Below, in pieces: positions 1-63,823 of a stretch of DNA of 63,823 bases. The number at the start of each line of letters is the position of its first letter. Position 1 is the first letter of the stretch. Below the pieces are notes generated by a model. It did no database searches, was not told the DNA's origin, and was given only the letters and a program-made list of their open reading frames with translations. This DNA is from a virus. Both the position numbers and the translations under genes were made by a program. The stretch lies in IMG/VR virus record IMGVR_UViG_3300020034_000013, positions 1 through 63,823 of that record; one strand, written 5' to 3'.

Positions 1-3
1 AGG

Positions 4-441
4 TCACACTATGAGATCCGGAGTTTGACCTTGTAGAAGTCTCTCTGCTTTTACTCGTCCAAGTTCTTCATACGAGATGATGCGAATATTCCCGGGAATT
101 CTCCAGTGCTCCCGAAGTTTTTCTTTCTCGTAGCGAGTTTTCTCGACGAGGGCGGCCGGGAGAATGAGAATAGGGCGTACCGAATCTAGGACATAGGGTG
201 CGAGGAGAGATATCAGAGTCTTCCCGTACCCCACGGGAATAGGACCGAACAACCCCCCGGTTTCCGCTAGCTCTATGAGTGCCTGCGCCTGTATTGGTTT
301 GAGGGTCCACGTACCTCCAGGAGTCTTAAGGACGGCGGTGAGTTCTAGCGCGAGTGCGGCCCAATCTCTCTCGGTGCGACGAGGAAGAGCAGCTATACGA
401 CGGAACTCGGCAGTAGCAGAAAGCGACGATTTATTGAACAT
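4..441 (-). CDS. SF2/SNF2-type DNA helicase, N-terminal part (cut by window edge)
   Basis: The ATPase N-half shows motif I as GPIPVGYGKTLISL and a following Ia-like strand (ILILPAAL), then PDLIV, the strand that normally leads into the DEAH box. The frame meets TGA at 4-6, right where motif II should follow, and the window ends. The C-terminal half lies at 62687-63823. The ATG at 441 is chosen because it overlaps the TAA of the upstream gene (TAATG). An in-frame GTG at 651 would add 70 residues but would overlap that gene by 210 nt. The role is probably dsDNA translocation or branch migration in replication or recombination, inferred from family and the nuclease upstream. Confidence 0.75.
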   Translation of the reverse strand: MFNKSSLSATAEFRRIAALPRRTERDWAALALELTAVLKTPGGTWTLKPIQAQALIELAETGGLFGPIPVGYGKTLISLLAPYVLDSVRPILILPAALVEKTRYEKEKLREHWRIPGNIRIISYEELGRVKAERLLQGQTPDLIV

Positions 442-770
442 TACGTCACCGGGGAGGCGTAGCAAGGGATCCATAGACCAACGACATCCCAAGAATACAC
501 CGTGCCATTTCCCCCACCGTCGGCCATCTTGCAGAGGCTTTCCAGATGATCTGAATACAGGGTGACACTCTTGACTACGAAAAAGAAGGACAGGCGGTAC
601 GAAGGAAGAAGGGTTATCGAGGGGACTTCCGAGATCTCCGAAGGCTCCCACCCCGCTGCTAGGTAGTCTAGGCTAATGGCCTGAAGGATGTCGATATCTG
701 CGCTCATGAAGGTTCGGTCACCTACGGCAAGAATATACACCGACGGCTGGCTATGAAGGATGGGGGTCAT
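441..770 (-). CDS. hypothetical protein, 109 aa
   Basis: No family recognised. The ATG overlaps the upstream stop (ATGA at 767-770) and the stop overlaps the helicase ATG (TAATG at 439-443), so it fits a translationally coupled chain nuclease, 124-aa protein, this protein, helicase. The helicase frame is also open under its last 70 codons. Third-codon-position GC over that overlap slightly favours this frame (22 of 33 against 18 of 33 codons counted between 441 and 540), which is weak support. Confidence 0.55.
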   Translation of the reverse strand: MTPILHSQPSVYILAVGDRTFMSADIDILQAISLDYLAAGWEPSEISEVPSITLLPSYRLSFFFVVKSVTLYSDHLESLCKMADGGGNGTVYSWDVVGLWIPCYASPVT

Positions 771-1141
771 TTATTACTTTCGGGGTGACGCAAAGAAAAG
801 TAGCCGTCCAAGGATTCGAGACCTCTTACGATCTTCTCCGCGCCCTTGACGCTAATGTATACATCGATACTGTTCCACTTGCGATAACAGAACACCATCC
901 CTTTGCCTCGGTCCCGAGAATCGAAACGGACCCGGGCTGTACCGAAAGCAAAAACCCTGCGATCGATGCCCCCCTGTCCGGACAGTACCGCTAGGATGCT
1001 CTGTACAAAAGGAAAAATGGCTTTTGCCCGTAGAAAAAAGTCCTCCTTCTCTCTTAGAACGGAATTCCCAAATGTAAGAATAACGCCGTCCTTGGCCTGC
1101 TGTACTTCTAAGGATGTGTTGTGACTGCCACGGATTTTCAT
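767..1141 (-). CDS. hypothetical protein, 124 aa
   Basis: Mixed alpha/beta protein with no motif I recognise. The start ATG overlaps the stop of the nuclease gene (ATGA at 1138-1141) and its own stop overlaps the next ATG. Its position between a Cas4/RecB-like nuclease and a helicase suggests a DNA-processing accessory role, but nothing in the sequence itself shows function. Confidence 0.65.
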   Translation of the reverse strand: MKIRGSHNTSLEVQQAKDGVILTFGNSVLREKEDFFLRAKAIFPFVQSILAVLSGQGGIDRRVFAFGTARVRFDSRDRGKGMVFCYRKWNSIDVYISVKGAEKIVRGLESLDGYFSLRHPESNK

Positions 1142-2721
1142 CGCGACACCCGGACAACCTCTAGGGCCGTCGAAACAAGGGCAGAGAGTACAGCCTGACC
1201 CTCCGGAGTAGAGGAACAGAGGTAGAGACTGTCGAGATTAGCTGCGTTCACGAGCTCTTGGGTCACCTTGCTGAGACGGCCGGTGCCCTTCCCGTACTCG
1301 ATCTCCCGGTAGTCTGAGACACTGGCGGCTTCGTTGATTTGTTGCTTGGCCTCCGCGATGAAATCATCGGCCTCTTCAATCTCTCGGCTCGGGCGGCAGT
1401 CGATGTAGAGGACATACCCCTCGGGGGCAGGCCACTCCGCTGCCGCCAGCACGCTGGGAATATCGTCTTCTGGCGCTTCCTGAGACACTGCCCCGCTTTC
1501 AACTGCACGAGCTTCTTCCACGGTGTCCTGAGGGGCGCTAAATTCCGGGGCCTTGTCTGCCACGATCTGCGCCTTAGTCCGGCGGGTTTTCTTGGCTTTC
1601 GGGGGCTCTGTCGAGATTTCAATGGGCGCAGGGATGTCCACTTCGGAGGCGGCCACTGCGAACACACTCTCCGGAGGGTTGATTGGGCCATATCCAACAG
1701 ACAGAAGAGTAGTTTCAGGGCCGTATCCTAGGTCGTCCGCAGTCACCCCCCCGCCTTCGCCCTCGGCCGCCTTCTCGTCCTTTAGTGCTTCGAGCTTTGC
1801 CGACGCTACAGGGAACTTTTCACTGGCCTCTGCCTTGGCGGCTGCGAGTTCTTCAGCGCGCACCTCTTCTCTAATGGCAGGCACCGGAGTAGGGCTAGCC
1901 GTGGTAGCGGGGGTTCCAGCTGCCTGTCGTGCTCTGAGCTTTTCGAGGATACTCATATCGGGGATTCCTATGTGTGGGGTATTGAGAGTGAAGAGACTCT
2001 TGCGGAGGTCCACGGGACCGAGGTTGCATCTGCCCTGGTACGGACAACCTCCGTAAGAGCGGCACATTGTAGGAGTGGGCTCCAAAGCCAGCGGGTTACT
2101 CACGGTACTATGTGTATGAGAGATCTCCTTGGCAAGAGTAACAAGTGAAGAAAACTCTAGGGCCGCGTGCTCCTTCGTGAAGGTAACGGTAACAGGCTGT
2201 GCAGTAGGATTACGGGTTCGAAGGTAGAGCCATGTCGCATCGATAGCATCTACATTGGACTCCTCTATAGAGATGTGCGCGTAGATTACCGCCTGCGGGT
2301 CCCTGAGGAGGGTAGTCTCAGTCTTAGCCCATCGGAAATCGCTGGTAGTCTTGTAGTCGTACACCGCGACGCCAGGAAGGAGTAGATCCCTGTAGCCATT
2401 GAAGATGAGGTTGTTACCCGGCACCCGGTATTCGAAGGGGACCTCGGTCTGCGCCGCAGCCAGAGGGGGGAGATGCGCAAGGGCCTCTGCGGCGATGTAT
2501 GCAGCCTTGCGCGGAGTCCCATCATGGTTATCGTAGGCCCATGCCCGCTTTGTCTGTACGTACTCCTCTAGTAGAGCATGCACCTCCGTGCCGAGTGCGG
2601 CAGCGGGATGAGGATCCGGATAGATCTTAGCTATATACTTCCACGCCCACTTTCGTTTGCAGTCGTTCCAAGCATTGATCTGTGAGGCGCTGATCTTGTA
2701 AGGTTTTTCGCTGTCGGACAT
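1138..2721 (-). CDS. PD-(D/E)XK nuclease, Cas4/RecB-like, with long C-terminal extension
   Basis: 527 aa. The N-terminal about 280 residues carry the nuclease fold: KISASQINAWNDCKRKW at the start, then a GYRDLL Asp and the VYDYKTT motif (D-x-K) of the PD-(D/E)XK core. A closing cysteine group CRSYGGCPYQGRC, with the early Cys in NDCKRKW, resembles the Fe-S cluster of Cas4, AddB and RecB-like proteins. An Ala/Glu-rich linker and a separate C-terminal domain of about 90 residues follow. Expected activity is exonuclease or end processing with the downstream helicase. ATG 2721 was chosen over ATG 2736; a TTGCAG-N16-GTACAC-N6-ATG arrangement would give a leaderless start there, but it is a weak match. 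Confidence 0.8.
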   Translation of the reverse strand: MSDSEKPYKISASQINAWNDCKRKWAWKYIAKIYPDPHPAAALGTEVHALLEEYVQTKRAWAYDNHDGTPRKAAYIAAEALAHLPPLAAAQTEVPFEYRVPGNNLIFNGYRDLLLPGVAVYDYKTTSDFRWAKTETTLLRDPQAVIYAHISIEESNVDAIDATWLYLRTRNPTAQPVTVTFTKEHAALEFSSLVTLAKEISHTHSTVSNPLALEPTPTMCRSYGGCPYQGRCNLGPVDLRKSLFTLNTPHIGIPDMSILEKLRARQAAGTPATTASPTPVPAIREEVRAEELAAAKAEASEKFPVASAKLEALKDEKAAEGEGGGVTADDLGYGPETTLLSVGYGPINPPESVFAVAASEVDIPAPIEISTEPPKAKKTRRTKAQIVADKAPEFSAPQDTVEEARAVESGAVSQEAPEDDIPSVLAAAEWPAPEGYVLYIDCRPSREIEEADDFIAEAKQQINEAASVSDYREIEYGKGTGRLSKVTQELVNAANLDSLYLCSSTPEGQAVLSALVSTALEVVRVSR

Positions 2722-2745
2722 CCCTACGTGTACCATGCCGAGGCC

Positions 2746-2774
2746 TTGACTGCAAGGCGAACTAAGCTTACTAT
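2746..2774 (+). promoter_or_regulatory. promoter for the primase-helicase gene
   Basis: TTGACT, 17-nt spacer, TACTAT, in the 145-bp divergent gap between the leftward nuclease and the rightward primase-helicase. The opposite strand also reads TATAGT here. Unlike many promoters in this genome it is far from the start codon; the gene has a strong AAGGAGG site at about 2851-2857. Confidence 0.55.
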
Positions 2775-2866
2775 AACCGTCTACGCTTGCCCAAAGGACC
2801 CATGAATAACGAGGATATCGCAGTACTTCACCTCCGAGATGTCGATACAATGAAGGAGGGACGTCG

Positions 2867-5059
2867 ATGATGTACCCCCTCTCAGTATCTCCTAGCATCG
2901 CTAAAAAAAGTGCCAAGATCACCGATTACATCGAGTGCACCTGGGAGGATTTCTGCGCCATAGAAGCAGCTCCTGATGGTAAGGCCAAAGAAGAGTACGA
3001 ACTCCTCTATCCCGCGCGTTTTGAGAATTCCTATCGCACCGATGATAACGCCCGAGATCTATGGGCCGCCCGTATAGATGTCGACCAGCGTCATGTCACC
3101 GAGGAGGAGCTCCGGAAGGCGCTCACTCCCTTTAAAGCGGTGGCCTGGACATCCTACAATTCTACTCCCGAGGCCCTGCGGTGGGCCGTCTGGGTCGTCT
3201 TAGATAGGACTCCGGCCTATAAGGCGGAGTACCAGGCCACCGTGCGACGCCTAGTGGAGATCATCCCCGGAGCATCCAAGGGTCAAGCCGATATGTCCCG
3301 GCCCCGTGTGGTGCCAGTCGACCGACCCGGTTTCCGTAAATTCGTGACGGATGGCTTTCCTCTGGCGGTTGCCTTGGTGACCAAGGAACCCGCGCATCAG
3401 AAAAGCGAGAACCCTCTATGGGAGAGGGCAGGGAAACCCGACATCCAGAAGGCCAGGGAGATCCGCCGCACACAGGGCTACCCTCCACAGGGGGAGCAGT
3501 ATGACCTCTCCCGCCTCCTCGCCCGGGCGTTGGTAGATGCGGGCTACGATGAGGGAGATGCCTGCTCTATGGTGTCTGCAGACGGAGATTACGACACTGC
3601 TTGGATCGGCCCCGTGCAACGCTCGGCTGTCGCAGGAGGGGAGTCGCTCAAAAGGTATTGGCCGGCCGCGGAGGAGTTCCTCAATGCTCTCGGGATCGAG
3701 AGATATGGCACGACCTCCGCTAAAACGCTCATCGCTGCCCTCCGCGCTCGTGAGGCGGTGGTGGAGACACCTGCAAAGCCCGGACATGAATATACGTACG
3801 ACCCTTCTTTCGTCGTGAATGGGGAGGTCGAGAGCGCCTCTCTTCATACGGTAACAACGACACTGATCTCCTCCGCCGAATGGCAGAACGTCCTCAAATG
3901 GAACGACTTCTCCAACCGACCGGAGGCTCACGGCCCTCCAATGAAGCTCGATGCAGAGCAAGATAAAGGGGTGTCGAAAAACGATATCACCCTTATCCGG
4001 CTATGGTTTGCATGGAGACACGGCATGAAGGTGCGAGAAGAGGATTGCCGTGCGGCGATCTACACGGCGACCAAACGTAACCACTATCATCCGGTGCAGA
4101 TCTGGCTGAACGCCCTCCCCGAAGCAGATCCCCGTATCCTGGATGGCCTGGCAGGTCGGTTATTCGGCGCTAGCGATCCTCTCGAAGAGGTCTTCCTACG
4201 GAAGTTCCTCGTGCAAGCCGTCGCGCGGATCATGCGGCCCGGTTGCCAGGCGGATAGTGCCCTCACGCTCTATGAGGAACGCGGCGGCATGAAAAAGAGC
4301 ACGTTCGTGCGTGTACTCTTCGGGGAGGCCTGGATGGCTCCGTTCGGGAAGATGAAGCTAGGGGAGATCGAGACCAGTAGGAAGCTCCTAGGGAAATGGG
4401 CGTTTGAGATCGCAGAGATGGCTGCGATGCGGGACAGCCAGGTGGAGGACATCAAAGCATTTTTCACTACAACGTCCGACCACTTGCGGGATATGTGGGA
4501 CCCCAACTACTGGGACCAGCCCCGACAGTGTGTGTTCGTGTGCACAACTAACGATAAGCAAATCCTCAAAGACGAAGCCCACGAGCGGAGATTTTGGATC
4601 ATCGACGTGAAGCAGGTGATCGATATCGAATACCTTGAGGCTAACCGAGATGCCATCTGGCGAGCCGCGCTCGATCTCTACAGAGCAGGGGAACAGTGGT
4701 GGCTTACCAACGAAGAAAAGGAACGGGCGAAGATCATACTAGAAGGGTTCCGAGAACAGCCGGACCCGTGGCATGAAGCTATCGAAGACTACTGCTCCGG
4801 CAAGGAGTATGTCCTGTCGTCCAAGATGTTCACCGATCTCTTCGCCGGCACCGGAGGGGGGATCGAGAAGTACGGAGTGAAAGAGCAGAGACGGATCTGC
4901 ATTTCCCTGAAAAGGATGGGCTGCGTCTCCTGTACGATGAGGACAGGGGATAAGGTGATCCGAGTGTGGCGGATGTCGGATAAACTGAGGTCTCAGGCTT
5001 CTCCCCAGCCCGAACCCAAACTCAGGCTGGTTTTACCGACATCTCATACATCTGCCTAG
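2867..5059 (+). CDS. primase-helicase, VapE family (primase-like N-terminus)
   Basis: 730 aa. The C-terminal half matches the VapE/D5-like helicase pattern: a P-loop region (ERGGMKKSTFVRVLFG), FEIAEM as the acidic motif, IKAFFTTTSD, CVFVCTTND and ERRFWIIDV. The final Gly of the classic GKS is Lys here (KKST), a deviation worth noting. The first about 150 residues (AARIDVD, SYNSTPEALRWAVWVVLD) look like an archaeo-eukaryotic primase domain. Likely role: priming and unwinding at the phage origin; the gene-poor AT-rich segment lies directly downstream. Start supported by AAGGAGG about 9 nt upstream. Followed by a terminator. Confidence 0.85.
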   Translation: MMYPLSVSPSIAKKSAKITDYIECTWEDFCAIEAAPDGKAKEEYELLYPARFENSYRTDDNARDLWAARIDVDQRHVTEEELRKALTPFKAVAWTSYNSTPEALRWAVWVVLDRTPAYKAEYQATVRRLVEIIPGASKGQADMSRPRVVPVDRPGFRKFVTDGFPLAVALVTKEPAHQKSENPLWERAGKPDIQKAREIRRTQGYPPQGEQYDLSRLLARALVDAGYDEGDACSMVSADGDYDTAWIGPVQRSAVAGGESLKRYWPAAEEFLNALGIERYGTTSAKTLIAALRAREAVVETPAKPGHEYTYDPSFVVNGEVESASLHTVTTTLISSAEWQNVLKWNDFSNRPEAHGPPMKLDAEQDKGVSKNDITLIRLWFAWRHGMKVREEDCRAAIYTATKRNHYHPVQIWLNALPEADPRILDGLAGRLFGASDPLEEVFLRKFLVQAVARIMRPGCQADSALTLYEERGGMKKSTFVRVLFGEAWMAPFGKMKLGEIETSRKLLGKWAFEIAEMAAMRDSQVEDIKAFFTTTSDHLRDMWDPNYWDQPRQCVFVCTTNDKQILKDEAHERRFWIIDVKQVIDIEYLEANRDAIWRAALDLYRAGEQWWLTNEEKERAKIILEGFREQPDPWHEAIEDYCSGKEYVLSSKMFTDLFAGTGGGIEKYGVKEQRRICISLKRMGCVSCTMRTGDKVIRVWRMSDKLRSQASPQPEPKLRLVLPTSHTSA

Positions 5060-5083
5060 ACGTCCGAAGAGATAGACTTCATG

Positions 5084-5113
5084 AAGGCCCGGCTAATCCC
5101 CGGGCCTTTTTCT
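5084..5113 (+). terminator. rho-independent terminator
   Basis: AAGGCCCGG (5084-5092) pairs with CCGGGCCTT (5100-5108) across a 7-nt loop and runs into a T-rich tail. It lies 25 nt after the primase-helicase stop. Confidence 0.85.
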
Positions 5114-5582
5114 TTGGTTGCCCTCCATAACGGGAGGTGACGGGTGGTCGTCGGAGTGGTGTTACAAATCTGAGCTTATTTTCTCGGGGTTGTATCTCTG
5201 TAACATGTGTAATATATATTTTTTATAAAGTATATATATTATAGTAGTAGTGGGGAGGAGGGTGAGGGCGGGGAGCGCGGTGGTGGAGCGTGGGGGGGGG
5301 GCAACGGACCCTTCTTATGTTTATTACGTGTTACAGCGTTTCAGTGAGCTACACCCTAAAAACAAGCCGTAGCGTAAACCACCTACATGACCTGGACGCG
5401 TTACGGGGGGCGTGACAAACTGCCTACCGTACCTTCCTAGCGTATAAGTTTGATGCACCTGTATAAGTTAAAACTCTTCGGCCGACCTAAAATTAGCTTT
5501 TGGAAAACTTAAAAATTCTAAAATTACGGAATCCGTTCTGGGTGGATTCTGTACCTCGTTATGGCAACTCGACGACCCTGTC
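5114..5582. other. gene-poor AT-rich/G-rich segment, candidate replication origin
   Basis: No convincing ORF. A roughly 45-nt, almost pure A/T stretch (about 5205-5246) is followed by a strand-asymmetric G-rich tract ending in ten consecutive G (5292-5301). GTTACA occurs at 5161 and 5330 and as its complement TGTAAC at 5199. GTATAAGTT is repeated at 5442-5450 and 5461-5469, followed by an A/T-rich patch to 5528. An AT-rich unwinding region with short repeats next to the primase-helicase gene is a typical origin layout. The assignment is inference. Confidence 0.45.
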
Positions 5583-5631
5583 TTGACACTTACTCTTGGA
5601 ATGGCCATCCTCAGAGTAGAGTGAGGACATC

Positions 5632-5745
5632 ATGACCGAGTGGCAGATTATCTTCGTGTACATCATCCTGGTACTATGTGTGTTCTTTGCCGGGTTCTGC
5701 GTAGGATGTGCGTGGTGCTGCTCGGGTAGGGGCGGTAGAAGGTGA
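5632..5745 (+). CDS. small membrane protein, 37 aa
   Basis: One hydrophobic helix (about residues 5-29, IIFVYIILVLCVFFAGF) with four cysteines, then a short basic tail ending SGRGGRR. Too short for standard ORF cut-offs. A TTGACA at 5583 with a 17-nt spacer to CATCCT could drive it. No clear ribosome site beyond GAGGAC. Function unknown; it is the first gene after the candidate origin. Confidence 0.5.
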   Translation: MTEWQIIFVYIILVLCVFFAGFCVGCAWCCSGRGGRR

Positions 5746-5766
5746 CGCAAGACTTGCATAAATATC

Positions 5767-5795
5767 TGGACACGGCCCTCGATATATCGTAGCGT
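5767..5795 (+). promoter_or_regulatory. promoter with predicted leaderless start
   Basis: TGGACA, 17-nt spacer, TAGCGT, then six bases to ATG 5802. This is the geometry seen at many leftward genes here. Confidence 0.45.
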
Positions 5796-5801
5796 AGTGT
5801 C

Positions 5802-6362
5802 ATGGCTCTTGTGCATCTTAGCGAAGTCCTCGACATCCTTTCTACCCGGACGCAGGCACCATCTATCCTGGGGGCGCAGCTCGAAGGGCTCGAGGTGGGG
5901 GACGGCAGAGTAGATCGTTACGAGAGCGACCCTCCTCATGTAATAGAGGAGGTGCTGCATGTGGCCGGAGTCCTTCGGTGCATCCAAGCTCTACGAGAAA
6001 ACGGACCCCCACGGGACGACAAGTGGAATACTCTATACCCTGCGCTCGCACGTACCAAGGACCGCTTTCGCTCGGTCGGTCGGTATGTAGGGATGGGGTA
6101 TCTCATCTCCGCTGTCCTGACCGTATATTCGGAATTCGGCGTGCGGGAGCCTACGCGAGGTCTCCTTTCTCTGCATCGTTGGTTATCCTCTCAGGCCCCG
6201 GTCGCCTACCCGCCGCTCAAGGGTGATTATGAGGCGCAAGTCGCTGGGTTCTCCGAGAGTACCGCCGCCAAGCGAGAAGTCTCTGAGCTCTACGCAGACG
6301 CACTCCTCGCCGCAAATAAACATGTACAGAGCTGGAACGCCCCTAATGCCCTCCGAAAGTAG
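5802..6362 (+). CDS. hypothetical protein, 186 aa
   Basis: Mostly helical by appearance; no motif recognised. No Shine-Dalgarno sequence precedes the ATG, but a promoter-like element ends six bases upstream, so a leaderless transcript is possible. The next gene starts inside its 3' end (ATG 6346). Confidence 0.6.
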   Translation: MALVHLSEVLDILSTRTQAPSILGAQLEGLEVGDGRVDRYESDPPHVIEEVLHVAGVLRCIQALRENGPPRDDKWNTLYPALARTKDRFRSVGRYVGMGYLISAVLTVYSEFGVREPTRGLLSLHRWLSSQAPVAYPPLKGDYEAQVAGFSESTAAKREVSELYADALLAANKHVQSWNAPNALRK

Positions 6363-6657
6363 ACCGCCCTCCCCTAAATGGGTTACCCTCGCGGAGGCCG
6401 CGAAGTATACCGCTATCCCTCATCGTACGTGGCGGCACTGGTGCGCTACCGAAAAGGCCCCGGCCAAGAGGTACGGTAGGGCGTGGTACTTGGATATCGC
6501 AAGCTGTCTCAATGATGAAGAGGGCAATCTGAGAGACTATGCTCTCCAGATTCTTGACAATGTCTCTCAGATCGAGAGCTGTAAGGAGGTAGCAGGCACC
6601 TGGGTTATCGTCGTAGGCCCGCGTATCGGCAAGCGTATCGGCAAGAAAGTGCCCTGA
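6346..6657 (+). CDS. excisionase/MerR-like helix-turn-helix protein, 103 aa
   Basis: The segment WVTLAEAAKYTAIPHRTWRH followed by the wing-like RYGRAWYLDI fits the winged-helix fold of excisionases and Mor/MerR-type phage DNA-binding proteins. A C-terminal part ends in a basic GKRIGKKVP tail. ATG 6346 overlaps the upstream gene by 17 nt; ATG 6322 is an alternative. With no integrase visible, a transcriptional or DNA-architecture role is more likely than excision. Confidence 0.6.
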   Translation: MPSESRPPSPKWVTLAEAAKYTAIPHRTWRHWCATEKAPAKRYGRAWYLDIASCLNDEEGNLRDYALQILDNVSQIESCKEVAGTWVIVVGPRIGKRIGKKVP

Positions 6658-6705
6658 GCTCCTGAGGGTATATGAGAGGGAAGCGTTTATCGCAGGGCGT
6701 GTCCC

Positions 6706-6760
6706 ACCGGTTCACGGACCGGTCCCCTCAACCACTATTCGACGGGTCCTCGGGACCCGT
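6706..6760 (+). promoter_or_regulatory. two hairpins around a possible promoter
   Basis: ACCGGT repeats at 6706-6711 and 6718-6723 form one inverted repeat. ACGGGTCC/GGACCCGT (6742-6749/6753-6760) form a perfect 8-bp hairpin. TTCACG (6711) and CACTAT (6733-6738), 16 nt apart, would start transcription within the second hairpin, giving the small-gene mRNA at 6805 a structured 5' end. There is no T-tract, so it is not a simple terminator. Confidence 0.4.
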
Positions 6761-6804
6761 GCAACAGACTCCGCTCTCTTCTACCTGAAAGGACCCGGTG
6801 AACA

Positions 6805-6960
6805 ATGGCGAAAAAGTACGACAAGACGGTTCTTGAACCCAAGCCTAAGGCTAGTGGTAAGATCGTAGATGAGAGAAATTCGACCATCCAGGCAGCGGCC
6901 GATAAGATGCGCAAAGAGCAAGCGAAGGCCACCCCCAAGGCCCCTAAAGGTAAGAAGTAA
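6805..6960 (+). CDS. small basic protein, 51 aa
   Basis: Lys/Ala-rich, starting [19 protein letters not shown] and ending KAPKGKK. Preceded by GAAAGGA as a ribosome site. It overlaps the next gene by one base (TAATG). Its charge suggests nucleic-acid binding, which is inference only. Confidence 0.6.
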
Positions 6961-7103
6961 TGCCCCTCAAGGCTGGCAAGTCCAATGCAGTGAAGAGCGA
7001 GAACATCAAAGAACTCGTGAAGTCGGGGCGTCCGCAGAAACAGGCGATCGCCATCGCCTACGAGAAGGCCCGCGAGAGCGGCAAATCCAAGGGCAAGAAA
7101 TAG
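6960..7103 (+). CDS. small conserved-type phage protein, 47 aa
   Basis: Begins [19 protein letters not shown] and contains [16 protein letters not shown], a pattern I recognise from small proteins found in many phages and prophages (MPLK..KS..VI..NI.EL...G.P..QA.AIA), of unknown function. It starts in a TAATG overlap and ends in a Lys-rich tail. Confidence 0.65.
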
Positions 7104-7105
7104 CC

Positions 7106-7378
7106 ATGGACCCCCAGTCAAAACCTTGCACCTGTTGTGCGATGGCTCGAGAAGGTATCCCTTCGGACATCTCTTTTTTGACGGGGGCGGCTCTGGGCAT
7201 CCTGCATCTCGGCCATAGCGCTCCTCTCCCCTTGTGCGAAAAGCACGCGGCTCTCACGCTCGAGCAACTTCGGTGGCTCGCGGGGCAGCTGGACATTACT
7301 CTCGCACCCCCCGCCGACCCCAAAGACTCGGGGCCTCAAGTCAACGTCCTTACTCCTAAGGGTACGGTGCTCTCATGA
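7106..7378 (+). CDS. hypothetical protein with possible zinc site, 90 aa
   Basis: Cysteines and histidines cluster (CTCC near the start, then LHLGH and CEKH), which could bind a metal. ATG 7106 follows the upstream stop by two bases; the stop overlaps the next ATG (ATGA). No family recognised. Confidence 0.55.
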   Translation: MDPQSKPCTCCAMAREGIPSDISFLTGAALGILHLGHSAPLPLCEKHAALTLEQLRWLAGQLDITLAPPADPKDSGPQVNVLTPKGTVLS

Positions 7379-7665
7379 TCGCCTACGTCAAAGTAGAGCA
7401 ACAGGGTCGCCATTGGACCGCTTCGTTTCCGGAGTATCCTGGGAAGTTTGCAAACGGCTTTACCCGAGTGTCGGCCATCCGCTATGCCAAGGATGCCCTC
7501 GAAGCTTGGATGAGTGAGCAGCTCGATAAAGGCGTGGTCCCTGTGGCTGCTCCGGTGTCGTCCGACGACCTTGAAGAGGTCAAGCTGTCTCAGGATATCG
7601 GAGTACGCGTTCACTCTCTTACGGTCCGTGCTAGCGCACCCCGCGCTAAGTTCCCCGGTACGTGA
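7375..7665 (+). CDS. HicB-like protein without HicA partner
   Basis: The N-terminus YVKVEQQGRHWTASFPEYPG followed by YAKDALEAWM has the shape of HicB-type antitoxins, a partially degraded RNase-H-like fold (beta-beta-beta-alpha) recognising EYPG-like loops. No HicA-like small double-stranded-RNA-binding ORF is adjacent, so this is an orphan, perhaps a regulator or a counter to a host HicA toxin. ATGA overlap with the upstream gene. Confidence 0.55.
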   Translation: MIAYVKVEQQGRHWTASFPEYPGKFANGFTRVSAIRYAKDALEAWMSEQLDKGVVPVAAPVSSDDLEEVKLSQDIGVRVHSLTVRASAPRAKFPGT

Positions 7666-7811
7666 TGAGCGAACCGGAGAAGACCCTCGAAGAGCAGGTA
7701 AAAGAGTTCCTTGCCGCAGTCGATAAGTACTGGCCGGAGGATGCCTCGACGAATATCTTCGCCGGCGATCCAGATTCTGATGACGAGAACGACGGCCGGG
7801 GCCGAGACTGA
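7665..7811 (+). CDS. small acidic protein, 48 aa
   Basis: Begins MSEPEKTLEEQVKEFLAAVD and ends in an Asp/Glu-rich tail (DPDSDDENDGRGRD). Starts in a TGATG overlap with the HicB-like gene. A strongly acidic small protein could act as a DNA mimic or inhibitor; nothing proves this. Confidence 0.55.
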   Translation: MSEPEKTLEEQVKEFLAAVDKYWPEDASTNIFAGDPDSDDENDGRGRD

Positions 7812-7887
7812 TCTTCTTTTGTTACCTTCACACTGCCGATCGGCGAAATGCGTAGCACGAAGGATACAATCCAGCCTCTCGGGATGA

Positions 7888-8259
7888 TCAGCGACCCACA
7901 TATACCTGCGCGCTGTAATCTTCGCGGACCGCGGCGCGCGCGGACTGGCAAAAGCTGAACCATTCAGACGCCTCGCAGATGACGTCGTAGCTCTCCGGCA
8001 GGAACCGAGCCGCATACTGGTCGCGATCATCGTCGTCGCTGTAATCTCCACTGAGCTCAACGAGTACATCTCCAGGCCGAATGTTGAGGCTGTACATGAG
8101 GACGTATCGCTCAAGATCTTCGAGCCTCGAGCAGCAACTGATTCCGACCGGCTGCGTATCAGCCGACTCGTCCGACGCAACCCATCCGTCTTTGCGGCTA
8201 TGGTCAAGCAGAGTTTCGAGGCTCTCGTCGCGTGAGTGGATTCGGTACGCGCTGCTCAT
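7888..8259 (-). CDS. hypothetical protein, leftward insert (moron), 123 aa
   Basis: The only leftward gene between the early block and the terminase genes. Product begins MSSAYRIHSRDESLETLLD and has an acidic patch GDYSDDDDRDQY. No family recognised. Start 8259 is chosen because a promoter (TTGACA-N16-TACTAT) ends seven bases upstream; ATG 8268 overlaps the -10 box. The promoter spacer is a palindrome. Own promoter plus opposite orientation suggest an independently expressed accessory gene. Confidence 0.6.
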   Translation of the reverse strand: MSSAYRIHSRDESLETLLDHSRKDGWVASDESADTQPVGISCCSRLEDLERYVLMYSLNIRPGDVLVELSGDYSDDDDRDQYAARFLPESYDVICEASEWFSFCQSARAAVREDYSAQVYVGR

Positions 8260-8266
8260 GTCACTC

Positions 8267-8294
8267 ATAGTAGGCCGGATACCCGGCCTGTCAA
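8267..8294 (-). promoter_or_regulatory. promoter with palindromic spacer (operator candidate)
   Basis: On the minus strand: TTGACA (8294-8289), 16-nt spacer, TACTAT (8272-8267), seven bases, ATG 8259. The entire spacer reads GGCCGG-GTAT-CCGGCC, an inverted repeat exactly between the two boxes. A repressor bound here would block RNA polymerase. Confidence 0.65.
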
Positions 8295-8326
8295 CTGCCA
8301 AACGCATTGCCGTAGAAAAGTAGTAC

Positions 8327-8512
8327 ATGCGCTCGATGATCACGCGTGAGACCCGGCTCAGCGAGCTTCGACAGATAGTACGCGATCAGCGTTCTACCGA
8401 CGAACGCGACGGTGTGCGTGTGGTCAAAAGTATCCAGCAAAGCCTTGCCGCCGAGGGAATCGTCTGCTCCGAAGAACTCGTACGAAAGGCCGGCGAGAAA
8501 GTCCGTAGGTAA
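8327..8512 (+). CDS. small helical protein, 61 aa
   Basis: MRSMITRETRLSELRQIVRD followed by VVKSIQQSLAAEGI and a basic end look like a compact helical, possibly DNA-binding protein. An antisense ORF (8291-8536) covers the same DNA but reads less like a protein. Lies just ahead of the terminase small subunit. No ribosome site or clear promoter found. Confidence 0.45.
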   Translation: MRSMITRETRLSELRQIVRDQRSTDERDGVRVVKSIQQSLAAEGIVCSEELVRKAGEKVRR

Positions 8513-8569
8513 GTGGCCAGGCAGGGCCTCAGTCACACCTTTAACTAATCAGCTACCCGCGCGCATAAA

Positions 8570-9010
8570 ATGAGCTATAAAACGAAGCCATTGCCCCCTG
8601 GCACGCCCGAGAAGGTGGCGAGGGTGAGGCACTTGATGAAGCTGATGAGTAGCGGCGGCTACTATGGGCGCAATACTTGCTTTGACCTGGCTGAAGAGTG
8701 GGGAATCCACTGGACGACGGTGAGGGACGATGCGGCTGAGGCTGGTCGATTTCTGCAGCTGACTCCGGAGGAGAAGGAGCAGCGTAGGGCTGAGCTTTCG
8801 GGTTGGGCGTCTAAGGTGGCTGAGCTGGCGCTGAACACACCGAATGTGATCACGGGTCTACCGGACTACAGAGCGGCGCTTGAGGCTAACCGGCTATGTG
8901 CGATTTGGCAGGGCATCAGCGATAAGGTCGAGGCAGATCTCAACTCCTCTAATGGTCCTAAAGAGCCTGTGAAGATCGAGATAGTCCTCGCCCCCGAAGA
9001 AAAGTCTTGA
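8570..9010 (+). CDS. terminase small subunit-like protein
   Basis: 146 aa with an N-terminal helix-turn-helix (CFDLAEEWGIHWTTVRDD) followed by helical segments and a short charged C-terminus. Size, HTH and position 400 bp before the large terminase subunit support a small terminase that recognises phage DNA and recruits the motor. Sequence-level evidence alone is modest. Confidence 0.65.
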   Translation: MSYKTKPLPPGTPEKVARVRHLMKLMSSGGYYGRNTCFDLAEEWGIHWTTVRDDAAEAGRFLQLTPEEKEQRRAELSGWASKVAELALNTPNVITGLPDYRAALEANRLCAIWQGISDKVEADLNSSNGPKEPVKIEIVLAPEEKS

Positions 9011-9034
9011 CCTGGTTGCTAGGTACCGTAGCAT
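9007..9034 (+). promoter_or_regulatory. promoter, predicted leaderless start
   Basis: TTGACC (overlapping the upstream stop), 16-nt spacer, TAGCAT, six bases, ATG 9041. Confidence 0.5.
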
Positions 9035-9040
9035 AGAGGT

Positions 9041-9433
9041 ATGCTGCGCGCTATCCTTTGTGTCGTTATCTGCCTAGTTCTCCTCATCTCTGTATCTACT
9101 GAGGCTAAGACCGATCGCTGCACTCCTCCTGCCGGGCTCGTCTCATACCGAGCTACAGTGCAAGAGCCTGTAAGCCTTACGCCTCAGTGCAGAGCATTGC
9201 TTTCTTCGTACGCGAAGAATGTCACATTCCCCTTTGAAGACGGTGTATTCCGCGGGCGTGGCGACACCGCCGTTTCTCCTGATCGATGCCGGTATGCTAT
9301 CGAGAGCAAGAAAGAGGACTTGGTTGTCGCTTTTTCTTTTGATGAATCATGGACTAAGGGCGTAGGTATCATCATCGACGGCAGCGTGGATGGCGGTTGC
9401 AGCTTCCCCTTTACCTTTTATCGCAGTCTCTAA
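9041..9433 (+). CDS. secreted four-cysteine protein (moron) between terminase genes
   Basis: 130 aa. Signal peptide MLRAILCVVICLVLLISVS-TEA without a lipobox Cys, then a domain with four cysteines: C-x-P-x-G...Y..., a middle Cys, C before RYAIES, and a last GGCSFPFTFYRSL. The same cysteine layout occurs in the lipoproteins at 33742 and 59581. It has its own promoter-like element and separates the terminase genes, so it is not part of the packaging machinery. A possible role is changing the infected cell envelope (superinfection exclusion); this is inference. Confidence 0.65.
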   Translation: MLRAILCVVICLVLLISVSTEAKTDRCTPPAGLVSYRATVQEPVSLTPQCRALLSSYAKNVTFPFEDGVFRGRGDTAVSPDRCRYAIESKKEDLVVAFSFDESWTKGVGIIIDGSVDGGCSFPFTFYRSL

Positions 9434-9441
9434 CGTCCCGG

Positions 9442-10794
9442 ATGCAGGTAGACTTCTCCAAATCGCTGGCTCAGAGCCAAGCCTTCCGTGCTCTCAATCC
9501 GGGGATGACTATTTGCCTCGCGTTCGGACGAGGGGTGGGCAAGAGCACCTGCCAGCGGCTCTTTTGGTACATCCTTCTCGCGAAGGCCGATGCAGACCTA
9601 AAGAGCGGGGCGGCTCCTCACAAGATCCGGGTTCGCATCGTGATGTTGATGCCGACCCTCAAACAGGCGAATCGGACGCACGCGGATAACTACTTTGCGG
9701 AGCTCGCGCCTGATGGTGATTGGGGCTTCCTTGGCGCGCGTCTCAACAAGACTACGCTCAAGGCGACCTTCCCTAGTGGAAGTTGGATCCAATGGGTCTC
9801 GGCTGACAACGCCAACGACAACCGAGGCCTTCGCTGCGACTACGTCTCTATAGACGAATGTGACGACATCGATCCAGAGATCTTCTACGGCATCTGCCTC
9901 CCCTGGCTCTCAGAGCCGCACAGCAAAAAGATTACAGTCTTTTCAGGCACCCCCCGGCGCGGACGCTACGGCCTCCTCTGGAAGGCATATCGCGAACTCC
10001 CCGCTAACGATCCAGAAACCTGCCGCTCCTTCCACGCAACAGCCTACGACGTCCCGCTCCTAGTCGATCCGAAGATCGTTCAAAGGGCGAAAGATATCAC
10101 CCCCCCGAGCACCTTCGCCAGAGAGTGGCTTTGCGATTTCGATGCTGCGGAGGGCCTTGTTTATCCCATGTTTTCCGATGAAAACACGAAGTCCGCCTTT
10201 GCGAATGTGCGAGGGCAGAGTCGTCCAATCTACGGCAAGTGGGATGACATTCTGATCGGTGTCGATCACGGTTACGAAGACCCCGCGGTCTTCCTCGTGG
10301 TTGGTGTCGCCGGACGCGGTAAAGATGCCGTTGCTCATGTCATCTGGGAGTACTGCGAGAGCCATAAGACTATCGACGAGTTGGCGGAGGTCGCCTCCGA
10401 GATACATACGCACTATCCCACCGCGAAATGGTATGCGGACTCGAGCAACCCGTCAGCCATTCGCAGCTACGAAAAACGCACTGGTAAGAAGATCAAGCAC
10501 GCCACTCACAAGATCGAGGATGGCGTCGACATCGTAGCTTCCATGCTGTCCCCCCGCCCCGACGAATTCGGCGGTCGCACTCCTCAGCTCTTTGTGGACC
10601 CTGCATGTACGCATCTCATTCACGAGATGGGCATGTACAGGCGTAAGCGAGACCCGAAGAATCTCGAACGCATCCTCGACGACATTGAGGACCGTAACAA
10701 TCATTGCCAGGATAGTTTGCGCTACTCCGTCTATCACTACTTCGGAAACACCCACGGTCCACGTCACGAGCTCCACGATTACGACGACAGCTAA
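9442..10794 (+). CDS. terL: terminase large subunit
   Basis: 450 aa. ATPase Walker A AFGRGVGKST (residues about 27-36), Walker B DYVSIDECDD (about 133-142). The nuclease domain has the acidic motifs IGVDHGYEDP, WYADSSNPSAI and CQDSLRYSVYHY. It packages DNA into proheads at the portal. ATG 9442 follows the upstream stop by 8 nt; longer in-frame extensions overlap the secreted protein gene and are less likely. Confidence 0.92.
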   Translation: MQVDFSKSLAQSQAFRALNPGMTICLAFGRGVGKSTCQRLFWYILLAKADADLKSGAAPHKIRVRIVMLMPTLKQANRTHADNYFAELAPDGDWGFLGARLNKTTLKATFPSGSWIQWVSADNANDNRGLRCDYVSIDECDDIDPEIFYGICLPWLSEPHSKKITVFSGTPRRGRYGLLWKAYRELPANDPETCRSFHATAYDVPLLVDPKIVQRAKDITPPSTFAREWLCDFDAAEGLVYPMFSDENTKSAFANVRGQSRPIYGKWDDILIGVDHGYEDPAVFLVVGVAGRGKDAVAHVIWEYCESHKTIDELAEVASEIHTHYPTAKWYADSSNPSAIRSYEKRTGKKIKHATHKIEDGVDIVASMLSPRPDEFGGRTPQLFVDPACTHLIHEMGMYRRKRDPKNLERILDDIEDRNNHCQDSLRYSVYHYFGNTHGPRHELHDYDDS

Positions 10795-10800
10795 AGCCCC

Positions 10801-12525
10801 ATGCGCCAGAACAAGATCCAAAATTACGCCATGGCGCAGAAAATCGCTCTCGAGGCCATGTCCCCGAGGGCGCAGTGGCTCGATTTGCTCGATCGTTATT
10901 TTCTCGGCACGCAATACGAAGGCCGCCCTGATTATTGGAGCGATAAGGTCCCAGAATGGGAGCGCGCACCTTGTTTTGTCTATCAGGTCGTAGAGGCCGC
11001 GATTGACGCTATTCGCACCAAGGTGCTGGGTGAAGGTCGATTCCCTGATGTTACCACCCGCGCCGCGTGGGATAGCAAGGGTCAGCAGATTCCCGAAGAG
11101 AACGCAGAAGTCCTTGATCGTGCGCTAGAGGGCTGTTCCAAGCAGGCTCGTTTTCAGGCCGTGTGTAAAGAAGCGCTGGAGATTGCAGCCAGTTGCTCCT
11201 CTGTTGCAGTAGTCTTCCGTGTGCAGAATAATCGTCTCTGCCTCGACACCGTGAAGCCGCAATGGTGCACTCCCGAATGGGATCAGGAGACCGGAGAGCT
11301 GGTCAGCCTGGAAATCAAGTATCCATACATCGATACTTCGCTCATCGAGCGAGGCCGCGTGAAAGCGCGTGCTATGATGTACAAGCGTGTCATCGACACA
11401 GAGAACGAAACTACGTGGGAGCCTGTAGAGATACGTACCAACCATCCACTAGATGTAGAGTTCGGTCCGGTTCGGAGTAAGATCGCTCATGGCTTCCCAG
11501 GCTGTCCGGTGCATTGGTATGCCTTCGAGAAAGGCTGCAGCATTGAAGGCCGCTTCGACGGCCATGCCATCCACGAGACACAACTCGGGGAGATCGATGC
11601 GCTCAATTTCACGCTCTCGGCCCGCCACGGAGCCGCCCTAAAAGCAGGGCAACCCCAGTGGGTCGAGACCGGCGTAGAGCCTGGGTATAACCCCTCCGAG
11701 GGTGGTAGGATGGCGCATCCTCCGATTGCTTCCTCGCCTCTCGGGGGGACTCCGAATCCGAGCACCAACCCGCTCAATGTCTCTGGCTATCTTGCTCCTC
11801 ACATCCAGAAGGGCGTTCGCAAGAAGGGCGCCGGCTATGTCTGGCAGTATCCCTCCGAGCTCACGAGAGTCGAGATGCACACTCTCCCAGGAGATGCCCT
11901 CAAGGCCATCGCTGAGACTGCAGCCGACGAACGGAACAAGATCTTCGAAGCCTTGGGTGTTCAGTTCATCGATCACGAGAACCTCCCTAAAGGAGCAGCC
12001 ATGTCGGGCACCGCGCTCGACGCCCTACGAGAGAGGTTCATCGCTCGTTGTGATGACATCCGTCAAGACTTCGGCGATGGGTTTATCGTCCCTCTCTACG
12101 GCATGATGTTGCAGATGGCGCTCCTAAAAGGGCTGTCTATCCCCGAGTTGGAGAAGGCTCAGAGCATCATCGCTGATTTGGCGGATGTCTGGTCATGGGA
12201 CTGTCCCCCTCTCGAACTTTCGTGGGGCACATATTCGCAACCCACCGCAGACGAGCAGCAGAAGACGATGACCATGGTCATCTCGGGCATCCAGGCCGGG
12301 CTCATCACCAAGCGTGTGGCGGTCAAGATGCTGCGTGGCATCCTGGGGGTCGAAAGCATCGACGACTATCTCGAAGAGCTCCTACACGAATCTGAAGTCA
12401 CACAACAAGACGAACAGGGCCTCGCACAAGAGAAGTCGGAAGATGCTCACGAGAAGTCTCTCGAGCTGCAAACCAGTGCGTACGAACAGCAACTGAAACT
12501 ACAGAAGGCCAAGGCACCGAAATGA
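10801..12525 (+). CDS. portal protein
   Basis: 574 aa. Located directly after the terminase; N-terminal part with DRYFLGTQYEGRPDYWSDK and a VVEAAIDAIRTKV helix is typical of portals. A long glutamine/lysine-rich coiled tail ends the protein (QTSAYEQQLKLQKAKAPK). It would form the dodecameric ring at the capsid vertex. Assigned by size, position and overall pattern. Confidence 0.8.
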   Translation: MRQNKIQNYAMAQKIALEAMSPRAQWLDLLDRYFLGTQYEGRPDYWSDKVPEWERAPCFVYQVVEAAIDAIRTKVLGEGRFPDVTTRAAWDSKGQQIPEENAEVLDRALEGCSKQARFQAVCKEALEIAASCSSVAVVFRVQNNRLCLDTVKPQWCTPEWDQETGELVSLEIKYPYIDTSLIERGRVKARAMMYKRVIDTENETTWEPVEIRTNHPLDVEFGPVRSKIAHGFPGCPVHWYAFEKGCSIEGRFDGHAIHETQLGEIDALNFTLSARHGAALKAGQPQWVETGVEPGYNPSEGGRMAHPPIASSPLGGTPNPSTNPLNVSGYLAPHIQKGVRKKGAGYVWQYPSELTRVEMHTLPGDALKAIAETAADERNKIFEALGVQFIDHENLPKGAAMSGTALDALRERFIARCDDIRQDFGDGFIVPLYGMMLQMALLKGLSIPELEKAQSIIADLADVWSWDCPPLELSWGTYSQPTADEQQKTMTMVISGIQAGLITKRVAVKMLRGILGVESIDDYLEELLHESEVTQQDEQGLAQEKSEDAHEKSLELQTSAYEQQLKLQKAKAPK

Positions 12526-12737
12526 ACTTCCAAAATCTCAAAGATCTTACCTGGAAAGAGGTCGTGCTCTTGCTCGGTCTCATCGGAGGTGTGCTCCTCG
12601 CCCGGAAGTATGTGGGCGAAGCTGTTGGGGATGTCTCCCTCATCGTAGTCACAGTCCTCGCGTGGCTGAAGCAAAGCTCGCCTCCCTCGCTTTCTCCCAC
12701 GCCGGTCCCCCCGGTTGCTCCTCCGAGTGGCTCGTGA
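12522..12737 (+). CDS. small membrane protein, 71 aa
   Basis: Two hydrophobic stretches (VVLLLGLIGGVLLA and SLIVVTVLAWL) followed by a Pro/Ser-rich tail (SPTPVPPVAPPSGS). The ATG overlaps the portal stop (ATGA). Membrane proteins between portal and capsid genes are unusual; a holin-like or envelope role is possible but unsupported. Confidence 0.55.
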   Translation: MNFQNLKDLTWKEVVLLLGLIGGVLLARKYVGEAVGDVSLIVVTVLAWLKQSSPPSLSPTPVPPVAPPSGS

Positions 12738-12868
12738 AGTACTGCCAAGAGTGCGCACATCTGCTCGCAGAAGACCTTGAGACTTGCCCTCTTTGCGGGG
12801 GGCAATCCTGGGGAAACCCCGAGCCTGTTGAAGCGCCCAAGCCGAAGGCCAAGAAGGCTCCTAAATGA
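12734..12868 (+). CDS. zinc-ribbon mini-protein, 44 aa
   Basis: CQEC...CPLC form a zinc ribbon, followed by a Pro/Lys tail (PKPKAKKAPK). GTG 12734 is preferred because it overlaps the previous stop (GTGA); an in-frame GTG at 12662 would overlap that gene by 76 nt. The stop overlaps the next start. Confidence 0.55.
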   Translation: MKYCQECAHLLAEDLETCPLCGGQSWGNPEPVEAPKPKAKKAPK

Positions 12869-13320
12869 AGACTAAAGAACTCCCCCTCGTTGCGACCTAT
12901 ACATCCCCTGCTGCGGCAGGTACCGTTGTGGGTCCTTCTCTGTCGGGCCTCGGACTTTCGCGCGCTGATATCCTCATGGTCGATGCAGTACTCACGGGTG
13001 CAACCGGAGGCACGGTCGATGTCTATTTGCAGCGCGCTACGGGCGTCAACGACTGGACCGACTGGGCTCACTTTCCTCAAGTCGCGGTAGCCGCCGCGGC
13101 TACCCGCATTACCTTCGCTATCGACGGCGCGGGCACCATATCGATGCAGCCTATTGGCGGCGGTACGGATGCAGCACCCGGTGTCGCTCTAGCGGTGAAT
13201 TCCTATACTAACGTGATGCCTGGCGGTAATCTTCGCGTCGTCACGGTAGCAGGTGCTGGTACGTCGGCGGGCGCGAGTCAAAAGATCACCGTGACACCCT
13301 ACACGGAGCGGTTCGGCTGA
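12865..13320 (+). CDS. putative head decoration/structural protein, 151 aa
   Basis: Beta-rich, Gly/Ala/Thr-rich; lies between portal and scaffold genes. The stretch TVDVYLQRATGVNDWTDWAHF resembles VSVKWQVSNDATVWVDL in the gene at 15928, so the two may share a fold used to decorate capsids. Assigned by composition and position. Confidence 0.5.
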   Translation: MKTKELPLVATYTSPAAAGTVVGPSLSGLGLSRADILMVDAVLTGATGGTVDVYLQRATGVNDWTDWAHFPQVAVAAAATRITFAIDGAGTISMQPIGGGTDAAPGVALAVNSYTNVMPGGNLRVVTVAGAGTSAGASQKITVTPYTERFG

Positions 13321-13634
13321 TGGCCATCCAGTATAATCAAGATCTCCGCAGCTATGTGGATACAGATACAGGATTGCGAATTGAAGAGGCAACCCCCGTT
13401 GCAGTAGCACCTGCAAAGCCCAAGGCTCCCAAAGCCGCGCCGATCCCTAAAGAGCAGGGCCCTTTCAATGTCATAGGGGCCTCGAAAGCTCGACTCAAGT
13501 TCCTGGCAGGGGAAATCAAACGCCTGCGTAAGCTCGAACAAGAGCACACTGAACTCACTCGACTCCTCGATGCGGCGAAGGGCCCAAAGCTCGCCGTTGT
13601 TCGTGACATCACTAAACAGCGTTCCGCGAAATAG
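13320..13634 (+). CDS. head-region protein with coiled-coil C-terminus, 104 aa
   Basis: Ala/Pro/Lys linker (AVAPAKPKAPKAAPIPK) followed by a charged helix (KFLAGEIKRLRKLEQEHTEL) likely to form a coiled coil. Starts in a TGATG overlap. Probably a virion or assembly component; no family recognised. Confidence 0.5.
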   Translation: MAIQYNQDLRSYVDTDTGLRIEEATPVAVAPAKPKAPKAAPIPKEQGPFNVIGASKARLKFLAGEIKRLRKLEQEHTELTRLLDAAKGPKLAVVRDITKQRSAK

Positions 13635-13678
13635 CGGGCACCCTTTCACTAGCCGGCTATCGGCATGGAGAATTATAC

Positions 13679-14068
13679 ATGGCACTTCAATCTGGCACGA
13701 TCCTCGGCATCACGCTGGTCAGCGGCAACCCGTCTGGCCTTTCGGATGCGACTCCCTCTCAGCGTTTCGACTTTCTCGTGACCGCTAACTTTCCTGCGTT
13801 TACGTCCGGCACGGATACGGCGGCTCTCCCCCTCATCGGCGCGGCTATCGCGGCCGAGACCCGCTCGGGCAAGTCCGTCACCTTGCGTGACGGACTTTGT
13901 GCAGGTCCCGGACAAGATGCCAATGGCGTCGAAGTCTACACGAACCCCCCGACGGTCTCCGGTGATGGTCTGACGTTCAACTTGACCAATGCAGCTGGCA
14001 CTGCGCAGACGTCGGTCGCCACGAATATCCCCGTGTCGTTCATCGTTGCAGTTGACTTCGTCGGCTAA
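13679..14068 (+). CDS. putative structural protein, 129 aa
   Basis: Beta-rich with conserved-looking GTILGITLVSGNPSG and a C-terminal NIPVSFIVAVDFVG. GGAG lies 8 nt before the ATG. Its place between portal and scaffold suggests a capsid-associated protein. Confidence 0.5.
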   Translation: MALQSGTILGITLVSGNPSGLSDATPSQRFDFLVTANFPAFTSGTDTAALPLIGAAIAAETRSGKSVTLRDGLCAGPGQDANGVEVYTNPPTVSGDGLTFNLTNAAGTAQTSVATNIPVSFIVAVDFVG

Positions 14069-14130
14069 TAGTTACGGATTCGCACCTCCATTACCGGACG
14101 CCGCGGGTTATCGGGCGATAGGAGATAGTT

Positions 14131-14766
14131 ATGGCAGATGTCACTGAAAGCACCATCGTTGAAACCGAAGTTGTGTCTACCGATTCTGATGTTGCTGCTC
14201 CTGCAGCAGCTGAGAGCAAAGTAGAACCTACTTGGATCAAAGCTCGTCTTGAACAGGCTGAACGAGCCACGCAAGCAAAGATTCTGAAGGAACTGGGAAG
14301 CACCGATTTCGCGGAGGTAAAGACGGCCATGGCTGATCTCGCCGCCCGACGGGAAGCCCAGAAGACTGCAGAGCAGAAGGCGGCGGAACTCGGAGCACGT
14401 CTTTCCAGCGTCGAACAAGAAAAGGCTACTCTGGCCGAAGCCCTCAAAGGCTATGCGGCGTCCCAGCTCGAAGGTCTCACCGAGACACAGCGAGAAGCGG
14501 TCGTTGAAGTCGCGGGAGAAGACCCAGCTGCGCAACTAAAAGCCATCAAGGTGATGTCTAAAACGTGGAGCGCGAAGCCCTCGGCTGAAGCTCCCGCAGC
14601 CAAAGCCCCTGTCGCAAATACCTCAGCGGGAAGGAATGCACCCGCAGCTAACGGCAGCAGTACTCCGCTACCCATCAAGTCTCAATACGCGGCACTCAGG
14701 GAAACCAATCCTTGGGCCGCAAGCCGTCTTGGGGATCAACACCCCGACATCTACGGTAAAAAGTAA
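14131..14766 (+). CDS. capsid scaffolding protein
   Basis: 211 aa, dominated by charged helices (ARLEQAERATQAKILKEL, EQKAAELGARLSSVEQEK) with a disordered Ala/Pro region, typical of phage scaffolds placed immediately before the major capsid gene. It would guide prohead assembly and then be removed. No protease motif seen. Confidence 0.7.
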   Translation: MADVTESTIVETEVVSTDSDVAAPAAAESKVEPTWIKARLEQAERATQAKILKELGSTDFAEVKTAMADLAARREAQKTAEQKAAELGARLSSVEQEKATLAEALKGYAASQLEGLTETQREAVVEVAGEDPAAQLKAIKVMSKTWSAKPSAEAPAAKAPVANTSAGRNAPAANGSSTPLPIKSQYAALRETNPWAASRLGDQHPDIYGKK

Positions 14767-14812
14767 ATCCTCCCTCGGGATATCCGGGGCTCACCCAAAG
14801 GTCTAATCACTA

Positions 14813-15910
14813 ATGTCTACGATCAATCGAGCGACCCTCCCCGAGGAGTTCTACGATAAAACTACGGACTTGCTGCTCAAGCAGCCGGAGCCGCAGTACC
14901 TGTTTGCACATCTATACATGAACGCCCTCCAGGCGGAGCTCTCTACCCCGGATGCGATCGGTCTCGCGATCGAAGATCGCCAGGTCACTGGCGTGAACGC
15001 GGATTACATCGCGTATGACCGAGATCGTCTGAACCTCGCCGCGGCTCTCCCCGGGGAGCTTATGGCCGCCGAGCTCGACTTCTACAAAGCTCCGGGCAAC
15101 ACCATCCGCCTCAATCGCCCCAAATACACCAACACGGTGTACACGGAAGCCAGCCGCCGCATCTCGTCGGGCTCGACGATCAGCACTACACCTACCTCTC
15201 TCGGCAGTGAGCAGACCAGCCTGACCCTCTTCCGCTATGCGGGTCCGTTTGATGTCGGCGCAAATGCAGTTGCTCCCTATGCGGTCGAGTCCTTCGATGC
15301 GCTTATGGGCGTGCACAAGCTCAGCAAGATCGTGGGCGTGCATCTGCAACGCGACTATCATCGTTTTATCGACGTGAATTTCAGCGGTTTCGGCGATGCT
15401 GGTGGAGTGGTCCCGATTTACCCGGACGAGGCTGTTGTCGCAGATTCGGGCATTCCGACGGCGGGCGCATACCCTGCGACGGTCGAACAACTTAGCCGCG
15501 GTCAGCAGCTTATGGACGATCTGAACCTCCCGACCCTCGGCGATGGGCACCGCGTTGCGGTCCTCCGTCCGGCGCAATGGAAACAGATCAAGCACGATCC
15601 GGAGTACACGGCCCTCAGCTCCTTCCACAAGGAGTTCAACCTGCTTTTCAAGAGCTATGTGGGTACGGTCAGCGGCTTCCACGTCTTCGTTTCGACGACT
15701 CTCCCGGCTCCTGTCAACGGCTCCGGCGTCGCTGTTGCGCACGGTCAGCTCCTCGCCCCCGGCGCGTTTATGTGCGGCATGGGTTCGCGACCGCTGGTTC
15801 GCTCGGCTTCCGATGACAACTACGGCCTCACCCCGAAGGTGATCTGGGAAGCGACGATGGCCTTTGCCCTCGCCGACAACCGCTTCATCCTCTCGTTCCG
15901 TTCGGCCTAA
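14813..15910 (+). CDS. major capsid protein
   Basis: 365 aa, HK97-like by size and context (directly after the scaffold). Contains FRYAGPFDVGANAVAPYAVE and a C-terminal part VIWEATMAFALADNRFILSF with the strand pattern of such capsid proteins. No obvious N-terminal delta domain, which agrees with a separate scaffold gene. Confidence 0.8.
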   Translation: MSTINRATLPEEFYDKTTDLLLKQPEPQYLFAHLYMNALQAELSTPDAIGLAIEDRQVTGVNADYIAYDRDRLNLAAALPGELMAAELDFYKAPGNTIRLNRPKYTNTVYTEASRRISSGSTISTTPTSLGSEQTSLTLFRYAGPFDVGANAVAPYAVESFDALMGVHKLSKIVGVHLQRDYHRFIDVNFSGFGDAGGVVPIYPDEAVVADSGIPTAGAYPATVEQLSRGQQLMDDLNLPTLGDGHRVAVLRPAQWKQIKHDPEYTALSSFHKEFNLLFKSYVGTVSGFHVFVSTTLPAPVNGSGVAVAHGQLLAPGAFMCGMGSRPLVRSASDDNYGLTPKVIWEATMAFALADNRFILSFRSA

Positions 15911-15927
15911 AGAATACAGGATATACA

Positions 15928-16347
15928 ATGGCACTCAGATACAATACCCAGGCTACGTCTGGCAACTTGTCTACTCTCGTGGCGGGTTCGACTGTTGGCG
16001 GCGCCGCGGTCAATCTCGGCGACAATACTCGGACGAAAGTCAAGGACCTGTCGGCACTCGTTTCTGTCACTGCGGCTACTGCAACCCTCACGGTTTCGGT
16101 CAAGTGGCAGGTGTCGAACGATGCCACCGTGTGGGTCGATCTCGCGAATGGCACCAACAACGCGGCTTCAGTGGTGTTTACTACGGGCACCAGCTCGATC
16201 GTCACGAAAGCCATTCCCGCCCCCAGTGCAGTCTTCGGCTGGCGTTTTGCTCGTATCGCTCTCGTGACGGGGGTTGTTACCGGCGCGGTCGGCGACCTGT
16301 ACGCTCTCGGATATTGCGATCGCAGCACCCGCTCTCTCGACGGCTGA
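15928..16347 (+). CDS. putative capsid decoration protein, 139 aa
   Basis: Beta-sandwich-like, Ala/Thr/Val-rich, directly downstream of the capsid gene. Similar in pattern to the protein at 12865 (VSVKWQVSNDATVWVDL). Proteins here commonly coat the capsid exterior. Confidence 0.55.
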   Translation: MALRYNTQATSGNLSTLVAGSTVGGAAVNLGDNTRTKVKDLSALVSVTAATATLTVSVKWQVSNDATVWVDLANGTNNAASVVFTTGTSSIVTKAIPAPSAVFGWRFARIALVTGVVTGAVGDLYALGYCDRSTRSLDG

Positions 16348-16383
16348 TTACTCCTTCTCCTCTTCTCGTACATGTGAGCTAAT

Positions 16384-17274
16384 ATGGCATTCAGCGAATC
16401 TGATATTGAGCAGATCATGTACGAGATGGGGTACAATCTTCTGACCACCTCGGCGGAGGTCTATGTAGGCATTGTGGCCTTCTTCCGCCAGGTCCTCAAA
16501 CCTTTCATCTCGATGGGGGCCATCACCTCCTCGAGCACCGTTGTCCTTACTCCTACTAGCCTTCCGACCCCCGTCTCGTTGACGTTGCTGTCGATTGCGG
16601 GCATCTCGGTAGGCACGAAAGTCACGGTGGACGTCGACTCCCTGGCGGAGACCTGCACGGTGCAGTCTGTCACGGGGAGTTCGATCACAGTCCTTCTCCA
16701 AAAGCCTCACTCGGCCACATACCCCGTTCTGATCCAAGAGACGGGCGTTTACACGAGCACTTCTACCCAAGTGCCCTCGATAACATCTCCGCCTTCCTCC
16801 GTGTCGATTACTGTGGCGGATGCTACAGGTTTTGTTGTCGGAGACCGGGTGGTCATCGATACGGATGCGCGTCAAGAGACTGCCAGCATCCAGAGCATCG
16901 TTGGTACGACGATGACCTTGCTCCTGAGTAAGGGACATGCAGGGACTTACCCTGTAGCGGTTGCCTCCGGTGAGATGATCATTCGGGGCATCATGCAAAA
17001 GCTTCGAGCGATCGCCGATACTCTCGGCGGTGGCGATGGTGCGGGTGGCACGGATGCTTTTAGCGGGGCATTGGCCGGCGCGGGCATCAAGAAAGTGGAT
17101 GAGATCGAGTTCTTCGGAGGGACCACGAACAGCGGTTCGACCGGAAACTTCGGGGGCAACGCTCTTCAGCAGGTCATCGCGCTTCGCGAATACTGGCGGG
17201 ACGAGCTCTCATATGCCATCGGCATCGTGCGTCTCAATGGCACTAAGGCCGGAAACGCTATTTCGAGCTATTGA
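16384..17274 (+). CDS. structural protein with internal duplication, 296 aa
   Basis: Two tandem beta modules of about 40 residues: VGTKVTVDVDSLAETCTVQS and VGDRVVIDTDARQETASIQS, each followed by ...PHSATYPV / GHAGTYPV. N- and C-terminal parts are helical, and a Gly-rich segment follows the duplication. Position suggests a head-tail adaptor or head fibre. The 3' end overlaps the opposing lipoprotein gene by 17 bp. Confidence 0.6.
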   Translation: MAFSESDIEQIMYEMGYNLLTTSAEVYVGIVAFFRQVLKPFISMGAITSSSTVVLTPTSLPTPVSLTLLSIAGISVGTKVTVDVDSLAETCTVQSVTGSSITVLLQKPHSATYPVLIQETGVYTSTSTQVPSITSPPSSVSITVADATGFVVGDRVVIDTDARQETASIQSIVGTTMTLLLSKGHAGTYPVAVASGEMIIRGIMQKLRAIADTLGGGDGAGGTDAFSGALAGAGIKKVDEIEFFGGTTNSGSTGNFGGNALQQVIALREYWRDELSYAIGIVRLNGTKAGNAISSY

Positions 17275-17929
17275 CCGACGCCCTCGCATCAGAGGCCTTG
17301 CAGGAAACTTCGCCTACGTGAAACTCAACAGGAGGCTTACAGTCGATTGTGAAGTCTGCATTGCCTTTGACAACTTTGACTTCTTTAGGTGCGGTCTTCA
17401 TGTCGATGCAGACAGTGGTCGTCTTTATGTCTCCGACCATCTCCGAAAAGCGGCGAATCTCTCCTCGGATGATGTAGGTGTTCACCACATACCGGCTATG
17501 GTCTTCGATATGGCAATGTGAAGAGAACCATGACTGGACTTCATTGTAGTGAACTCGGCACATCTTGTAGGCTGAAGCCTCTGCCACACGAGCTGCCTGT
17601 CCTTCTTCACATACGGCATCATCGCCCGCCTGTTCTTCAAGCACTTGTTGCTCATTCTGAGCCTTCTGAACTACGGCAGCTGCTGCTCGGTCCGTCTTCA
17701 TCTGCGCGATGTCTGCGCGTTGTGCAGCGAGAACAGCTTCATTCTTCTTTATGATGGCGAGCTTTTCATCCCCTTTGCGCGCCAGGTTCTCTGCAGTAAG
17801 CGGAGCCCGCGCCGGCCAGTTCTGCCACGCATGAACCCTCGGAAGAGTAGGTGCCGGTGCTTCCTGCGCCTGGGCGGAGCAGCCGACGAAGAGAGCGACA
17901 AGAGAGGCTGCAAAGAGAATCGTTTTCAT
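17258..17929 (-). CDS. cysteine-rich lipoprotein (leftward moron), 223 aa
   Basis: Signal MKTILFAASLVALFVGC with lipobox Cys17, a coiled-coil middle (IKKNEAVLAAQRADIAQMK), then a C-terminal domain with eight or so cysteines (including DDAVCEE, YKMCRVHY, SSHCHIED, TTVCID, TIDCKP). It runs against the head genes and has its own promoter. ATG 17929 lies seven bases after the -10; GAGGAG is also present. It probably acts in the host envelope, for example in superinfection exclusion as phage lipoproteins such as T5 Llp do; that role is an analogy. Confidence 0.7.
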   Translation of the reverse strand: MKTILFAASLVALFVGCSAQAQEAPAPTLPRVHAWQNWPARAPLTAENLARKGDEKLAIIKKNEAVLAAQRADIAQMKTDRAAAAVVQKAQNEQQVLEEQAGDDAVCEEGQAARVAEASAYKMCRVHYNEVQSWFSSHCHIEDHSRYVVNTYIIRGEIRRFSEMVGDIKTTTVCIDMKTAPKEVKVVKGNADFTIDCKPPVEFHVGEVSCKASDARASVNSSK

Positions 17930-17936
17930 ACTCCTC

Positions 17937-17964
17937 AAGATATCCCGCTTTCCTTGCGTGTCAA
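17937..17964 (-). promoter_or_regulatory. promoter of the lipoprotein gene
   Basis: TTGACA, 16-nt spacer, TATCTT, then seven bases to ATG 17929. It is placed in the 52-bp gap between the divergent lipoprotein and connector genes. Confidence 0.65.
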
Positions 17965-17981
17965 CCCCGAGAGATACATAA

Positions 17982-18440
17982 ATGTCCTTCCGAACAGGGT
18001 TGCTTGCCAGAGTAGACCGTATCCGGCAAATCCCCCAGCGTCTCGATCTCCGGCAGAACCGCATCTTCATTGTGGTCAGGCAGTGGACCGACCAGCGGGT
18101 AGGGCTTGGCACCTATTCCGACAACGTAACGGAGCTGTTCATTGACCATACATATAGGGTCAGAGTGCAACAGATCAACGCTAAGGATGTCGTAGCCAGC
18201 GGCGGGCTGCTGACGCAACAGGACGTGAAGGTCGGTCCTTTTACCCCCGAGTATATCACCGGCGGCGTAGCCAAGCTTGTGTTCGATCCTCCTCCTTCCG
18301 ATAGCGCTACCGAAGTTCTCTTCCACGTCACGGGGCATTCGATGGGTCCGGATGGGCGTTGGTTCAAGCGCCTTTACGACATGTCGATCCGTAACTTTAC
18401 CAATATGATCTATCTCCAGTCGACCGGCGTGCAAGCGTGA
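17982..18440 (+). CDS. head-tail connector-like protein, 152 aa
   Basis: Beta-rich protein with RQWTDQRVGLGTYSDN and a FKRLYDMSIRNFTNMIYL ending. By gene order (capsid, adaptor, this, HK97 gp10-like, terminator, sheath) it should be a neck or stopper protein. Stop overlaps the next GTG. Confidence 0.55.
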   Translation: MSFRTGLLARVDRIRQIPQRLDLRQNRIFIVVRQWTDQRVGLGTYSDNVTELFIDHTYRVRVQQINAKDVVASGGLLTQQDVKVGPFTPEYITGGVAKLVFDPPPSDSATEVLFHVTGHSMGPDGRWFKRLYDMSIRNFTNMIYLQSTGVQA

Positions 18441-18868
18441 GGTTCATCGATGCGGGTGCGACTCTCGTCGCACTTGAAGGGCTCGAACTCAAGATACGAG
18501 CAGCCGCCTATACGGCTCTCGAGGGTGCGGTCAAGGATGGGGTCTCCTCCGCCAAAGAGTCCAAACTCTTCAAAGACGTCACAGGAGCCACAAGGGCGTC
18601 CGTTTCGGGTTCGGTTGATAGGTCCACCGCCCGAGGGATTGTCGTCGCAGGAGGCGCCGCCAGGTGGCTGGAATCTGGTACACGGCCGCACCGCATCGAA
18701 GCCAAGGGAAAAGCTCTCGCATTTTCGATGAATGGGGAGATGATGTTCCGAAAGGTCGTGGATCATCCGGGCACCGCTGCTCGTCCCTTCATGCAGCAGG
18801 CACGGGATCAGGCAGAACGATCCCTCGATTACTATGCAGAGATGTTCATCAATGAGGCCGTAAAATGA
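18437..18868 (+). CDS. HK97 gp10-like neck/tail completion protein
   Basis: 143 aa; starts at GTG 18437 overlapping the upstream stop (GTGA). Contains ARWLESGTRPHRIEAKGKAL and GTAARPFMQQARDQAE, both matching the gp10-like pattern (W.E.GT.PH.I and PARPF). Joins the head connector to the tail. Confidence 0.75.
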   Translation: MRFIDAGATLVALEGLELKIRAAAYTALEGAVKDGVSSAKESKLFKDVTGATRASVSGSVDRSTARGIVVAGGAARWLESGTRPHRIEAKGKALAFSMNGEMMFRKVVDHPGTAARPFMQQARDQAERSLDYYAEMFINEAVK

Positions 18869-19593
18869 CAGATTATGCCTCAATCAAAGTAGGGGGACTT
18901 CAGACCCCGCTAAATCCCAGCACGACAAATACGCTACTCCGTGATGCGGATCCTGCGCTTTTTTACATGCTGGACTTCTTTTCTGCCATGCTTCGGACGC
19001 ACTTGGGGGCGCGCTTCGCCGCCCAAGCTGCCAAGGCTGGCATTCCTGGAATTCACTCAGTATTGGGTATGAGTCTGCCGCTCGATCCGGCACCCTGGTT
19101 GGCCACCAATCAGCTCAAATTCCCTTTGCTAGCCATCTATCGGACGCAGGACACCGATGATGAGCGCACTCGCATATGGACTCGAGCCCATTGTGATGTG
19201 ACCGTGAATTACGTTCTGCCTCCTCTTACGGCGGGCCAGGCTGAAATCCTTGCGCCCATCCTCAATGCAGTAAGCAAGGTCATCTCTCAGCGCATAGAGC
19301 AGGGAATGGATCCCACCTATACACCCCCGGGTGGCATCCAGGGCGATAGCGCCTGGCAGCTTTCGGGACTCGATCGCATCTGGCTAAAGTCTAGTAAATG
19401 GGGCGGATACGATGACGGAGAAAAGCTCTTCTTCCCGGCTTGGACGGGAATTGTGCAGCTTGAGGAACGTTCAGATTTCGTACCTGAGGATTATGAAGAT
19501 TTCAGCGGAGCCATCGTGAACATCGATCTCAAGGATCATGTAACCGATACGGTTTTGCCTGATGTTGTTGTCATTGATACTAGCGTCGGATAA
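18865..19593 (+). CDS. tail terminator/neck protein, 242 aa
   Basis: Follows the gp10-like gene in an ATGA overlap and precedes the sheath block. Contains FPLLAIYRTQDTDDERTRIW and a beta-rich core, as expected of tail-terminator proteins. Family not recognised with certainty. Confidence 0.5.
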   Translation: MTDYASIKVGGLQTPLNPSTTNTLLRDADPALFYMLDFFSAMLRTHLGARFAAQAAKAGIPGIHSVLGMSLPLDPAPWLATNQLKFPLLAIYRTQDTDDERTRIWTRAHCDVTVNYVLPPLTAGQAEILAPILNAVSKVISQRIEQGMDPTYTPPGGIQGDSAWQLSGLDRIWLKSSKWGGYDDGEKLFFPAWTGIVQLEERSDFVPEDYEDFSGAIVNIDLKDHVTDTVLPDVVVIDTSVG

Positions 19594-19616
19594 CCCCGGC
19601 AAATAACGGAGATTGA

Positions 19617-19946
19617 ATGAAACTTCGCGTTTTGGCGCGCGGTACGGCGATGGTGCCGGATATCGACGCGCAGGAAAACCGTGTCCGAAGGTTTATCGGA
19701 CGGACCCTCGTACGCGGGGAGTTCTACAAGGATGCTGAGGGCGTCGAGCGCCAGGCAGGAAGCTTCCACCCGGGCACGGAGCCCGTCGAAGTACCAGACC
19801 TGCATGAATATGTTCGCTCCGTGAAAGAGGGCGACCTTTGGGCCGCCGATCTCGCAACCGCCGTCCGATGTGGGGTCGTATTTGACCCGAACTTTGGCGA
19901 GCCCGCGGCCAAAAAGGCCGCCAAATCCGAAGAAGGATCTAAATAA
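19617..19946 (+). CDS. small protein upstream of sheath (Mu gp38/DUF2635-like position), 109 aa
   Basis: Starts MKLRVLARGTAMVPD and ends in Ala/Lys-rich tail. Mu-like phages have a small protein of this type just before the sheath gene; the match here is positional and by the N-terminal pattern only. Its stop overlaps the sheath ATG (TAATG). Confidence 0.5.
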   Translation: MKLRVLARGTAMVPDIDAQENRVRRFIGRTLVRGEFYKDAEGVERQAGSFHPGTEPVEVPDLHEYVRSVKEGDLWAADLATAVRCGVVFDPNFGEPAAKKAAKSEEGSK

Positions 19947-21472
19947 TGGCATCGGCAGATATCGTACTCACTGGCTTGGCGGCTAACGATCCTGTCCCCG
20001 GAGTCTACGTCGAAGAAAACTTCGCACAGGGACCCGCGGCAGGGGATTCTTCGCCCCGTGAGGTTCTCCTCATGGGCAACAAGACGTCCTCCGGCTCCGC
20101 GGTCGCGGATACTCAGGTCTACGGACCTGACACGCAGGTGCCTCTCCAGACGGAACAGGACTGCATCAATCTTTTCGGCGCGGGCTCCGAGCTTCATCGG
20201 ATGTTCCGTCGCTTTACGACGATCAATCGCACCACGACCCTCCGAGCTATCGCGGTCACGGCTTCGGCCGGCGCAGCGGCTACGGGCGTCATCACGATTG
20301 CAACCGCAGCTACCGGCAGCGGCAATCTCCGCATCTGGATCGGCGATACGGTCATTGATACGGCGGTACTGCAAGGTGACTCCGTCACGTCGGTTGCGGC
20401 CTCAGCAGTTCTCAACATCAATGCGCAGACCTTTCTTCCGGTCACGGCAGGCGCGGTGGCGGGTGTTCTCACGCTAACCGCAAAGAACGCAGGACCTCGC
20501 GGCAATCTCATCCGCTTCCAGACCGCCATTACATCGGGCATCGGGATGACGGCTACGGGGTCTGCGGATGCGTACATGTCTGGCGGTGCAACGGCGGACT
20601 CCAATGCCACGGCCCTCGGCACTATCCTCAGCACCAAGTACTACCGCATCGTCCCCGCGGCGGTGGATTCTACGCAGCTTCTTGCTCTTTGCACGCAGGT
20701 CGGCATCCAGGCGCAACCGGTTTCGGGTATGGTCCAACGGGTCATCGCCGGGTCGGTCGATACGCTTGCCAATGCGATCACCCTCGCTACGGGCCTCAAT
20801 AATGCACGAGCAGAAATCTCGTGGTCGAAATTCTCGCCCTGGACCCCCGCGGAGCTCGCGGCCAACATGGCGGCCATTGTGAGCCTGTATGAAGACGTGG
20901 CCGGACCTAATCCGCGCTGCAACTTCGCCGGTTTCGGCAATGACGCGACCACGCAACCCTTTTGGGTCGTGCCTGCAAGTCGAGACACCTCGGCCAGTCC
21001 TACCCGAACAGACGTAAAATCGGCGCTCAATAATGGTCTGTCTCCTATCGGCGTCAACCCGAACCGAAGCACATACCTAGTCAACCGGATCACGACCCGC
21101 TCGCTCTCGGGGGTGGTGCAAGATTACCGTATCCGCGACAGCCACAAGGTCACCATCGTCGACTTCTTCAGTGACGACCTCAAAGCTAAGACGCAACTTC
21201 AGCACAGTGGCAAGAAGATCGCCAACGACCCCCCGAAGGGCGCACACCCGCCGGGACCTACGGTTGTCACACCGACGATCTACAGGGGCACCATTTTCGG
21301 GCTCATCGACCAGTACGATGCGAACGACCTGCTGCAGGACGTGGTCACTATCAAGGCCAATACCATCGTTAAACGTGGCAACGCCAACACAACCCAAATG
21401 CAAGCACGCATCCCACTCGACACGATCGATTGCTGCTTCCAATTCGCAATTGCAGTGGACCAGGTAGGATAA
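19946..21472 (+). CDS. contractile tail sheath protein
   Basis: 508 aa. N-terminus DPVPGVYVEENFAQGPAAG is the classic sheath start; the C-terminal part has NPNRSTYLVNRITTRSLSG and a final DTIDCCFQFAIAVDQVG strand. An inserted Ala/Thr-rich domain lies at residues about 90-220. It defines this phage as a myovirus. Tube gene follows four bases later. Confidence 0.9.
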   Translation: MASADIVLTGLAANDPVPGVYVEENFAQGPAAGDSSPREVLLMGNKTSSGSAVADTQVYGPDTQVPLQTEQDCINLFGAGSELHRMFRRFTTINRTTTLRAIAVTASAGAAATGVITIATAATGSGNLRIWIGDTVIDTAVLQGDSVTSVAASAVLNINAQTFLPVTAGAVAGVLTLTAKNAGPRGNLIRFQTAITSGIGMTATGSADAYMSGGATADSNATALGTILSTKYYRIVPAAVDSTQLLALCTQVGIQAQPVSGMVQRVIAGSVDTLANAITLATGLNNARAEISWSKFSPWTPAELAANMAAIVSLYEDVAGPNPRCNFAGFGNDATTQPFWVVPASRDTSASPTRTDVKSALNNGLSPIGVNPNRSTYLVNRITTRSLSGVVQDYRIRDSHKVTIVDFFSDDLKAKTQLQHSGKKIANDPPKGAHPPGPTVVTPTIYRGTIFGLIDQYDANDLLQDVVTIKANTIVKRGNANTTQMQARIPLDTIDCCFQFAIAVDQVG

Positions 21473-21476
21473 AGCA

Positions 21477-21851
21477 ATGGCATCTAGTCAACTGTATACA
21501 CGGGCTCTGGTTACTATCAACGGTAAGCTCCTTACCGAGGAAACCAGTGTCACGGTCAAACGAGACACCAAAGCGCAGGAGGTCGACACTGTGGCCAAAG
21601 GCTTCGCAGGGTTCTCGCCCGGCGCCTTCGTGACCACGATCGATGTCGAGAGCGCGGTCCCCTCCGCGGATTTTGAGCTAAATCCGGGTCCCTTCATGTT
21701 GTCCTTGCAAGTCGTGGAGATTGGGATTATAACAGACGGTGCGCAGCTTATTTGCACTGGTTTTATCATCAACGACAATTTCCAGCACGCAGTGAACTCC
21801 GAGAGCAAGCTCTCGTTCTCGTTTGTTGGCGTGCCCGCGGACTGGCAATAA
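21477..21851 (+). CDS. tail tube protein
   Basis: 124 aa, directly after the sheath; contains ARALVTINGKLLTEETSVTV and FELNPGPFMLSLQVVEIG, the beta-barrel pattern of P2/Mu-like tube proteins. Confidence 0.8.
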   Translation: MASSQLYTRALVTINGKLLTEETSVTVKRDTKAQEVDTVAKGFAGFSPGAFVTTIDVESAVPSADFELNPGPFMLSLQVVEIGIITDGAQLICTGFIINDNFQHAVNSESKLSFSFVGVPADWQ

Positions 21852-22439
21852 ATGAGTGACCACACGAGTGAAGCCCCCGACGTAGTTTTCTTGCTCCTGC
21901 AGCAACTACCTAGGCCGATCACTCGTGTGGATTTCCCACGTAAGGACCCGGTTACGGGCGAGCCTATTGGGAAGATCGCGATGCAGGTGCTTTCGCAGCA
22001 GGAACAAATCCTCGCGGCGATCTCGGCAGAAACCTTCACCCGCAACAGGCTCAAGATCAAGCCCGGAGATTCCGTGGCGGGCTCTATCGGCTACGAGGAC
22101 ATCTATCGTAATGCGGTCAGCGCGGAGGTTATCCAACGCGCCTGCATCTCAGCCAACGCCTACGACAACGGGGATATCCGACAGTTTTTTCTGACCAGTA
22201 AGACGGTCTACGATATGCTAACTACCGCAGAGATCGGTAAGTTGCTTAGCTTATACTTAGCCTTCCAGGCGGATTGTGTTTCGCGCATCGATAAGATTGA
22301 TGCTGCGGAGTTGGACTTTTGGGTGGACGCTCTTCAACAGGAGGGCGTTACCGCTCTAGAGACCCTGAGCCCAGAGGCAAAGAATGAACTGCTAGTCATG
22401 ATGGCTGGTAGGGTTTTAGAGCTAACACCGATCGGGTAG
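21852..22439 (+). CDS. tail assembly chaperone 1
   Basis: 195 aa. Located between tube and tape measure. Shares with the next gene the motif R-x-VDFPR-x-[DN]P-x-TGE-x-[IL]GK near the N-terminus, the later IY.NAVSAEV/IYETAVTSEI pattern, and a C-terminal L[SL]..[AS][EK][ANM]KN.L..... region, so the two are tandem paralogues. Most tailed phages make the second chaperone by frameshifting; here it is a separate gene. Confidence 0.7.
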   Translation: MSDHTSEAPDVVFLLLQQLPRPITRVDFPRKDPVTGEPIGKIAMQVLSQQEQILAAISAETFTRNRLKIKPGDSVAGSIGYEDIYRNAVSAEVIQRACISANAYDNGDIRQFFLTSKTVYDMLTTAEIGKLLSLYLAFQADCVSRIDKIDAAELDFWVDALQQEGVTALETLSPEAKNELLVMMAGRVLELTPIG

Positions 22440-22445
22440 GTCCGC

Positions 22446-23051
22446 ATGGCACTCACCAATAGCGAGTTGTTCGTGGAGATCATGAAATCTCCTCGGCCGC
22501 ATCGAATAGTAGATTTCCCTCGAAACAATCCGTCAACAGGAGAGTCACTAGGCAAACTCGCTCTCTGGATCTTGACACCCTCCGAGCACGTGCAAGCAGC
22601 CGGCTCTGCGGAGGAATATTGCCGCTCCTTGCTAGGAGTAGCAAAACTAGATGAACGCAGCGCGGGGCGTGATTCTATCTATGAGACGGCGGTAACGTCG
22701 GAGATTTTGTTTCGCGCATGTCGCCGGGCAGAAGATCTGAAGTTACCGCTTTTTCCGTCTTCTGCAGATGTGCGTGCGTATCTTACAGGCGATGAAGTCG
22801 CGGTGCTCGTTAGCGCATATGCGGAGATGCAGTCCGAACTCGGCCCGATCAAGAGTCAAATGGGAGAGCTGGAAATGGATGCATGGGTCGCGAGACTCAC
22901 CGCGGGGGCGGACGCAGTGGCCCCTTTTTACTTGCTATCATCGGAAATGAAGAACGACCTCATCAGGCATTTGGCTGCTCAATTGCGGAACTCACGACGG
23001 TTCAATACTGGCTCTGGCATTCCTGTCGAATCGAGCATCTCCGACGCGTGA
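22446..23051 (+). CDS. tail assembly chaperone 2 (paralogue of chaperone 1)
   Basis: 201 aa. Begins MALTNSELFVEIMKSPRPHR, then VDFPRNNPSTGESLGKLALW, aligned with its upstream neighbour. No ribosomal slippage is needed because it has its own ATG six bases after the previous stop. It probably coats the tape measure during tail assembly. Confidence 0.65.
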   Translation: MALTNSELFVEIMKSPRPHRIVDFPRNNPSTGESLGKLALWILTPSEHVQAAGSAEEYCRSLLGVAKLDERSAGRDSIYETAVTSEILFRACRRAEDLKLPLFPSSADVRAYLTGDEVAVLVSAYAEMQSELGPIKSQMGELEMDAWVARLTAGADAVAPFYLLSSEMKNDLIRHLAAQLRNSRRFNTGSGIPVESSISDA

Positions 23052-23077
23052 ACGAACCCTCCAAGTAAGACGACCCC

Positions 23078-25333
23078 ATGGCAATAGCACCCGTCATAAT
23101 CAACCTCCAAGTGGGCGGTATTGCCGATGTGGGCAAAGCTCTAAAGTCCGTCGAGCAGGCACTCACCAACCTCGAGAAGCGTCGCACACAGCTCGCACAG
23201 AATACGTCCAAGGTCGTCGATAAAGCCACCCGTGATGAAGTCAATTCTGTCGAGAAGGGGGCACGGGCTAAGATCGCTGCGGAGCAGAAGTACGAGCGCA
23301 CTGCCGGTCTGGCCATGGGCAAACTTGCTCAAGAGACTGAAAAGTACGAACGTGCGAAAACTCGCACAGTAGAGCAAGAGACTCGGAGGCGACAGAATGC
23401 CGTTGCCAAGCAGACAGCCGATGAGCTCCGGCTCCGAAAGGACGCGCACGATAAAATGTCCCGCATGTCGGGGCGCGCCGGCAATCTCGTAGCAGGAGGG
23501 GTCACGCGAGGCCTTTCGGCCGCTTCGGGCTTTGCTACGGCCACTCTCGGCGTCATGGGGGGCTTCGGTATCGCGGATGCTGTACGATCTCGTGCAATGG
23601 AAAGTGGACAGGCTGCAGGCATTGCTCTCAGCGGAAGCAAAACAGGAGGCAAGAAATTCACATCCGGTCAGGTGCTGAAGTCGGCTACTGCTGTTGGAGT
23701 GGAATCTGGTCTAGGTGTCCAAGATGCCCTGGAAGGGCTTGAGGTTTTCACCGCAAAAACAGGAGAACTCCAAGTAGGCATGGATATTCTGAAGGATATC
23801 GCTATGTATGCAGATGCATCGGGCACATCTCTTCACGATATGTCCAGTGCTTCTGCAGAACTTTTTTCTTCGGGCACCGTCTCGAACGGGGAGGAACTCA
23901 AAGCCATCCTAGGATCTCTCATTGAAATGGGTAAAGACGGCGCAGTCGAGATCAAAGACCTCGCCGCTGGATTCGGACGTATCACGGCCTCCGCCGGCCA
24001 GTTTATCGGGGATAAAAGCAAGAACGTCAAAACATTGACCGCCTTCGCCGAGATGTCGAAGAAGTATGCGGCTGCGAGTCCTCGCGAAGCCCTGACGTCG
24101 GTGCAGAACCTCGCAAGTGATATCGCCAAACACCGAGAGTCTTTTGCGGCTTTGGGAGATGCACATGCAGGTCGAGGACGCCGCCACAAAGGACCGGCAG
24201 GTGTAGAGATTCTGGATGCGGGAGGGAAGTTCCTAAGAGACCCGTTGGAGATCTTGCATGACGCGATGATCAAGACGGGCGGGCTCAGCGTCCCTCAGCA
24301 GCACAAACTCTTCGGTGAACGTTCCTTTCGTGCCATTGCTGGCGCGAGTGAGATTTTCAACAAGTCAAAGGCAGGGGGGTCTACCGACGAGGAGGCCTGG
24401 GCCAAGGTGATGAAAGAGTTCACCGAGCTTACCTCCGCGATGATGACTCCGGAGCAGGCGCAGAAGGCCGCACTGGAACGCCGGGCAGAAGCCGATCGCA
24501 AGATGGCTCAAACCATGGAAGATCTCCGAGCAAAAGTTGGAGACCAGCTCCTGCCGGCGGTGATCCGAATTTCCGGGGAGATGACTAAGCTCACGCCCAG
24601 CATTGTGGATTTTGCTTCCGGGCTAGGCAAGTTGGCTCAGATCTTCACGGAACATCCGTGGGCGGGACTCGGAGCTGTCGTCGGTGCATTCATCGTCAAA
24701 GAGCTTGCGATCGCAGGCATCGGTGCGGCTGTCCGGAGTGCGATTACGGCGGCCGGGACCAACCTGGCCACAGGCGCGGGCGGAGGCAAAGTTGGAGGTC
24801 CCGGAGGTGCTGCTGTTACCACGGCTGCGCTGTTAGCAGCCGGTGCCGGTATTTCCGGGGGTGCAAGTGTCGGTATGCAGACATCTGACGTAGTCAATGC
24901 AACCAACGCTGCTTCCAGCAATACAATGGAAACCGTGGCCAATTTGGCCACCAAGATCCGATCTGGCAAAGCCACCCCTGCAGAGAAACAGGCAGCACTA
25001 GATTTGGTGAACTCTACTAAGGCTAAACTCGGGGCCGCCAGTAAAGTAGAAACAGGGACTATGGCGTCCCTGAATGCAGGGACATCTGCTGCGTGGGAGG
25101 GTGCCGCAAATGCTGTTATTACCCCCTTTGGGATTCCTGAGTTGAAGGGCGCCCACAAGAAAGCGGCGGATATTACGGAAGCCACGGTGCTTAAACAGCA
25201 ATCTTCGGGGCTTGAAAGCGCTATCAAGAATCTAACGCAGGCGCTGACCTCGAACACCAACGCTAAAGGTGAACAACGTACGGGCGAAGGGGCGTCGGGA
25301 GCATCTCTCGCTAAACGAGGTGGAACACAATGA
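23078..25333 (+). CDS. tail tape measure protein
   Basis: 751 aa. Long charged helices at the N-terminus (KSVEQALTNLEKRRTQLAQN, EKYERAKTRTVEQETRR), Gly/Ala-rich hydrophobic regions (GGFGIADAV; LGAVVGAFIVKELAIAGIG) and position before the baseplate genes are typical. At the usual 0.15 nm per residue the tail would be about 110 nm, an estimate only. Confidence 0.85.
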   Translation: MAIAPVIINLQVGGIADVGKALKSVEQALTNLEKRRTQLAQNTSKVVDKATRDEVNSVEKGARAKIAAEQKYERTAGLAMGKLAQETEKYERAKTRTVEQETRRRQNAVAKQTADELRLRKDAHDKMSRMSGRAGNLVAGGVTRGLSAASGFATATLGVMGGFGIADAVRSRAMESGQAAGIALSGSKTGGKKFTSGQVLKSATAVGVESGLGVQDALEGLEVFTAKTGELQVGMDILKDIAMYADASGTSLHDMSSASAELFSSGTVSNGEELKAILGSLIEMGKDGAVEIKDLAAGFGRITASAGQFIGDKSKNVKTLTAFAEMSKKYAAASPREALTSVQNLASDIAKHRESFAALGDAHAGRGRRHKGPAGVEILDAGGKFLRDPLEILHDAMIKTGGLSVPQQHKLFGERSFRAIAGASEIFNKSKAGGSTDEEAWAKVMKEFTELTSAMMTPEQAQKAALERRAEADRKMAQTMEDLRAKVGDQLLPAVIRISGEMTKLTPSIVDFASGLGKLAQIFTEHPWAGLGAVVGAFIVKELAIAGIGAAVRSAITAAGTNLATGAGGGKVGGPGGAAVTTAALLAAGAGISGGASVGMQTSDVVNATNAASSNTMETVANLATKIRSGKATPAEKQAALDLVNSTKAKLGAASKVETGTMASLNAGTSAAWEGAANAVITPFGIPELKGAHKKAADITEATVLKQQSSGLESAIKNLTQALTSNTNAKGEQRTGEGASGASLAKRGGTQ

Positions 25334-26337
25334 CCGACATCCTAGAACAGCTGCTACCGTGTTCGTGGACGGGAGTCAACCGTCCACGCATCGAATTTCC
25401 GGTCACCACGATCACGCTCTCCATGGATCAAGACCTCGCAGAGCACAAGTTCTGGGGCGTCGATGGGGTGCAAGTAGAGGCCACGGGAAGAAACTCTCTT
25501 GTCTTCGAGGCTACCATCCCCTTCCGTAATGGCATCGTGCCGGGCAAGTCTGAGAACTGGGGTATCTTGTACCCCACCGCCTTCCGGCAGTTCCTCACGG
25601 CGTGTGCGGACCGAGCAACGGGCATCTTGGTGCACCCCGAGCTCGGGGAGTTCACATGCAAAGTGAAGTCGCTCCGTACATCTCTCACGGGGGAACGGCG
25701 AGATGGCGTGGATGTCACGGTGACGTGGGTCGAGACTCTCTTCCCGGAGGACATCTCGAACATCGAGGACTCTTCAAACAGCCCCGTGGCCAATGCGGAG
25801 ATTTCGGCCCTCTCTCTCGACAGTAATCTCGACCAACTCACCACTGTCGACGCCAAATATAAGCTCCCCGTATACGCGCCCACTTTCGCCGACAGTGTGA
25901 ACCAACTCACATCGATCACCGACCGGATTTCCCTGCAAGAGCAACGATATGTAGGTGTCATCGACAAGGTGAGCTATCGGTTGAACCAGATCGAAGACTC
26001 GGTTACTCGAGTCGTGACGCCACCGCGGACCTCAGTGAAGTCGATCATCAACCCGAATCCGCAAGCTACAAACAAGGCGATTGCCACGCTCGCATGGCCT
26101 ATCCGGGCCTCTATCGGGCAGCTGCGGAACACGCTCAACGATGTCGTCAAGAAGATCTTGCAGACGGGCCAGAAGATCATCTTCTATCGGGTCCCTTCGC
26201 CGGTGACGTTGGCGGGGGTTTCTGTTTCGACGGGGGCGGGTATCGTAGATCTTATGAACCTCAATCCTTCGCTGGTAGGCCAACCCTTTTTGCAGACCGG
26301 CACGATGGTGCGCTACTATTCCGGAGCTATTCGCTGA
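25330..26337 (+). CDS. baseplate/tail protein, Mu gp43-like (DNA circularisation N-domain)
   Basis: 335 aa. An N-terminal domain (VTTITLSMDQDLAEHKFWGV) and a C-terminal segment that looks LysM-like (GAGIVDLMNLNPSLVGQPFL) fit Mu gp43 relatives, found between tape measure and hub in Mu-like tails. Starts in an ATGA overlap with the tape measure. Confidence 0.65.
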   Translation: MTDILEQLLPCSWTGVNRPRIEFPVTTITLSMDQDLAEHKFWGVDGVQVEATGRNSLVFEATIPFRNGIVPGKSENWGILYPTAFRQFLTACADRATGILVHPELGEFTCKVKSLRTSLTGERRDGVDVTVTWVETLFPEDISNIEDSSNSPVANAEISALSLDSNLDQLTTVDAKYKLPVYAPTFADSVNQLTSITDRISLQEQRYVGVIDKVSYRLNQIEDSVTRVVTPPRTSVKSIINPNPQATNKAIATLAWPIRASIGQLRNTLNDVVKKILQTGQKIIFYRVPSPVTLAGVSVSTGAGIVDLMNLNPSLVGQPFLQTGTMVRYYSGAIR

Positions 26338-27578
26338 TGGCCGTCCTTCCTCGCTACAATCCAGAAAATGACGTCGTGGTTATGGAGCTCGTACAAAGCG
26401 GGGTCCAACTCAATGCGTGGAAGGAATATTCGGTCACATCCAGCTATATGGAACCCACGGATTCGTTTAGTTTTACGATCGCCGCGGAACATATGACCAA
26501 GCCGCAGAAAGATGCACTGCTCCCTGGGGCGGAGATCAAGTTGATGGTCAACGACCATCTCCAGGTGAGTGGTTATATCGATCAGATCGCCTACTCCGCC
26601 ACCCGTTCCGACGGTGCCGAGCTCAAGATTTCTGGCAGGGATAAGATGTCCTTGATCGTGGACTCTTGTATCGATCCGACCACGAACTTCAAAGAGGCGA
26701 TGAACCTGGAGCAATTTCTGGCCGCGGCGCTCGCTCCTTGGGGCTACACGAAAGATTCTTTCACGATCGACGATGAGACCAACCTAGGTATCGTGACGGG
26801 CAATGTACGAGGCGTGAAAATGTCTCACAGCAAGAAGCGATTGGGAGCGCCCATCAACAGCTACAAGCTGCATCAAATTCGTCCCTATTCGGGAGAAGGT
26901 GCCTTCGAATTCTGTTCTCGCATCTCCCAGCGTCTCGGGCTCTGGATGCGACCGCAGGCAGACGGCAAGCAGATCACAGTATCCAAGCCTACCTATGATG
27001 GCACGGCGATCTATACAATACGTCGCAGCTATGATGGCCATAACGATATTCTCGACGGCGAGGTTGTACTCAACCTCGAGAGCCAGCCAAGCATCATCGT
27101 AGCGGATGCTTTCTCGACGAACGGAGTCTTCGGCGCCGGCAGGTGCTGGGCATATATGGAGAATCCGATCATCGAAGTCCCCATGGGAGCTCACAGTGCC
27201 ATCACGAACAAATTCAGAAGTTCAAGCTCCAATAGAGTGGCCTTTCCGGAGCTCGCAACGAACCAACTTTATACTGTGCCACAAGCCCGTCCCCTTTATC
27301 TTCACGACGATGAAGCCAAAGATCAGACGATGCTCAATAACTATGTGAAACGGGAGATGGCGCATCGTCTCAAAAAGTCTCTTACCTTCAACCCCACGGT
27401 GCAAGGCCATGAAGCAAATGGCTCAGTGTGGTCGGTGAATACGATCGTCTCTGTGGATTGCGAGGTTTCGGGGCTCAAAGAGAATCTTTGGGTAATGGCG
27501 AGGACCTTTACAAAGTCTCGATCTCGTGGTACGCTCACCAAGCTGGAACTGATCCGCCAACATTCGTTCGAAGTCTGA
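26337..27578 (+). CDS. baseplate hub protein, Mu gp44/P2 gpD-like
   Basis: 413 aa. N-terminus VVMELVQSGVQLNAWKEYSV, LKISGRDKMSLIVDSCI and later RVVF-type strands match the hub fold (T4 gp27 equivalent). TGATG overlap fixes the start at 26337; the longer in-frame ORF from 26094 lies over the upstream gene and is not used. Confidence 0.8.
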   Translation: MAVLPRYNPENDVVVMELVQSGVQLNAWKEYSVTSSYMEPTDSFSFTIAAEHMTKPQKDALLPGAEIKLMVNDHLQVSGYIDQIAYSATRSDGAELKISGRDKMSLIVDSCIDPTTNFKEAMNLEQFLAAALAPWGYTKDSFTIDDETNLGIVTGNVRGVKMSHSKKRLGAPINSYKLHQIRPYSGEGAFEFCSRISQRLGLWMRPQADGKQITVSKPTYDGTAIYTIRRSYDGHNDILDGEVVLNLESQPSIIVADAFSTNGVFGAGRCWAYMENPIIEVPMGAHSAITNKFRSSSSNRVAFPELATNQLYTVPQARPLYLHDDEAKDQTMLNNYVKREMAHRLKKSLTFNPTVQGHEANGSVWSVNTIVSVDCEVSGLKENLWVMARTFTKSRSRGTLTKLELIRQHSFEV

Positions 27579-27584
27579 GGTCTA

Positions 27585-28259
27585 ATGTCTTCCCCCCTGC
27601 GCTCCGGAGAATTTCAAAACGGTATCGATATTCTCGGCACCGAGGTCGACCCTGAGACCGGCACAGTGCTCTCTCAAACGGGGGATGCGCCCAATAAACA
27701 GACCGATTCCGACGGCGTCAAGATGCTATTCCCCCCGGGATTCATCGCTCGGCCCCCTGCGCCTACTCCAGATGGTAAAGCGTGTCAGGCACTTGTCCGG
27801 CGATGCGGTGATCGGGATGTAGCCATCGGATACTTCGACGTGCGAGCGCAAAAGCTCGCAGGCAACCTGGCTCCCGGAGAAACCTGTCTCTATGCCGGCG
27901 GTACGGACGGTAAAGGTCAAGCTCGCCTGCTACTCAAAGCAAACGGCGCGGCCGCTCTTTATACGGCGGAGGGCAACACCCAGGGTGGCAACTCAATCGC
28001 CATCCAGGTAAACACTGATGGCTCGATCTCGCTCTCATGCGGTGGCGGGGCTATCACGATTGGCAATGACGGCATCAAGATCGTCGAAAAGGGCGGAGCA
28101 GGTATCATGCTCTCCGGAGGTAATATTACACTGATCGGTACGGGCATCGCTCTCAACGGAGGCTCGGTAAGTCTCGGTGCAAACGCCACGATGCCAGTCC
28201 TCTGGGGACCTACGGGTATCGCGGGCGCAGCATCGCTCTCTGTAAAGGTGGCGATTTGA
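27585..28259 (+). CDS. baseplate spike protein, Mu gp45/gpV-like
   Basis: 224 aa. An OB-like N-terminal half (VKMLFPPGFIARPPAP, ALVRRCGDRDVAIGYFD) is followed by a regular beta repeat (SISLSCGGGAITIGNDGIKI, MLSGGNITLIGTGIALNGGS) typical of triple-stranded beta-helix spikes. It should pierce the outer membrane at contraction. Confidence 0.8.
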   Translation: MSSPLRSGEFQNGIDILGTEVDPETGTVLSQTGDAPNKQTDSDGVKMLFPPGFIARPPAPTPDGKACQALVRRCGDRDVAIGYFDVRAQKLAGNLAPGETCLYAGGTDGKGQARLLLKANGAAALYTAEGNTQGGNSIAIQVNTDGSISLSCGGGAITIGNDGIKIVEKGGAGIMLSGGNITLIGTGIALNGGSVSLGANATMPVLWGPTGIAGAASLSVKVAI

Positions 28260-28586
28260 GTGGCCACTTCCTGTTCTTTCGTGAGTTTCACAATCCCTCC
28301 GATCACTCTTCCCGTACCATCGCTCCCAGCACTCCCGACCATCAGCGTCACCATTCCGAGCATTGATGCATCCTTTCCCGCTCCCCCTTCATTCTCGATT
28401 CCACCCATCGCTTTTCCTATCCCCGGACTTCCGGCCCTCCCCACTATTAGCGTCACAATCCCGACGCTTGATGCCAGTTTCCCATCGCCACCTTCATTCT
28501 CGATTCCACCCATCACATTCCCTATCCCTAGCCTTCCTGCGTTACCAACAATCAACGTCCCAATCCCCTTCTGCCCGATAGATTGA
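28260..28586 (+). CDS. proline-rich triple-repeat protein, spike-tip candidate, 108 aa
   Basis: Three 35-residue repeats, each reading PPI-[TA]-[LF]-P-[VI]-P-[SG]-LPALPTI-[SN]-V, the first two continuing into T-I-P-x-[IL]-DASFP-x-PPS. Cysteines occur only near both ends (TSCSF and PFCPID). GTG 28260 directly follows the spike stop. It lies between the trimeric spike and another three-repeat protein. A single chain with threefold internal repetition could cap a threefold spike. I know no named family for it. Confidence 0.6.
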   Translation: MATSCSFVSFTIPPITLPVPSLPALPTISVTIPSIDASFPAPPSFSIPPIAFPIPGLPALPTISVTIPTLDASFPSPPSFSIPPITFPIPSLPALPTINVPIPFCPID

Positions 28587-28587
28587 T

Positions 28588-29166
28588 ATGCCCCTAACAG
28601 GTACAGGTCCCATTTTGGGTGTAGCCATGGCTGCGGGAGCAGGATCTGTAGATGCTCCTGGCATCGCTGCCTGGATTGGCGTCGGCGACGCTATCGCAAC
28701 GTGGATGCCAGCGAACCTCACAGTGCTCCCGGGTGCAATGGTGGCGGCGGGAGTCGCGGTTGGTGGCTTCGGTCTATATTCGGCAGCAGCTGCACCCACT
28801 CTAGGGGTTGCTATGGCCGCTGGTGCGGGCTCCGTCGATGCTCCTGGCATCACTGCCTGGATAGGGGTCGCTACCGCCCTCGTGGCGCACGTTGTGGCCT
28901 TCGGCCAGGCCAACCCCAATGCCTTCGTAGCCAATCCTCTAGGCGGCCCAGTAGTGGGCGCGGGGCAGATGCAGTTCACGAACCCCGCCGCAGGCCCCGC
29001 ACTCGCCGCCGGAGCAGGATCTGTAGATGCTCCTGGCATCGCTGCCTGGACAGGGGTTGGCACCGCCATTCTTACACACATGGCCGCCAATACAATAGTG
29101 CTTTCCCTCGGTTTCACCAGCCCTCCGGGCGGCGGTCCTCTCGTAGGCACCGCTCATATCTTGTGA
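28588..29166 (+). CDS. triple-repeat Gly/Ala-rich protein, PAAR-like position, 192 aa
   Basis: Three repeats with the core AAGAGSVDAPGI-[AT]-AW-[IT]-GV (about residues 15, 78, 139), separated by variable Gly/Ala/Val segments. The DNA of repeats 1 and 3 is nearly identical (28633-28675 and 29008-29050, one mismatch in 43). The place after the spike is where PAAR tip proteins are often found, but no PAAR signature or metal ligands are visible. Function unknown. Confidence 0.6.
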   Translation: MPLTGTGPILGVAMAAGAGSVDAPGIAAWIGVGDAIATWMPANLTVLPGAMVAAGVAVGGFGLYSAAAAPTLGVAMAAGAGSVDAPGITAWIGVATALVAHVVAFGQANPNAFVANPLGGPVVGAGQMQFTNPAAGPALAAGAGSVDAPGIAAWTGVGTAILTHMAANTIVLSLGFTSPPGGGPLVGTAHIL

Positions 29167-29172
29167 GCAATC

Positions 29173-29637
29173 ATGCCCGGCGCAGGTAATTCTTCAGCAG
29201 GAAACACGGATGCAGGGTTCGGGGATATCAACTTCGCTGTCATTCCCGGCGCCGATGTCTTTAGGGACCCTTTTAGTACGAAACATCTCTCCTCTCGTCG
29301 GATCGATCCCAAGACGAGAGATTACGTGATCAATGCCACTGGGCAAATTCTTGGCATGACCCGCGCTCAGCAGTTTGTTGAGCTCGCCATGGGTACCGAC
29401 AAAGGGTCTTGCGTTCTTTCGGATGTGGGACAGCAACTTCGTCGGATCCAGAAGATCACGAGTAACTTCGTGACCCAGGTCACCTCGGAGATCCGCTCCG
29501 CCCTATCGGAAGGTGTGAACGAAGGACTCATCTCCATTACGGCGATCACGGTCCTGCGCACGGGAACTACCGGCGCTTACGCAAACATCCGTTGGACTGA
29601 CCTCACCAACTTCGAAGAGAACGAGACCAACATCTAA
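29173..29637 (+). CDS. baseplate wedge protein, gp25/Mu gp46-like
   Basis: 154 aa. Contains AMGTDKGSCVLSDVGQQLRR and a helix-strand C-terminus typical of gp25/Mu gp46 wedge proteins. Stop overlaps the baseplate J start. Confidence 0.7.
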   Translation: MPGAGNSSAGNTDAGFGDINFAVIPGADVFRDPFSTKHLSSRRIDPKTRDYVINATGQILGMTRAQQFVELAMGTDKGSCVLSDVGQQLRRIQKITSNFVTQVTSEIRSALSEGVNEGLISITAITVLRTGTTGAYANIRWTDLTNFEENETNI

Positions 29638-31163
29638 TGTCTGCCGACCTTTTCACCTTCTCCGTCCCCGACCCCGAAGAGATCCGCGATGGCTTCCTTC
29701 GTACGATCAAGGCAGGTCTCATCCAGCGTGGGGTGCTCAACCCAAACGTTAGCGCGCAATCCGACTTCTACGTCGAAGCTACGGCGTTCTCCAACGAAGC
29801 CTCTGTTGTCCACGGTAACACTGTCGTCAAGGCTGACGAGATCTTCCCTGACACTGCTCCGGCGGGGGATGCCCTTATCCGGGCCGGTGCGAGAGTGGGC
29901 GTGGAGCCCAGAAATCCGGCGGGTTCTTTTGGCAGCGTGGTTTTGAACTGTACTGCATCCACTACGATTGCACTCGGACAGCAGCTCATCGACCCGTCTG
30001 GTTTGATCTACGAGGTCACCGTCGGGGGGCTGTACAACAATGGAGACCAGGTTCCCATACAGGCAGATGCCGCCGGTGCGAGTACCAACCTCCCTGAGGG
30101 TACGTCCCTTCGTTGGCAAACAGCCCCTCCGTTTTCCGCGAGCGCGGCACTTGTCGGTCTCGGAGGTCTCATCAACGGTACAGACGTCGAGAACCCCGAA
30201 GCCTTTCGCGCTCGCGTGCTCTCAAACTACCAGAATCCACCGGGCAATGGCAATCCGCAGCATGTCATCAACATCGCGGAGCAATCTTCTCCGAGCGTTC
30301 AAAAAGCGTTTGTGTATCCGACCATCCAGGGTCCAAGCACGGATCATGTTGCGGTCTGTGCAGCCCCGACGGCGACCAATCCGAGCAGGGAAATCAGCTC
30401 CACGCTCATGGCTGGAACAATCGTGCCCTACATCCAAGGAGCGCTCCCTACCCGCATCTTCACGACAATCACCACGGTCACCGATGTCTTCGTGACTTGC
30501 GCCTTCGCAGTGGCATTGCCCAGTGCACCCACGGGCTCCCCTCCCGGTCCGGGCGGAGGGTGGCTGGATGGTACACCGTTCCCTCAGATCAACCCGACAG
30601 CAGCTATCTATTCGGTGCCAACAACGGCGGTGCTAGCCAGCAACCGGTTCACGATCGCCGCCCCTGTAGTTGCCCCTACGGTAAACGTCTCACGCATAGC
30701 ATATTTCTCTTTTACACAACAGAGACTTTACAAAGCTACTGTCATCGCGTACGATACACTTACCCACGAAATTACCATCGACACCCCTTTCGTAGGTATC
30801 AACGCAGGCGATTTGATTTTCCCCCAGAGCGCAAACCAAGAATTATACATCGCGGCTATCAAAGCTGGGTTCGAGCTCATGGGACCCGGAGAAAAGTCGA
30901 CCAATACCTCCGTGCTCGTGAGAGGGTTCCGCCATCCGCCTCCCGTCACTTCCTGGCCTAGCGGCATGGGACCTAACCTCCTGAGAGCTATCACGGATGC
31001 AGGAGAGGAAGTTGGGGCAGCGCAGTATGCCTTTCGGTATGATGGGATCACTACGAATACTTCTTCGGGCGGTACGTTTTATCCGGCTGTCCCCGTTGTC
31101 GTAACAGATCCTCCTAATCTTTTCGTTCCCTTCAGAATCGGTATCTACCCGATCTCCTCATAA
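29637..31163 (+). CDS. baseplate J-like protein (Mu gp47)
   Basis: 508 aa. Features of the baseplate J family: VEATAFSNEASVVHGNTVVK, RAGARVGVEPRNPAGSFG, and the GGLINGTDVENPEAFRARVL motif (G..ANGTD.E....R.R). Forms the wedge around the hub. Confidence 0.82.
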   Translation: MSADLFTFSVPDPEEIRDGFLRTIKAGLIQRGVLNPNVSAQSDFYVEATAFSNEASVVHGNTVVKADEIFPDTAPAGDALIRAGARVGVEPRNPAGSFGSVVLNCTASTTIALGQQLIDPSGLIYEVTVGGLYNNGDQVPIQADAAGASTNLPEGTSLRWQTAPPFSASAALVGLGGLINGTDVENPEAFRARVLSNYQNPPGNGNPQHVINIAEQSSPSVQKAFVYPTIQGPSTDHVAVCAAPTATNPSREISSTLMAGTIVPYIQGALPTRIFTTITTVTDVFVTCAFAVALPSAPTGSPPGPGGGWLDGTPFPQINPTAAIYSVPTTAVLASNRFTIAAPVVAPTVNVSRIAYFSFTQQRLYKATVIAYDTLTHEITIDTPFVGINAGDLIFPQSANQELYIAAIKAGFELMGPGEKSTNTSVLVRGFRHPPPVTSWPSGMGPNLLRAITDAGEEVGAAQYAFRYDGITTNTSSGGTFYPAVPVVVTDPPNLFVPFRIGIYPISS

Positions 31164-31172
31164 GGATACCCC

Positions 31173-31667
31173 ATGGCAGGTCTACCCGGCATCGACGACA
31201 TTGACTCCTACGGAGGGGTTTTCATCAACTACTCCCCGATCGAGGATCCCCAAACCGATCTTGACGCCGGGTTCTTCAACCTGATTTCGAGTAACGTAGC
31301 CGGGATGACACAGACCGCATGGCGTGCGATCGTGCGCGTGCAAATGAACGGAGCTGCCGCACCCACGCTACTGCAACATTGGGCAGTCTGGGGCAATGGT
31401 CCTTCTGTCGCACCTACGCTGGTGCGATCTGGCGTTGGAGCTCTCCAAGTGATCTGGCCCTCTACAGTAGTGGATGCCCTTGTTCAGACGAAGTCTGTAG
31501 CTTTCCGCGATGCATCCTTGCAGATGCGAGGTTTGCAGGCCATCAAACTGCACCCCATCGTCGACTTCCCGGTCAGCCCCAACCAAGTGTTCTGCTACTT
31601 CTTCACATCAGCGGATGCTGCGAGCGATGGTACCACCGGGCAGCAGTTTACGCTGTTTGTGAGCTAA
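31173..31667 (+). CDS. tail/baseplate protein, 164 aa
   Basis: Beta-rich protein between baseplate J and the gp48-like gene (ATWRAIVRVQMNG-like strand, SPNQVFCYFFTSADAA). Family not recognised; position implies a baseplate or tail-surface component. Confidence 0.55.
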   Translation: MAGLPGIDDIDSYGGVFINYSPIEDPQTDLDAGFFNLISSNVAGMTQTAWRAIVRVQMNGAAAPTLLQHWAVWGNGPSVAPTLVRSGVGALQVIWPSTVVDALVQTKSVAFRDASLQMRGLQAIKLHPIVDFPVSPNQVFCYFFTSADAASDGTTGQQFTLFVS

Positions 31668-32392
31668 TGTTCGGCGGCCTTCGATCCTCCCCTTGGCGGT
31701 TTGGCGGGGGGCAAACGCAGCTTGAGATCCTTCTAATCTCGCTGAACAATGCGATGGGGACCGCCTACACGACGGATCAAACCTCCGTGGTATACCTCCG
31801 AAACTTGGCGATGGCGAAAGTCATTCGGCAGATGCTCTCTTCTAATCAGAGACTCGCCAATCAAGGAGACCCCAACAAGCTCTCAACACTTCTCTCTCGA
31901 TGGGAGAAGATCATGGCGCTCCCGATAAATCCCGATCTCTCTGATACAGAACGTCGCTTGAGGGTCTCAAAACTCATTGCTCGATTCGGAGCCGTCGAGA
32001 CCTATCAATATGTCACGGACACTCTTACCCGTGAGTTGGGTCCTGTCTTCGTGAGTTTGGAGTTCATCGATGTCTCTCTTGCTCTTATCGGTGTTCCCGA
32101 TGGGTCTTACCCCTACGGCAGCGTATTCCCGGGTAATCCGTGGTTCTCTACGGTGGACCATATCCTTATCCGACTGCAAAAACCTGCAGGATACAATGAA
32201 GCGCAGTTCTACGAGGCGGCGGGCAAAGTGGGTCTCATTCTGGACCCGATCCTCCCAGTATGGAACACGTTCGATTGGTATCGTGCGCCGGAACCTGGAC
32301 CGCCGATAGATATGTCCCCCGAAGGACCTACGGCAGCCGGCTTCTATCTCGATCAAGAACACAACCTCGATAACAACATTCTGGACGTATAA
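31667..32392 (+). CDS. tail protein, Mu gp48/gpI-like
   Basis: 241 aa. Helical N-terminus with ERRLRVSKLIARFGAVETYQ and a mixed C-terminus LPVWNTFDWYR, as in gp48-type baseplate periphery proteins that connect fibres. TAATG overlap fixes the start. Confidence 0.65.
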   Translation: MFGGLRSSPWRFGGGQTQLEILLISLNNAMGTAYTTDQTSVVYLRNLAMAKVIRQMLSSNQRLANQGDPNKLSTLLSRWEKIMALPINPDLSDTERRLRVSKLIARFGAVETYQYVTDTLTRELGPVFVSLEFIDVSLALIGVPDGSYPYGSVFPGNPWFSTVDHILIRLQKPAGYNEAQFYEAAGKVGLILDPILPVWNTFDWYRAPEPGPPIDMSPEGPTAAGFYLDQEHNLDNNILDV

Positions 32393-32394
32393 TT

Positions 32395-33741
32395 ATGGCT
32401 ATCACGCGCAGTAAGACCCCCGATTGGTCAGTCGGTGAAAAGCTGACATCCGCCCAGCTCAATGCTCTCGATCTGAACACGACCTATGGCCTCGACAGGC
32501 GTAGCGGGCAGTCGGACAACCTGGCGAGCGTCGTATCGGCGACCGCGGGCGGGAGGATTATCCCCTCTAACACGTCAGTGCCGGATGCTGACATGACATA
32601 CAATATGTCGAATGGCATCTCTTTCGTGCGGATCGACGCGCTGAGCACCGATAGAACGTACACGTTCTCGAACACGGGAGCTGCAGTGGGCGACCGTGTA
32701 TGCCTTGAATGGGGCTCGGCCTCTGGTGCCTCGGCGATCATCAAGAACGCGGGCGGAACTACGCTCATCCAGCTCGGAGATGGTACTGATCCCAGTGACG
32801 ACGGGACATACGCGGAAATCGTCTTCAACGGAGGGTTCTGGCGGCTTGCGAACTATACGACCGGGTCCCGTTTGCATGTCGTGACATTCCTCACCAGCGG
32901 CTCTTGGACCTGCCCTCGTGGCATCACGCAGGTAGACGTCGAGATCTATGGAGGCGGAGGGGGCGGAGGGGGAGCTTCGGGGTTCACTGGGACTTCCGTT
33001 TGGTCCGGAGGGGGAGGCGGTGGCGCAGGCAGCACCATGAACCGAAGGACCGTCGATGTCTCACCTGGCACCACGTATGTCTATACCGTAGGCACCGGAG
33101 GGGCGGGGGGAACGGCATCCGCAGGCGGCACGGCCGGCAACGGCGGAGCAGGCAATGACAGCGTCTTCGGCGGCGGTCCCTTCCTAGCTTACGGCCGAGG
33201 AGCCGGGGGGGGCAAAGGCGGAACTTCCTTGGCCACGAGCTCTCTTGGCGGCGGCATGTCCAGAGGCGGCACCACCGCGAACACACTCCCCCCAGCCGAC
33301 TTCTGGATCTTCTCTACGGTTGCTGCAGCCCAGAATTTCTACACCAGCCGCCAGTTTGGCGATGGTGGATTTGGGGAACTGTCAAACACTTACGACGGCC
33401 AATGGTACGCCTCTCTGTGGCAGGGCATGAGCTCTGTCGCGGGGTTTATAGGTGGATCTGGACATATCGCAGGCAGCAACTCTGGCTCCTACCAAGGAGG
33501 CTCCTCTGGTGGAGGCGGTGGTGGCGGGCCCAGCGGAGCTGGTGGAGCGGGTGGTAGCGGCGGTAATGGCAACAACGGCGGCAATGGGTTCGGCGGAACG
33601 GCTGGGGGTGCGGGTGCCGCGAACACCGGGGCGGGAGGGGGCGGAGGCGGTGCGGCAGGCTGCGGCACCGGAGTTGCTATCCTGGGGGCCGTCGGAGGTG
33701 CGGGCGGCAGCGGCCGAATCCGCCTCTTCTACACTAAGTGA
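32395..33741 (+). CDS. glycine-rich tail fibre/adhesin, 448 aa
   Basis: N-terminal part (SAQLNALDLNTTYGLDRRSG) attaches to the tail; residues about 180-448 contain many Gly-rich strings (GGGGGGGGASGF, GGAGGTASAGGTAGNGGAG, GGNGNNGGNGFGG). This resembles adhesins in which polyglycine-II helices form a sandwich and loops bind receptors (phage S16 gp38). The variable non-Gly segments (DFWIFSTVAAAQNFYTSRQF) would be receptor loops. Function inferred from composition. Confidence 0.65.
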   Translation: MAITRSKTPDWSVGEKLTSAQLNALDLNTTYGLDRRSGQSDNLASVVSATAGGRIIPSNTSVPDADMTYNMSNGISFVRIDALSTDRTYTFSNTGAAVGDRVCLEWGSASGASAIIKNAGGTTLIQLGDGTDPSDDGTYAEIVFNGGFWRLANYTTGSRLHVVTFLTSGSWTCPRGITQVDVEIYGGGGGGGGASGFTGTSVWSGGGGGGAGSTMNRRTVDVSPGTTYVYTVGTGGAGGTASAGGTAGNGGAGNDSVFGGGPFLAYGRGAGGGKGGTSLATSSLGGGMSRGGTTANTLPPADFWIFSTVAAAQNFYTSRQFGDGGFGELSNTYDGQWYASLWQGMSSVAGFIGGSGHIAGSNSGSYQGGSSGGGGGGGPSGAGGAGGSGGNGNNGGNGFGGTAGGAGAANTGAGGGGGGAAGCGTGVAILGAVGGAGGSGRIRLFYTK

Positions 33742-34134
33742 TCATTCTTTCGTGAGCTCGATATCGTAATCCGAAGAACACGAGTCCGTTTCATAGTGGA
33801 TAAAACCGAAGCCGGTAGACCAATCATCGCTCCAACGGACGTCCTCTTCGGTTTTCCACTCGGGGCACTGCATAGTGAGAGTCACGCCACAGGCATTGTA
33901 GTCGCGTGTACCCTCTCCAGTGCATTCCTTCTCCATTACGAGAGATCCGTCTTTCCAGGTTTGCTCTGGGATGTGGCTCTTGTCGAGAGGGCACGTGCTC
34001 CCAACCCGAGGGTGGAGAGTGAGAAGATACGTAGCCTTACCCTTCGGGTAGGCGCACGAGAAATCCAGGTCCGGCGGGGCACAACCCGAGAGCAAGAACT
34101 CTACGCATACGACTGCGAAGACGAAGAATTTCAT
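33742..34134 (-). CDS. four-cysteine lipoprotein (leftward moron), 130 aa
   Basis: MKFFVFAVVCVEFLLSGC gives a lipobox with Cys18. The mature part has the layout C-x-Y-P-K-G...Y..., Cys, Cys, W...G.G..., final C, also seen at 9041 and 59581. It abuts the fibre gene tail to tail with no gap and has GAGGAG and its own promoter. Located between two fibre genes, it could protect the lysogen or infected cell from other phages, or prevent rebinding of progeny; inference. Confidence 0.68.
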   Translation of the reverse strand: MKFFVFAVVCVEFLLSGCAPPDLDFSCAYPKGKATYLLTLHPRVGSTCPLDKSHIPEQTWKDGSLVMEKECTGEGTRDYNACGVTLTMQCPEWKTEEDVRWSDDWSTGFGFIHYETDSCSSDYDIELTKE

Positions 34135-34154
34135 ATCTGTCTCTCCTCAGGGAG

Positions 34155-34182
34155 ACTTTAGCCACCCTCTTGTAAGAGTCAA
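34155..34182 (-). promoter_or_regulatory. promoter of the fibre-region lipoprotein
   Basis: TTGACT, 16-nt spacer, TAAAGT, then a 20-nt leader containing GAGGAG before ATG 34134. Unlike most similar promoters here this one gives a normal leader. Confidence 0.55.
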
Positions 34183-34188
34183 TACCCT

Positions 34189-37101
34189 ATGGCCGCTTCA
34201 CCTCTGTGTCTTGTAAATGGAGGTTCCACCACCAACGGAACCAATGTCACGGCTGGAAGCCTAGTGACCATAACTCTGCAAAGCTCTGCGGGTGTGGACC
34301 TTTGGCAACTCCTATGTGTCGGCACCGACGACACGCTTACGGCTGCTGCGATCAACGCCAGCCTGACCGTCAACTACGTCACCAAGGTCGCGACCTTCAT
34401 CGCGCCTTCGCCCGATCCAAAGACGATCATCTTCCAAAGCAAGGTCAACAACGGGATCAAAAATCCCGTGGACGGTGTCGTTGACCCCAATCTCACGACT
34501 ACATTCGGAGTATACGTCGCCACCGACAACGAGGAACGTGTCGCTGCTGTCAACGAACGCACGGAAGGATCGGTAAATTACGGGTGGGTCACAGTACTCA
34601 ATAATGCACTCCGTAATGGGGGTGGTGGAGGCGGTGGTGGCACTATCGTCCGCACGGCTCTTGTGGCAACTGCAGTGGTCGCCGGAGATGTCATCACGTC
34701 TGCGAGCACCCTCGGCGGCACTACAGTAACAAAAGCAACTACAGCAGCACTGGCCCTTGGTAATCTGCCTACAGGTATCGCTCTCACGCCGGCAATTCCG
34801 CCCCTCGGCATCACAACCTTCGCGGGTATGGGCGATCGTGTGCCTGCAGCCACTATCGGTCTTGGCGCAGGAACAGCTACGTGGGGGATCGTGAATGCTA
34901 CGGGCCGCGTAGTCCGGAGGGACCCTCCGGTGATCGGGGACATCGTCGCTGGCGTAGTTGACACCTTGGGCAATCTACTCGTTCTCCCATTCATCTGGAG
35001 CTTGAATGGCGTCCAAGCTGCACTCGCGCCATACAAAGCGAATAACGACAATACGGCAGACGCGCAGCCTGTGTTGCAGGCGGCTATCGACGCGACATAT
35101 CTTCTTCCTGCTTCCGTAGGTCGTTCCGATGCGGCGAAGACACTAAAGCTTGGGGAGGGGTTCTATCGCATAGATCATCCGTTGCATCTCCATACCAGTG
35201 GCATCCACATGATGGCCGACGGCGATGAGACAATGAGCATCCAGGCGCGCAACTATATCGGCCCTGCCATCTGGGTTTGTCCGTATACCGATCTCCTACC
35301 GATGGTTGCCAATACATCAGGGAGCGGTGGCAATGCTGCGGTAATCAAGACGGAGATAAATCGCTTCCTCGAGAAATTTATCGAGCTGCGTAAGTATGGC
35401 GCCGGCCTTGAGATACACGGAAGAAACCAACTGGAGATCCGTTTCGTGTACAAACGCTCGGCCATGGCAACGAACGGAGGGAGTTTTTTGGCCTCATATG
35501 GAGGCAGGAATTCCGACGAACCCGCCCAGGGCGCATTCAGCATTTATATGAATGATTCGGCAGCAGGAACGCCATTCGCAATCCAGTTCAACCTTTTCAC
35601 GACTGTTGGTGGCCAACATGTCCTGCAAACTCCAGCGAACTCGTTCACTTTAGATAACTTATGGCATGAAGTCTGCTGCTCTTGGGACGGCGCGACGGCC
35701 CGTATTTATATCGACGGTGTCCTTCAAGCTCCCGTTGGAGATCCTGCAGTAGGAGGGACACTCATCCAGTACGATTGGGAGACGACGCAATTCGGAGGGC
35801 GCTGCCTTTCCTCGAACTTTGGGCGCAATCCCATTACAGGCAATGCAGATGGTCTGTGTGCATGGCTCACGATTCAAGACATAGCTGAACATACCCCCGC
35901 GCTCTTCCCTGCTGGATACACGCCAAATTTCGCTGTCAAGCCCACGTGGAATGTGAACACGCGATGGCATTGCGACTTCAATAACAACTTCGGCGCGTTC
36001 GTGGGGGCCACTTCACGGCCATTCACAGATTCCACCACGCATATCGTGACGTGGCTGCCAAGCCATAACGATAACTACTTCGCGGGCGGCAAGCTGATGA
36101 CAGCAGTCAACTTCTCTAAGATGACTGTCTTTAGTGCCTACGGGCCGGCGCTTGAGATGGACAACAACAACAATTGCCTCGTCGAGAAATGCACATTCAA
36201 CGGCAAATGGGGCCTCATAGCATCCAATGTATGCTATTCCTCTACATTCAGGGATATCAAGTGTACTTCGACTCCAACTAATACCGCTCCTCAAGCCGGC
36301 ATTTTCCTGGGGGATTCCTGCTACTACACATCGACGTATGACATTCAGATCATTGGCTACCGATACGGTTGGCAGACGTTGAGTGAGAGTTTTCTGTCCG
36401 GTAAGAGCTACATTCTTGGTAATGGCGTAGGCATTTATTCCAGTGGTGGGACGCTCAACATTGCCGGCTCTCACGGGCTTTCTGACGAAGGTTGGACCAA
36501 CGTAAAGACACATGTCATGCTGAACGGAATCGTCAACGCCAACATTCAGGGCATCACGTCCGTCGGCGGAACGAACCCGCAGCAGGTTAGCGTTGACAAC
36601 CTTGGGTTTGGCCCGGGTGTAGGTGGCAGCCAAAGCAAGGTTTCATTCCGGTCATGCATGTTCGGGATGAATTCTGGTGCCCCAGGATGCTTCCTTGTCC
36701 GAGGCGGATTTGCTACCGCAGCTACAGCATTCATCGATGTGGAGTCGTGCACTAAGTATGACCGCACTGCATTGTGGTACCACACAAGTACACCAACAGC
36801 AGCACGTGTCACGTTCGCCCACGAAGGTAGGACCGGCCGCGTCCCGCTGGCGATGACGGATGCAGATTACACGGTGAGCCGTGAGGACTGGATCAACTAT
36901 GCAGTAGTCTTCACCGGAACTCTTACGGCGGCTCGCACGGTGACTTGCCCTGCGGCCAACACGGGCCCGCGAGCTATCAGTAATCTTACCGGACAGACCT
37001 TGAACCTAAAGGCAGCTGGCGGTGCGGTCACGATCTCACTGTCTGCTGGAGCGTCCGGCATCTTCAACAGTACAGGGACAGAGCTGTACCTACTCTCATA
37101 A
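34189..37101 (+). CDS. tailspike with right-handed beta-helix and LamG-like insert, 970 aa
   Basis: N-terminal part (about 1-150) is an attachment domain. Residues about 265-380 resemble the entry of a pectate-lyase-like beta-helix (DAQPVLQAAIDATY, YRIDHPLHLHTSGI). A lectin/LamG-like sandwich is inserted at about 405-570 (GAFSIYMNDS, WHEVCCSWDGATARIYIDGV). Beta-helix rungs resume (NNNNCLVEKCTFNGKWGLIA) and a small cap domain ends the chain. Probably binds or degrades surface polysaccharide. Confidence 0.75.
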   Translation: MAASPLCLVNGGSTTNGTNVTAGSLVTITLQSSAGVDLWQLLCVGTDDTLTAAAINASLTVNYVTKVATFIAPSPDPKTIIFQSKVNNGIKNPVDGVVDPNLTTTFGVYVATDNEERVAAVNERTEGSVNYGWVTVLNNALRNGGGGGGGGTIVRTALVATAVVAGDVITSASTLGGTTVTKATTAALALGNLPTGIALTPAIPPLGITTFAGMGDRVPAATIGLGAGTATWGIVNATGRVVRRDPPVIGDIVAGVVDTLGNLLVLPFIWSLNGVQAALAPYKANNDNTADAQPVLQAAIDATYLLPASVGRSDAAKTLKLGEGFYRIDHPLHLHTSGIHMMADGDETMSIQARNYIGPAIWVCPYTDLLPMVANTSGSGGNAAVIKTEINRFLEKFIELRKYGAGLEIHGRNQLEIRFVYKRSAMATNGGSFLASYGGRNSDEPAQGAFSIYMNDSAAGTPFAIQFNLFTTVGGQHVLQTPANSFTLDNLWHEVCCSWDGATARIYIDGVLQAPVGDPAVGGTLIQYDWETTQFGGRCLSSNFGRNPITGNADGLCAWLTIQDIAEHTPALFPAGYTPNFAVKPTWNVNTRWHCDFNNNFGAFVGATSRPFTDSTTHIVTWLPSHNDNYFAGGKLMTAVNFSKMTVFSAYGPALEMDNNNNCLVEKCTFNGKWGLIASNVCYSSTFRDIKCTSTPTNTAPQAGIFLGDSCYYTSTYDIQIIGYRYGWQTLSESFLSGKSYILGNGVGIYSSGGTLNIAGSHGLSDEGWTNVKTHVMLNGIVNANIQGITSVGGTNPQQVSVDNLGFGPGVGGSQSKVSFRSCMFGMNSGAPGCFLVRGGFATAATAFIDVESCTKYDRTALWYHTSTPTAARVTFAHEGRTGRVPLAMTDADYTVSREDWINYAVVFTGTLTAARTVTCPAANTGPRAISNLTGQTLNLKAAGGAVTISLSAGASGIFNSTGTELYLLS

Positions 37102-37122
37102 TTCCCCGTAACCAGGTGCAAT

Positions 37123-37878
37123 ATGCCTATTCCTCGTGGACTGATCAATCGTATGCGTCTTGTGGGTTCGGGAGCTGGATATACCCCCGCCAACCTGCCC
37201 TCTCTTGTAGCTTGGTGGAGGTCTGATCAGGGCGTATCTCTCGACGGCTCCAACCTCGTTCAGTCCTGGACGGACCTTTCTCCTAGTGCTTGGGTGGCCT
37301 CACAGGCCACCGCGGGCACTCGCCCGGCCGTCAACGCAACGGGTATCAACGGCAAACGATCGGTAGTTTTTACGGGCAGCAAGGTCCTCACGAATGCTCT
37401 CAACAACATCGTGACCGCTGGCAGTTCTTACAGTGTCTTCATTGTTGGCAAGACGGGTAACGGCGCCCCGATTTCTTTTAGGACATCTACGGTATACGAG
37501 ACAATGCTGCTGTTCCAGCCTGGCGGCATATATTTCGTCTATGGCGATGGGGTGAATTCATCCGCTAATATCACCATCGCAACCGCTGTCACAGAGACCA
37601 ATGGGGTGAACCCGTTCAAGAGCTGCCACCGTTTCACGGGCATCGCGGATAATCCTGGTGTCTGGATCAACACCACGCAGCGGGCGATCACAAGTGGTGG
37701 CACCACGCATCAATCAACGCCAACGGGAGCCACCGGGTTCATGATCGGGTCTTCTCCTGCGCCGGGCAACCAGTTCTGGAACGGGCATATCGGCGAAATA
37801 ATCATCACGTCCAGCGCAGTGTCTCCTGCAGATAGGCAGGCCATCGAGGCGTATCAAGCTTCTTACTGGGGTTTTTAG
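37123..37878 (+). CDS. LamG/ConA-like tail protein, 251 aa
   Basis: SLVAWWRSDQGVSLDGSNL and IGEIIITSSAVSPADRQAIE are typical of concanavalin-like jelly-roll domains found in phage adhesins. It lies between the tailspike and the lyase-like lipoprotein and probably binds glycans. Confidence 0.65.
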   Translation: MPIPRGLINRMRLVGSGAGYTPANLPSLVAWWRSDQGVSLDGSNLVQSWTDLSPSAWVASQATAGTRPAVNATGINGKRSVVFTGSKVLTNALNNIVTAGSSYSVFIVGKTGNGAPISFRTSTVYETMLLFQPGGIYFVYGDGVNSSANITIATAVTETNGVNPFKSCHRFTGIADNPGVWINTTQRAITSGGTTHQSTPTGATGFMIGSSPAPGNQFWNGHIGEIIITSSAVSPADRQAIEAYQASYWGF

Positions 37879-37898
37879 TTCTAACTTTGGGAAACTAC

Positions 37899-40283
37899 AT
37901 GAAAAGATTCTTGTTTCTTACTCTGGGCATCGTGTTTACACTGATGGCCTGCATCACGGTCAACAATGGACCCGATATCCCGGTCTGCTCGTCAGAAGAG
38001 GCCATCACCGTCGCGCGCCCCGCTGCCAGGATGATCCTCACGCCGGCTTTCATCGCGCAACTTCGCGCTCGTGCGACCGCCGGAGATTCTTATTGGACAT
38101 CTCTCAAGACGCGCTGCGACGGCTATTCGGCCGGCACGATGGTCATTCCAAACGGCGACGCAGAGGAGGAAGAGGACTATCCTGACGTCGGCAGCGGCTA
38201 CCAAGGAGAAACGTATCTCCCTGCGATCATGCAGCTTGGTCTCTGCTACCAGGTGAGCACAAGTAGCGCCGACAAGGCATCTTACGCGGACAGCGGCAAC
38301 CGACTATTGCAGGCCATGGCTACGCCTGCTGCATCCGGGGGCGTCAACATCCCGTTCGACCACGGCTACGGAATCCGTAACTACGTCGTCGGCATGGCCT
38401 TCGGTTTCGACTGGCTGTATCCGGGCCTGACGTCGGCCACGAAGACGCAGGTTGTGACGGCGATCAATGCATGGATCGACTATTACGATGCATCTGGCTA
38501 CCTCAACAACGATGGTCTAGGCAACTACTTCGCCGGGTACTTCCTTGCGAAGACGGCGGCGGCACTCGCCACCGAAGACGACAATGTGAAGGCCGCTGCC
38601 TACCTCACCGACGTCCAGGACCGTATGTATGGCGCGCTCCTCAAGCCCCGATACCTCTCATCGATGGGCGGCGGCGGCTTCCCCGAGGGTTGGCAGTACG
38701 GCCCCCGAGCGGTCCAGAACGTAGTGCTCGCACAATGGGCCGTGAAGACGGCCAAGAACGTCGATTGGTGGAGTGAGGTCCCTCACGCACGTGACGAAGC
38801 ACGCTACATCCAGTATGGCTCGTGGCCCGCACGCAACCACATGAACGACTATGGCACGATCCGCGACGGAGTACCTGGAGTCCCTGCGGCTACGGCTGCA
38901 ACGCTCGCACAATTCCTCGCACAAATGGGGGAATCTTCGGCGCCCAAGGCCCGCGCGTTCTCTGCGGAGCTAGGCGTTGGTGGGGACTACTGGGAGAAGT
39001 TCCTGTTCTTCGACTCGACGCTCCCTAGCGCGTCCTACAAGGACAACCTCTCGTATTTCGCTCCTGGACCGAACATGGTCTATGCGCGCTCCGATTGGAG
39101 CAATTCGGCGACGTGGGGCGGCTTCCCGAGCGGTACGTACATTGGGTCCTCCGACAGCGGAGAGGAGCTATTCAATCAGGGCAGCTTCGCGGTCGTCTCA
39201 GGAGGTACTCCGATCCTGATCAATGCCACTGGCCAAATGGCGTCGAACTACAGCGGCGGGGAGACCGACGTCTATAACGATGGGTATGGGGGTGGGCGCA
39301 AACTGTATAATACCTTCTATGGAGGTTCAATCAAGCAGGGCACACGAGGTCCCAGCGAAGCGTCTACGCACATCGAAAAGTATGAAGAGGGTGGTCCTTA
39401 TGTGCGCGCTCAGGGCACGCAACTAGAGCAGATGTACAGCTCGGGACTCACGAAGTGGACCCGCAACATGGTCTACATCAGGCCAAATACCTTCGTGCTG
39501 AGCGACTTCACGCAGGTCCCGTCGAATGTCGATCAGTGGATGTCGTTCCACTTCATTGGCTCGCCGGCAGGCCATCTCGTTACTATCCTTCCTCTCGGCA
39601 CAGCCAACACGGACGTCACGGTAGGTGGGACCATCATGCGCCGCGAGGTGCACAGCACCGGTCTCAGCAATCAGTGGATCAACGTCATCACTGCCAATGC
39701 CTCGGCGGCAGAGCGCGTGGCCTCTTCGGACGTCATGGGCACCGCAGTCAAGGACAGCATCAACGCCGTGGCGGTCTTCCCCCTCGGCTCCTCGATCGCT
39801 TCGGCACACTACTCGTACACGCAAACGGCGCCCTCGGTGCACGTTCTTTCCGACGTGGTATCTGCGACGTACAACGTCACGGTGTCGGTCTCGGGCGGCG
39901 TGTACTCGGTGACCGCGGTCGCCGGTGGATCGTTGGCGCGTTCGGCGGGCGGAAACCTTTGCTTTCAGGTGGCGGCGGGCGGTGCGGTCTCAGCATGTCC
40001 TGGTGTCGTCATCCCTCCTCCGGTCGATGCTGGTGTGGACTCTGGTCCTCCCCCGGTCGATAGCGGCACGGACTCTGGCCCCGTCGATAGTGGTCCTGTG
40101 GATTCGGGTCCCGTAGACAGCGGTCCTCCCCCGGTGGACTCTGGGCCCGTCGATAGTGGTCCCGTGGATAGTGGACCCCCTCCGGTGGATAGTGGCCCGC
40201 CGCCCGTAGATTCGGGCACGGACTCCGGTCCTCATTCCGACGCTGGCAACGATGCCGGCGCGTGTTACAAGCTCATCAGGTAA
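37899..40283 (+). CDS. lipoprotein with heparinase II/III-like polysaccharide lyase fold and Asp-Ser-Gly repeats
   Basis: 794 aa from ATG 37899. Signal with lipobox LMAC (Cys18). Residues about 50-400 look like the alpha toroid of heparinase/alginate-lyase families (FAFGFDWLYP-type helix, GFPEGWQYGPRAVQNV, NHMNDYGTI) and about 400-680 like the following beta-sandwich. The C-terminus holds about a dozen [TP]VDSGP or PPVDSG units ending GNDAGACYKLIR, resembling linker tails of secreted Myxococcota proteins. A lipid-anchored enzyme in a phage fibre block is unusual; it may be host-derived. Catalytic residues not verified. Confidence 0.65.
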   Translation: MKRFLFLTLGIVFTLMACITVNNGPDIPVCSSEEAITVARPAARMILTPAFIAQLRARATAGDSYWTSLKTRCDGYSAGTMVIPNGDAEEEEDYPDVGSGYQGETYLPAIMQLGLCYQVSTSSADKASYADSGNRLLQAMATPAASGGVNIPFDHGYGIRNYVVGMAFGFDWLYPGLTSATKTQVVTAINAWIDYYDASGYLNNDGLGNYFAGYFLAKTAAALATEDDNVKAAAYLTDVQDRMYGALLKPRYLSSMGGGGFPEGWQYGPRAVQNVVLAQWAVKTAKNVDWWSEVPHARDEARYIQYGSWPARNHMNDYGTIRDGVPGVPAATAATLAQFLAQMGESSAPKARAFSAELGVGGDYWEKFLFFDSTLPSASYKDNLSYFAPGPNMVYARSDWSNSATWGGFPSGTYIGSSDSGEELFNQGSFAVVSGGTPILINATGQMASNYSGGETDVYNDGYGGGRKLYNTFYGGSIKQGTRGPSEASTHIEKYEEGGPYVRAQGTQLEQMYSSGLTKWTRNMVYIRPNTFVLSDFTQVPSNVDQWMSFHFIGSPAGHLVTILPLGTANTDVTVGGTIMRREVHSTGLSNQWINVITANASAAERVASSDVMGTAVKDSINAVAVFPLGSSIASAHYSYTQTAPSVHVLSDVVSATYNVTVSVSGGVYSVTAVAGGSLARSAGGNLCFQVAAGGAVSACPGVVIPPPVDAGVDSGPPPVDSGTDSGPVDSGPVDSGPVDSGPPPVDSGPVDSGPVDSGPPPVDSGPPPVDSGTDSGPHSDAGNDAGACYKLIR

Positions 40284-40771
40284 TGGCTGACGAGCTCCCA
40301 CGGCGTACCTACACCGGTAAGTTTGAGGTCGACGCTATCTTGCGTCGGCTTCAGGCCACCGAAACCAGCATCCGAGATGTGCGCGCGACGATCGATCGTG
40401 AACGTGTGCACACCTCGGAGGCTCTCTCGCAGCTTTCTGAAGCTGCCAAAACCCATGTAGACCGAGTAGTACAGCCCGTCATTTCCGACGTTGCCCGCTG
40501 CGTCCGTATTCTCGAGCAGCAAGAGATGCGAGAAAAGGCAAAAGTAGAGGTAGAGGCCCAGCTAATCGCCGCGCGTGCAAGAGAAGAAGCTCGGGTGGAC
40601 GATCAGATCAAGCAACGTCTGTTCGTTGCAGATGCCAGCGGTAAATATCGGGCCGTCGAGGACGAGCATCAAACTTCCGTCCAGCAACGTAGATATGGCT
40701 GGCTTCTCCCTGCTATCACTGCTATTCTGGGGGCAAGTGGCTCTGCACTGCTCTCCCACTTTTTCAAGTAA
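40283..40771 (+). CDS. coiled-coil protein with C-terminal membrane segment, 162 aa
   Basis: Charged helices (VDAILRRLQATETSIRDV; EMREKAKVEVEAQLIAAR) followed by a C-terminal hydrophobic helix (WLLPAITAILGASGSALL). TAATG overlap with the upstream stop. First gene of the lysis block. Its topology (tail anchor) differs from classical inner-membrane spanins. Confidence 0.6.
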   Translation: MADELPRRTYTGKFEVDAILRRLQATETSIRDVRATIDRERVHTSEALSQLSEAAKTHVDRVVQPVISDVARCVRILEQQEMREKAKVEVEAQLIAARAREEARVDDQIKQRLFVADASGKYRAVEDEHQTSVQQRRYGWLLPAITAILGASGSALLSHFFK

Positions 40772-40779
40772 AGGACGAC

Positions 40780-41205
40780 ATGTTCAAAAAGATTCTCGTG
40801 GCCGGAACTCTGGCCTTGTCTCTTGGTGCGGGATGTCTCCCGGCCAAAAATGCTGAAACTCCCGACCGCGCTACAGCACGCGCCACCATTCTCACGGTGG
40901 CCAAGGCAGTCTCTATTGCAGACCAGGCCTGCGCGACCTATGCCACCGCCAACCACGATGCCGCCACTGCTAAAAAGTGCGCGGACGCCTACGACCTTGC
41001 CCGTCCTTCATTGGTCGGCGCGGAGGCTGCAGTCGATGGGTGGTCGGATGCTACGGCCGGTAATCTGGCTTGCCTTTCGGCGGATGCTATCTCTGCTCTC
41101 GAGCAGTTTGCGGGCATCTTCCTTGGCGCTCAACTCGCTCTTCCCACCACGGTGGTCGATGCTCTGCATCTCGCCGACACCCTTCACCAATTGTGTGTAA
41201 ACTGA
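40780..41205 (+). CDS. lipoprotein in lysis block, 141 aa
   Basis: MFKKILVAGTLALSLGAGC lipobox (Cys19), then an Ala-rich helical domain with paired cysteines (ADQACATYA, AKKCADAY, NLACLSAD). Position beside holin-like and lysozyme genes suggests an outer-membrane lysis component such as an o-spanin, but size and helix content are unlike well-known spanins. The stop overlaps the next ATG. Confidence 0.6.
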   Translation: MFKKILVAGTLALSLGAGCLPAKNAETPDRATARATILTVAKAVSIADQACATYATANHDAATAKKCADAYDLARPSLVGAEAAVDGWSDATAGNLACLSADAISALEQFAGIFLGAQLALPTTVVDALHLADTLHQLCVN

Positions 41206-41411
41206 TGGACGACCAACAGGAACAAACCGTTTTTGACGGCATCGGCATTGCGATTTCGGTGCTTTCCGTGCTCATCAAAGCATATCCCCAGTTCGCCGAC
41301 TGGATTCGAGACTTGATCGATGGGAAAATTGATCCAATTTCCGTCCGTGTCGCGGACATCCTCCCGGAAGAATCGGCGAGCCGTAAAGCCCAGCACGATC
41401 TCGGTGGGTGA
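41205..41411 (+). CDS. small lysis-block protein, 68 aa
   Basis: MDDQQEQTVFDGIGIAISVL begins with a moderately hydrophobic helix followed by an acidic segment (DPISVRVADILPEESASR). TGATG overlap. Possibly a holin accessory or antiholin; no family recognised. Confidence 0.5.
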   Translation: MDDQQEQTVFDGIGIAISVLSVLIKAYPQFADWIRDLIDGKIDPISVRVADILPEESASRKAQHDLGG

Positions 41412-41415
41412 TCCT

Positions 41416-41529
41416 GTGGATCTCTGGAAAGAACGTCTTCGTTTTGCCGTGTACGGATCAACAGCAGGTGCAGTGGTCGGAGCTGCGGTCATGCTCGTAT
41501 CGTTGATCGTAACGCACTGCCTAAAATGA
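41416..41529 (+). CDS. holin-like membrane protein, 37 aa
   Basis: From GTG 41416 the product is a charged start (DLWKERLRFAVYG) and one membrane helix (STAGAVVGAAVMLVSLIVTH). GTG 41404 is an alternative start. Single-helix holins exist, and it sits two genes before the lysozyme. Start choice is uncertain. Confidence 0.5.
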   Translation: MDLWKERLRFAVYGSTAGAVVGAAVMLVSLIVTHCLK

Positions 41530-41530
41530 C

Positions 41531-41728
41531 ATGGCGAAGGCAGTGAAATGCAGTGCGCTCGACCCCGTGACCGCCGTCCCTTGTCCCAGGTGCGACGGTT
41601 GCGGATCTCGTGGGTATGAATCCGAATGTTGGCTCTGTGACACGACGGGGATTACGACCTCGCATCGAGCTGACGCATACATAACTGCAGATCATTCGGG
41701 CGTGATAAGAGTGGAACAGGAGAAGTGA
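41531..41728 (+). CDS. small zinc-finger (DnaJ-like CxxCxG) protein, 65 aa
   Basis: CPRCDGCGSRGYESECWLCD contains paired CxxC elements like the DnaJ Cys-rich domain. Lies within the lysis block and overlaps the lysozyme start (TGATG). Role unknown. Confidence 0.55.
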   Translation: MAKAVKCSALDPVTAVPCPRCDGCGSRGYESECWLCDTTGITTSHRADAYITADHSGVIRVEQEK

Positions 41729-42297
41729 TGCACCCCTCTGTAAAAGATCGCTGGATTGCTTTCAACGAACCTCTTGAGGGCATCGTGTACAACATGTACG
41801 CCGACGTAAAGAATCTCATCACGTGCGGTATGGGGAACCTGATCGACCCCAAAGTAGGGGCCCTCTCCCTTCCTTGGCAAAAGCCAGACGGAAGTCTGGC
41901 CACATACAACGAAATCAGCGCAGCATGGGACGCTATAAAGAGAGACCCATTCTCTGCATCACGAGGGTGGAAGTACGCTGCGAGACTCCCGGGCAATGCT
42001 CTCCGGCTTTCGCGGCCGGCGGTAGAGACTTTCATCTTCGACAAGCTCCGGGATAACGATCGGTCTCTAGCGAAACGCTTTCCTAACTGGGAAAATATAC
42101 CTTCGGACGCTCAGCTCGCGATTCATTCGATGTGTTGGGCAATGGGTCCGAACTTCTTCTCTGGCTTCCCGAGATTCACTTCCTTCATCAAGGCTGGAGA
42201 CTACAAGGCCGCTGCGGAGGAGTGTACGATTCATCCAGAGATGGGCACGATCGTAAAGAGAAACGCACTGAACAGAGAGCTACTGCGTAACGCGTAG
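41728..42297 (+). CDS. endolysin, T4-lysozyme-like (GH24)
   Basis: 189 aa. Glu17, Asp26 and Thr32 (NEPLEGIVYNMYADVKNLIT) have exactly the 9- and 6-residue spacing of T4 lysozyme Glu11/Asp20/Thr26, and AIHSMCWAMGPNFFSGFPRF resembles the C-lobe helix with a W/G/F pattern. It should cut peptidoglycan between MurNAc and GlcNAc after holin action. No signal peptide. Start supported by AGGAG and a TGATG overlap. A terminator follows. Confidence 0.82.
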   Translation: MHPSVKDRWIAFNEPLEGIVYNMYADVKNLITCGMGNLIDPKVGALSLPWQKPDGSLATYNEISAAWDAIKRDPFSASRGWKYAARLPGNALRLSRPAVETFIFDKLRDNDRSLAKRFPNWENIPSDAQLAIHSMCWAMGPNFFSGFPRFTSFIKAGDYKAAAEECTIHPEMGTIVKRNALNRELLRNA

Positions 42298-42303
42298 CAC
42301 ATA

Positions 42304-42334
42304 GCCCCACCGATGACCTCGGTGGGGTTTTTCT
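42304..42334 (+). terminator. terminator at end of the late block
   Basis: GCCCCACCG (42304-42312) pairs with CGGTGGGGT (42320-42328), followed by a T-run. Marks the end of rightward transcription where the leftward block meets it. Confidence 0.9.
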
Positions 42335-42546
42335 TATTTGGTGTCTTCGAGACCTGGCCATGCCCGGTAAGGTGTGCCCGGGGTATGGTGAGAGTAGGTT
42401 TCGGTGATTCCCGTCTCTCTCGGGGCGTAAGAGAAGTGTCGTACAGGGGTCCAGGGTAGGCAGGCTTCTAGAAGGCCCATTAGCGCCACGAAGAGAGCCA
42501 GGCTACACACGTGCCACCCACCTCTCAAAAGGCGCGTGCTGGTCAT
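42334..42546 (-). CDS. small lipoprotein-like protein, 70 aa
   Basis: Hydrophobic helix CSLALFVALMGLLEAC with Cys29 at a lipobox-like site, leaving about 41 mature residues (PWTPVRHFSYAPRETGIT). Last gene of the leftward block; its ATG overlaps the upstream stop (ATGA). Short mature size resembles an o-spanin, though it is on the opposite strand to the lysozyme. Confidence 0.5.
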   Translation of the reverse strand: MTSTRLLRGGWHVCSLALFVALMGLLEACLPWTPVRHFSYAPRETGITETYSHHTPGTPYRAWPGLEDTK

Positions 42547-42764
42547 CGTGAGAGGAACTTTACGAGTTCCGTGAGAGCAACTGTGAGATCTTCCTGTCGT
42601 CGGAGGCGGAGGTCATGGGGCTCTTGTCTGGATGTCGATACGTTAACCCGGGCGACGGCAACAGCCCGTTCTAGGTCGAGACGCTCCGTCCGAACTTTCT
42701 CCCCATACTCGGCCATCCGTTCGGCATGCGCGCGCTGTTTATCGGTGAGCTCAAGAGTCGTCAT
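42543..42764 (-). CDS. small helical protein, 73 aa
   Basis: Highly charged helix, MTTLELTDKQRAHAERMAEY then DLERAVAVARVNVSTSRQEP; likely coiled coil. Starts 13 nt inside the methyltransferase 3' end. No family recognised. Confidence 0.55.
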   Translation of the reverse strand: MTTLELTDKQRAHAERMAEYGEKVRTERLDLERAVAVARVNVSTSRQEPHDLRLRRQEDLTVALTELVKFLSR

Positions 42765-43953
42765 CAGTGACTTTCGTCCAGTGTTCAATCCTGAGACACG
42801 CAATTCTGTTATACCCCTCATCCTCCGGGTCAAGCTCGATGCCAACGACCTCATCCCACCCTGCCAGAAGAGCGCCGATCATCTCGCTGCCAGATCCCGA
42901 GAAGGGAACGAGAAGCCTGCGCGGCGACCCGTCGGACCGCGGGGGAGGCAGAATCAGCTTCGCCAAATATTCGCATAGGGCGATAGGCTTCACGCAAGGG
43001 TGGTGATTCCGGTGCCCGCCAGTACGCCCGGCGCCTGCAGCCCCATTGCCGATATCCACTGCGCCGTCCTCGCGATCAACGCAATCGCCCGCCGACTTTA
43101 GCACCAGGCTTTCGCACCCAGCATTGCGCTCTTTACTGGACACTTTCGCCGAGAAATAAAATCTCGCAGCGCCCCCGTTGTCCCTGAAGCCCCGCTTCCC
43201 GCCGCCCCCATTGGCCGTTACGGAGGGGTGTGACGGGCGATTGCCGACAATCTCATCCAAGACCTGTCCTGCGCCCTCATCTAGGATCACGTTGCGGGGC
43301 CAATTGCCAACCGGAGCACCGACGCGCTCGATGCGACAACCATCAACCCACATCGCGCCAGTCCCCCACTTGAGGGCGTTGATCGCGTAGATGCCGTCGA
43401 GGGGTTTGCGCGCCACGGTAACGGGCTCCCACGCCGGAGCCAGCGCCATGCCGTGACCTTCCCAGGGAGCCGACAGCTCGGAACCTGCGCCGGTGATGGC
43501 AATCGTCTTGGTCGTGGAGCCCACGCCTATCCCGTAGGTGCCGCCCTTCTCCGCAGTCGAGATGCCTGCGTTACCGGTCAGAACCTTATGCCCGACAACC
43601 AGGCGCTCGTTTCCGAGATGCGCGTCGATCAACTTGCCCATCGTCGTTGCCGGCTTTGGCATGCCCTTGGCGTACATCCAGGCGATATGGTCGCGAATCT
43701 CAAACCCAGCGTCTTCCACGTTGCAGTCTGCGCGGTGGAAAGTACGGGAGCCACCGAATGACATCGCATAGGCACCGGGCTTCAGAACGCGTAGAATACT
43801 CTCCCAGCATCCAACGCTGGGCAGCGTATAGTCCCATTTCTTGCCCATAAATTTGAGCCCATATGGCGGATCGCAGAGGACCGCATCGAAATGATTTTCG
43901 GGGAGCCTGGAACAAACATCTTCCACCTCTCCCTGTATGATCCAATATTTCAT
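42751..43953 (-). CDS. DNA methyltransferase (N6-adenine/N4-cytosine type)
   Basis: 400 aa. Catalytic motif DPPYGL (residues about 27-32) near the N-terminus and the AdoMet-binding FSGSGSEMIGALLAGWDEVV near the C-terminus (order IV then I, beta-type circular arrangement), with HPCVKPIALCEYLAKLILPP before it. Probably methylates phage DNA against host restriction or marks its own genome. Stop and start overlaps tie it to neighbours. Confidence 0.85.
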   Translation of the reverse strand: MKYWIIQGEVEDVCSRLPENHFDAVLCDPPYGLKFMGKKWDYTLPSVGCWESILRVLKPGAYAMSFGGSRTFHRADCNVEDAGFEIRDHIAWMYAKGMPKPATTMGKLIDAHLGNERLVVGHKVLTGNAGISTAEKGGTYGIGVGSTTKTIAITGAGSELSAPWEGHGMALAPAWEPVTVARKPLDGIYAINALKWGTGAMWVDGCRIERVGAPVGNWPRNVILDEGAGQVLDEIVGNRPSHPSVTANGGGGKRGFRDNGGAARFYFSAKVSSKERNAGCESLVLKSAGDCVDREDGAVDIGNGAAGAGRTGGHRNHHPCVKPIALCEYLAKLILPPPRSDGSPRRLLVPFSGSGSEMIGALLAGWDEVVGIELDPEDEGYNRIACLRIEHWTKVTDDDS

Positions 43954-44225
43954 TCGTACCCCTTTTCATCATACTGCCGGTCTTCAGCGTCGAGTTTGCA
44001 ACCAAAGCGGAGGTTGTATAGGAGCGAGGTCAATGCGGATGAAGGGATACCGATGGCCGTAGAGACGTGCACATCATCGGACAATCCGTTGGTCCAACGA
44101 ACTTCTACTATTCGAGAGGCTCCGAAGGGGGAGATTTCCAGATGTCGAGGGGGGCCTTCTCTCTGGGAGTCAAATTCTCTACCGGCGGCTAAGATGTCGG
44201 TGATCGTCGACAGAGGGATCATCAT
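43950..44225 (-). CDS. hypothetical protein with shared C-terminal tag AEDRQYDE, 91 aa
   Basis: Core (STITDILAAGREFDSQREGP; VEVRWTNGLSDDVHVSTAIG) unrecognised. The last residues DAEDRQYDEKGYE share AEDRQYDE with the C-termini of the two genes upstream. The end of the gene also carries the AAGGGG ribosome site of the methyltransferase. Starts in an ATGATG overlap. Confidence 0.6.
   Translation of the reverse strand: MMIPLSTITDILAAGREFDSQREGPPRHLEISPFGASRIVEVRWTNGLSDDVHVSTAIGIPSSALTSLLYNLRFGCKLDAEDRQYDEKGYE
43966..43991 (-). repeat. gene-end repeat encoding AEDRQYDE, copy 1
   Basis: Third and most diverged copy of the gene-end repeat, related to 44231-44257 and 44824-44850. Differences from copy 2 fall almost only on third codon positions. 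Confidence 0.75.
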
Positions 44226-44818
44226 TCCCCCTCGTCATACTGTCGATCTTCGGCGCCGCGCTCAGGATTGTAAGGGACAACGATGTCTCCAATAGATCTA
44301 AAGGTATCATAAAATTCTTTCGTTCGGTCGACAGTGCCGGGCACATACACGATCGCGTTGCTGTGGGATGGCGCGTTCTTCGCTTCATCTCCGGGCCAAT
44401 CAAATCGTATGCGCTTGCGGGGGATGCACACCGGGAACGCTGTGGCTGGCAGGCAGTCTCGGCCCTGGCTCACTGATAGGCCTTCGACAGAGAAGAACAT
44501 GAAGATAGCATGTTGTATGTGCCCTAGATCACGTTCTCTCATGAGTTTTTGCCAGAATAGGAGTGTCTTGCTCTTGTTGCCAACCTTGCCGCCAGGGGGA
44601 TTCACATAGAGAGCAGCAGGCATCCCTCCGAGTGACCAGTCTTGTTCAAGTCCGTTGGATGCCTCGTCGAAATACTTCGACGCGCATATGCGTTTGTTCG
44701 CCATATAGGATGATGCAGGGTCCAGGTCGATCTTTCCAAGAACGCGAGTCACCAGGCCGATAATATTCCGAGGCGTCATCCACGAGTCTTGCCTGCTGCT
44801 ATGCTGGATGTTCATCAT
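44222..44818 (-). CDS. dam: phage Dam-like N6-adenine methyltransferase with C-terminal AEDRQYDE tag
   Basis: 198 aa. DSWMTPRNIIGLVTRVLGKI, DLDPASSYMANKRICASKYF and YVNPPGGKVGNKSK match the phage Dam family (W.TP..., DP.AS..N..., NPPGG). The tail ERGAEDRQYDEGE matches its neighbours. Likely methylates adenine in a short motif, self-marking phage DNA. ATG 44818 overlaps the upstream stop. Confidence 0.82.
   Translation of the reverse strand: MMNIQHSSRQDSWMTPRNIIGLVTRVLGKIDLDPASSYMANKRICASKYFDEASNGLEQDWSLGGMPAALYVNPPGGKVGNKSKTLLFWQKLMRERDLGHIQHAIFMFFSVEGLSVSQGRDCLPATAFPVCIPRKRIRFDWPGDEAKNAPSHSNAIVYVPGTVDRTKEFYDTFRSIGDIVVPYNPERGAEDRQYDEGE
44231..44257 (-). repeat. gene-end repeat encoding GAEDRQYDE, copy 2
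   Basis: 27 bp, 25 identical to copy 3; the two differences are synonymous (Gly and Tyr codons). Followed by the GAGGGGG ribosome site of the next gene. Confidence 0.8.
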
Positions 44819-44970
44819 CCCCCCTCGTCGTACTGTCGATCTTCGGCACCAAGTTCGAATTCGGCCTCCGCAAGGAAATCCTCGAGGGAAGGCTCATCCT
44901 CGAACTCGTCATTTTCCCGAACTATGCCCACCTGAACCGCGTATTCGTAAATCATACCGTCGAGCGTCAT
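44815..44970 (-). CDS. acidic small protein with C-terminal AEDRQYDE tag, 51 aa
   Basis: MTLDGMIYEYAVQVGIVREN, then DEFEDEPSLEDFLAEAEFEL and the tag GAEDRQYDEGG. ATG 44970 has GGAGG six bases upstream; the longer in-frame ORF overlaps the gene at 45026 and is not used. First gene after its own promoter; the tag and the next ribosome site are encoded by the same bases. Confidence 0.6.
   Translation of the reverse strand: MTLDGMIYEYAVQVGIVRENDEFEDEPSLEDFLAEAEFELGAEDRQYDEGG
44824..44850 (-). repeat. gene-end repeat encoding GAEDRQYDE, copy 3
   Basis: Copy at the end of the 51-aa gene; nearly identical to copy 2, again directly preceding GAGGGGGG and the next ATG. Confidence 0.8.
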
Positions 44971-44993
44971 GTCATCCTCCGTCTGCAGCCAGT

Positions 44994-45021
44994 AAGATAG
45001 GTCTCCTACGAACGGTGTCAA
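44994..45021 (-). promoter_or_regulatory. promoter for the tagged-gene cassette
   Basis: TTGACA, 16-nt spacer, TATCTT. It lies partly in the 3' end of the 45026 region and is followed by a 23-nt leader with GGAGG before ATG 44970, so it would drive the tagged gene, the Dam-like gene and those after it. Confidence 0.55.
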
Positions 45022-45025
45022 GAGG

Positions 45026-45265
45026 TCAGTTGAGAAAAGTCCCCGGCGAGAGAGGAGCAGAATCTGCGTCTGCTTCTTCCAGACGGTCCACTTCATCTTG
45101 GATTTTGTCCAATGACCGTGCGAACTCGGCATCATGCTTCGGACAAAGGACAAGAGGGTACGCTCGCGCCAACGACAAGACTCCAATGGCCATCCCTGTA
45201 AAAAAGGTCACAGGAGTGCTGGCAGAAAGTTTAATCATCGAGCAACACATACACTTACCTGACAT
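45026..45265 (-). CDS. hypothetical protein with membrane-like segment and coiled coil, 79 aa
   Basis: MSGKCMCCSMIKLSASTPVT then a hydrophobic stretch (FFTGMAIGVLSLA), CPKHDAEFARSLDKIQDEVD and an acidic tail. ATG 45265 has AGGAG upstream and overlaps the previous gene by 11 nt; ATG 45289 is the longer alternative. Function unknown. Confidence 0.55.
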   Translation of the reverse strand: MSGKCMCCSMIKLSASTPVTFFTGMAIGVLSLARAYPLVLCPKHDAEFARSLDKIQDEVDRLEEADADSAPLSPGTFLN

Positions 45266-45443
45266 TGAGGAGCTCCTGTTTGCGGGCATTTACGTAGACT
45301 CTGCGTACCGCGGCTTTGAGAGATTTGTTCCAAGTCTGGACCCTCTGATCTTCTTGTTCGAACCGAACAAAAAACCCTCCGTCGGGTGTCCGGGTAATAG
45401 TAACCCGGCCATGGTAAGAGAGGGTGGCAAGGTGGTGTTTCAC
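45255..45443 (-). CDS. small HicB-like-fold protein, 62 aa
   Basis: YHGRVTITRTPDGGFFVRFE then a helix (KSLKAAVRRVYVNARKQ) has a beta-beta-beta-alpha look reminiscent of small RNase-H-like/HicB folds. GTG 45443 overlaps the previous stop (GTGA). Confidence 0.5.
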   Translation of the reverse strand: MKHHLATLSYHGRVTITRTPDGGFFVRFEQEDQRVQTWNKSLKAAVRRVYVNARKQELLNVR

Positions 45444-45706
45444 ACGGCCTCCGGATCATATACGTAGCGCAAAGTTTCTTTCTCGGCGCGCTCTGCTGGG
45501 AAGAAGGGGGTGAAATCCTCGAATTCGAAGATGCCGCAGTCTCGAGTATAGACCTTGCTGTCCACTACTGTAGCCGGTCCTCGGATGTGCAGATCATCTC
45601 CAGGCGGGAGGTCGGAAACCCACTGGATCATGGCCACGGGGGACGAGAAGCCCACGAGTTCAAAGTCCCCGTAGTAGAACTGGATGCCGAAGTGCGTCGT
45701 TTTCAT
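45440..45706 (-). CDS. hypothetical protein, 88 aa
   Basis: MKTTHFGIQFYYGDFELVGF, then a Pro/Asp-rich middle and DCGIFEFEDFTPFFPAERAE. ATG 45706 preferred: it is seven bases after a -10 box, whereas ATG 45724 lies inside the promoter spacer. No ribosome site, so a leaderless message is predicted. Confidence 0.6.
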   Translation of the reverse strand: MKTTHFGIQFYYGDFELVGFSSPVAMIQWVSDLPPGDDLHIRGPATVVDSKVYTRDCGIFEFEDFTPFFPAERAEKETLRYVYDPEAV

Positions 45707-45713
45707 ATTGTAG

Positions 45714-45741
45714 AAGATGGGCATGGACAGAGGGTTGTCAA
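45714..45741 (-). promoter_or_regulatory. promoter, predicted leaderless start
   Basis: TTGACA, 16-nt spacer, CATCTT, seven bases, ATG 45706. Confidence 0.6.
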
Positions 45742-45746
45742 GACCT

Positions 45747-46058
45747 TCAGAGAGAAAGTCTTTCCCCTGTTGCCATGCGTGACATGAGGACAGGGCTTAC
45801 GTTCCAGGTAAACTCCGTACCAGCCCGAGGATTATCGACGATACGCCCCGCTCCATGCACTTCGAGGCGCCGGAAAACATGAACGACCGCCTTCCGGCAA
45901 AAAGCTACTCCGGACTTTCGTAGGGTATCGATGCATACGTTGACAGATTCATTGGGGGGACTCCCGACATCCTGGTTACCAGCCCAACGATCGAAGAGCA
46001 CCTGAGCTAATGGATCGGTGTCGTACAGTTTGATGATCTCAACGATATTCACGGACAT
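45747..46058 (-). CDS. hypothetical protein, 103 aa
   Basis: MSVNIVEIIKLYDTDPLAQV then VCIDTLRKSGVAFCRKAVVH; winged-helix-like pattern possible (KAVVHVFRRLEVHGAGRIVD) but not diagnostic. TAGGAG precedes the ATG. Next to the RuvC-like gene. Confidence 0.55.
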   Translation of the reverse strand: MSVNIVEIIKLYDTDPLAQVLFDRWAGNQDVGSPPNESVNVCIDTLRKSGVAFCRKAVVHVFRRLEVHGAGRIVDNPRAGTEFTWNVSPVLMSRMATGERLSL

Positions 46059-46066
46059 GGTAACTC

Positions 46067-46522
46067 CTAGGTGGATTGACCGGACTTAGGGAGCCGGCCC
46101 AATTTCCATAGTGCAAGACACACGGCATCAAGGACATCCTCTGTTGCTTTCTCGGGGATTTTGGAGGTGACGGCATCCACAACCTTGCGCTCCACGGAGG
46201 TAAGCTTGGTGTACATCCTGGCATGGTGCACGGGCTTCTTGACCTGCCCCTTCCAAAGTTTCGGCAAAACTAAGGAAGGGGCAGGGCCGCGGCTTTCAAG
46301 GCGCTCTTGGTACCGGCCTACGCGGTGAGCGAGGGTGATGAGATTGTTGGCTTGGGAAGCGGGGGTCTGGGGGTAGACCTCCTGATCTTCGATGACCGCG
46401 GTAAGCTCCTTCTGCCCCCATGCTGAAGGTATGAAATCTTCTCCCCGCCCGCAAGCTAGAATACCAGCGGGTGTGATGTGGCACCATCCTGTCGAGATGC
46501 CTGGGTCGATGGCGATGATCAT
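46067..46522 (-). CDS. RuvC-like Holliday junction resolvase
   Basis: 151 aa. MIIAIDPGISTGWCHITPAG is the RuvC/RNase-H first strand with the catalytic Asp, followed by a later acidic strand (AVIEDQEVYP) and a C-terminal TEDVLDAVCLALW carrying the last Asp. Would cut branched DNA during recombination or before packaging. ATG 46522 overlaps the upstream stop (ATGA). Confidence 0.75.
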   Translation of the reverse strand: MIIAIDPGISTGWCHITPAGILACGRGEDFIPSAWGQKELTAVIEDQEVYPQTPASQANNLITLAHRVGRYQERLESRGPAPSLVLPKLWKGQVKKPVHHARMYTKLTSVERKVVDAVTSKIPEKATEDVLDAVCLALWKLGRLPKSGQST

Positions 46523-46722
46523 AACTTCGCCTGATCGGAGGGCAGGTCGTTTCCTGCAGTCCAGTCTTCGAGAAACTTTATTCGAGCCTTCAATGAGGCT
46601 ATGTCCGCGAGATCTAGCGCAAACTCTTTGGCTAGAGCGGCCCATTCATCTCGATCTTTTGTGACAAGTTCGAGCTTCGCTTCCAGTTGTGCGATCTGAT
46701 ACCACAGCATTTCGTCGCTCAT
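46519..46722 (-). CDS. coiled-coil protein, 67 aa
   Basis: MSDEMLWYQIAQLEAKLELV and KFLEDWTAGNDLP form a long charged helix. ATGA overlaps on both sides. Function unknown. Confidence 0.55.
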   Translation of the reverse strand: MSDEMLWYQIAQLEAKLELVTKDRDEWAALAKEFALDLADIASLKARIKFLEDWTAGNDLPSDQAKL

Positions 46723-46937
46723 GCTTTTCTCCCAAACAGCATCGTCGAGATGTCTCGAGGAGAACCTGCGCGGCGATCCTCTACGGGCCTATATTCCGTG
46801 CATGTCGCCAGCAGCGTAGTTCGATCCCCCACTCTCACGGTGGATCCGTAGCCAATCCGATGCATGTCATCCAGGGCGTCGAGAATGTCCCGTCGCGCGC
46901 GCACAATACGGCCGGCAATATCGTAGACGTAATTCAT
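46719..46937 (-). CDS. hypothetical protein, 72 aa
   Basis: MNYVYDIAGRIVRARRDILD, then GYGSTVRVGDRTTLLATCTE. Looks like a small globular protein; coupled by ATGA overlaps. No family recognised. Confidence 0.55.
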   Translation of the reverse strand: MNYVYDIAGRIVRARRDILDALDDMHRIGYGSTVRVGDRTTLLATCTEYRPVEDRRAGSPRDISTMLFGRKA

Positions 46938-47212
46938 GAGAAATCCGAGGACAGCAAGATGTCCAAGGTCCCATAAAAAGATTCATCGCCCAGTCTGGCC
47001 ATATTCCAAAGAAGATCCTCGTGGACACAAAGCAAGCTGTAGGAATCACCGGGCTGCACCCCCGCCTCCCCAAAGCCACGAGTATAGGACTTGAAGAGAT
47101 ATTTCCCCAACATCTTGTGATACTTCACGGTGGCATCGAACTCGGAACTGTCGATATATTTACGGATTTTCTTGAGGAGTTTTTTGCTTTTCTTTTCAGA
47201 CAGGAGTTTCAT
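46934..47212 (-). CDS. hypothetical protein, 92 aa
   Basis: Lys-rich start MKLLSEKKSKKLLKKIRKYI, then EFDATVKYHKMLGKYLFKSY and an acidic C-terminus. ATGA overlaps on both sides. Function unknown. Confidence 0.55.
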   Translation of the reverse strand: MKLLSEKKSKKLLKKIRKYIDSSEFDATVKYHKMLGKYLFKSYTRGFGEAGVQPGDSYSLLCVHEDLLWNMARLGDESFYGTLDILLSSDFS

Positions 47213-47532
47213 CGTCGTGCCTCTGAACAGTCATAGCATAAACTGCGGTTGTGGTTGAGTGCGTGATTACTGGGTGTTTTACAATGAGCGCAAACACCGG
47301 AGAGGTCCGGTGTCATCGATAGGGAAGGGGAGATCTCAGGAACAGTTACTGTGATACCAGGAGTCCCCTCGGGTGTTGCGAAGATTTCCACGACATCGAA
47401 GCCATTCATCGAGCCGGGGCGAGGTACGTCCTTCCACATTCTGCCACATAGATTACACGTAGTGATACCCTTATCGCGTGTTTTCATAGAATAGTGACAA
47501 GAACAGTAACTTCCGAGATATACGGTGGTCAT
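47209..47532 (-). CDS. double zinc-ribbon protein, 107 aa
   Basis: Cysteine pairs CSCHYS/CNLC and CAHC/CYDC suggest two zinc ribbons flanking a beta-rich middle. The AGGAAGGTG before ATG 47532 serves as ribosome site. A nucleic-acid-binding or transcription-related role is possible. Confidence 0.6.
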   Translation of the reverse strand: MTTVYLGSYCSCHYSMKTRDKGITTCNLCGRMWKDVPRPGSMNGFDVVEIFATPEGTPGITVTVPEISPSLSMTPDLSGVCAHCKTPSNHALNHNRSLCYDCSEARR

Positions 47533-47551
47533 CAGAGCACCTTCCTATTGA

Positions 47552-47641
47552 TCAAGATTGTGGTTTTCTCCCTAACAGAGAGACAAGAGCGACGCCAGTA
47601 ACAATGCCAAACAGATACGTAAAAAGCACAGCGAGGGTCAC
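47552..47641 (-). CDS. tiny membrane protein, 29 aa
   Basis: GTG 47641 overlaps the previous stop (GTGA); product MTLAVLFTYLFGIVTGVALV ending GRKPQS is one membrane helix. Missed by ordinary length cut-offs. Function unknown. Confidence 0.5.
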   Translation of the reverse strand: MTLAVLFTYLFGIVTGVALVSLLGRKPQS

Positions 47642-47910
47642 GGTTTCTCCGGAGGTCGGACGAACTGGATTTCTACGGTGTAAGTATGTCCGGGGCTCAG
47701 TTTAAAATCATAAGCTTCCCACCGGGCCATGTCCACCCCCACGAACGCTATGCCTTCTGGCAGGGCCTCAAGTTCGTCGATGGCAGCCTGTAGGGCACAT
47801 CTAGGGTACTTACTTCCGATATTCTCTGCGCCGCAGCAGGGACATTTATCAGCAGCATACCCCGAGAATTTGACAACTCTCAACAGTTTCAGCAGCTCAT
47901 TCCTCTTCAT
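47638..47910 (-). CDS. hypothetical protein with CPCC motif, 90 aa
   Basis: MKRNELLKLLRVVKFSGYAA, then DKCPCCGAENIGSKYPRC (zinc ribbon) and a C-terminal beta part. ATG 47910 chosen for the preceding GAGGGA; overlaps the neighbour by 14 nt. Confidence 0.6.
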   Translation of the reverse strand: MKRNELLKLLRVVKFSGYAADKCPCCGAENIGSKYPRCALQAAIDELEALPEGIAFVGVDMARWEAYDFKLSPGHTYTVEIQFVRPPEKP

Positions 47911-48205
47911 CGTCATCCCTCTGCTTGGAGGGCATCCACACGGAGCAGAATTCTGCATCTTCTGGTAGTCGAACGTACCCACATCCTCGACAGAAACGCC
48001 AGCCTTCTCCCGCATCGAAGAACTCTTCATGGAAGATGATAGACTCGGTGATTTCCTTTTCTGTGCAGAGTTGCCAAGGGATCCTAAGTTCAGGGACAGA
48101 TGCGGCCCAGATGTGCACAAGATCTCCCTTTTCATAGTACAGCAGCCCAGCGCAAATCGCATCCTCGACCTCGAGCTGACGTCGTTGGCTTTCGGTGAGG
48201 CTCAT
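47897..48205 (-). CDS. hypothetical protein with zinc-like site, 102 aa
   Basis: MSLTESQRRQLEVEDAICAG, then FHEEFFDAGEGWRFCRGCGY and a second Cys near the acidic C-terminus. TGATG overlap with the 59-aa gene. No family recognised. Confidence 0.6.
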   Translation of the reverse strand: MSLTESQRRQLEVEDAICAGLLYYEKGDLVHIWAASVPELRIPWQLCTEKEITESIIFHEEFFDAGEGWRFCRGCGYVRLPEDAEFCSVWMPSKQRDDDEEE

Positions 48206-48384
48206 CAATTATCCCAGCCCTGAGCGAAAGCGTAGTGGACGGACCAGGGCAGACCCTCGCGGAAGTCCACCTTTGCGGCCCGTGACCAAAAGCGACGTAC
48301 ATACCTCCGCCACTGCGATCGACTTCCTCCGTTTACACCTTTACATGTGCGTTTTTCGTTCTTATTTTGTTGACGTCGGTTCAT
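48205..48384 (-). CDS. small basic protein, 59 aa
   Basis: MNRRQQNKNEKRTCKGVNGG, SQWRRYVRRFWSRAAKVDFR, then YAFAQGWDN. Positively charged with several Trp/Arg. Below common length cut-offs, but the TGATG overlap with the next gene and ATGA with the previous one support it. Confidence 0.5.
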   Translation of the reverse strand: MNRRQQNKNEKRTCKGVNGGSRSQWRRYVRRFWSRAAKVDFREGLPWSVHYAFAQGWDN

Positions 48385-48584
48385 ACTTGCTCCGCGGGCA
48401 CAAAGTACTCTGGCGGTAGGTAGAAGTATGTCTCATCGATGCGTAGGATGGCTTCCGAACGAGAGTGGAGATTGGGGACGATCTCACTCCACGGCGCCAC
48501 CTCGAGAGAGGCGACCTGCCCGGTGCGGGGGCCGTGGGTGATGCGGACCGAAGAGCCTACAGGGAGAACATTCATCTCTTTCAT
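48381..48584 (-). CDS. hypothetical protein, 67 aa
   Basis: MKEMNVLPVGSSVRITHGPR looks like a small SH3-like/KOW barrel (GSSVRITHGPRTGQVASLEV). GGAGGG before ATG 48584 and ATGA overlap fix the start. Confidence 0.55.
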   Translation of the reverse strand: MKEMNVLPVGSSVRITHGPRTGQVASLEVAPWSEIVPNLHSRSEAILRIDETYFYLPPEYFVPAEQV

Positions 48585-48784
48585 GTTGCCCTCCATTCCC
48601 AGATGTGTGTATCCACGACAATCTCCATAGTGTGAATCTGCGATCCCCCTCTGTACAATATGGCAAGAGCTTGATCGAGGACTCGGGGGTCCGTGCAGAC
48701 AGCCCTCACTGAAAGCCCCGCTGTTGTATCCCAAAGGATGTGGGCACAATGGTTCTTGCAATTCATGTTGGCATGCATCTTCAT
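48581..48784 (-). CDS. hypothetical protein, 67 aa
   Basis: MKMHANMNCKNHCAHILWDT, then AVCTDPRVLDQALAILYRGG. ATG 48784 overlaps the stop of a 20-codon upstream ORF (ATGA), so translation is likely coupled. ATG 48799 is the longer alternative. Confidence 0.55.
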   Translation of the reverse strand: MKMHANMNCKNHCAHILWDTTAGLSVRAVCTDPRVLDQALAILYRGGSQIHTMEIVVDTHIWEWRAT

Positions 48785-48843
48785 GTTGCATTGTCCCATT
48801 CTGAAGGTTTGCTCGGAGGCTTGGGGGACGGTCGCGTTTTCAT
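48781..48843 (-). CDS. 20-aa leader ORF
   Basis: MKTRPSPKPPSKPSEWDNAT. Starts seven bases after a -10 box (leaderless prediction) and ends in an ATGA overlap with the next gene, so it may serve to load ribosomes. Confidence 0.4.
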   Translation of the reverse strand: MKTRPSPKPPSKPSEWDNAT

Positions 48844-48850
48844 ATCTCAG

Positions 48851-48878
48851 AACCTAACTCGGCCTCGTATCCTGTCAA
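48851..48878 (-). promoter_or_regulatory. promoter, predicted leaderless start
   Basis: TTGACA, 16-nt spacer, TAGGTT, seven bases, ATG 48843. Confidence 0.55.
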
Positions 48879-48997
48879 GACCCCGCCAAGACATGCAGCA
48901 GGATCAAAAGCAGTGCGATCGCCACCAAGACAGCCCCGCTATCTTTAGCTTCGAGATTATCGAGGAATTCTTCGATGCGGGGATCTATCTTCTTCAT
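48875..48997 (-). CDS. tiny membrane protein, 40 aa
   Basis: MKKIDPRIEEFLDNLEAKDS followed by a membrane helix (GAVLVAIALLLILLHVLAGS). ATG 48997 is six bases after a -10 box. Its end overlaps the next promoter's -35 box. Function unknown. Confidence 0.5.
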   Translation of the reverse strand: MKKIDPRIEEFLDNLEAKDSGAVLVAIALLLILLHVLAGS

Positions 48998-49003
48998 GAA
49001 GAG

Positions 49004-49031
49004 AACCTAACCGAGCTTCCAGGTGTGTCAA
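49004..49031 (-). promoter_or_regulatory. promoter, predicted leaderless start
   Basis: TTGACA, 16-nt spacer, TAGGTT, six bases, ATG 48997. Confidence 0.6.
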
Positions 49032-49231
49032 GTACCAATCGTACCCTCCCCTAGAGCGTCTCGAAAACGTCTAGCCCAACGCACGAGTTCGATCCTAGCG
49101 CTCGGAGGGTACATATCCGTGAAGGGGTGCTGCCCAAAGCCCGAACCTCGGCTGAGTTCAGATGTCTCGACGTCGGTGCAGAAACTCTCCACAAGAGTTC
49201 TAAGAAGCAATAGGTCTTCTTGGTTGTTCAT
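49028..49231 (-). CDS. hypothetical protein, 67 aa
   Basis: MNNQEDLLLLRTLVESFCTD, FGQHPFTDMYPPSARIELVR. ATGA overlap with the metallophosphoesterase stop. No family recognised. Confidence 0.55.
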   Translation of the reverse strand: MNNQEDLLLLRTLVESFCTDVETSELSRGSGFGQHPFTDMYPPSARIELVRWARRFRDALGEGTIGT

Positions 49232-50142
49232 GTTTGCACAGCCGGATAGAAACGGGATGAGAATTCGGAGGCTCGCCCCCTGCGGTCTACCGTGAACGAT
49301 ATGATGCTTGCACCGACATCCCACGGTCGAGAAATCCGGTTCCCAAACGAGCCTTTCTTGACCTGGAAGCAGCCTCCGCTCGCGCAAAAAATGTCCTCCG
49401 CCTGCGCGTAGCAACTAGCCACGTGATGAAGATGTCCCGCCAGTATGAGATCCGTAGGATCTTGTAAATTCTCCGCGTGAGAGTTGAGCATGCGACGGAT
49501 TGCATTGGGTGTACTGGCCGCACCCATGGGGTGCCAAAGGTGCGTACGGGCTCCTTCGATCACAGCATTGCCACGGCACGTTCCCGCATGATGCCAATCT
49601 AGGCCGGCCTTGCGCATGCGGTCTTCAACGATCTTCCCGATGTCCAGGCCTATCGCATCCGATGAATAGTAGTCATGGTTCCCGGTGATGGCGGCGACTT
49701 TCCACGGGTTGCCTTTCATCGTGTCGACGAGTTCATCGATCTGCTCATCTGCTCCATGTAGTCGCTGTTCAGGCAGAAGGATGCTTTTGACGCCATCGGT
49801 ACCATCTCCGGTGAAAGCGATCGACCGGCACCCTTCCTTCCATGCAAAGGAAAGAAACTTCTTGAGGGCCTTGGGCGCGAATTGTCGGCTCCCCGCGTGC
49901 GTGTCCGTGACGTGTGCGATCTTGTGACGGCCGGGACTCGGTTTTCCGATGACAACGAGAGCGCCTACGCCGACTTCGAGCTTGGTGAAGACGTGCTGCC
50001 CTGTGACGTGGAGGTTGTAGCCTTCCTTCTTGCCGTTAGCGATGGTGGATCGAAGCTCTTTTTCGGAGCACTGGAGTTTGGCCGTGAGCCACGAGATCTC
50101 CCGGGGTTTCTTCGAGGTGTGATGAATGAGGTCATGCAACAT
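49228..50142 (-). CDS. metallophosphoesterase with N-terminal winged-helix-like domain
   Basis: 304 aa. Metal ligands in order: HVTDTHAGS, FTGDGTDG, ITGNHDYYSS and AGHLHHVASC, the calcineurin-like signature. The first 70 residues (KKPREISWLTAKLQCSEKEL) look like a helix-turn-helix. May be a phage DNA exonuclease or repair phosphatase (SbcD/Mre11-like). Overlaps the nucleotidase gene by 11 nt. Confidence 0.85.
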   Translation of the reverse strand: MLHDLIHHTSKKPREISWLTAKLQCSEKELRSTIANGKKEGYNLHVTGQHVFTKLEVGVGALVVIGKPSPGRHKIAHVTDTHAGSRQFAPKALKKFLSFAWKEGCRSIAFTGDGTDGVKSILLPEQRLHGADEQIDELVDTMKGNPWKVAAITGNHDYYSSDAIGLDIGKIVEDRMRKAGLDWHHAGTCRGNAVIEGARTHLWHPMGAASTPNAIRRMLNSHAENLQDPTDLILAGHLHHVASCYAQAEDIFCASGGCFQVKKGSFGNRISRPWDVGASIISFTVDRRGRASEFSSRFYPAVQT

Positions 50143-50686
50143 TGGACAACTCCATTACGATCTGCAGGGCTCTTTGATACGTGTGGACGCGCGTGTAGCA
50201 TGAAAATACCGCATCATCGGCATTCCACGGGCGGTCGAACAAGATGGCTCGACCCCGGGGATGGGCCGCGGCCCATGCTTTCACAGTGTGCAAGTTATCT
50301 TCGATGAGGATGTCTCCTCCGACAAGATGTTTCAGATGCGAAGGGCAATGGATCACGAAAGGAGACCACGGCTCAATCCACTCCTGTCGTTCGCTCGTCC
50401 AATACAGGGACGGCGTGGGGGCCGTGAGCGCGATGAAATCCGTCTCCTTCGCGAGCTCCCCTAAGAATTCATGAGCGCCCGAGTAAAGAGGAATCTGCTC
50501 GCAGAAACCCCGCTGCATCGAGAGCTCACGGAGGATATTCAGGCTCTCTGGATCGAGCACTTTTGAGAGATCCCAATCCGTGAACTCTTCGGGCGAGTAT
50601 AGGATGCCTCGCGTCTGCAGGAGGTTGCAAATATGTCCCACGTAGTCGGCGACGACCCCGTCTATATCGAGGAGCACGGTAATCAT
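50132..50686 (-). CDS. 5'(3')-deoxyribonucleotidase, HAD superfamily
   Basis: 184 aa. MITVLLDIDGVVADYVGHIC carries the HAD motif DIDGV, with ALTAPTPSLYWTSERQEWI and DILIEDNLHTVKAWAAAHPR as later motifs (NT5C-like). It would dephosphorylate dNMPs and shift nucleotide pools. ATG 50686 overlaps the metalloprotease-gene stop. Confidence 0.75.
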   Translation of the reverse strand: MITVLLDIDGVVADYVGHICNLLQTRGILYSPEEFTDWDLSKVLDPESLNILRELSMQRGFCEQIPLYSGAHEFLGELAKETDFIALTAPTPSLYWTSERQEWIEPWSPFVIHCPSHLKHLVGGDILIEDNLHTVKAWAAAHPRGRAILFDRPWNADDAVFSCYTRVHTYQRALQIVMELSNVA

Positions 50687-51063
50687 ACTGCCCCCGAAAC
50701 TTCCGCTGGCGCGATCGTGAGGATATTTAGATTGTTCGAGATAAAGTGCAAAATCCAGGGAGTAACGAGCCGGATAAGATCTTCCTCCCACTTGTCTTCG
50801 TATGGCTTCTTTATCCAACCTTCGATGTTAGGACCTACCCCCGATGCCTCCAAAAGATAATGGATGATCTCATGCAGGAGAGTGTCACGTTGGCGGTCAG
50901 CGGAGATATTGTCCCGCACCAAGATGCGGCCTTGTTCGATCTTCGCGATACCCTCCGGCACATTGCTGCCTGGTGAGGAGTCCGCTTCTTTCATTTCTTC
51001 CTCAGTGACAAGAAAGACGGAGATATTCTGTCCACAGATATCGAGATCTCGGAGATATCTCAT
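50683..51063 (-). CDS. zinc metallopeptidase-like protein, 126 aa
   Basis: HEIIH (residues 64-68, in TLLHEIIHYLLEASG) is the zincin signature, with a downstream Glu in KWEEDLIRLVTPW as possible third ligand. This small ImmA/IrrE- or WLM-like type is found in phages. Possible role: cleavage of a host regulator or processing; inference. Confidence 0.65.
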   Translation of the reverse strand: MRYLRDLDICGQNISVFLVTEEEMKEADSSPGSNVPEGIAKIEQGRILVRDNISADRQRDTLLHEIIHYLLEASGVGPNIEGWIKKPYEDKWEEDLIRLVTPWILHFISNNLNILTIAPAEVSGAV

Positions 51064-51341
51064 GTATCCTCTTCATCACGGCGAGCTTCTTCACGAGCGA
51101 CCGCATCCTCGAGGACATTAGCCAGGGTGCTGAGAACATGTCGCGCGTTGACATACGAAGCTGCCGCAAGTACTCCGAGGAGGCCCGTGAGAATGAAGTC
51201 ATCCCGGCCATGTGTCGCAACCCCGTGACCTAAGCAGAACATGCTGGCAAGGAGCGCCAACCAGAAGATCACACAGAGACGATCTCGGTGTTTGAGCGCC
51301 TCGTCATAGTCCCGAAGAACTTGCTCATCAGTTGGATGCAT
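51060..51341 (-). CDS. membrane protein with two helices, 93 aa
   Basis: RLCVIFWLALLASMFCLGHG and FILTGLLGVLAAASYVNARH are two membrane helices between charged ends (MHPTDEQVLRDYDEALKHRD; DAVAREEARRDEEDT). ATG 51341 chosen from several in-frame starts. Function unknown. Confidence 0.6.
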   Translation of the reverse strand: MHPTDEQVLRDYDEALKHRDRLCVIFWLALLASMFCLGHGVATHGRDDFILTGLLGVLAAASYVNARHVLSTLANVLEDAVAREEARRDEEDT

Positions 51342-51516
51342 CAGAATCTCCTTTGGTCGACCTAGGGGCGGCATCCTTTGCATAGTACCGATCTCCCCGC
51401 CTAACGATAAGCCCTTCACGGATGGCTCGAGCCAGCGCGTTGTCGAAGGTCTCGTCGTTTTCGTTGTAGTCTACGTCGCCCATGTTGGACAATAGGTTGG
51501 TAACTGTAATCTTCAT
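51328..51516 (-). CDS. hypothetical protein, 62 aa
   Basis: MKITVTNLLSNMGDVDYNEN, then NALARAIREGLIVRRGDRYY. Compact acidic-basic protein, overlapping the membrane-protein gene by 14 nt. No family recognised. Confidence 0.55.
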   Translation of the reverse strand: MKITVTNLLSNMGDVDYNENDETFDNALARAIREGLIVRRGDRYYAKDAAPRSTKGDSDASN

Positions 51517-51521
51517 GATGT

Positions 51522-52034
51522 CTAAGATGCCTCGACCTTGATAGTGGATTGCACAATACCTACAGAACCTCGGGTTCCGTCCAGACCTTCAGTCTGGGCC
51601 AGGATAAATAGGACACAGCACGCCGCATGTGCGAGATGAGGGAGTCCGGATTCCTGATCGTTACGCTCACCCCCCCGCCATGCCTCGTAGTGGCGCAATA
51701 ACGCGTCTTCATACCGTTCCGTAGAGACACCCTGCCAATTATTGCTACCGTACTTCTGGGCCCCGAAGGTGAGCACCTTGGCCGCGAGTCTGAGAGCCTT
51801 CCACGGGAGGAGCGACATGCGGTCCTTGCCCTGATCGTCCTTGCGAGGGGCGGCGGGTAGGACGGGACCCTCGGCATGAGCCTCTTCTGGCCAGCGAGGT
51901 GGTGGGGGGATAGCATCGCGAGGAGGCTCCACCCAATTGGGGGCAGGGCCTACCCTATGATTTCGACATGCCGTATCCCCGGGGAGCGTGGGGCTGGAAC
52001 AGCCCCATTTGCTACATAGGCCTAGATCGCTCAC
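51522..52034 (-). CDS. dATP/dGTP diphosphohydrolase-like protein (DUF5664 type)
   Basis: 170 aa. A zinc-ribbon-like N-terminus (CSKWGCSSPTLPGDTACRNH) and Pro-rich linker are followed by KDRMSLLPWKALRLAAKVLT, FGAQKYGSNNWQGVSTERYE and LPHLAHAACCVLF, the pattern of phage dNTP diphosphohydrolase N-domains. No PurZ-like gene is present, so a role in nucleotide pool control rather than base replacement is suggested. Confidence 0.7.
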   Translation of the reverse strand: MSDLGLCSKWGCSSPTLPGDTACRNHRVGPAPNWVEPPRDAIPPPPRWPEEAHAEGPVLPAAPRKDDQGKDRMSLLPWKALRLAAKVLTFGAQKYGSNNWQGVSTERYEDALLRHYEAWRGGERNDQESGLPHLAHAACCVLFILAQTEGLDGTRGSVGIVQSTIKVEAS

Positions 52035-52249
52035 GCTACCCTCGTCACTTTCGAGTAGTTCCCTGCGACACGTAGGACATACATCTTCTGACCCACGGGC
52101 ACAGCGTAGTCCGCGCGGGGGACACGCAACGGCAACACATCCCCTACGAGTGTCTCGCCCAAGGACATGTTAGACCGACCGGACATGCCGTATAGATGTC
52201 GCTTCAGCAGATCGAGCAGTTCGAGGGGTACATCCAGCGTTTCATTCAT
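52031..52249 (-). CDS. hypothetical protein, 72 aa
   Basis: MNETLDVPLELLDLLKRHLY, then SMSLGETLVGDVLPLRVPRA-like beta region ending VLRVAGNYSKVTRVA. ATG 52249 lies six bases after a -10 box; no ribosome site. Stop overlaps the next ATG. Confidence 0.6.
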   Translation of the reverse strand: MNETLDVPLELLDLLKRHLYGMSGRSNMSLGETLVGDVLPLRVPRADYAVPVGQKMYVLRVAGNYSKVTRVA

Positions 52250-52255
52250 AGGATG

Positions 52256-52284
52256 AAGATAATGCACGGATTGCATCTCGTCAA
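52256..52284 (-). promoter_or_regulatory. promoter, predicted leaderless start
   Basis: TTGACG, 17-nt spacer, TATCTT, six bases, ATG 52249. It follows a terminator, so it restarts transcription for the gene set down to about 49231. Confidence 0.7.
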
Positions 52285-52297
52285 GGCATGTAGGATG

Positions 52298-52324
52298 CAA
52301 AAAGCCCCTGGGTGACCGGGGCTG
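52298..52324 (-). terminator. leftward terminator
   Basis: Minus strand: AGCCCC-GGTCACCCA-GGGGCT followed by TTTTTGC. Separates the DUF6197 gene pair from the next operon. Confidence 0.85.
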
Positions 52325-52334
52325 GGGATACTTC

Positions 52335-52544
52335 TTAGGGGAACTTCTTTTCGGCCCTCTTGCGGGCTTCATAGGCATCGAGTAGTGACTCTACTCTATC
52401 GTCTACATGTACTACCTTGGCGTCATGGTCATCCTCAGCTATTGCAAGTCGGAACCGCCAGACCCAACTATCTCCCACTTCGTTGCGACCCCCCGGGCTG
52501 TAATGCGTGACGAACTCTTCGGCGAGTGAGCGAAGCGCGCTCAT
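52335..52544 (-). CDS. hypothetical protein, 69 aa
   Basis: MSALRSLAEEFVTHYSPGGR, then VWRFRLAIAEDDHDAKVVHV and a charged tail. ATG 52544 overlaps the upstream stop. Followed by the terminator. Confidence 0.6.
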   Translation of the reverse strand: MSALRSLAEEFVTHYSPGGRNEVGDSWVWRFRLAIAEDDHDAKVVHVDDRVESLLDAYEARKRAEKKFP

Positions 52545-52888
52545 GACCCCTCCCATGTGGCGATCGCCTCGTCCAGGACCGCTAGGATTTCTGCATGAGT
52601 TCGATTCTCTTCATCATTGAAACTAGGAAGAGCGCCCCCGTAGTTTTCGTCTCCGTGGTAGTCGAGCGCCGGCGCGAATCGGCGATCCGTCGTGTCCGGG
52701 TACTGCTCCTCCAGGTAAAGCCCAAGCTGCTGGAACTCCAGAATAGTGCAAGCCCACCCTAATGCGCATGCGCGGGTGCCGCATTTCCCATCAGAAAAGC
52801 CCGCGTCAGCCCACCGTCTCATGTCGAACCGATCTTCCGGCACCGTGTCCAGGAAGTCCGCGAGGATGAGAAGTCGTTCTTTGTTCAC
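52541..52888 (-). CDS. DUF6197-like protein, 115 aa
   Basis: MNKERLLILADFLDTVPEDR, CGTRACALGWACTILEFQQL and SFNDEENRTHAEILAVLDEA match the phage DUF6197 pattern (CALGA...; ND...T..E.LAVLDEA). A relative lies at 57965. GTG 52888 is six bases after a -10 box (leaderless prediction). Function unknown. Confidence 0.65.
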   Translation of the reverse strand: MNKERLLILADFLDTVPEDRFDMRRWADAGFSDGKCGTRACALGWACTILEFQQLGLYLEEQYPDTTDRRFAPALDYHGDENYGGALPSFNDEENRTHAEILAVLDEAIATWEGS

Positions 52889-52894
52889 GGTCCC

Positions 52895-52922
52895 ATAATA
52901 ATCCTTACGATTCGAGTGTCAA
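52895..52922 (-). promoter_or_regulatory. promoter, predicted leaderless GTG start
   Basis: TTGACA, 16-nt spacer, TATTAT, six bases, GTG 52888. The -35 lies within the HNH gene's last codons. Confidence 0.7.
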
Positions 52923-53732
52923 GAGTCTCTCCTGGAATTCTTCAAAGGTCTCGATACTCCGGCCCGTCCTTGCGCACCACTCGGCAAGAGACTTGTTGCT
53001 TTTCGAGCTGTTGCAGGACTTACATGCAGGCGCGATATTGGAGCCGATGTCACCCGGGCACATAGGATCTGTAATCGCTACGACATGGTCCCGGGTTAGC
53101 CTCACGCCCGGCTGAGGTTCTATGCAGTAGGCGCAGAGATATCCATACGCCTCGCAGATAGCCGCGAAGTCGTATTTCTCCTTGTGCAGACCTGCAAGAA
53201 GGGCTCTTCGCGCGTGCGCATAATCTTTGCAGCGTGTCTTGTTGGCTCTTCGCCAGGCCGACTGCCGGGCTGCGATCTGCTCAGAGTTCTCCTTGCGGTA
53301 GGCCGCGATCTTTTCGGAGTTCTCCTTGCGGTAGACCGCATTCTGAGTTGCGATCTTCTCAGCGTTCTCCTTGCGGTAGGCCGCGATCTTTTCGGAGTTC
53401 TCCTTGCGGTAGACCGCATTCTGAGTTGCGATCTTCTCAGCGTTCTCCTTGCGGTAGGCCGACTGCCGGGCTGCGGTCTGCTCGGCGTTCTTCTTGTAAT
53501 AGGCCGACTGCCGGGCTGCGATCTTCTCAGCGTTCTCCTTGTAATAGGCCGCGATCTTTTCGGAGTTCTCCTTGCGGTAGACCGCATTCTGAGTTGCGAT
53601 CTTCTCAGCGTTCTCCTTGCGGTAGGCCGCGATCTTTTCGGAGTTCTCCTTGTAGTAGACCGCTTTGTAACACTTCCGACATAGACCTTTTGCGCAGTGC
53701 TTTGCGTCTACGCACCCGCACGTCAAGTCCAC
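52905..53732 (-). CDS. HNH endonuclease with long YRKEN repeat region
   Basis: 275 aa. Cys-rich head (CGCVDAKHCAKGLCRKCYK), then repeats of [YV]-[YR]-K-E-N-[AS]-E-K-I-A over residues about 25-155, then the HNH domain: CAYC, LTRDHVVAI, NIAPACKSCNSSKSN. Resembles NUMOD/group I intron-like homing nucleases with DNA-binding repeats. The repeats are near-identical in DNA, so copy number may vary between isolates. Overlaps the polymerase gene by 10 nt; no intron seen. Confidence 0.75.
   Translation of the reverse strand: MDLTCGCVDAKHCAKGLCRKCYKAVYYKENSEKIAAYRKENAEKIATQNAVYRKENSEKIAAYYKENAEKIAARQSAYYKKNAEQTAARQSAYRKENAEKIATQNAVYRKENSEKIAAYRKENAEKIATQNAVYRKENSEKIAAYRKENSEQIAARQSAWRRANKTRCKDYAHARRALLAGLHKEKYDFAAICEAYGYLCAYCIEPQPGVRLTRDHVVAITDPMCPGDIGSNIAPACKSCNSSKSNKSLAEWCARTGRSIETFEEFQERLLTLES
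53272..53664 (-). repeat. tandem repeat inside the HNH gene
   Basis: Repeating units of 42-66 nt encoding [YR]-K-E-N-[AS]-E-K-I-A-x(2-5). TCAGCGTTCTCCTTG- and TTTTCGGAGTTCTCCTTG-type blocks recur many times. It is protein-coding, not a CRISPR array (no unique spacers). Confidence 0.8.
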
Positions 53733-55705
53733 GGCACCAACCGCCCTTCAGAGTCATGTACCGGTTTGGCTCCTTTAGCCCATCTGTTCATCAGGAGGAC
53801 TTCGATGTCCTCGAAGGGGCAATCCGGCACAAACTCATTAGCGCCTTCCGCCATCAGCCGGCTGAGACGCATCGCTGCATCGTGAGCCCCGGGTCCCAGG
53901 CGTGTCTCCAGGATGAACTCGTCATGCACGATGTTGACGATGCGAGAGCCAAACAGAGGGCTCCTCTTGTCGACGTAGCACTCCTTGGAGATGCACCAAC
54001 CCGTCCGCTTCATGCAATCGGAGCCCGGAGCTTGGAACCAAGTATTGCACCAGCTCGTATAGTTGAGACCTCCGCGCCGCCTTTTCGATCGTGGGAGCAT
54101 CACGATACCCTCCCCGTCTTTGCACTCTTTGGCGGCCATATCGAACCATTTCTGCATCTCCGGGAACGTTTTCTTCCACACAGCTCGGAAATATTGGATG
54201 GTTTTGATGTCGAGTTCGATTCCGGCATTGCGGAGGTAGATCTTGAACTTCTTGTCCCCCATCCCTCCGGGCAAGCCGAAGTTGAAGACTTTGGCGATCT
54301 TCCGAGGCATCCAGCTTTTATCCTTCGCACACTCCAGGGCCTCTTCGTAGGTGATGCTCTCAAGTTGCGCGGCGAACGCCGTGTGGGGGTCGATGCCATC
54401 GTTGATCATCTCTCCCAGCTTTGACTCCCCGAACATGTCGAACGAACTCTGGGCGTGCGTGTGCAATTCGAGAGCAGGCCAGTCACCCTGGATGAAGCAC
54501 CACCCCTCGCGAGGGACGAAAGACTCTCGGATACTGAGCTCATCGTCGTCGGTCTCGATCGTCATGCTTCTCAGATTCTGTACATTCGGTTTACTCGACG
54601 TGTCTCGTCCAGTGGCGGCCAGATCGAATCTGCTTTGCACCGGCGTCACGGTGCCCGCGAGTAGCATCGGGATGTCTTTTTGCAGGATGTTCCCGTAGGA
54701 GGTCAGGAGGGCATAGTCCGCCATCGCGGGATCTTCCGAGGCCTCGCAGGCGTCGGCGTCGAGTACGACGTTGCCCTTTTCCGTAAGACGCACAGGTATG
54801 CCAGCTCTGTAGCACACGCTCTTCATGTGCGCAGCCGCTGCCTTGATATCTCGGGAGCCGTCAGGGCGTACGATGCCTGCCTGTATGAGCCGAGTTTGCA
54901 CCGTACCGTGTGCCTTGACAGTGGCTTGTCGGAGCTTCTCTACGCCTTCCGGTGATGTCCGGAGCCCCCATGCGGACATCAAGTGATGCCAGAACCCCGA
55001 ACGCGCTTGCTCGAACTGGTTCTCCAGAAAAGCTTTGTGGACTTCCTGCGTTTCATAGATCTCGAGCGTCACGACCGCATCTTCCACCGCGTAGTCGATA
55101 ACTCGTTGTGGGTCGGAGGCGATCATTCCTTTGAGGTTGGCGAGAGCGAACTTTTTTTCCTTGTTCTTTGGATCAAGTCGGACTCGTGTCTCGGCGCGAG
55201 CGAGATCGGCTTTGGACCTCTCTTGGAAGTCTCTGGCGTGCGCGACCCACCGGTCTAAGGGTACGTCCCGGAACTCGGCGTAGAACATGCGCCAATCGTC
55301 CTTCACCAGCGAGCGGGATGTGAACCTCTTGGCGAGATCGTAGAGGGAATACTTGGGTTTTACCCACTTGCCACCCTCCGGCCAACCTGCGAAGAGCCCT
55401 GCGGCGATGTCCAAAAGCTGCGCTCGGATCTTGGTGTCCGTTACACGGTCCGCATCGTAGGCCTCGAAGACAAGAGGAAGGAGATCGGGGTACTCTTCAC
55501 AGATGCAACCGAAATCGAACGCGATGTTCTGGCCAACGAAGGATATCCCCGGATCGAGGAGCCATGTCTTCATGACATCGCGGACACCCGTGTGGTGCAC
55601 GATGTTGCCAGGCTCTCCCAGGGATGCAAACGTCATGCAAGTCACGGGCGGAGCGAGGAGACCTGGTCGGATGATGGCTGTTTCGAGGTCGAAGGAGACA
55701 ATCAT
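53723..55705 (-). CDS. polA: DNA polymerase, family A, with 3'-5' exonuclease
   Basis: 660 aa. Exonuclease motifs SFDLETA (4-10), GQNIAFDF (58-65) and YAVEDAVVT (205-213). Polymerase: TGRDTSSKPNVQNL (365-378), motif A GDWPALELH (407-415), motif B RKIAKVFNFGLPGGMG (468-483), motif C VHDEF (593-597). Motif A departs from the usual DYSQIELR in several places but keeps the metal Asp. GGAGG precedes ATG 55705. Replicates the phage genome. Confidence 0.92.
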   Translation of the reverse strand: MIVSFDLETAIIRPGLLAPPVTCMTFASLGEPGNIVHHTGVRDVMKTWLLDPGISFVGQNIAFDFGCICEEYPDLLPLVFEAYDADRVTDTKIRAQLLDIAAGLFAGWPEGGKWVKPKYSLYDLAKRFTSRSLVKDDWRMFYAEFRDVPLDRWVAHARDFQERSKADLARAETRVRLDPKNKEKKFALANLKGMIASDPQRVIDYAVEDAVVTLEIYETQEVHKAFLENQFEQARSGFWHHLMSAWGLRTSPEGVEKLRQATVKAHGTVQTRLIQAGIVRPDGSRDIKAAAAHMKSVCYRAGIPVRLTEKGNVVLDADACEASEDPAMADYALLTSYGNILQKDIPMLLAGTVTPVQSRFDLAATGRDTSSKPNVQNLRSMTIETDDDELSIRESFVPREGWCFIQGDWPALELHTHAQSSFDMFGESKLGEMINDGIDPHTAFAAQLESITYEEALECAKDKSWMPRKIAKVFNFGLPGGMGDKKFKIYLRNAGIELDIKTIQYFRAVWKKTFPEMQKWFDMAAKECKDGEGIVMLPRSKRRRGGLNYTSWCNTWFQAPGSDCMKRTGWCISKECYVDKRSPLFGSRIVNIVHDEFILETRLGPGAHDAAMRLSRLMAEGANEFVPDCPFEDIEVLLMNRWAKGAKPVHDSEGRLVPWT

Positions 55706-55731
55706 AGGGGGTTCCTCCGAAGTTTCTGTGT

Positions 55732-55893
55732 TTAGCTTTTTAGGGCCTGTTGCAAAAAAAGATAAAGCGAGACGGCTTCTTCACGATTCAAGTGGGCCGC
55801 CATGCTGCCGTTGGCATCCTTCAGGAGGACATCCACTCGGCCATCGCCGAGGCTCTTCACGTCGAACTTCATACCATTGGTAGCTTGTTTCAT
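55732..55893 (-). CDS. hypothetical protein, 53 aa
   Basis: MKQATNGMKFDVKSLGDGRV then NREEAVSLYLFLQQALKS; small beta-beta-alpha protein. ATG 55893 overlaps the upstream stop. Confidence 0.6.
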   Translation of the reverse strand: MKQATNGMKFDVKSLGDGRVDVLLKDANGSMAAHLNREEAVSLYLFLQQALKS

Positions 55894-56375
55894 GCTGCCT
55901 TCTGTTGCTCTTTGCGTTGGTCCATGTGCCGCTCCCTTTTCTTTGCCAGGATCCGTTCCTTGTGTTTTGCGTAGTAGGCCTTGTTGTCCGCTAAACGGGC
56001 CACTTTCTGCTCGGGAGTTCGCTCCCTTTTTCCTAGCCTCCGATCGTTGTTTCGCTTGAGGACCTTCTCTCGGTTGGCGTAGTAGTACTTGCGCCATGAT
56101 GCGCGAGCAAGCGCCTTCTGCTCTTTTGTTCGCTCCTCCCACCAATTCACGTGGAGAGCGCGGTACGTCACGGGATTCTTGGAGCGACATAGTCGAAGGT
56201 ATTCGCGGCAGTGTTCCCTGTGCTCCGATCTCCACTCTTTAGCCTGGAGCAACTTCTTCTGCCAGAGACGATAAAGAACAGCCTCCGTAGACCGGCCGGC
56301 TAGATGCCTTATCTCCGTGGAGGACCGTTCCGCAAATTCCTCTAGGACTCCTTGCTCGAGATCAATCCACGCCAT
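55890..56375 (-). CDS. DNA-binding-like protein with YANREK repeats, 161 aa
   Basis: Lys/Arg/Glu-rich, with KYYYANREKVLKRNNDRR and NKAYYAKHKERILAKKRERH, similar in style to the repeats of the HNH protein but lacking an HNH domain. First part (STEIRHLAGRSTEAVLYRLW) may be helix-turn-helix. Perhaps a DNA-binding remnant or partner of the HNH nuclease. Confidence 0.55.
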   Translation of the reverse strand: MAWIDLEQGVLEEFAERSSTEIRHLAGRSTEAVLYRLWQKKLLQAKEWRSEHREHCREYLRLCRSKNPVTYRALHVNWWEERTKEQKALARASWRKYYYANREKVLKRNNDRRLGKRERTPEQKVARLADNKAYYAKHKERILAKKRERHMDQRKEQQKAA

Positions 56376-56439
56376 CGTCCGGTCCCTCTATGTAGAGCAG
56401 GATAAGCACGAGAATGATGAAGTACAAGAGTCTTTTCAC
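56362..56439 (-). CDS. tiny membrane protein, 25 aa
   Basis: GTG 56439 overlaps the upstream stop (GTGA); product MKRLLYFIILVLILLYIEGP then DDGVD is a single hydrophobic helix with an acidic tail. Overlaps the next start by 14 nt. Function unknown. Confidence 0.45.
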   Translation of the reverse strand: MKRLLYFIILVLILLYIEGPDDGVD

Positions 56440-56666
56440 GGCTTATCTCCAGTTCTCTTGAGGTACTTCAGCCTTATCTCCCTAAGTCTTGCGTCACGCC
56501 ACTCTGACAGGGTCTTTTGCGCCGGATCGTTGGCGGCGTATGAAAGAGCCACATTGCCCCAGGAGAAGTTCACACTCTGGACTTCACGTTCCTCGGGAGT
56601 CATGGGCGGGAGGGTCTTGGCCCACGCGATGAGCTCTTCATAGGTCATGTCGCTGGGCATGCTCAT
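56436..56666 (-). CDS. conserved-type small phage protein, 76 aa
   Basis: MTYEELIAWAKTLPPMTPEE with SVNFSWGNVALSYAANDPAQ, a pattern I have seen in small phage proteins (PMT.EE...Q...FA.GN...); function unknown. ATG 56666 overlaps the upstream stop. Confidence 0.6.
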   Translation of the reverse strand: MSMPSDMTYEELIAWAKTLPPMTPEEREVQSVNFSWGNVALSYAANDPAQKTLSEWRDARLREIRLKYLKRTGDKP

Positions 56667-56842
56667 GTCATATCCTCGCGCACCGGACAACACCCAGGGC
56701 AGAACCAACCCACCCATTCATCAGGATCATCTTCTGCGTAGCCATCCACGATGCAATCCTCACACACGAACTCATCACATTCTCCGCATCTCACGGTCCA
56801 ATCCGCATCGATATCTTCAGTGCATGCAACACAGCAGTTCAC
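56663..56842 (-). CDS. RING/PHD-like cysteine-rich mini-protein, 59 aa
   Basis: GTG 56842 overlaps the previous stop (GTGA). NCCVACTED, VRCGECDEFVCEDC, WFCPGCCPV give cysteine pairs spaced like a RING or PHD finger. It could bind nucleic acid or protein; no function shown. Confidence 0.55.
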   Translation of the reverse strand: MNCCVACTEDIDADWTVRCGECDEFVCEDCIVDGYAEDDPDEWVGWFCPGCCPVREDMT

Positions 56843-57051
56843 GGTGCACCCTCCTCTTCGAGATAGCGAGCTGAATGGAAGAAGAACCCATGCCGGAGGA
56901 TTCGGATGCATTCAGATAGCATCTCCTCGTGGCCCTTCGCTCTACCAAGTTCAAAGGCCTTGATCAAATCCTCTCCGTACTCGACGGCTTTGAATCGGTC
57001 TTTGTCCACCTTGTCTTCAAGCGTTTCCCCGCCTTCTCCGAAATTATCCAC
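56839..57051 (-). CDS. hypothetical protein, 70 aa
   Basis: GTG 57051, preceded by GAGGA, gives VDNFGEGGETLEDKVDKDRF, then AKGHEEMLSECIRILRHGFF. Mostly helical. Overlaps the upstream gene by eight bases. Confidence 0.5.
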   Translation of the reverse strand: MDNFGEGGETLEDKVDKDRFKAVEYGEDLIKAFELGRAKGHEEMLSECIRILRHGFFFHSARYLEEEGAP

Positions 57052-57337
57052 GATCTTTATCCTCCTCGAGATACCCCGCGATGCATTTCGCGCACGCCTT
57101 GAAAGTCCCGATACAATCGCACTCGATGACCCACCGTGCCACGCCTTTGGTGGCGATCGCCCGTACACAATGGAGATCGTAGCCCTCAGTCTCCCAGACC
57201 ATGTACCTCCCATACGCGTCCGAAACGCCTACCGGAGGGGTCTTGGAGAGTTTTTCCGCCAGCACCAAGGCCATGTCCACCGTCGCACGAGTCTCATAGC
57301 GACTGAAATCTAATAGCCGGCTTACGCGGTATCTCAC
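57044..57337 (-). CDS. hypothetical protein, 97 aa
   Basis: MRYRVSRLLDFSRYETRATV, DLHCVRAIATKGVARWVIEC and a closing CxxC-type cluster (CKACAKC-like). GTG 57337 overlaps the upstream stop. No family recognised. Confidence 0.55.
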   Translation of the reverse strand: MRYRVSRLLDFSRYETRATVDMALVLAEKLSKTPPVGVSDAYGRYMVWETEGYDLHCVRAIATKGVARWVIECDCIGTFKACAKCIAGYLEEDKDRG

Positions 57338-57507
57338 GGCTTGAGTCCTAGTTTTAGGTAGAGAGTGTCCTCTAGTTTCGCGAGGCGCTCCTGAAGTTCA
57401 TTGCATCGCTGCCGCACTTCTTCCAGACGATCCGTCGGCTCAGGCTTCTCCAGCTGTGACGTTGCGGGATTGAGCCAGGCTGTCGTGTTCACACTGAGTC
57501 TTTTCAT
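57334..57507 (-). CDS. coiled-coil protein, 57 aa
   Basis: AAGGAG before ATG 57507; product MKRLSVNTTAWLNPATSQLE then RCNELQERLAKLEDTLYLKL. Its first 68 nt overlap the end of the gene at 57440 in another frame. Confidence 0.5.
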   Translation of the reverse strand: MKRLSVNTTAWLNPATSQLEKPEPTDRLEEVRQRCNELQERLAKLEDTLYLKLGLKP

Positions 57508-57775
57508 TATGCTCTCCTTGAGTCTGCTGCGATGTATCTTCGAAAAGCTCAGCGGCTGCATGCTCTGCCATCTCGCGCGTGACATCGCTGTTCTCAATGA
57601 CGGCGTTTCCGTAGGCCCAGTCCGCAACCTCCTCACATGTGAGACGGGTAGATAATTTTCCCTCGGCCTGGAGTTGCTGCGCCTTGCGTTTCAACTTGTC
57701 GTACCGATCCTTTAAGTCTCCAGTGCGGCTCACGGCGTCGTCACACTCACGCCAGCAATCCCCATCACGAGCCAC
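57440..57775 (-). CDS. hypothetical protein, 111 aa
   Basis: GTG 57775, MARDGDCWRECDDAVSRTGD, LKDRYDKLKRKAQQLQAEGK, then an acidic C-terminus (SLAQSRNVTAGEA). A helical core is likely. No strong ribosome site. A 30-codon hydrophobic ORF (57730-57822) overlaps its start and is uncertain. Confidence 0.5.
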   Translation of the reverse strand: MARDGDCWRECDDAVSRTGDLKDRYDKLKRKAQQLQAEGKLSTRLTCEEVADWAYGNAVIENSDVTREMAEHAAAELFEDTSQQTQGEHNEKTQCEHDSLAQSRNVTAGEA

Positions 57776-57836
57776 TTGAGGCCATCTCCCCTCGCCGCGC
57801 CCTCCAACAGGTCACGATCCACCCTGGTGATCTGCG

Positions 57837-57968
57837 CTACCCCTCCGTGTCGCGTAGCAAGAAGATGTACTCCTCGTGGATATCACAGTACCGTACCTCC
57901 CAATGCATGCCGCCGGGGGTCGCGAATATCTTCAAATAGCCTCTAATCTCCTTGAGATGCCTTTTCAT
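57837..57968 (-). CDS. small protein, 43 aa
   Basis: MKRHLKEIRGYLKIFATPGG then MHWEVRYCDIHEEYIFLLRD; a compact beta protein. ATG 57968 overlaps the stop of the DUF6197-like gene (ATGA). Under typical length cut-offs. Confidence 0.5.
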   Translation of the reverse strand: MKRHLKEIRGYLKIFATPGGMHWEVRYCDIHEEYIFLLRDTEG

Positions 57969-58357
57969 TTGCCACCCACACCCTCGATCGCCTCGTCTAG
58001 AACCGCCAGGACCTGCTCATGAGTCGTCTCTGGATCGTCGTTGAACGCTTGAGACGGGCTAAACAGGGTAAAGCCGAGCGACAGCGCACGTGCCACAACG
58101 CCCTCGACTTCACTGATCGCGCCCTCGCATCCAGGAGCAGTCGTCCCACCTGCAGCGCGGGTGATCGCTCCCTGTAGGCAGTAGCATGACGCCATTGGGT
58201 GGCATGCGTCCACGGGCAACCCCAAGGGACTCCTCGCGTGGGCACCCTTTGTCCAGCGGCACTCGTCTGACAGGAGACTCCTGGCGGCCCGAAGGACTTC
58301 TTCGACACTTTTACCACACAGATGGCTGTACGGACTGTAATGATTATTTTCGCTCAT
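57965..58357 (-). CDS. DUF6197-like protein, 130 aa
   Basis: MSENNHYSPYSHLCGKSVEE, ASCYCLQGAITRAAGG and AFNDDPETTHEQVLAVLDEA; a paralogue in pattern of the protein at 52541. Function unknown. Confidence 0.65.
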   Translation of the reverse strand: MSENNHYSPYSHLCGKSVEEVLRAARSLLSDECRWTKGAHARSPLGLPVDACHPMASCYCLQGAITRAAGGTTAPGCEGAISEVEGVVARALSLGFTLFSPSQAFNDDPETTHEQVLAVLDEAIEGVGGK

Positions 58358-58526
58358 CGTAATCTCCGAGATAAAGTGTGCGCCCTGGGTTAGTTAGGGT
58401 GTCACGAAGGCCGGCATTCTCCATACGAAGCTCTTCATTCTCGGATCTACAGATCTCGAGATCTTGGCGGAGCTGTTCGTTCTCTAGGCCCAAGGTATCC
58501 CAGCATGCCTTTCGGCCGTCACGCAA
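58344..58526 (-). CDS. coiled-coil protein, about 49-60 aa
   Basis: LENEQLRQDLEICRSENEEL, RMENAGLRDTLTNPGRTLYL is a leucine-zipper-like coil. Start uncertain: TTG 58526 overlaps the upstream gene by 43 nt, TTG 58493 by 10. Ends in a 14-nt overlap with the DUF6197-like gene. Confidence 0.5.
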   Translation of the reverse strand: MRDGRKACWDTLGLENEQLRQDLEICRSENEELRMENAGLRDTLTNPGRTLYLGDYDERK

Positions 58527-58792
58527 GCCCTCGAATCTCCACGGTCATCCTCCTCCATGTCCGAAATCGCACACTCTACAATTTCGCGGATACTGACCGG
58601 ATTGCTCTTGAGACGTTTGTAGTCGATCTCGCCAGAGGGAAGAATATCGAAGGACCCATGGTCTTTTGGCCAATATCGCGGAAAGTTTTTGACGTAGATG
58701 CGGGTGAAACCGACCTTGTTACGCGCTTTAGCCCGTTTTCCCGAGACCTTGAGTACTGCCACGATCTTGTCCGTCATCTCTTCCGTGGTCAT
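58484..58792 (-). CDS. paralogue A of a two-member family, 102 aa
   Basis: MTTEEMTDKIVAVLKVSGKR, GFTRIYVKNFPRYWPKDHG, SGEIDYKRL and IREIVECAISDMEEDD align with the protein at 61594 (MTT.EM..KIV.VL, RIYVK, KDHG, SGE..YK.L). The 45 nt upstream of both genes, beginning at the -10 box, are also conserved. Unknown family, probably acting with its paralogue. Confidence 0.65.
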   Translation of the reverse strand: MTTEEMTDKIVAVLKVSGKRAKARNKVGFTRIYVKNFPRYWPKDHGSFDILPSGEIDYKRLKSNPVSIREIVECAISDMEEDDRGDSRACVTAERHAGIPWA

Positions 58793-58827
58793 CTTCCCAT
58801 CCTCCTGTGGGCACCCACTGCCCTCAC
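58789..58827 (-). CDS. possible 12-aa leader peptide before paralogue A
   Basis: GTG 58827 is seven bases after TATCTT; MRAVGAHRRMGR then TGA overlapping ATG 58792 (ATGA). The same arrangement occurs before paralogue B. Substitutions between the two copies look synonymous in the frame of the downstream gene instead, so which frame is translated is open. Confidence 0.35.
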   Translation of the reverse strand: MRAVGAHRRMGR

Positions 58828-58834
58828 CCCATTG

Positions 58835-58862
58835 AAGATACACACGGAGATATCCGAGTCAA
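58835..58862 (-). promoter_or_regulatory. promoter of paralogue A
   Basis: TTGACT, 16-nt spacer, TATCTT, then a leader nearly identical to that of paralogue B (61848-61893). Confidence 0.65.
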
Positions 58863-59005
58863 GACCCGTGGCGACGATTCCCTCACCACATCCGGCACAG
58901 GGTGAATCCAACGCAAAACCTAAGCATCAACGCATCAACGCATCCTCGATGTAGTCCCGCATCTTCTTCCTGCTCATCCGCGATGCGTACTATGGTCTAT
59001 ATTTC
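58863..59005. other. gap with tiny ORFs
   Basis: A 143-bp gap holds a 16-codon ORF at 58927-58977 on the minus strand (MSRKKMRDYIEDALMR) followed by a 14-codon ORF in a TGATG overlap. The tandem GCATCAAC repeat at 58924-58939 lies in it. No convincing ribosome site. I see nothing else. Confidence 0.3.
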
Positions 59006-59248
59006 TCACGCCAACCTCTGCCATCCCAGGCCTGGTCCCCATAATGAGTCTAATCTCACATAGATTTCATCGCCGGCGTCGTCCCGGAGTACCGCATATC
59101 TCGCATAATCGCCCATCCGGCGCTGGCGAGATGGGCTCAGTGTATCCACGACCTCCCATTCCATGTCGGGATGGGTCTGCGGGTGCCGCCAAACCTGTCC
59201 GAGATTCATCCGCCGGCTCAATCCAGGCACATCCCCCACTCCGCTCAT
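59006..59248 (-). CDS. hypothetical protein, 80 aa
   Basis: MSGVGDVPGLSRRMNLGQVW then MEWEVVDTLSPSRQRRMGDY and a beta-rich end. Alternative start Met14. ATGA overlap with the zinc-ribbon gene upstream. Confidence 0.55.
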   Translation of the reverse strand: MSGVGDVPGLSRRMNLGQVWRHPQTHPDMEWEVVDTLSPSRQRRMGDYARYAVLRDDAGDEIYVRLDSLWGPGLGWQRLA

Positions 59249-59373
59249 CGGCCTGCCTCATTGCACTCGTAGCAGAGACCCCGATGATGTCCCTTGGCGT
59301 GACTGCTCTCCACGTGGCAGGAGACGCAGCGGACGGCCATGTCAGCAGGGGCAACCTCGTATTCCTCCGCCAC
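59245..59373 (-). CDS. zinc-ribbon mini-protein, 42 aa
   Basis: CVSCHVESSHAKGHHRGLCY then ECNEAGR form a zinc ribbon. ATG 59340 or GTG 59373 (MAEEYEVAPADMAVRC) are possible starts; GTG follows GAGAAG. Stop overlaps the next gene's ATG. Confidence 0.5.
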   Translation of the reverse strand: MAEEYEVAPADMAVRCVSCHVESSHAKGHHRGLCYECNEAGR

Positions 59374-59380
59374 CGGCTTC

Positions 59381-59584
59381 TCAAAATATTCCTTCAGCAG
59401 CTTTCTGAAAATATTCTTTACATTCTTTTTTCGTAGACGCGTTCCTCAACGGGCCAGAATATCCAATCGGCTTTCCCTGGGAGTTGAAGACGATAGTGTC
59501 CCCCGGAACGAACCCGATATCCACCAGTCGAATAAAATACTCGAGCCGCTTCTCCTTGAGTTTGCATTTCAGATCCTGGCTCAT
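59381..59584 (-). CDS. hypothetical protein, 67 aa
   Basis: MSQDLKCKLKEKRLEYFIRL, FVPGDTIVFNSQGKPIGYSG and a basic C-terminus. ATGA overlap with the lipoprotein stop. Unknown family. Confidence 0.55.
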   Translation of the reverse strand: MSQDLKCKLKEKRLEYFIRLVDIGFVPGDTIVFNSQGKPIGYSGPLRNASTKKECKEYFQKAAEGIF

Positions 59585-59985
59585 TGCTTTATGAACCTCA
59601 CCGCGAAGGGCGTCTCGCAGCGCCCGTTGTCGAAGGTTCCTGTTCCGACATCGCCATTCCAGGTGACATCGACCGATTCAAGGCCAATCGCAACCGTGGT
59701 GCGGCAGATGAGCGCGTCGAAGTTCTGGACCACGCCCGGGAGCTCAGTAACCAGCAGCCCCTGATCGAACTCCGATACCGTGAGCGGCGTAGGGCCGCAT
59801 CCGCCGGATACGTAGTCCACGAGGTAGATCCCAGTAGGAGCTACGCACACGCTGTCGATCTTCGACTCGCTAGGCTTTTCTGCGGACACCGGAGCGTCTC
59901 CCCCGATGCTCTCGGGCGCCGGGTCCATTCCTTGCGCACAACCAGACAGAAGAACACACGCGATAATCTTGTATACGTTACCCAT
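59581..59985 (-). CDS. four-cysteine lipoprotein, 134 aa
   Basis: MGNVYKIIACVLLSGC gives lipobox Cys16, then an Ala/Pro linker and a domain DSVCVAPTGIYLVDYVSGGC...C...VTWNGDVGTG...GRCETPF sharing the cysteine/G-x-Y/W layout of the proteins at 9041 and 33742. It belongs to an operon (TGATG overlap upstream, ATGA downstream), unlike the other two, which have their own promoters. Confidence 0.65.
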   Translation of the reverse strand: MGNVYKIIACVLLSGCAQGMDPAPESIGGDAPVSAEKPSESKIDSVCVAPTGIYLVDYVSGGCGPTPLTVSEFDQGLLVTELPGVVQNFDALICRTTVAIGLESVDVTWNGDVGTGTFDNGRCETPFAVRFIKQ

Positions 59986-60155
59986 CACACCACCCCCTGG
60001 CGGGAAAGCGCTGCCGCGTACTGTTCCCTAGCTGCGCGCACGTCGAGTCGCACCGCTTTGGTGATCTCGTGCAAGACGCCGTACTTGGCGCTGGTTCGCA
60101 TGAGGTTGTCGATCGCCACCTGATACTCGAGCCGAGCTGCTTGTTTTGCGTTCAT
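59985..60155 (-). CDS. small helical protein, 56 aa
   Basis: MNAKQAARLEYQVAIDNLMR then EITKAVRLDVRAAREQYAAA; a basic helical protein. ATG 60155 used; an in-frame ATG at 60170 lies five bases after a promoter-like AAAGAT. It shares its DNA with the 3' part of the ORF at 60028. Confidence 0.5.
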   Translation of the reverse strand: MNAKQAARLEYQVAIDNLMRTSAKYGVLHEITKAVRLDVRAAREQYAAALSRQGVV

Positions 60156-60279
60156 GTTCCGTCTCCTCATCCACCATCTTTGCAACGCGTATCACTTTGT
60201 CAAGATGTGACTTTATTTTACCACCTTGCCTGACCGCGAACAATTGCAGGCAGAACCGATGTATATCTTCATTGTTCAC
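60028..60279 (-). CDS. hypothetical protein, up to 83 aa
   Basis: GTG 60279 overlaps the upstream stop (GTGA). MNNEDIHRFCLQLFAVRQGG and KIKSHLDKVIRVAKMVDEET read like a protein; the last part (SGGDRQPHANQRQVRRLARD) overlaps the neighbour in another frame and looks less so. Either the C-terminus is out-of-frame overlap or the gene is frame-shifted. Confidence 0.4.
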   Translation of the reverse strand: MNNEDIHRFCLQLFAVRQGGKIKSHLDKVIRVAKMVDEETEHERKTSSSARVSGGDRQPHANQRQVRRLARDHQSGATRRARS

Positions 60280-60542
60280 GCTCCTCCGGAAGTATCATAG
60301 AGCTTTTTCGTTTTAGTGATATGCAAGAGATTTCCCTGTTCATCGACGATGTGGATTTCTGCTGGATGCCTCTTGGCGGAGCAGACATTAATAGAGTCCA
60401 GAATGAGCCCGGGCCGTTGTGTTTCATAGTTCCTCCAAAGACTTGCCCCGAGGTCCGTCAAGGTATATTTGATGGGGCCGGTCTCGGGGGGTTCTACGGT
60501 TCGATCGCTGAGGTAGTCCCACATAAATTGTGGGGACATCAT
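60276..60542 (-). CDS. hypothetical protein, 88 aa
   Basis: MSPQFMWDYLSDRTVEPPET, YTLTDLGASLWRNYETQRPG and a C-terminal beta pair (EIHIVDEQGNLLHITKT). ATGATG overlap upstream. Looks like a small regulatory-type fold; unassigned. Confidence 0.55.
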   Translation of the reverse strand: MMSPQFMWDYLSDRTVEPPETGPIKYTLTDLGASLWRNYETQRPGLILDSINVCSAKRHPAEIHIVDEQGNLLHITKTKKLYDTSGGA

Positions 60543-60724
60543 AAGAAGCTCACTAATTGGTCGATGCGGGCCCGCGCCTCTTTGAGTTCTTGGGTCAGAC
60601 TACGGACGGTATCGTTGACGGTGACGACTTCTCTGTGTAGTTCTTCGCATCGCTGTAAGAGCAACTCGATAGTCCTTTCGGACTCAAATCTCTCGGCCTC
60701 GCACTCTTTACAGAAATCCTTCAT
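60539..60724 (-). CDS. coiled-coil protein, 61 aa
   Basis: MKDFCKECEAERFESERTIE, ELLLQRCEELHREVVTVND, SLTQELKEARARIDQLVSFL. ATG 60724 overlaps the upstream stop. A long coil with a CxxC start. Confidence 0.55.
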   Translation of the reverse strand: MKDFCKECEAERFESERTIELLLQRCEELHREVVTVNDTVRSLTQELKEARARIDQLVSFL

Positions 60725-61242
60725 TTGCCACCCCATTCCTCGCACCGGATTTCTCGCACGATGTCCAAGAGAATTTCTGCCGTTGTTGCGTGTGCTAGTT
60801 TGGCCCGTGCTTGTATGCAAGAGACGGCGAATTCTTCACCGTCTCTATGGCCCTTGGTGTAAGCCACTTCACACTCCTCTACCCCTTTTGCGAAACCTTC
60901 ACGGTACTCTTTTTCGTGCGTCTCGTCCATTCGGTGGCGTTGGGGGGGATTCTCGGGACTCGGGGTGTTCTCCACGAGGTCTTCGGGTCGCGTGAATTTG
61001 ATCGACTCCAAGTGGGTGATTTGGGCTTTTAGTCTACCCACTTCTCGGGCTCGAAGATCCCCCGCCCTGTCGTGTGCGTCACTCCACCAAAAATACCATT
61101 CGCTGTCTTTGAGAAGATCCGCTTGAGGATCTTTCGGCGAGAAATATCGGAGAGTATTATACGCCTGTCCTGACTCGACAACCTCCCCTTCGAATGTGAG
61201 AATCCCGCGGGTAAGCGCATACTTGGTGCAATAGACTTTCAT
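60721..61242 (-). CDS. hypothetical protein, 173 aa (full-length member of a pair)
   Basis: N-terminus MKVYCTKYALTRGILTFEGE recurs almost exactly at 61511; the C-terminal half is helical and charged (DETHEKEYREGFAKGVEECE). GGAGGA precedes ATG 61242. Unknown family. Confidence 0.6.
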   Translation of the reverse strand: MKVYCTKYALTRGILTFEGEVVESGQAYNTLRYFSPKDPQADLLKDSEWYFWWSDAHDRAGDLRAREVGRLKAQITHLESIKFTRPEDLVENTPSPENPPQRHRMDETHEKEYREGFAKGVEECEVAYTKGHRDGEEFAVSCIQARAKLAHATTAEILLDIVREIRCEEWGGK

Positions 61243-61251
61243 GATTCCTCC

Positions 61252-61511
61252 TCACGTACGTAGCGGATTTGAATCGCTAAACGAGAGCTTATTTAGGCGC
61301 TCGAGCTTCTTTTTACTTGAAACGATTGCAGCATCCCTCATCTCGAGGCAGCGCTCTCTAGCCTCCTCAAACGTCTCGAAAAACTCTCCTGGGGACAGAA
61401 ATGTGCCGTCGACCCCCCGGGGATAATCTCCTCGAACGAGGATCCCACGATTCGCCCTTCGACCTCCAGGATCCCTCGAGTCAATGCGTACTTGGTGCAG
61501 TAGACTTTCAC
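61252..61511 (-). pseudogene. frameshifted paralogue of the 60721 gene
   Basis: GTG 61511 with GGAGGG six bases upstream gives VKVYCTKYALTRGILEVEGR, then at a run of six C (61413-61418, G on the coding strand) homology to the sister (FLSPGEFFETFEEARERCLE) moves to the -1 frame, ending at TGA 61252. This is either an indel (natural or sequencing error) or a programmed -1 shift at GGGGGG. The in-frame start alone would end at 61338. Confidence 0.6.
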
Positions 61512-61593
61512 GACATTCCCTCCGTTAGCGCCGAATCGACCAGGTACCAGCCCCCAGCCATCTGGCGGATAAGACCACGTCAACACCATAACT

Positions 61594-61851
61594 TCATTCC
61601 CCTGCCTCAACAGAGAGAGCATCTTCAACCAAGTCACGAGTCCCCGCCATCTGCCTCGTGAGACCCTTGTAGTTGCGTTCCCCGCTCAGCAAAATCTCGA
61701 TGAAGCCGTGGTCCTTGGCGCCGTAGCCAAGTGCGCTCTTGACGTAGATGCGGACCAGGCCGCCCTTGTCCCACACCTTAGCGGCGCGGCCTTTGCTCTC
61801 GAGCACCTCAACAATCTTCTCCGCCATCTCGTCCGTGGTTATCGCGCTCAT
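61594..61851 (-). CDS. paralogue B of a two-member family, 85 aa
   Basis: MSAITTDEMAEKIVEVLESK, GLVRIYVKSALGYGAKDHGF and RDLVEDALSVEAGE; about half of aligned residues match the protein at 58484. ATG 61851 overlaps the end of a conserved leader. First gene after the 61894 promoter. Confidence 0.65.
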   Translation of the reverse strand: MSAITTDEMAEKIVEVLESKGRAAKVWDKGGLVRIYVKSALGYGAKDHGFIEILLSGERNYKGLTRQMAGTRDLVEDALSVEAGE

Positions 61852-61893
61852 CGTCTCATCCTCCCGGGGACATCCACTGCCCTCACCCCACTG

Positions 61894-61921
61894 AAGATAA
61901 TTCTCTCTCGGGGTCTGTCAA
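61894..61921 (-). promoter_or_regulatory. promoter of paralogue B operon
   Basis: TTGACA, 16-nt spacer, TATCTT, then seven bases to GTG 61886 opening a 12-codon frame that ends in ATGA at ATG 61851 (61848-61886). Confidence 0.65.
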
Positions 61922-61931
61922 CGGGTACACC

Positions 61932-61962
61932 AAAGAAAAAGCCCCAGGGTAGCCGGGGCTTG
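61932..61962 (-). terminator. leftward terminator
   Basis: Minus strand: AGCCCCGGCTACCCTGGGGC then TTTTTC. It ends transcription from the helicase and ssDNA-binding operon after the tRNA-like element. Confidence 0.85.
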
Positions 61963-62071
61963 GAAGAAACGGCCTCGTGTACCTTAGGGCCGCCGACCGG
62001 ATCTGCCGGCATCTATCTCTTTTACTCGAGATCCCTCTGCTTGGGGTACGGTTGCCAGTACCCGAGACCGG
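61963..62071 (-). ncRNA. structured non-coding stretch between tRNA-like element and terminator
   Basis: No ORF. On the minus strand: GGGTAC-N8-GTACCC (62063-62044), ATCTC-N8-GAGAT (62032-62015) competing with GGATCT-AGATCC (62034-61999), and the palindrome TGCCGGCA. It probably is part of the transcript that ends at 61932. Role unknown. Confidence 0.4.
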
Positions 62072-62160
62072 GGCATCGACGTGGATTCGAACCACACGAG
62101 CCGGGCTATCGGCTCTCCTCCTCAGGGTTCCCTGAGATGCACCCCATGTGCTTTCGATGC
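62072..62160 (-). tRNA. tRNA-like structure, type II, 89 nt, atypical anticodon arm
   Basis: Perfect 7-bp acceptor stem GCATCGA/TCGATGC, T-arm GTGG-TTCGAAT-CCAC, D-arm GCAC...GTGC, and a long variable arm GAGCCG-ATAGCC-CGGCTC. The anticodon arm CTCAGGGAACCCTGAG has no 7-nt loop (6 or 8), so no anticodon can be read; the discriminator is C and there is no encoded CCA. Either a degenerate tRNA, a tRNA mimic, or an att-like fragment (no integrase seen). Confidence 0.5.
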
Positions 62161-62173
62161 AGTTGTCGAGGAG

Positions 62174-62647
62174 CTACACGGCGGTGAAGTAGAACTTCTG
62201 GAAGGTTTTACCCTCGTGCTTACCCTTGCCCGCTTCGTCCTCGACCCGAATGCGGACTTTGGACCCCTTGTAAAGATCATCGGCCCACTCCACGAGTTTG
62301 ACCTCGATCGCTTTGGAGGCTCCAGTTTTCTCCTCTTGATTGAGATCGCTTCGGTCCAGACCCTCGCAAGCGAAGGCAAGTTGGTACAGAAGGTCTGTAC
62401 TGGGCCCCGCCGACAGACCATTCATGCTGCGATACCAAGAACGCTCCGAGCCAACCCGAATCCCGGGATTATCGGACTCTACGACTTTGAACTCACCAAT
62501 GAGCGCACTTCCGTGCATTTTGGTCTCGAACGCGAGGAGTTTCTTGACCTCGACAACATAATTCCCGATTTCAAACCCCGGGAGGCGATCCGTAATCTCC
62601 TTCGAACCCGTGCCCGTGAAAAGTTTCTTTGCGAGATTGCTTGACAT
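62174..62647 (-). CDS. putative ssDNA-binding protein (DUF669-like)
   Basis: 157 aa. FEIGNYVVEVKKLLAFETKM, GEFKVVESDNPGIRVGSERS and KGKHEGKTFQKFYFTA fit the phage DUF669/ssDNA-binding-like pattern (G.Y...I....T..G...F...). Genes just upstream encode helicase and nuclease, consistent with recombination. AGGTAAG precedes the ATG. Family assignment is tentative. Confidence 0.5.
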   Translation of the reverse strand: MSSNLAKKLFTGTGSKEITDRLPGFEIGNYVVEVKKLLAFETKMHGSALIGEFKVVESDNPGIRVGSERSWYRSMNGLSAGPSTDLLYQLAFACEGLDRSDLNQEEKTGASKAIEVKLVEWADDLYKGSKVRIRVEDEAGKGKHEGKTFQKFYFTAV

Positions 62648-62686
62648 GTACTTACCTATTTGTGGTGCGTGTGTGTGTTTTGAGCG

Positions 62687-63823
62687 CTATGCTCGATTCC
62701 AACGATAGCCTGCCTGAGAGAGTATGTCCACTTCTTTTGGGAGTATTTTATCCGCGAGCGTTAGGCGTTGCGTCGATCCCATCATGTCCCCCGTGGCCTT
62801 AGCTTGCGCCATTGCCTTGTGTAGCGCCTCCCAATGCTCGATGCAACCGATCATTACGTCCACACTTACTTCATCGCTGCGATGTCCTGGTCGATGCGTT
62901 CTCCCTAGGAGCTGTTCCCACTGTTTGGCGGAGGGATCGGGGGCAGAAATGAGGTTGCGATCCCACGTCTTTTGCAGGTTGAGGCCCTCCACGCAAGCGA
63001 ATGCACTGGCGATGATCGGTACCGGCTTGTCCACGACGTGGTCGGCGAAGGCTTGTAGATGTCGGCCTTGAGCATCGGTGGCCTCTTGTCCGAAGTAGGG
63101 GACCCCGGTGCGCCGAGAGAGCTCCCGACCAAAAAATACGTGGGACACCCACACGATACCCGGTCCCTGTTTTATCCACGCTTCACAGGTCGCCAGTGCA
63201 CTTTCATCGTGCCAAATGTCCTTGGGGTTGATCTTGAAGGTCGGCCGTATGGCGCGCCACTTGGCCAATGGTTCTCGGCCACTTGGCAGCTTGCCATCAT
63301 CCACTGCATTGGTCACTGCGAGTTCGGAGTCTATGGATTGAGACCGCGACAAGATCTCTCTCACGTAGGACGCCCACTCCCGTCGAGCATCACGCCATAC
63401 CTCGGGTGGACGTGGAGACCATACACCGTTGAAACCCAGTGCGAGTTGCCGCGCGTACATCCATTCGAGTGCGGATTCAGAAAACGTCCAACCGTCCGGA
63501 GTCTCATTGAGCGTGCGCAATGTCTCGAAATTCGCCTCCGTGGTGGCAGATGTTTGGTACACAAGGGCCTGTAGATAAAGAGAAGCCCCCACGCCCTCCG
63601 CATCGGCGCCCGCAGCTACTACTCCGGGGGTAGCCACCAAGCGAGCATGAAAACCTCGCCTTGCGGCTTGCAGCGCGCTATCGTGCTTACCTGGGGGTGA
63701 CCAGTCCACGAGAGGTCCGGGGCGCACCCTCTTGAGGGGATTTACTTTCTCGTCAAGACAATCGGCCCACTCGGAAAGTTCTTGATCGGAAGAAGGCACG
63801 GGGGCACCTGACTTGTGAGTGAA
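62687..63823 (-). CDS. SF2/SNF2-type DNA helicase, C-terminal part (cut by window edge)
   Basis: The frame is open to the right edge. Motif V region SAFACVEGLNLQ and motif VI QLLGRTHRPGH (about residues 245-305 from GTG 63799) identify the second RecA domain of an SNF2-like helicase. VATPGVVAAGADAEGVGA lies upstream. It is the missing half of the gene at 4-441. Motifs II and III are absent from both fragments, so about 40-60 residues are missing at the join. Confidence 0.78.
   Translation of the reverse strand, partial: FTHKSGAPVPSSDQELSEWADCLDEKVNPLKRVRPGPLVDWSPPGKHDSALQAARRGFHARLVATPGVVAAGADAEGVGASLYLQALVYQTSATTEANFETLRTLNETPDGWTFSESALEWMYARQLALGFNGVWSPRPPEVWRDARREWASYVREILSRSQSIDSELAVTNAVDDGKLPSGREPLAKWRAIRPTFKINPKDIWHDESALATCEAWIKQGPGIVWVSHVFFGRELSRRTGVPYFGQEATDAQGRHLQAFADHVVDKPVPIIASAFACVEGLNLQKTWDRNLISAPDPSAKQWEQLLGRTHRPGHRSDEVSVDVMIGCIEHWEALHKAMAQAKATGDMMGSTQRLTLADKILPKEVDILSQAGYRWNRA

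Follow-up and report, generated by a model that had tools for sequence, protein, structure and literature searches.

In the lambdoid phages, short gene-boundary sequences (Susskind and Botstein 1978; Clark et al. 2001, in PMC3233612) are thought to target the recombination by which genes are added or swapped. In the cluster K mycobacteriophages, the start-linked DNA elements known as SAS/ESAS are present in many copies, around half of them with 17-bp inverted repeats, and are proposed to function in translation initiation (PMC3203893). At the protein level, C-terminal docking motifs such as those of the sliding-clamp QxxLF type allow a short tail to bring otherwise unrelated proteins to one partner. 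A literature search on C-terminal tails common to neighbouring phage genes returned nothing relevant.

The locus described here lies in a 63.8 kb virus record (the window) from an uncultured phage. It resembles the lambdoid boundary sequences in presenting a short conserved sequence at gene junctions but differs in being repeated in a single genome, in falling within coding sequence and in its conservation at the peptide level. With the SAS/ESAS elements it shares a repeated element associated with the start sites of a number of phage genes; here, though, there are only three copies, without significant structure, the repeat encodes the C-terminus of the preceding protein and the changes in its core are confined to third positions. 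Like the docking motifs, it supplies otherwise unrelated proteins with a short tail, and the tail peptide, AEDRQYDE, does not by inspection fit the clamp-binding motif QxxL[F/W]. Compared with known boundary and start-linked repeats, the module differs in being both coding and conserved as peptide.

Three copies of a gene-junction module

The module is found in a run of minus-strand genes that encode, in order, a 51-aa acidic protein, a predicted Dam-like N6-adenine methyltransferase, a 91-aa protein and a predicted 400-aa N6_N4 DNA methyltransferase, each gene overlapping the next by ATGA (Table 1). In profile searches the Dam-like protein matches PF05869 (E=7e-8; 32.8 bits against a cut-off of 28.1) and phrog_111 (E=1e-16) and scores below the cut-off of NCBIfam TIGR01712, whilst the 400-aa protein matches PF01555 (E=9e-10) and phrog_67 (E=3e-38). 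The latter is the final gene of the run, with neither a coupled downstream gene nor a tag. The 87-aa gene immediately upstream of the tagged genes (45026-45289) has a plus-strand paralogue (33%) at the opposite end of the record (7106-7378).

Table 1. Coordinates of the gene run, the peptide core and the junction module
Feature	Position	Strand	Details
51-aa acidic protein gene	44815..44970	-	ends GAEDRQYDEGG; GGAGG Shine-Dalgarno before ATG 44970
198-aa Dam-like N6-adenine methyltransferase gene (predicted)	44222..44818	-	appended tail GAEDRQYDEGE
91-aa protein gene	43950..44225	-	ends DAEDRQYDEKGYE
400-aa N6_N4 DNA methyltransferase gene (predicted)	42751..43953	-	ends KVTDDDS, untagged
Core AEDRQYDE, copy 3 (51-aa gene)	44824..44847	-	GCCGAAGATCGACAGTACGACGAG
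Core AEDRQYDE, copy 2 (Dam-like gene)	44231..44254	-	GCCGAAGATCGACAGTATGACGAG
Core AEDRQYDE, copy 1 (91-aa gene)	43965..43988	-	GCTGAAGACCGGCAGTATGATGAA
Junction module, copy 3	44812..44850	-	GGT + core + GAGGGGGG Shine-Dalgarno + ATGATGA (51-aa stop, Dam start)
Junction module, copy 2	44219..44257	-	GGC + core + GAGGGGGA + ATGATGA (Dam stop, 91-aa gene start)
Junction module, copy 1	43950..43991	-	GAC + core + AAGGGG TAC GAATGA (91-aa stop, 400-aa methyltransferase start)

That three adjacent genes end in AEDRQYDE had been proposed in the initial annotation and is borne out, the core being located at all three C-termini. It is followed by two to four residues, rather than the two to five first given, so that the full tails read G-AEDRQYDE-GG in the 51-aa protein, G-AEDRQYDE-GE in the Dam-like protein and D-AEDRQYDE-KGYE in the 91-aa protein. 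A six-frame and pattern search of the whole record returned these three copies only, with a chance expectation for the core DNA pattern of 0.00 in shuffled sequence. A seeming further match to copy 3 (71%, 46651-46684) falls within a 67-aa gene of coiled-coil-like character and was put down to chance.

The similarity is not confined to the peptide. From the codon before the core through GAGGGG to ATGATGA, a span of 39 nt, copies 2 and 3 show 92% identity; both the ATGA overlaps and the continuation across the stop and the start codon that follows had originally been overlooked. Copy 1 can be aligned up to the stop codon by way of two in-frame 3-nt indels (GAA AAG GGG TAC GAA TGA against GAG, gap, GGG, gap, GAA TGA). 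The GAGGGG ribosome site first attributed to the repeat as a whole is present in copies 2 and 3 but not in copy 1, which has AAAAGGGG. Beyond the limits of the module no similarity was seen among the three tagged genes, which appear from their sequences to be otherwise unrelated. All three copies sit at ATGA junctions and, because the shared block spans the Shine-Dalgarno sequence, the stop and the next start, it would have originated as a gene-junction module; part of D-E-G in the tail is dictated by the ribosome site. Eight further junctions on this strand of the record overlap by exactly the 4 nt ATGA and have no such tail, so the tail is not generally required for overlap. RNA structure at the three junctions is in no way unusual when compared with shuffled sequence (fold z-scores 0.1 to 0.9), and no array of many copies with inverted repeats, as in SAS/ESAS, is seen.

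Other shared stretches occur in the same record. The minus-strand genes at 52541-52888 and 57965-58357 are alike in a C-terminal stretch only (SFNDEENRTHAEILAVLDEAI and AFNDDPETTHEQVLAVLDEAI, 62% over 21 aa), two genes at 47209-47532 and 59245-59445 have a zinc-ribbon-like C-terminal piece in common (CAHCKTPSNHALNHNRSLCYDCSEARR and CVSCHVESSHAKGHHRGLCYECNEAGR) and the adjacent reading frames at 60721-61242 and 61338-61685 have a common N-terminal stretch (MKVYCTKYALTRGIL). Repeats with a spacing of mostly 78 nt are found at 53177-53666, within a 275-aa gene (52905-53732).

Codon positions, relatives and predicted structure of the tail

The differences between the copies fall largely as first described. 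Within the core and the codon preceding it, copies 2 and 3 differ at two third positions (GGC/GGT and TAT/TAC); past the core they also differ in the last codon (GAA/GGA, giving E or G). Copies 1 and 2 differ in the core at five third positions, each time synonymously, and directly before it by a single nonsynonymous change (GAC/GGC). Taking the three copies together, six columns of the 24-nt core are variable, every one of them a third position (P=0.0002 for random placement, calculated post hoc), and the five changes between copies 1 and 2 taken alone give P=0.0013. When five substitutions of copy 2 were simulated, the peptide was left intact in 0.008-0.12% of trials (0.0001-0.0012), the range depending on the transition bias assumed. 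These are post hoc statistics from a small sample, 24 nt in three paralogous copies picked for their likeness, and the argument for selection rests on those copies because no close relative was found. With that proviso, they support purifying selection on the tail peptide. The initial annotation had gone further in proposing selection on the peptide rather than on the DNA. The first half of this claim agrees with the third-position bias and the simulations; the second is too strong, as the shared block takes in the Shine-Dalgarno sequence, the stop and the start. Nor does the repeat behave as a mobile intergenic element lacking coding conservation, an outcome that had been named as one that would count against the peptide: its copies are three, in frame, restricted to adjacent junctions and altered at third positions.

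Genes with an AEDRQYDE tail were not found elsewhere, either in IMG/VR (2.9 million viral contigs; degenerate patterns AEDRQYDE, AEDRxYDE and RQYDEG plus Shine-Dalgarno) or in 84,980 genomes (AEDRQYDE). A search for the C-terminal peptide had been suggested at the outset; the matches to these patterns, where examined, looked like chance, being interior, antisense or out of frame. For three that had a C-terminal appearance (L081, L112 and L114), a more plausible gene covers the site, either on the opposite strand or in another frame. A scan with single proteins identified no close relatives of the Dam-like protein, the 91-aa protein or the terminase, and tblastn gave no phage matches to the 91-aa and 51-aa proteins. 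The nearest terminase, that of MW202476, is just 39% identical, and inspection of MW202476 for a tag-like tail found none.

The Dam-like protein has the catalytic domain in common with other phage Dam-like methyltransferases (PF05869; phrog_111) but carries, past that domain, an added acidic tail of 10-11 residues that is absent from the relatives examined. None of ~40 Dam relatives from IMG/VR and GenBank (27-47% identity) has an AEDRQYDE tail, and most of those inspected end right after the last beta-strand, often themselves overlapping the next gene. Relatives lacking the peptide had been put forward as evidence against its selection; this result is ambiguous, since none of the ~40 is closely related to this phage. 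In an AlphaFold2 model built from 28 sequences, the core of the Dam-like protein is predicted with a pLDDT of mostly 93-98 and the last 10 residues with ~55. The single-sequence model of the 91-aa protein is poor throughout (mean pLDDT 50), its last 22 residues, at below 50, being the least confident. The low confidence of the tail in both models suggests that it is probably exposed and flexible.

Shared tails at other phage methyltransferase loci

We surveyed 188 phage loci (1.55 Mb) for tails shared by same-strand ORF ends within 4 kb that have an overlapping downstream start. C-terminal 4-mers were shared in 41 instances, where unrelated tails would lead one to expect 9.2, with much of the excess stemming from one locus, L024, whose shared tails were rejected as a parallel because they belong to a tandem gene family alike at both ends. 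As the loci were gathered for holding methyltransferases, these counts carry no claim of enrichment near methyltransferase genes.

At L160 (374-2075), three genes end in EGRGT, and each has an ATGA overlap with the gene that follows; the three codings differ synonymously only (GAAGGCCGGGGCACATGA, GAAGGACGTGGTACATGA and GAAGGAAGGGGAACATGA) and there is no other such site in that record. At L041, two adjacent methyltransferases (4704-7227) end in T[T/P]DPRQGVLFG, their DNA being identical in the final codons, with AAGGGG ahead of an overlapping TTG start, and at L040 the peptide PKDETK occurs twice, again in identical DNA. The repeated DNA at L040 and L041 is identical or nearly so, and hence can be explained without selection on the peptide. 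The QGVLF of the L041 tail fits a sliding-clamp-type motif, as does the end of a Dam relative at L149 (QPTLWD, fitting QxxL[FW]). At L065, a C-terminal stretch of >15 residues (EFLDCTSELPTQGIGIV; 3610 and 3863) is repeated to either side of a short methyltransferase-like match, around half of the differences being synonymous.

In looser form, shared tails analogous to AEDRQYDE and particular to one phage occur in these other methyltransferase loci too, at junctions where genes are coupled. A broader proposal would be that, time and again, the genes of one overlapping run in a phage acquire a C-terminal 'operon tag' of their own, copied with the junction and kept by protein-level selection, by which added genes are recruited at once to a common partner. 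The peptide would be specific to each phage, AEDRQYDE here and those given above at L160, L041 and L040. We regard this generalisation as distinctly unlikely.

Explanations for the shared tail

The explanation that we prefer, tentatively and with somewhat less than even confidence, is that one coding gene-boundary module was duplicated as genes were added, its peptide being kept, for which docking by an exposed tail would be the simplest reason. An ancestral module of ~33-42 nt, comprising 10-13 codons from the end of one gene, a Shine-Dalgarno sequence and an ATGA stop/start overlap, would have been duplicated as the overlapping run gained the Dam-like methyltransferase and the 91-aa gene. 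Because the module would be duplicated with each added gene, each would end in the same tail and stay translationally coupled to its neighbour. The tail would then have been retained at the amino-acid level and so may act as a C-terminal extension that is exposed, acidic and flexible; in the simplest case it would be a short linear docking motif giving the co-translated proteins one common partner. In favour of this reading are the homology across stop and start, the third-position bias, the Dam relatives that end without the tail, its low predicted order, the untagged last gene of the run and the comparable tails at L041, L040 and L160. Counting against this are the variation in the residues that follow the core and the eight ATGA junctions on the same strand that have no tail. 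The functions first proposed for such a tag, namely docking, degradation or localisation, are speculation.

The main rival, which we consider rather unlikely, operates at the level of nucleic acid only: a boundary sequence of Shine-Dalgarno and ATGA would be kept for coupling, or spread by recombination, with the peptide arising as a by-product whose frame the fixed stop/start overlap maintains. The extent of the homology is as this would predict, and identical short junction modules are present in other phages (L040 CCAAAGGATGAGACGAAATGA, L041 AGGATCGACCGATGA and L024 GGGGGTACAAAATGA). Homologous recombination at conserved gene-boundary sequences is moreover a published model (PMC3233612, citing Clark et al. 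2001). Matches to the AEDRQYDE pattern in other genomes, where examined, look like chance, and the module was not seen to be shared between genomes in the manner of a boundary sequence. Against this rival, the six codons upstream of the Shine-Dalgarno sequence (A-E-D-R-Q-Y) have four variable columns, all of them third positions (P=0.005); in addition, the junction RNA structure is unremarkable and the eight other ATGA junctions manage without the block.

It is less probable, and in our view doubtful, that the tails are young copies from a recent duplication without function, the third-position pattern reflecting luck and the choice of example. The sample is small and post hoc and copies 2 and 3 are almost identical, as such a history would require, but copy 1 differs from copy 2 at 5/8 third positions and 0/16 other positions, and so is neither young nor random.

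Less probable again is a tag for degradation or stability, in which the acidic tail would either target these three early proteins to a protease, of the host or of the phage, or shield them. The tail is C-terminal and is predicted to be poorly ordered in the Dam-like and 91-aa proteins. Classical ssrA-type C-degrons end in LAA, whereas the final residues here (GG, GE and GYE) differ from one another and are acidic or neutral; by inspection, none provides the hydrophobic C-terminus expected for Clp proteases. Least probable of all, and very improbable, is a nascent-peptide effect, whereby the tail inside the ribosome would delay termination or promote reinitiation where the next start overlaps: every tagged gene does end in an ATGA overlap, but so do eight untailed ones, and the EGRGT, PKDETK and DPRQGVLFG tails elsewhere have no chemistry in common.

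If the preferred reading is correct, and a coding boundary module has been duplicated with each added gene, this would provide a route by which genes can be added to tightly overlapping runs while translation of the next gene stays unbroken, and a copied junction could bring along a functional protein tail. The signature of shared tails, synonymous drift and ATGA junctions may then serve to find proteins that share a partner among the many uncharacterised small genes of phages.
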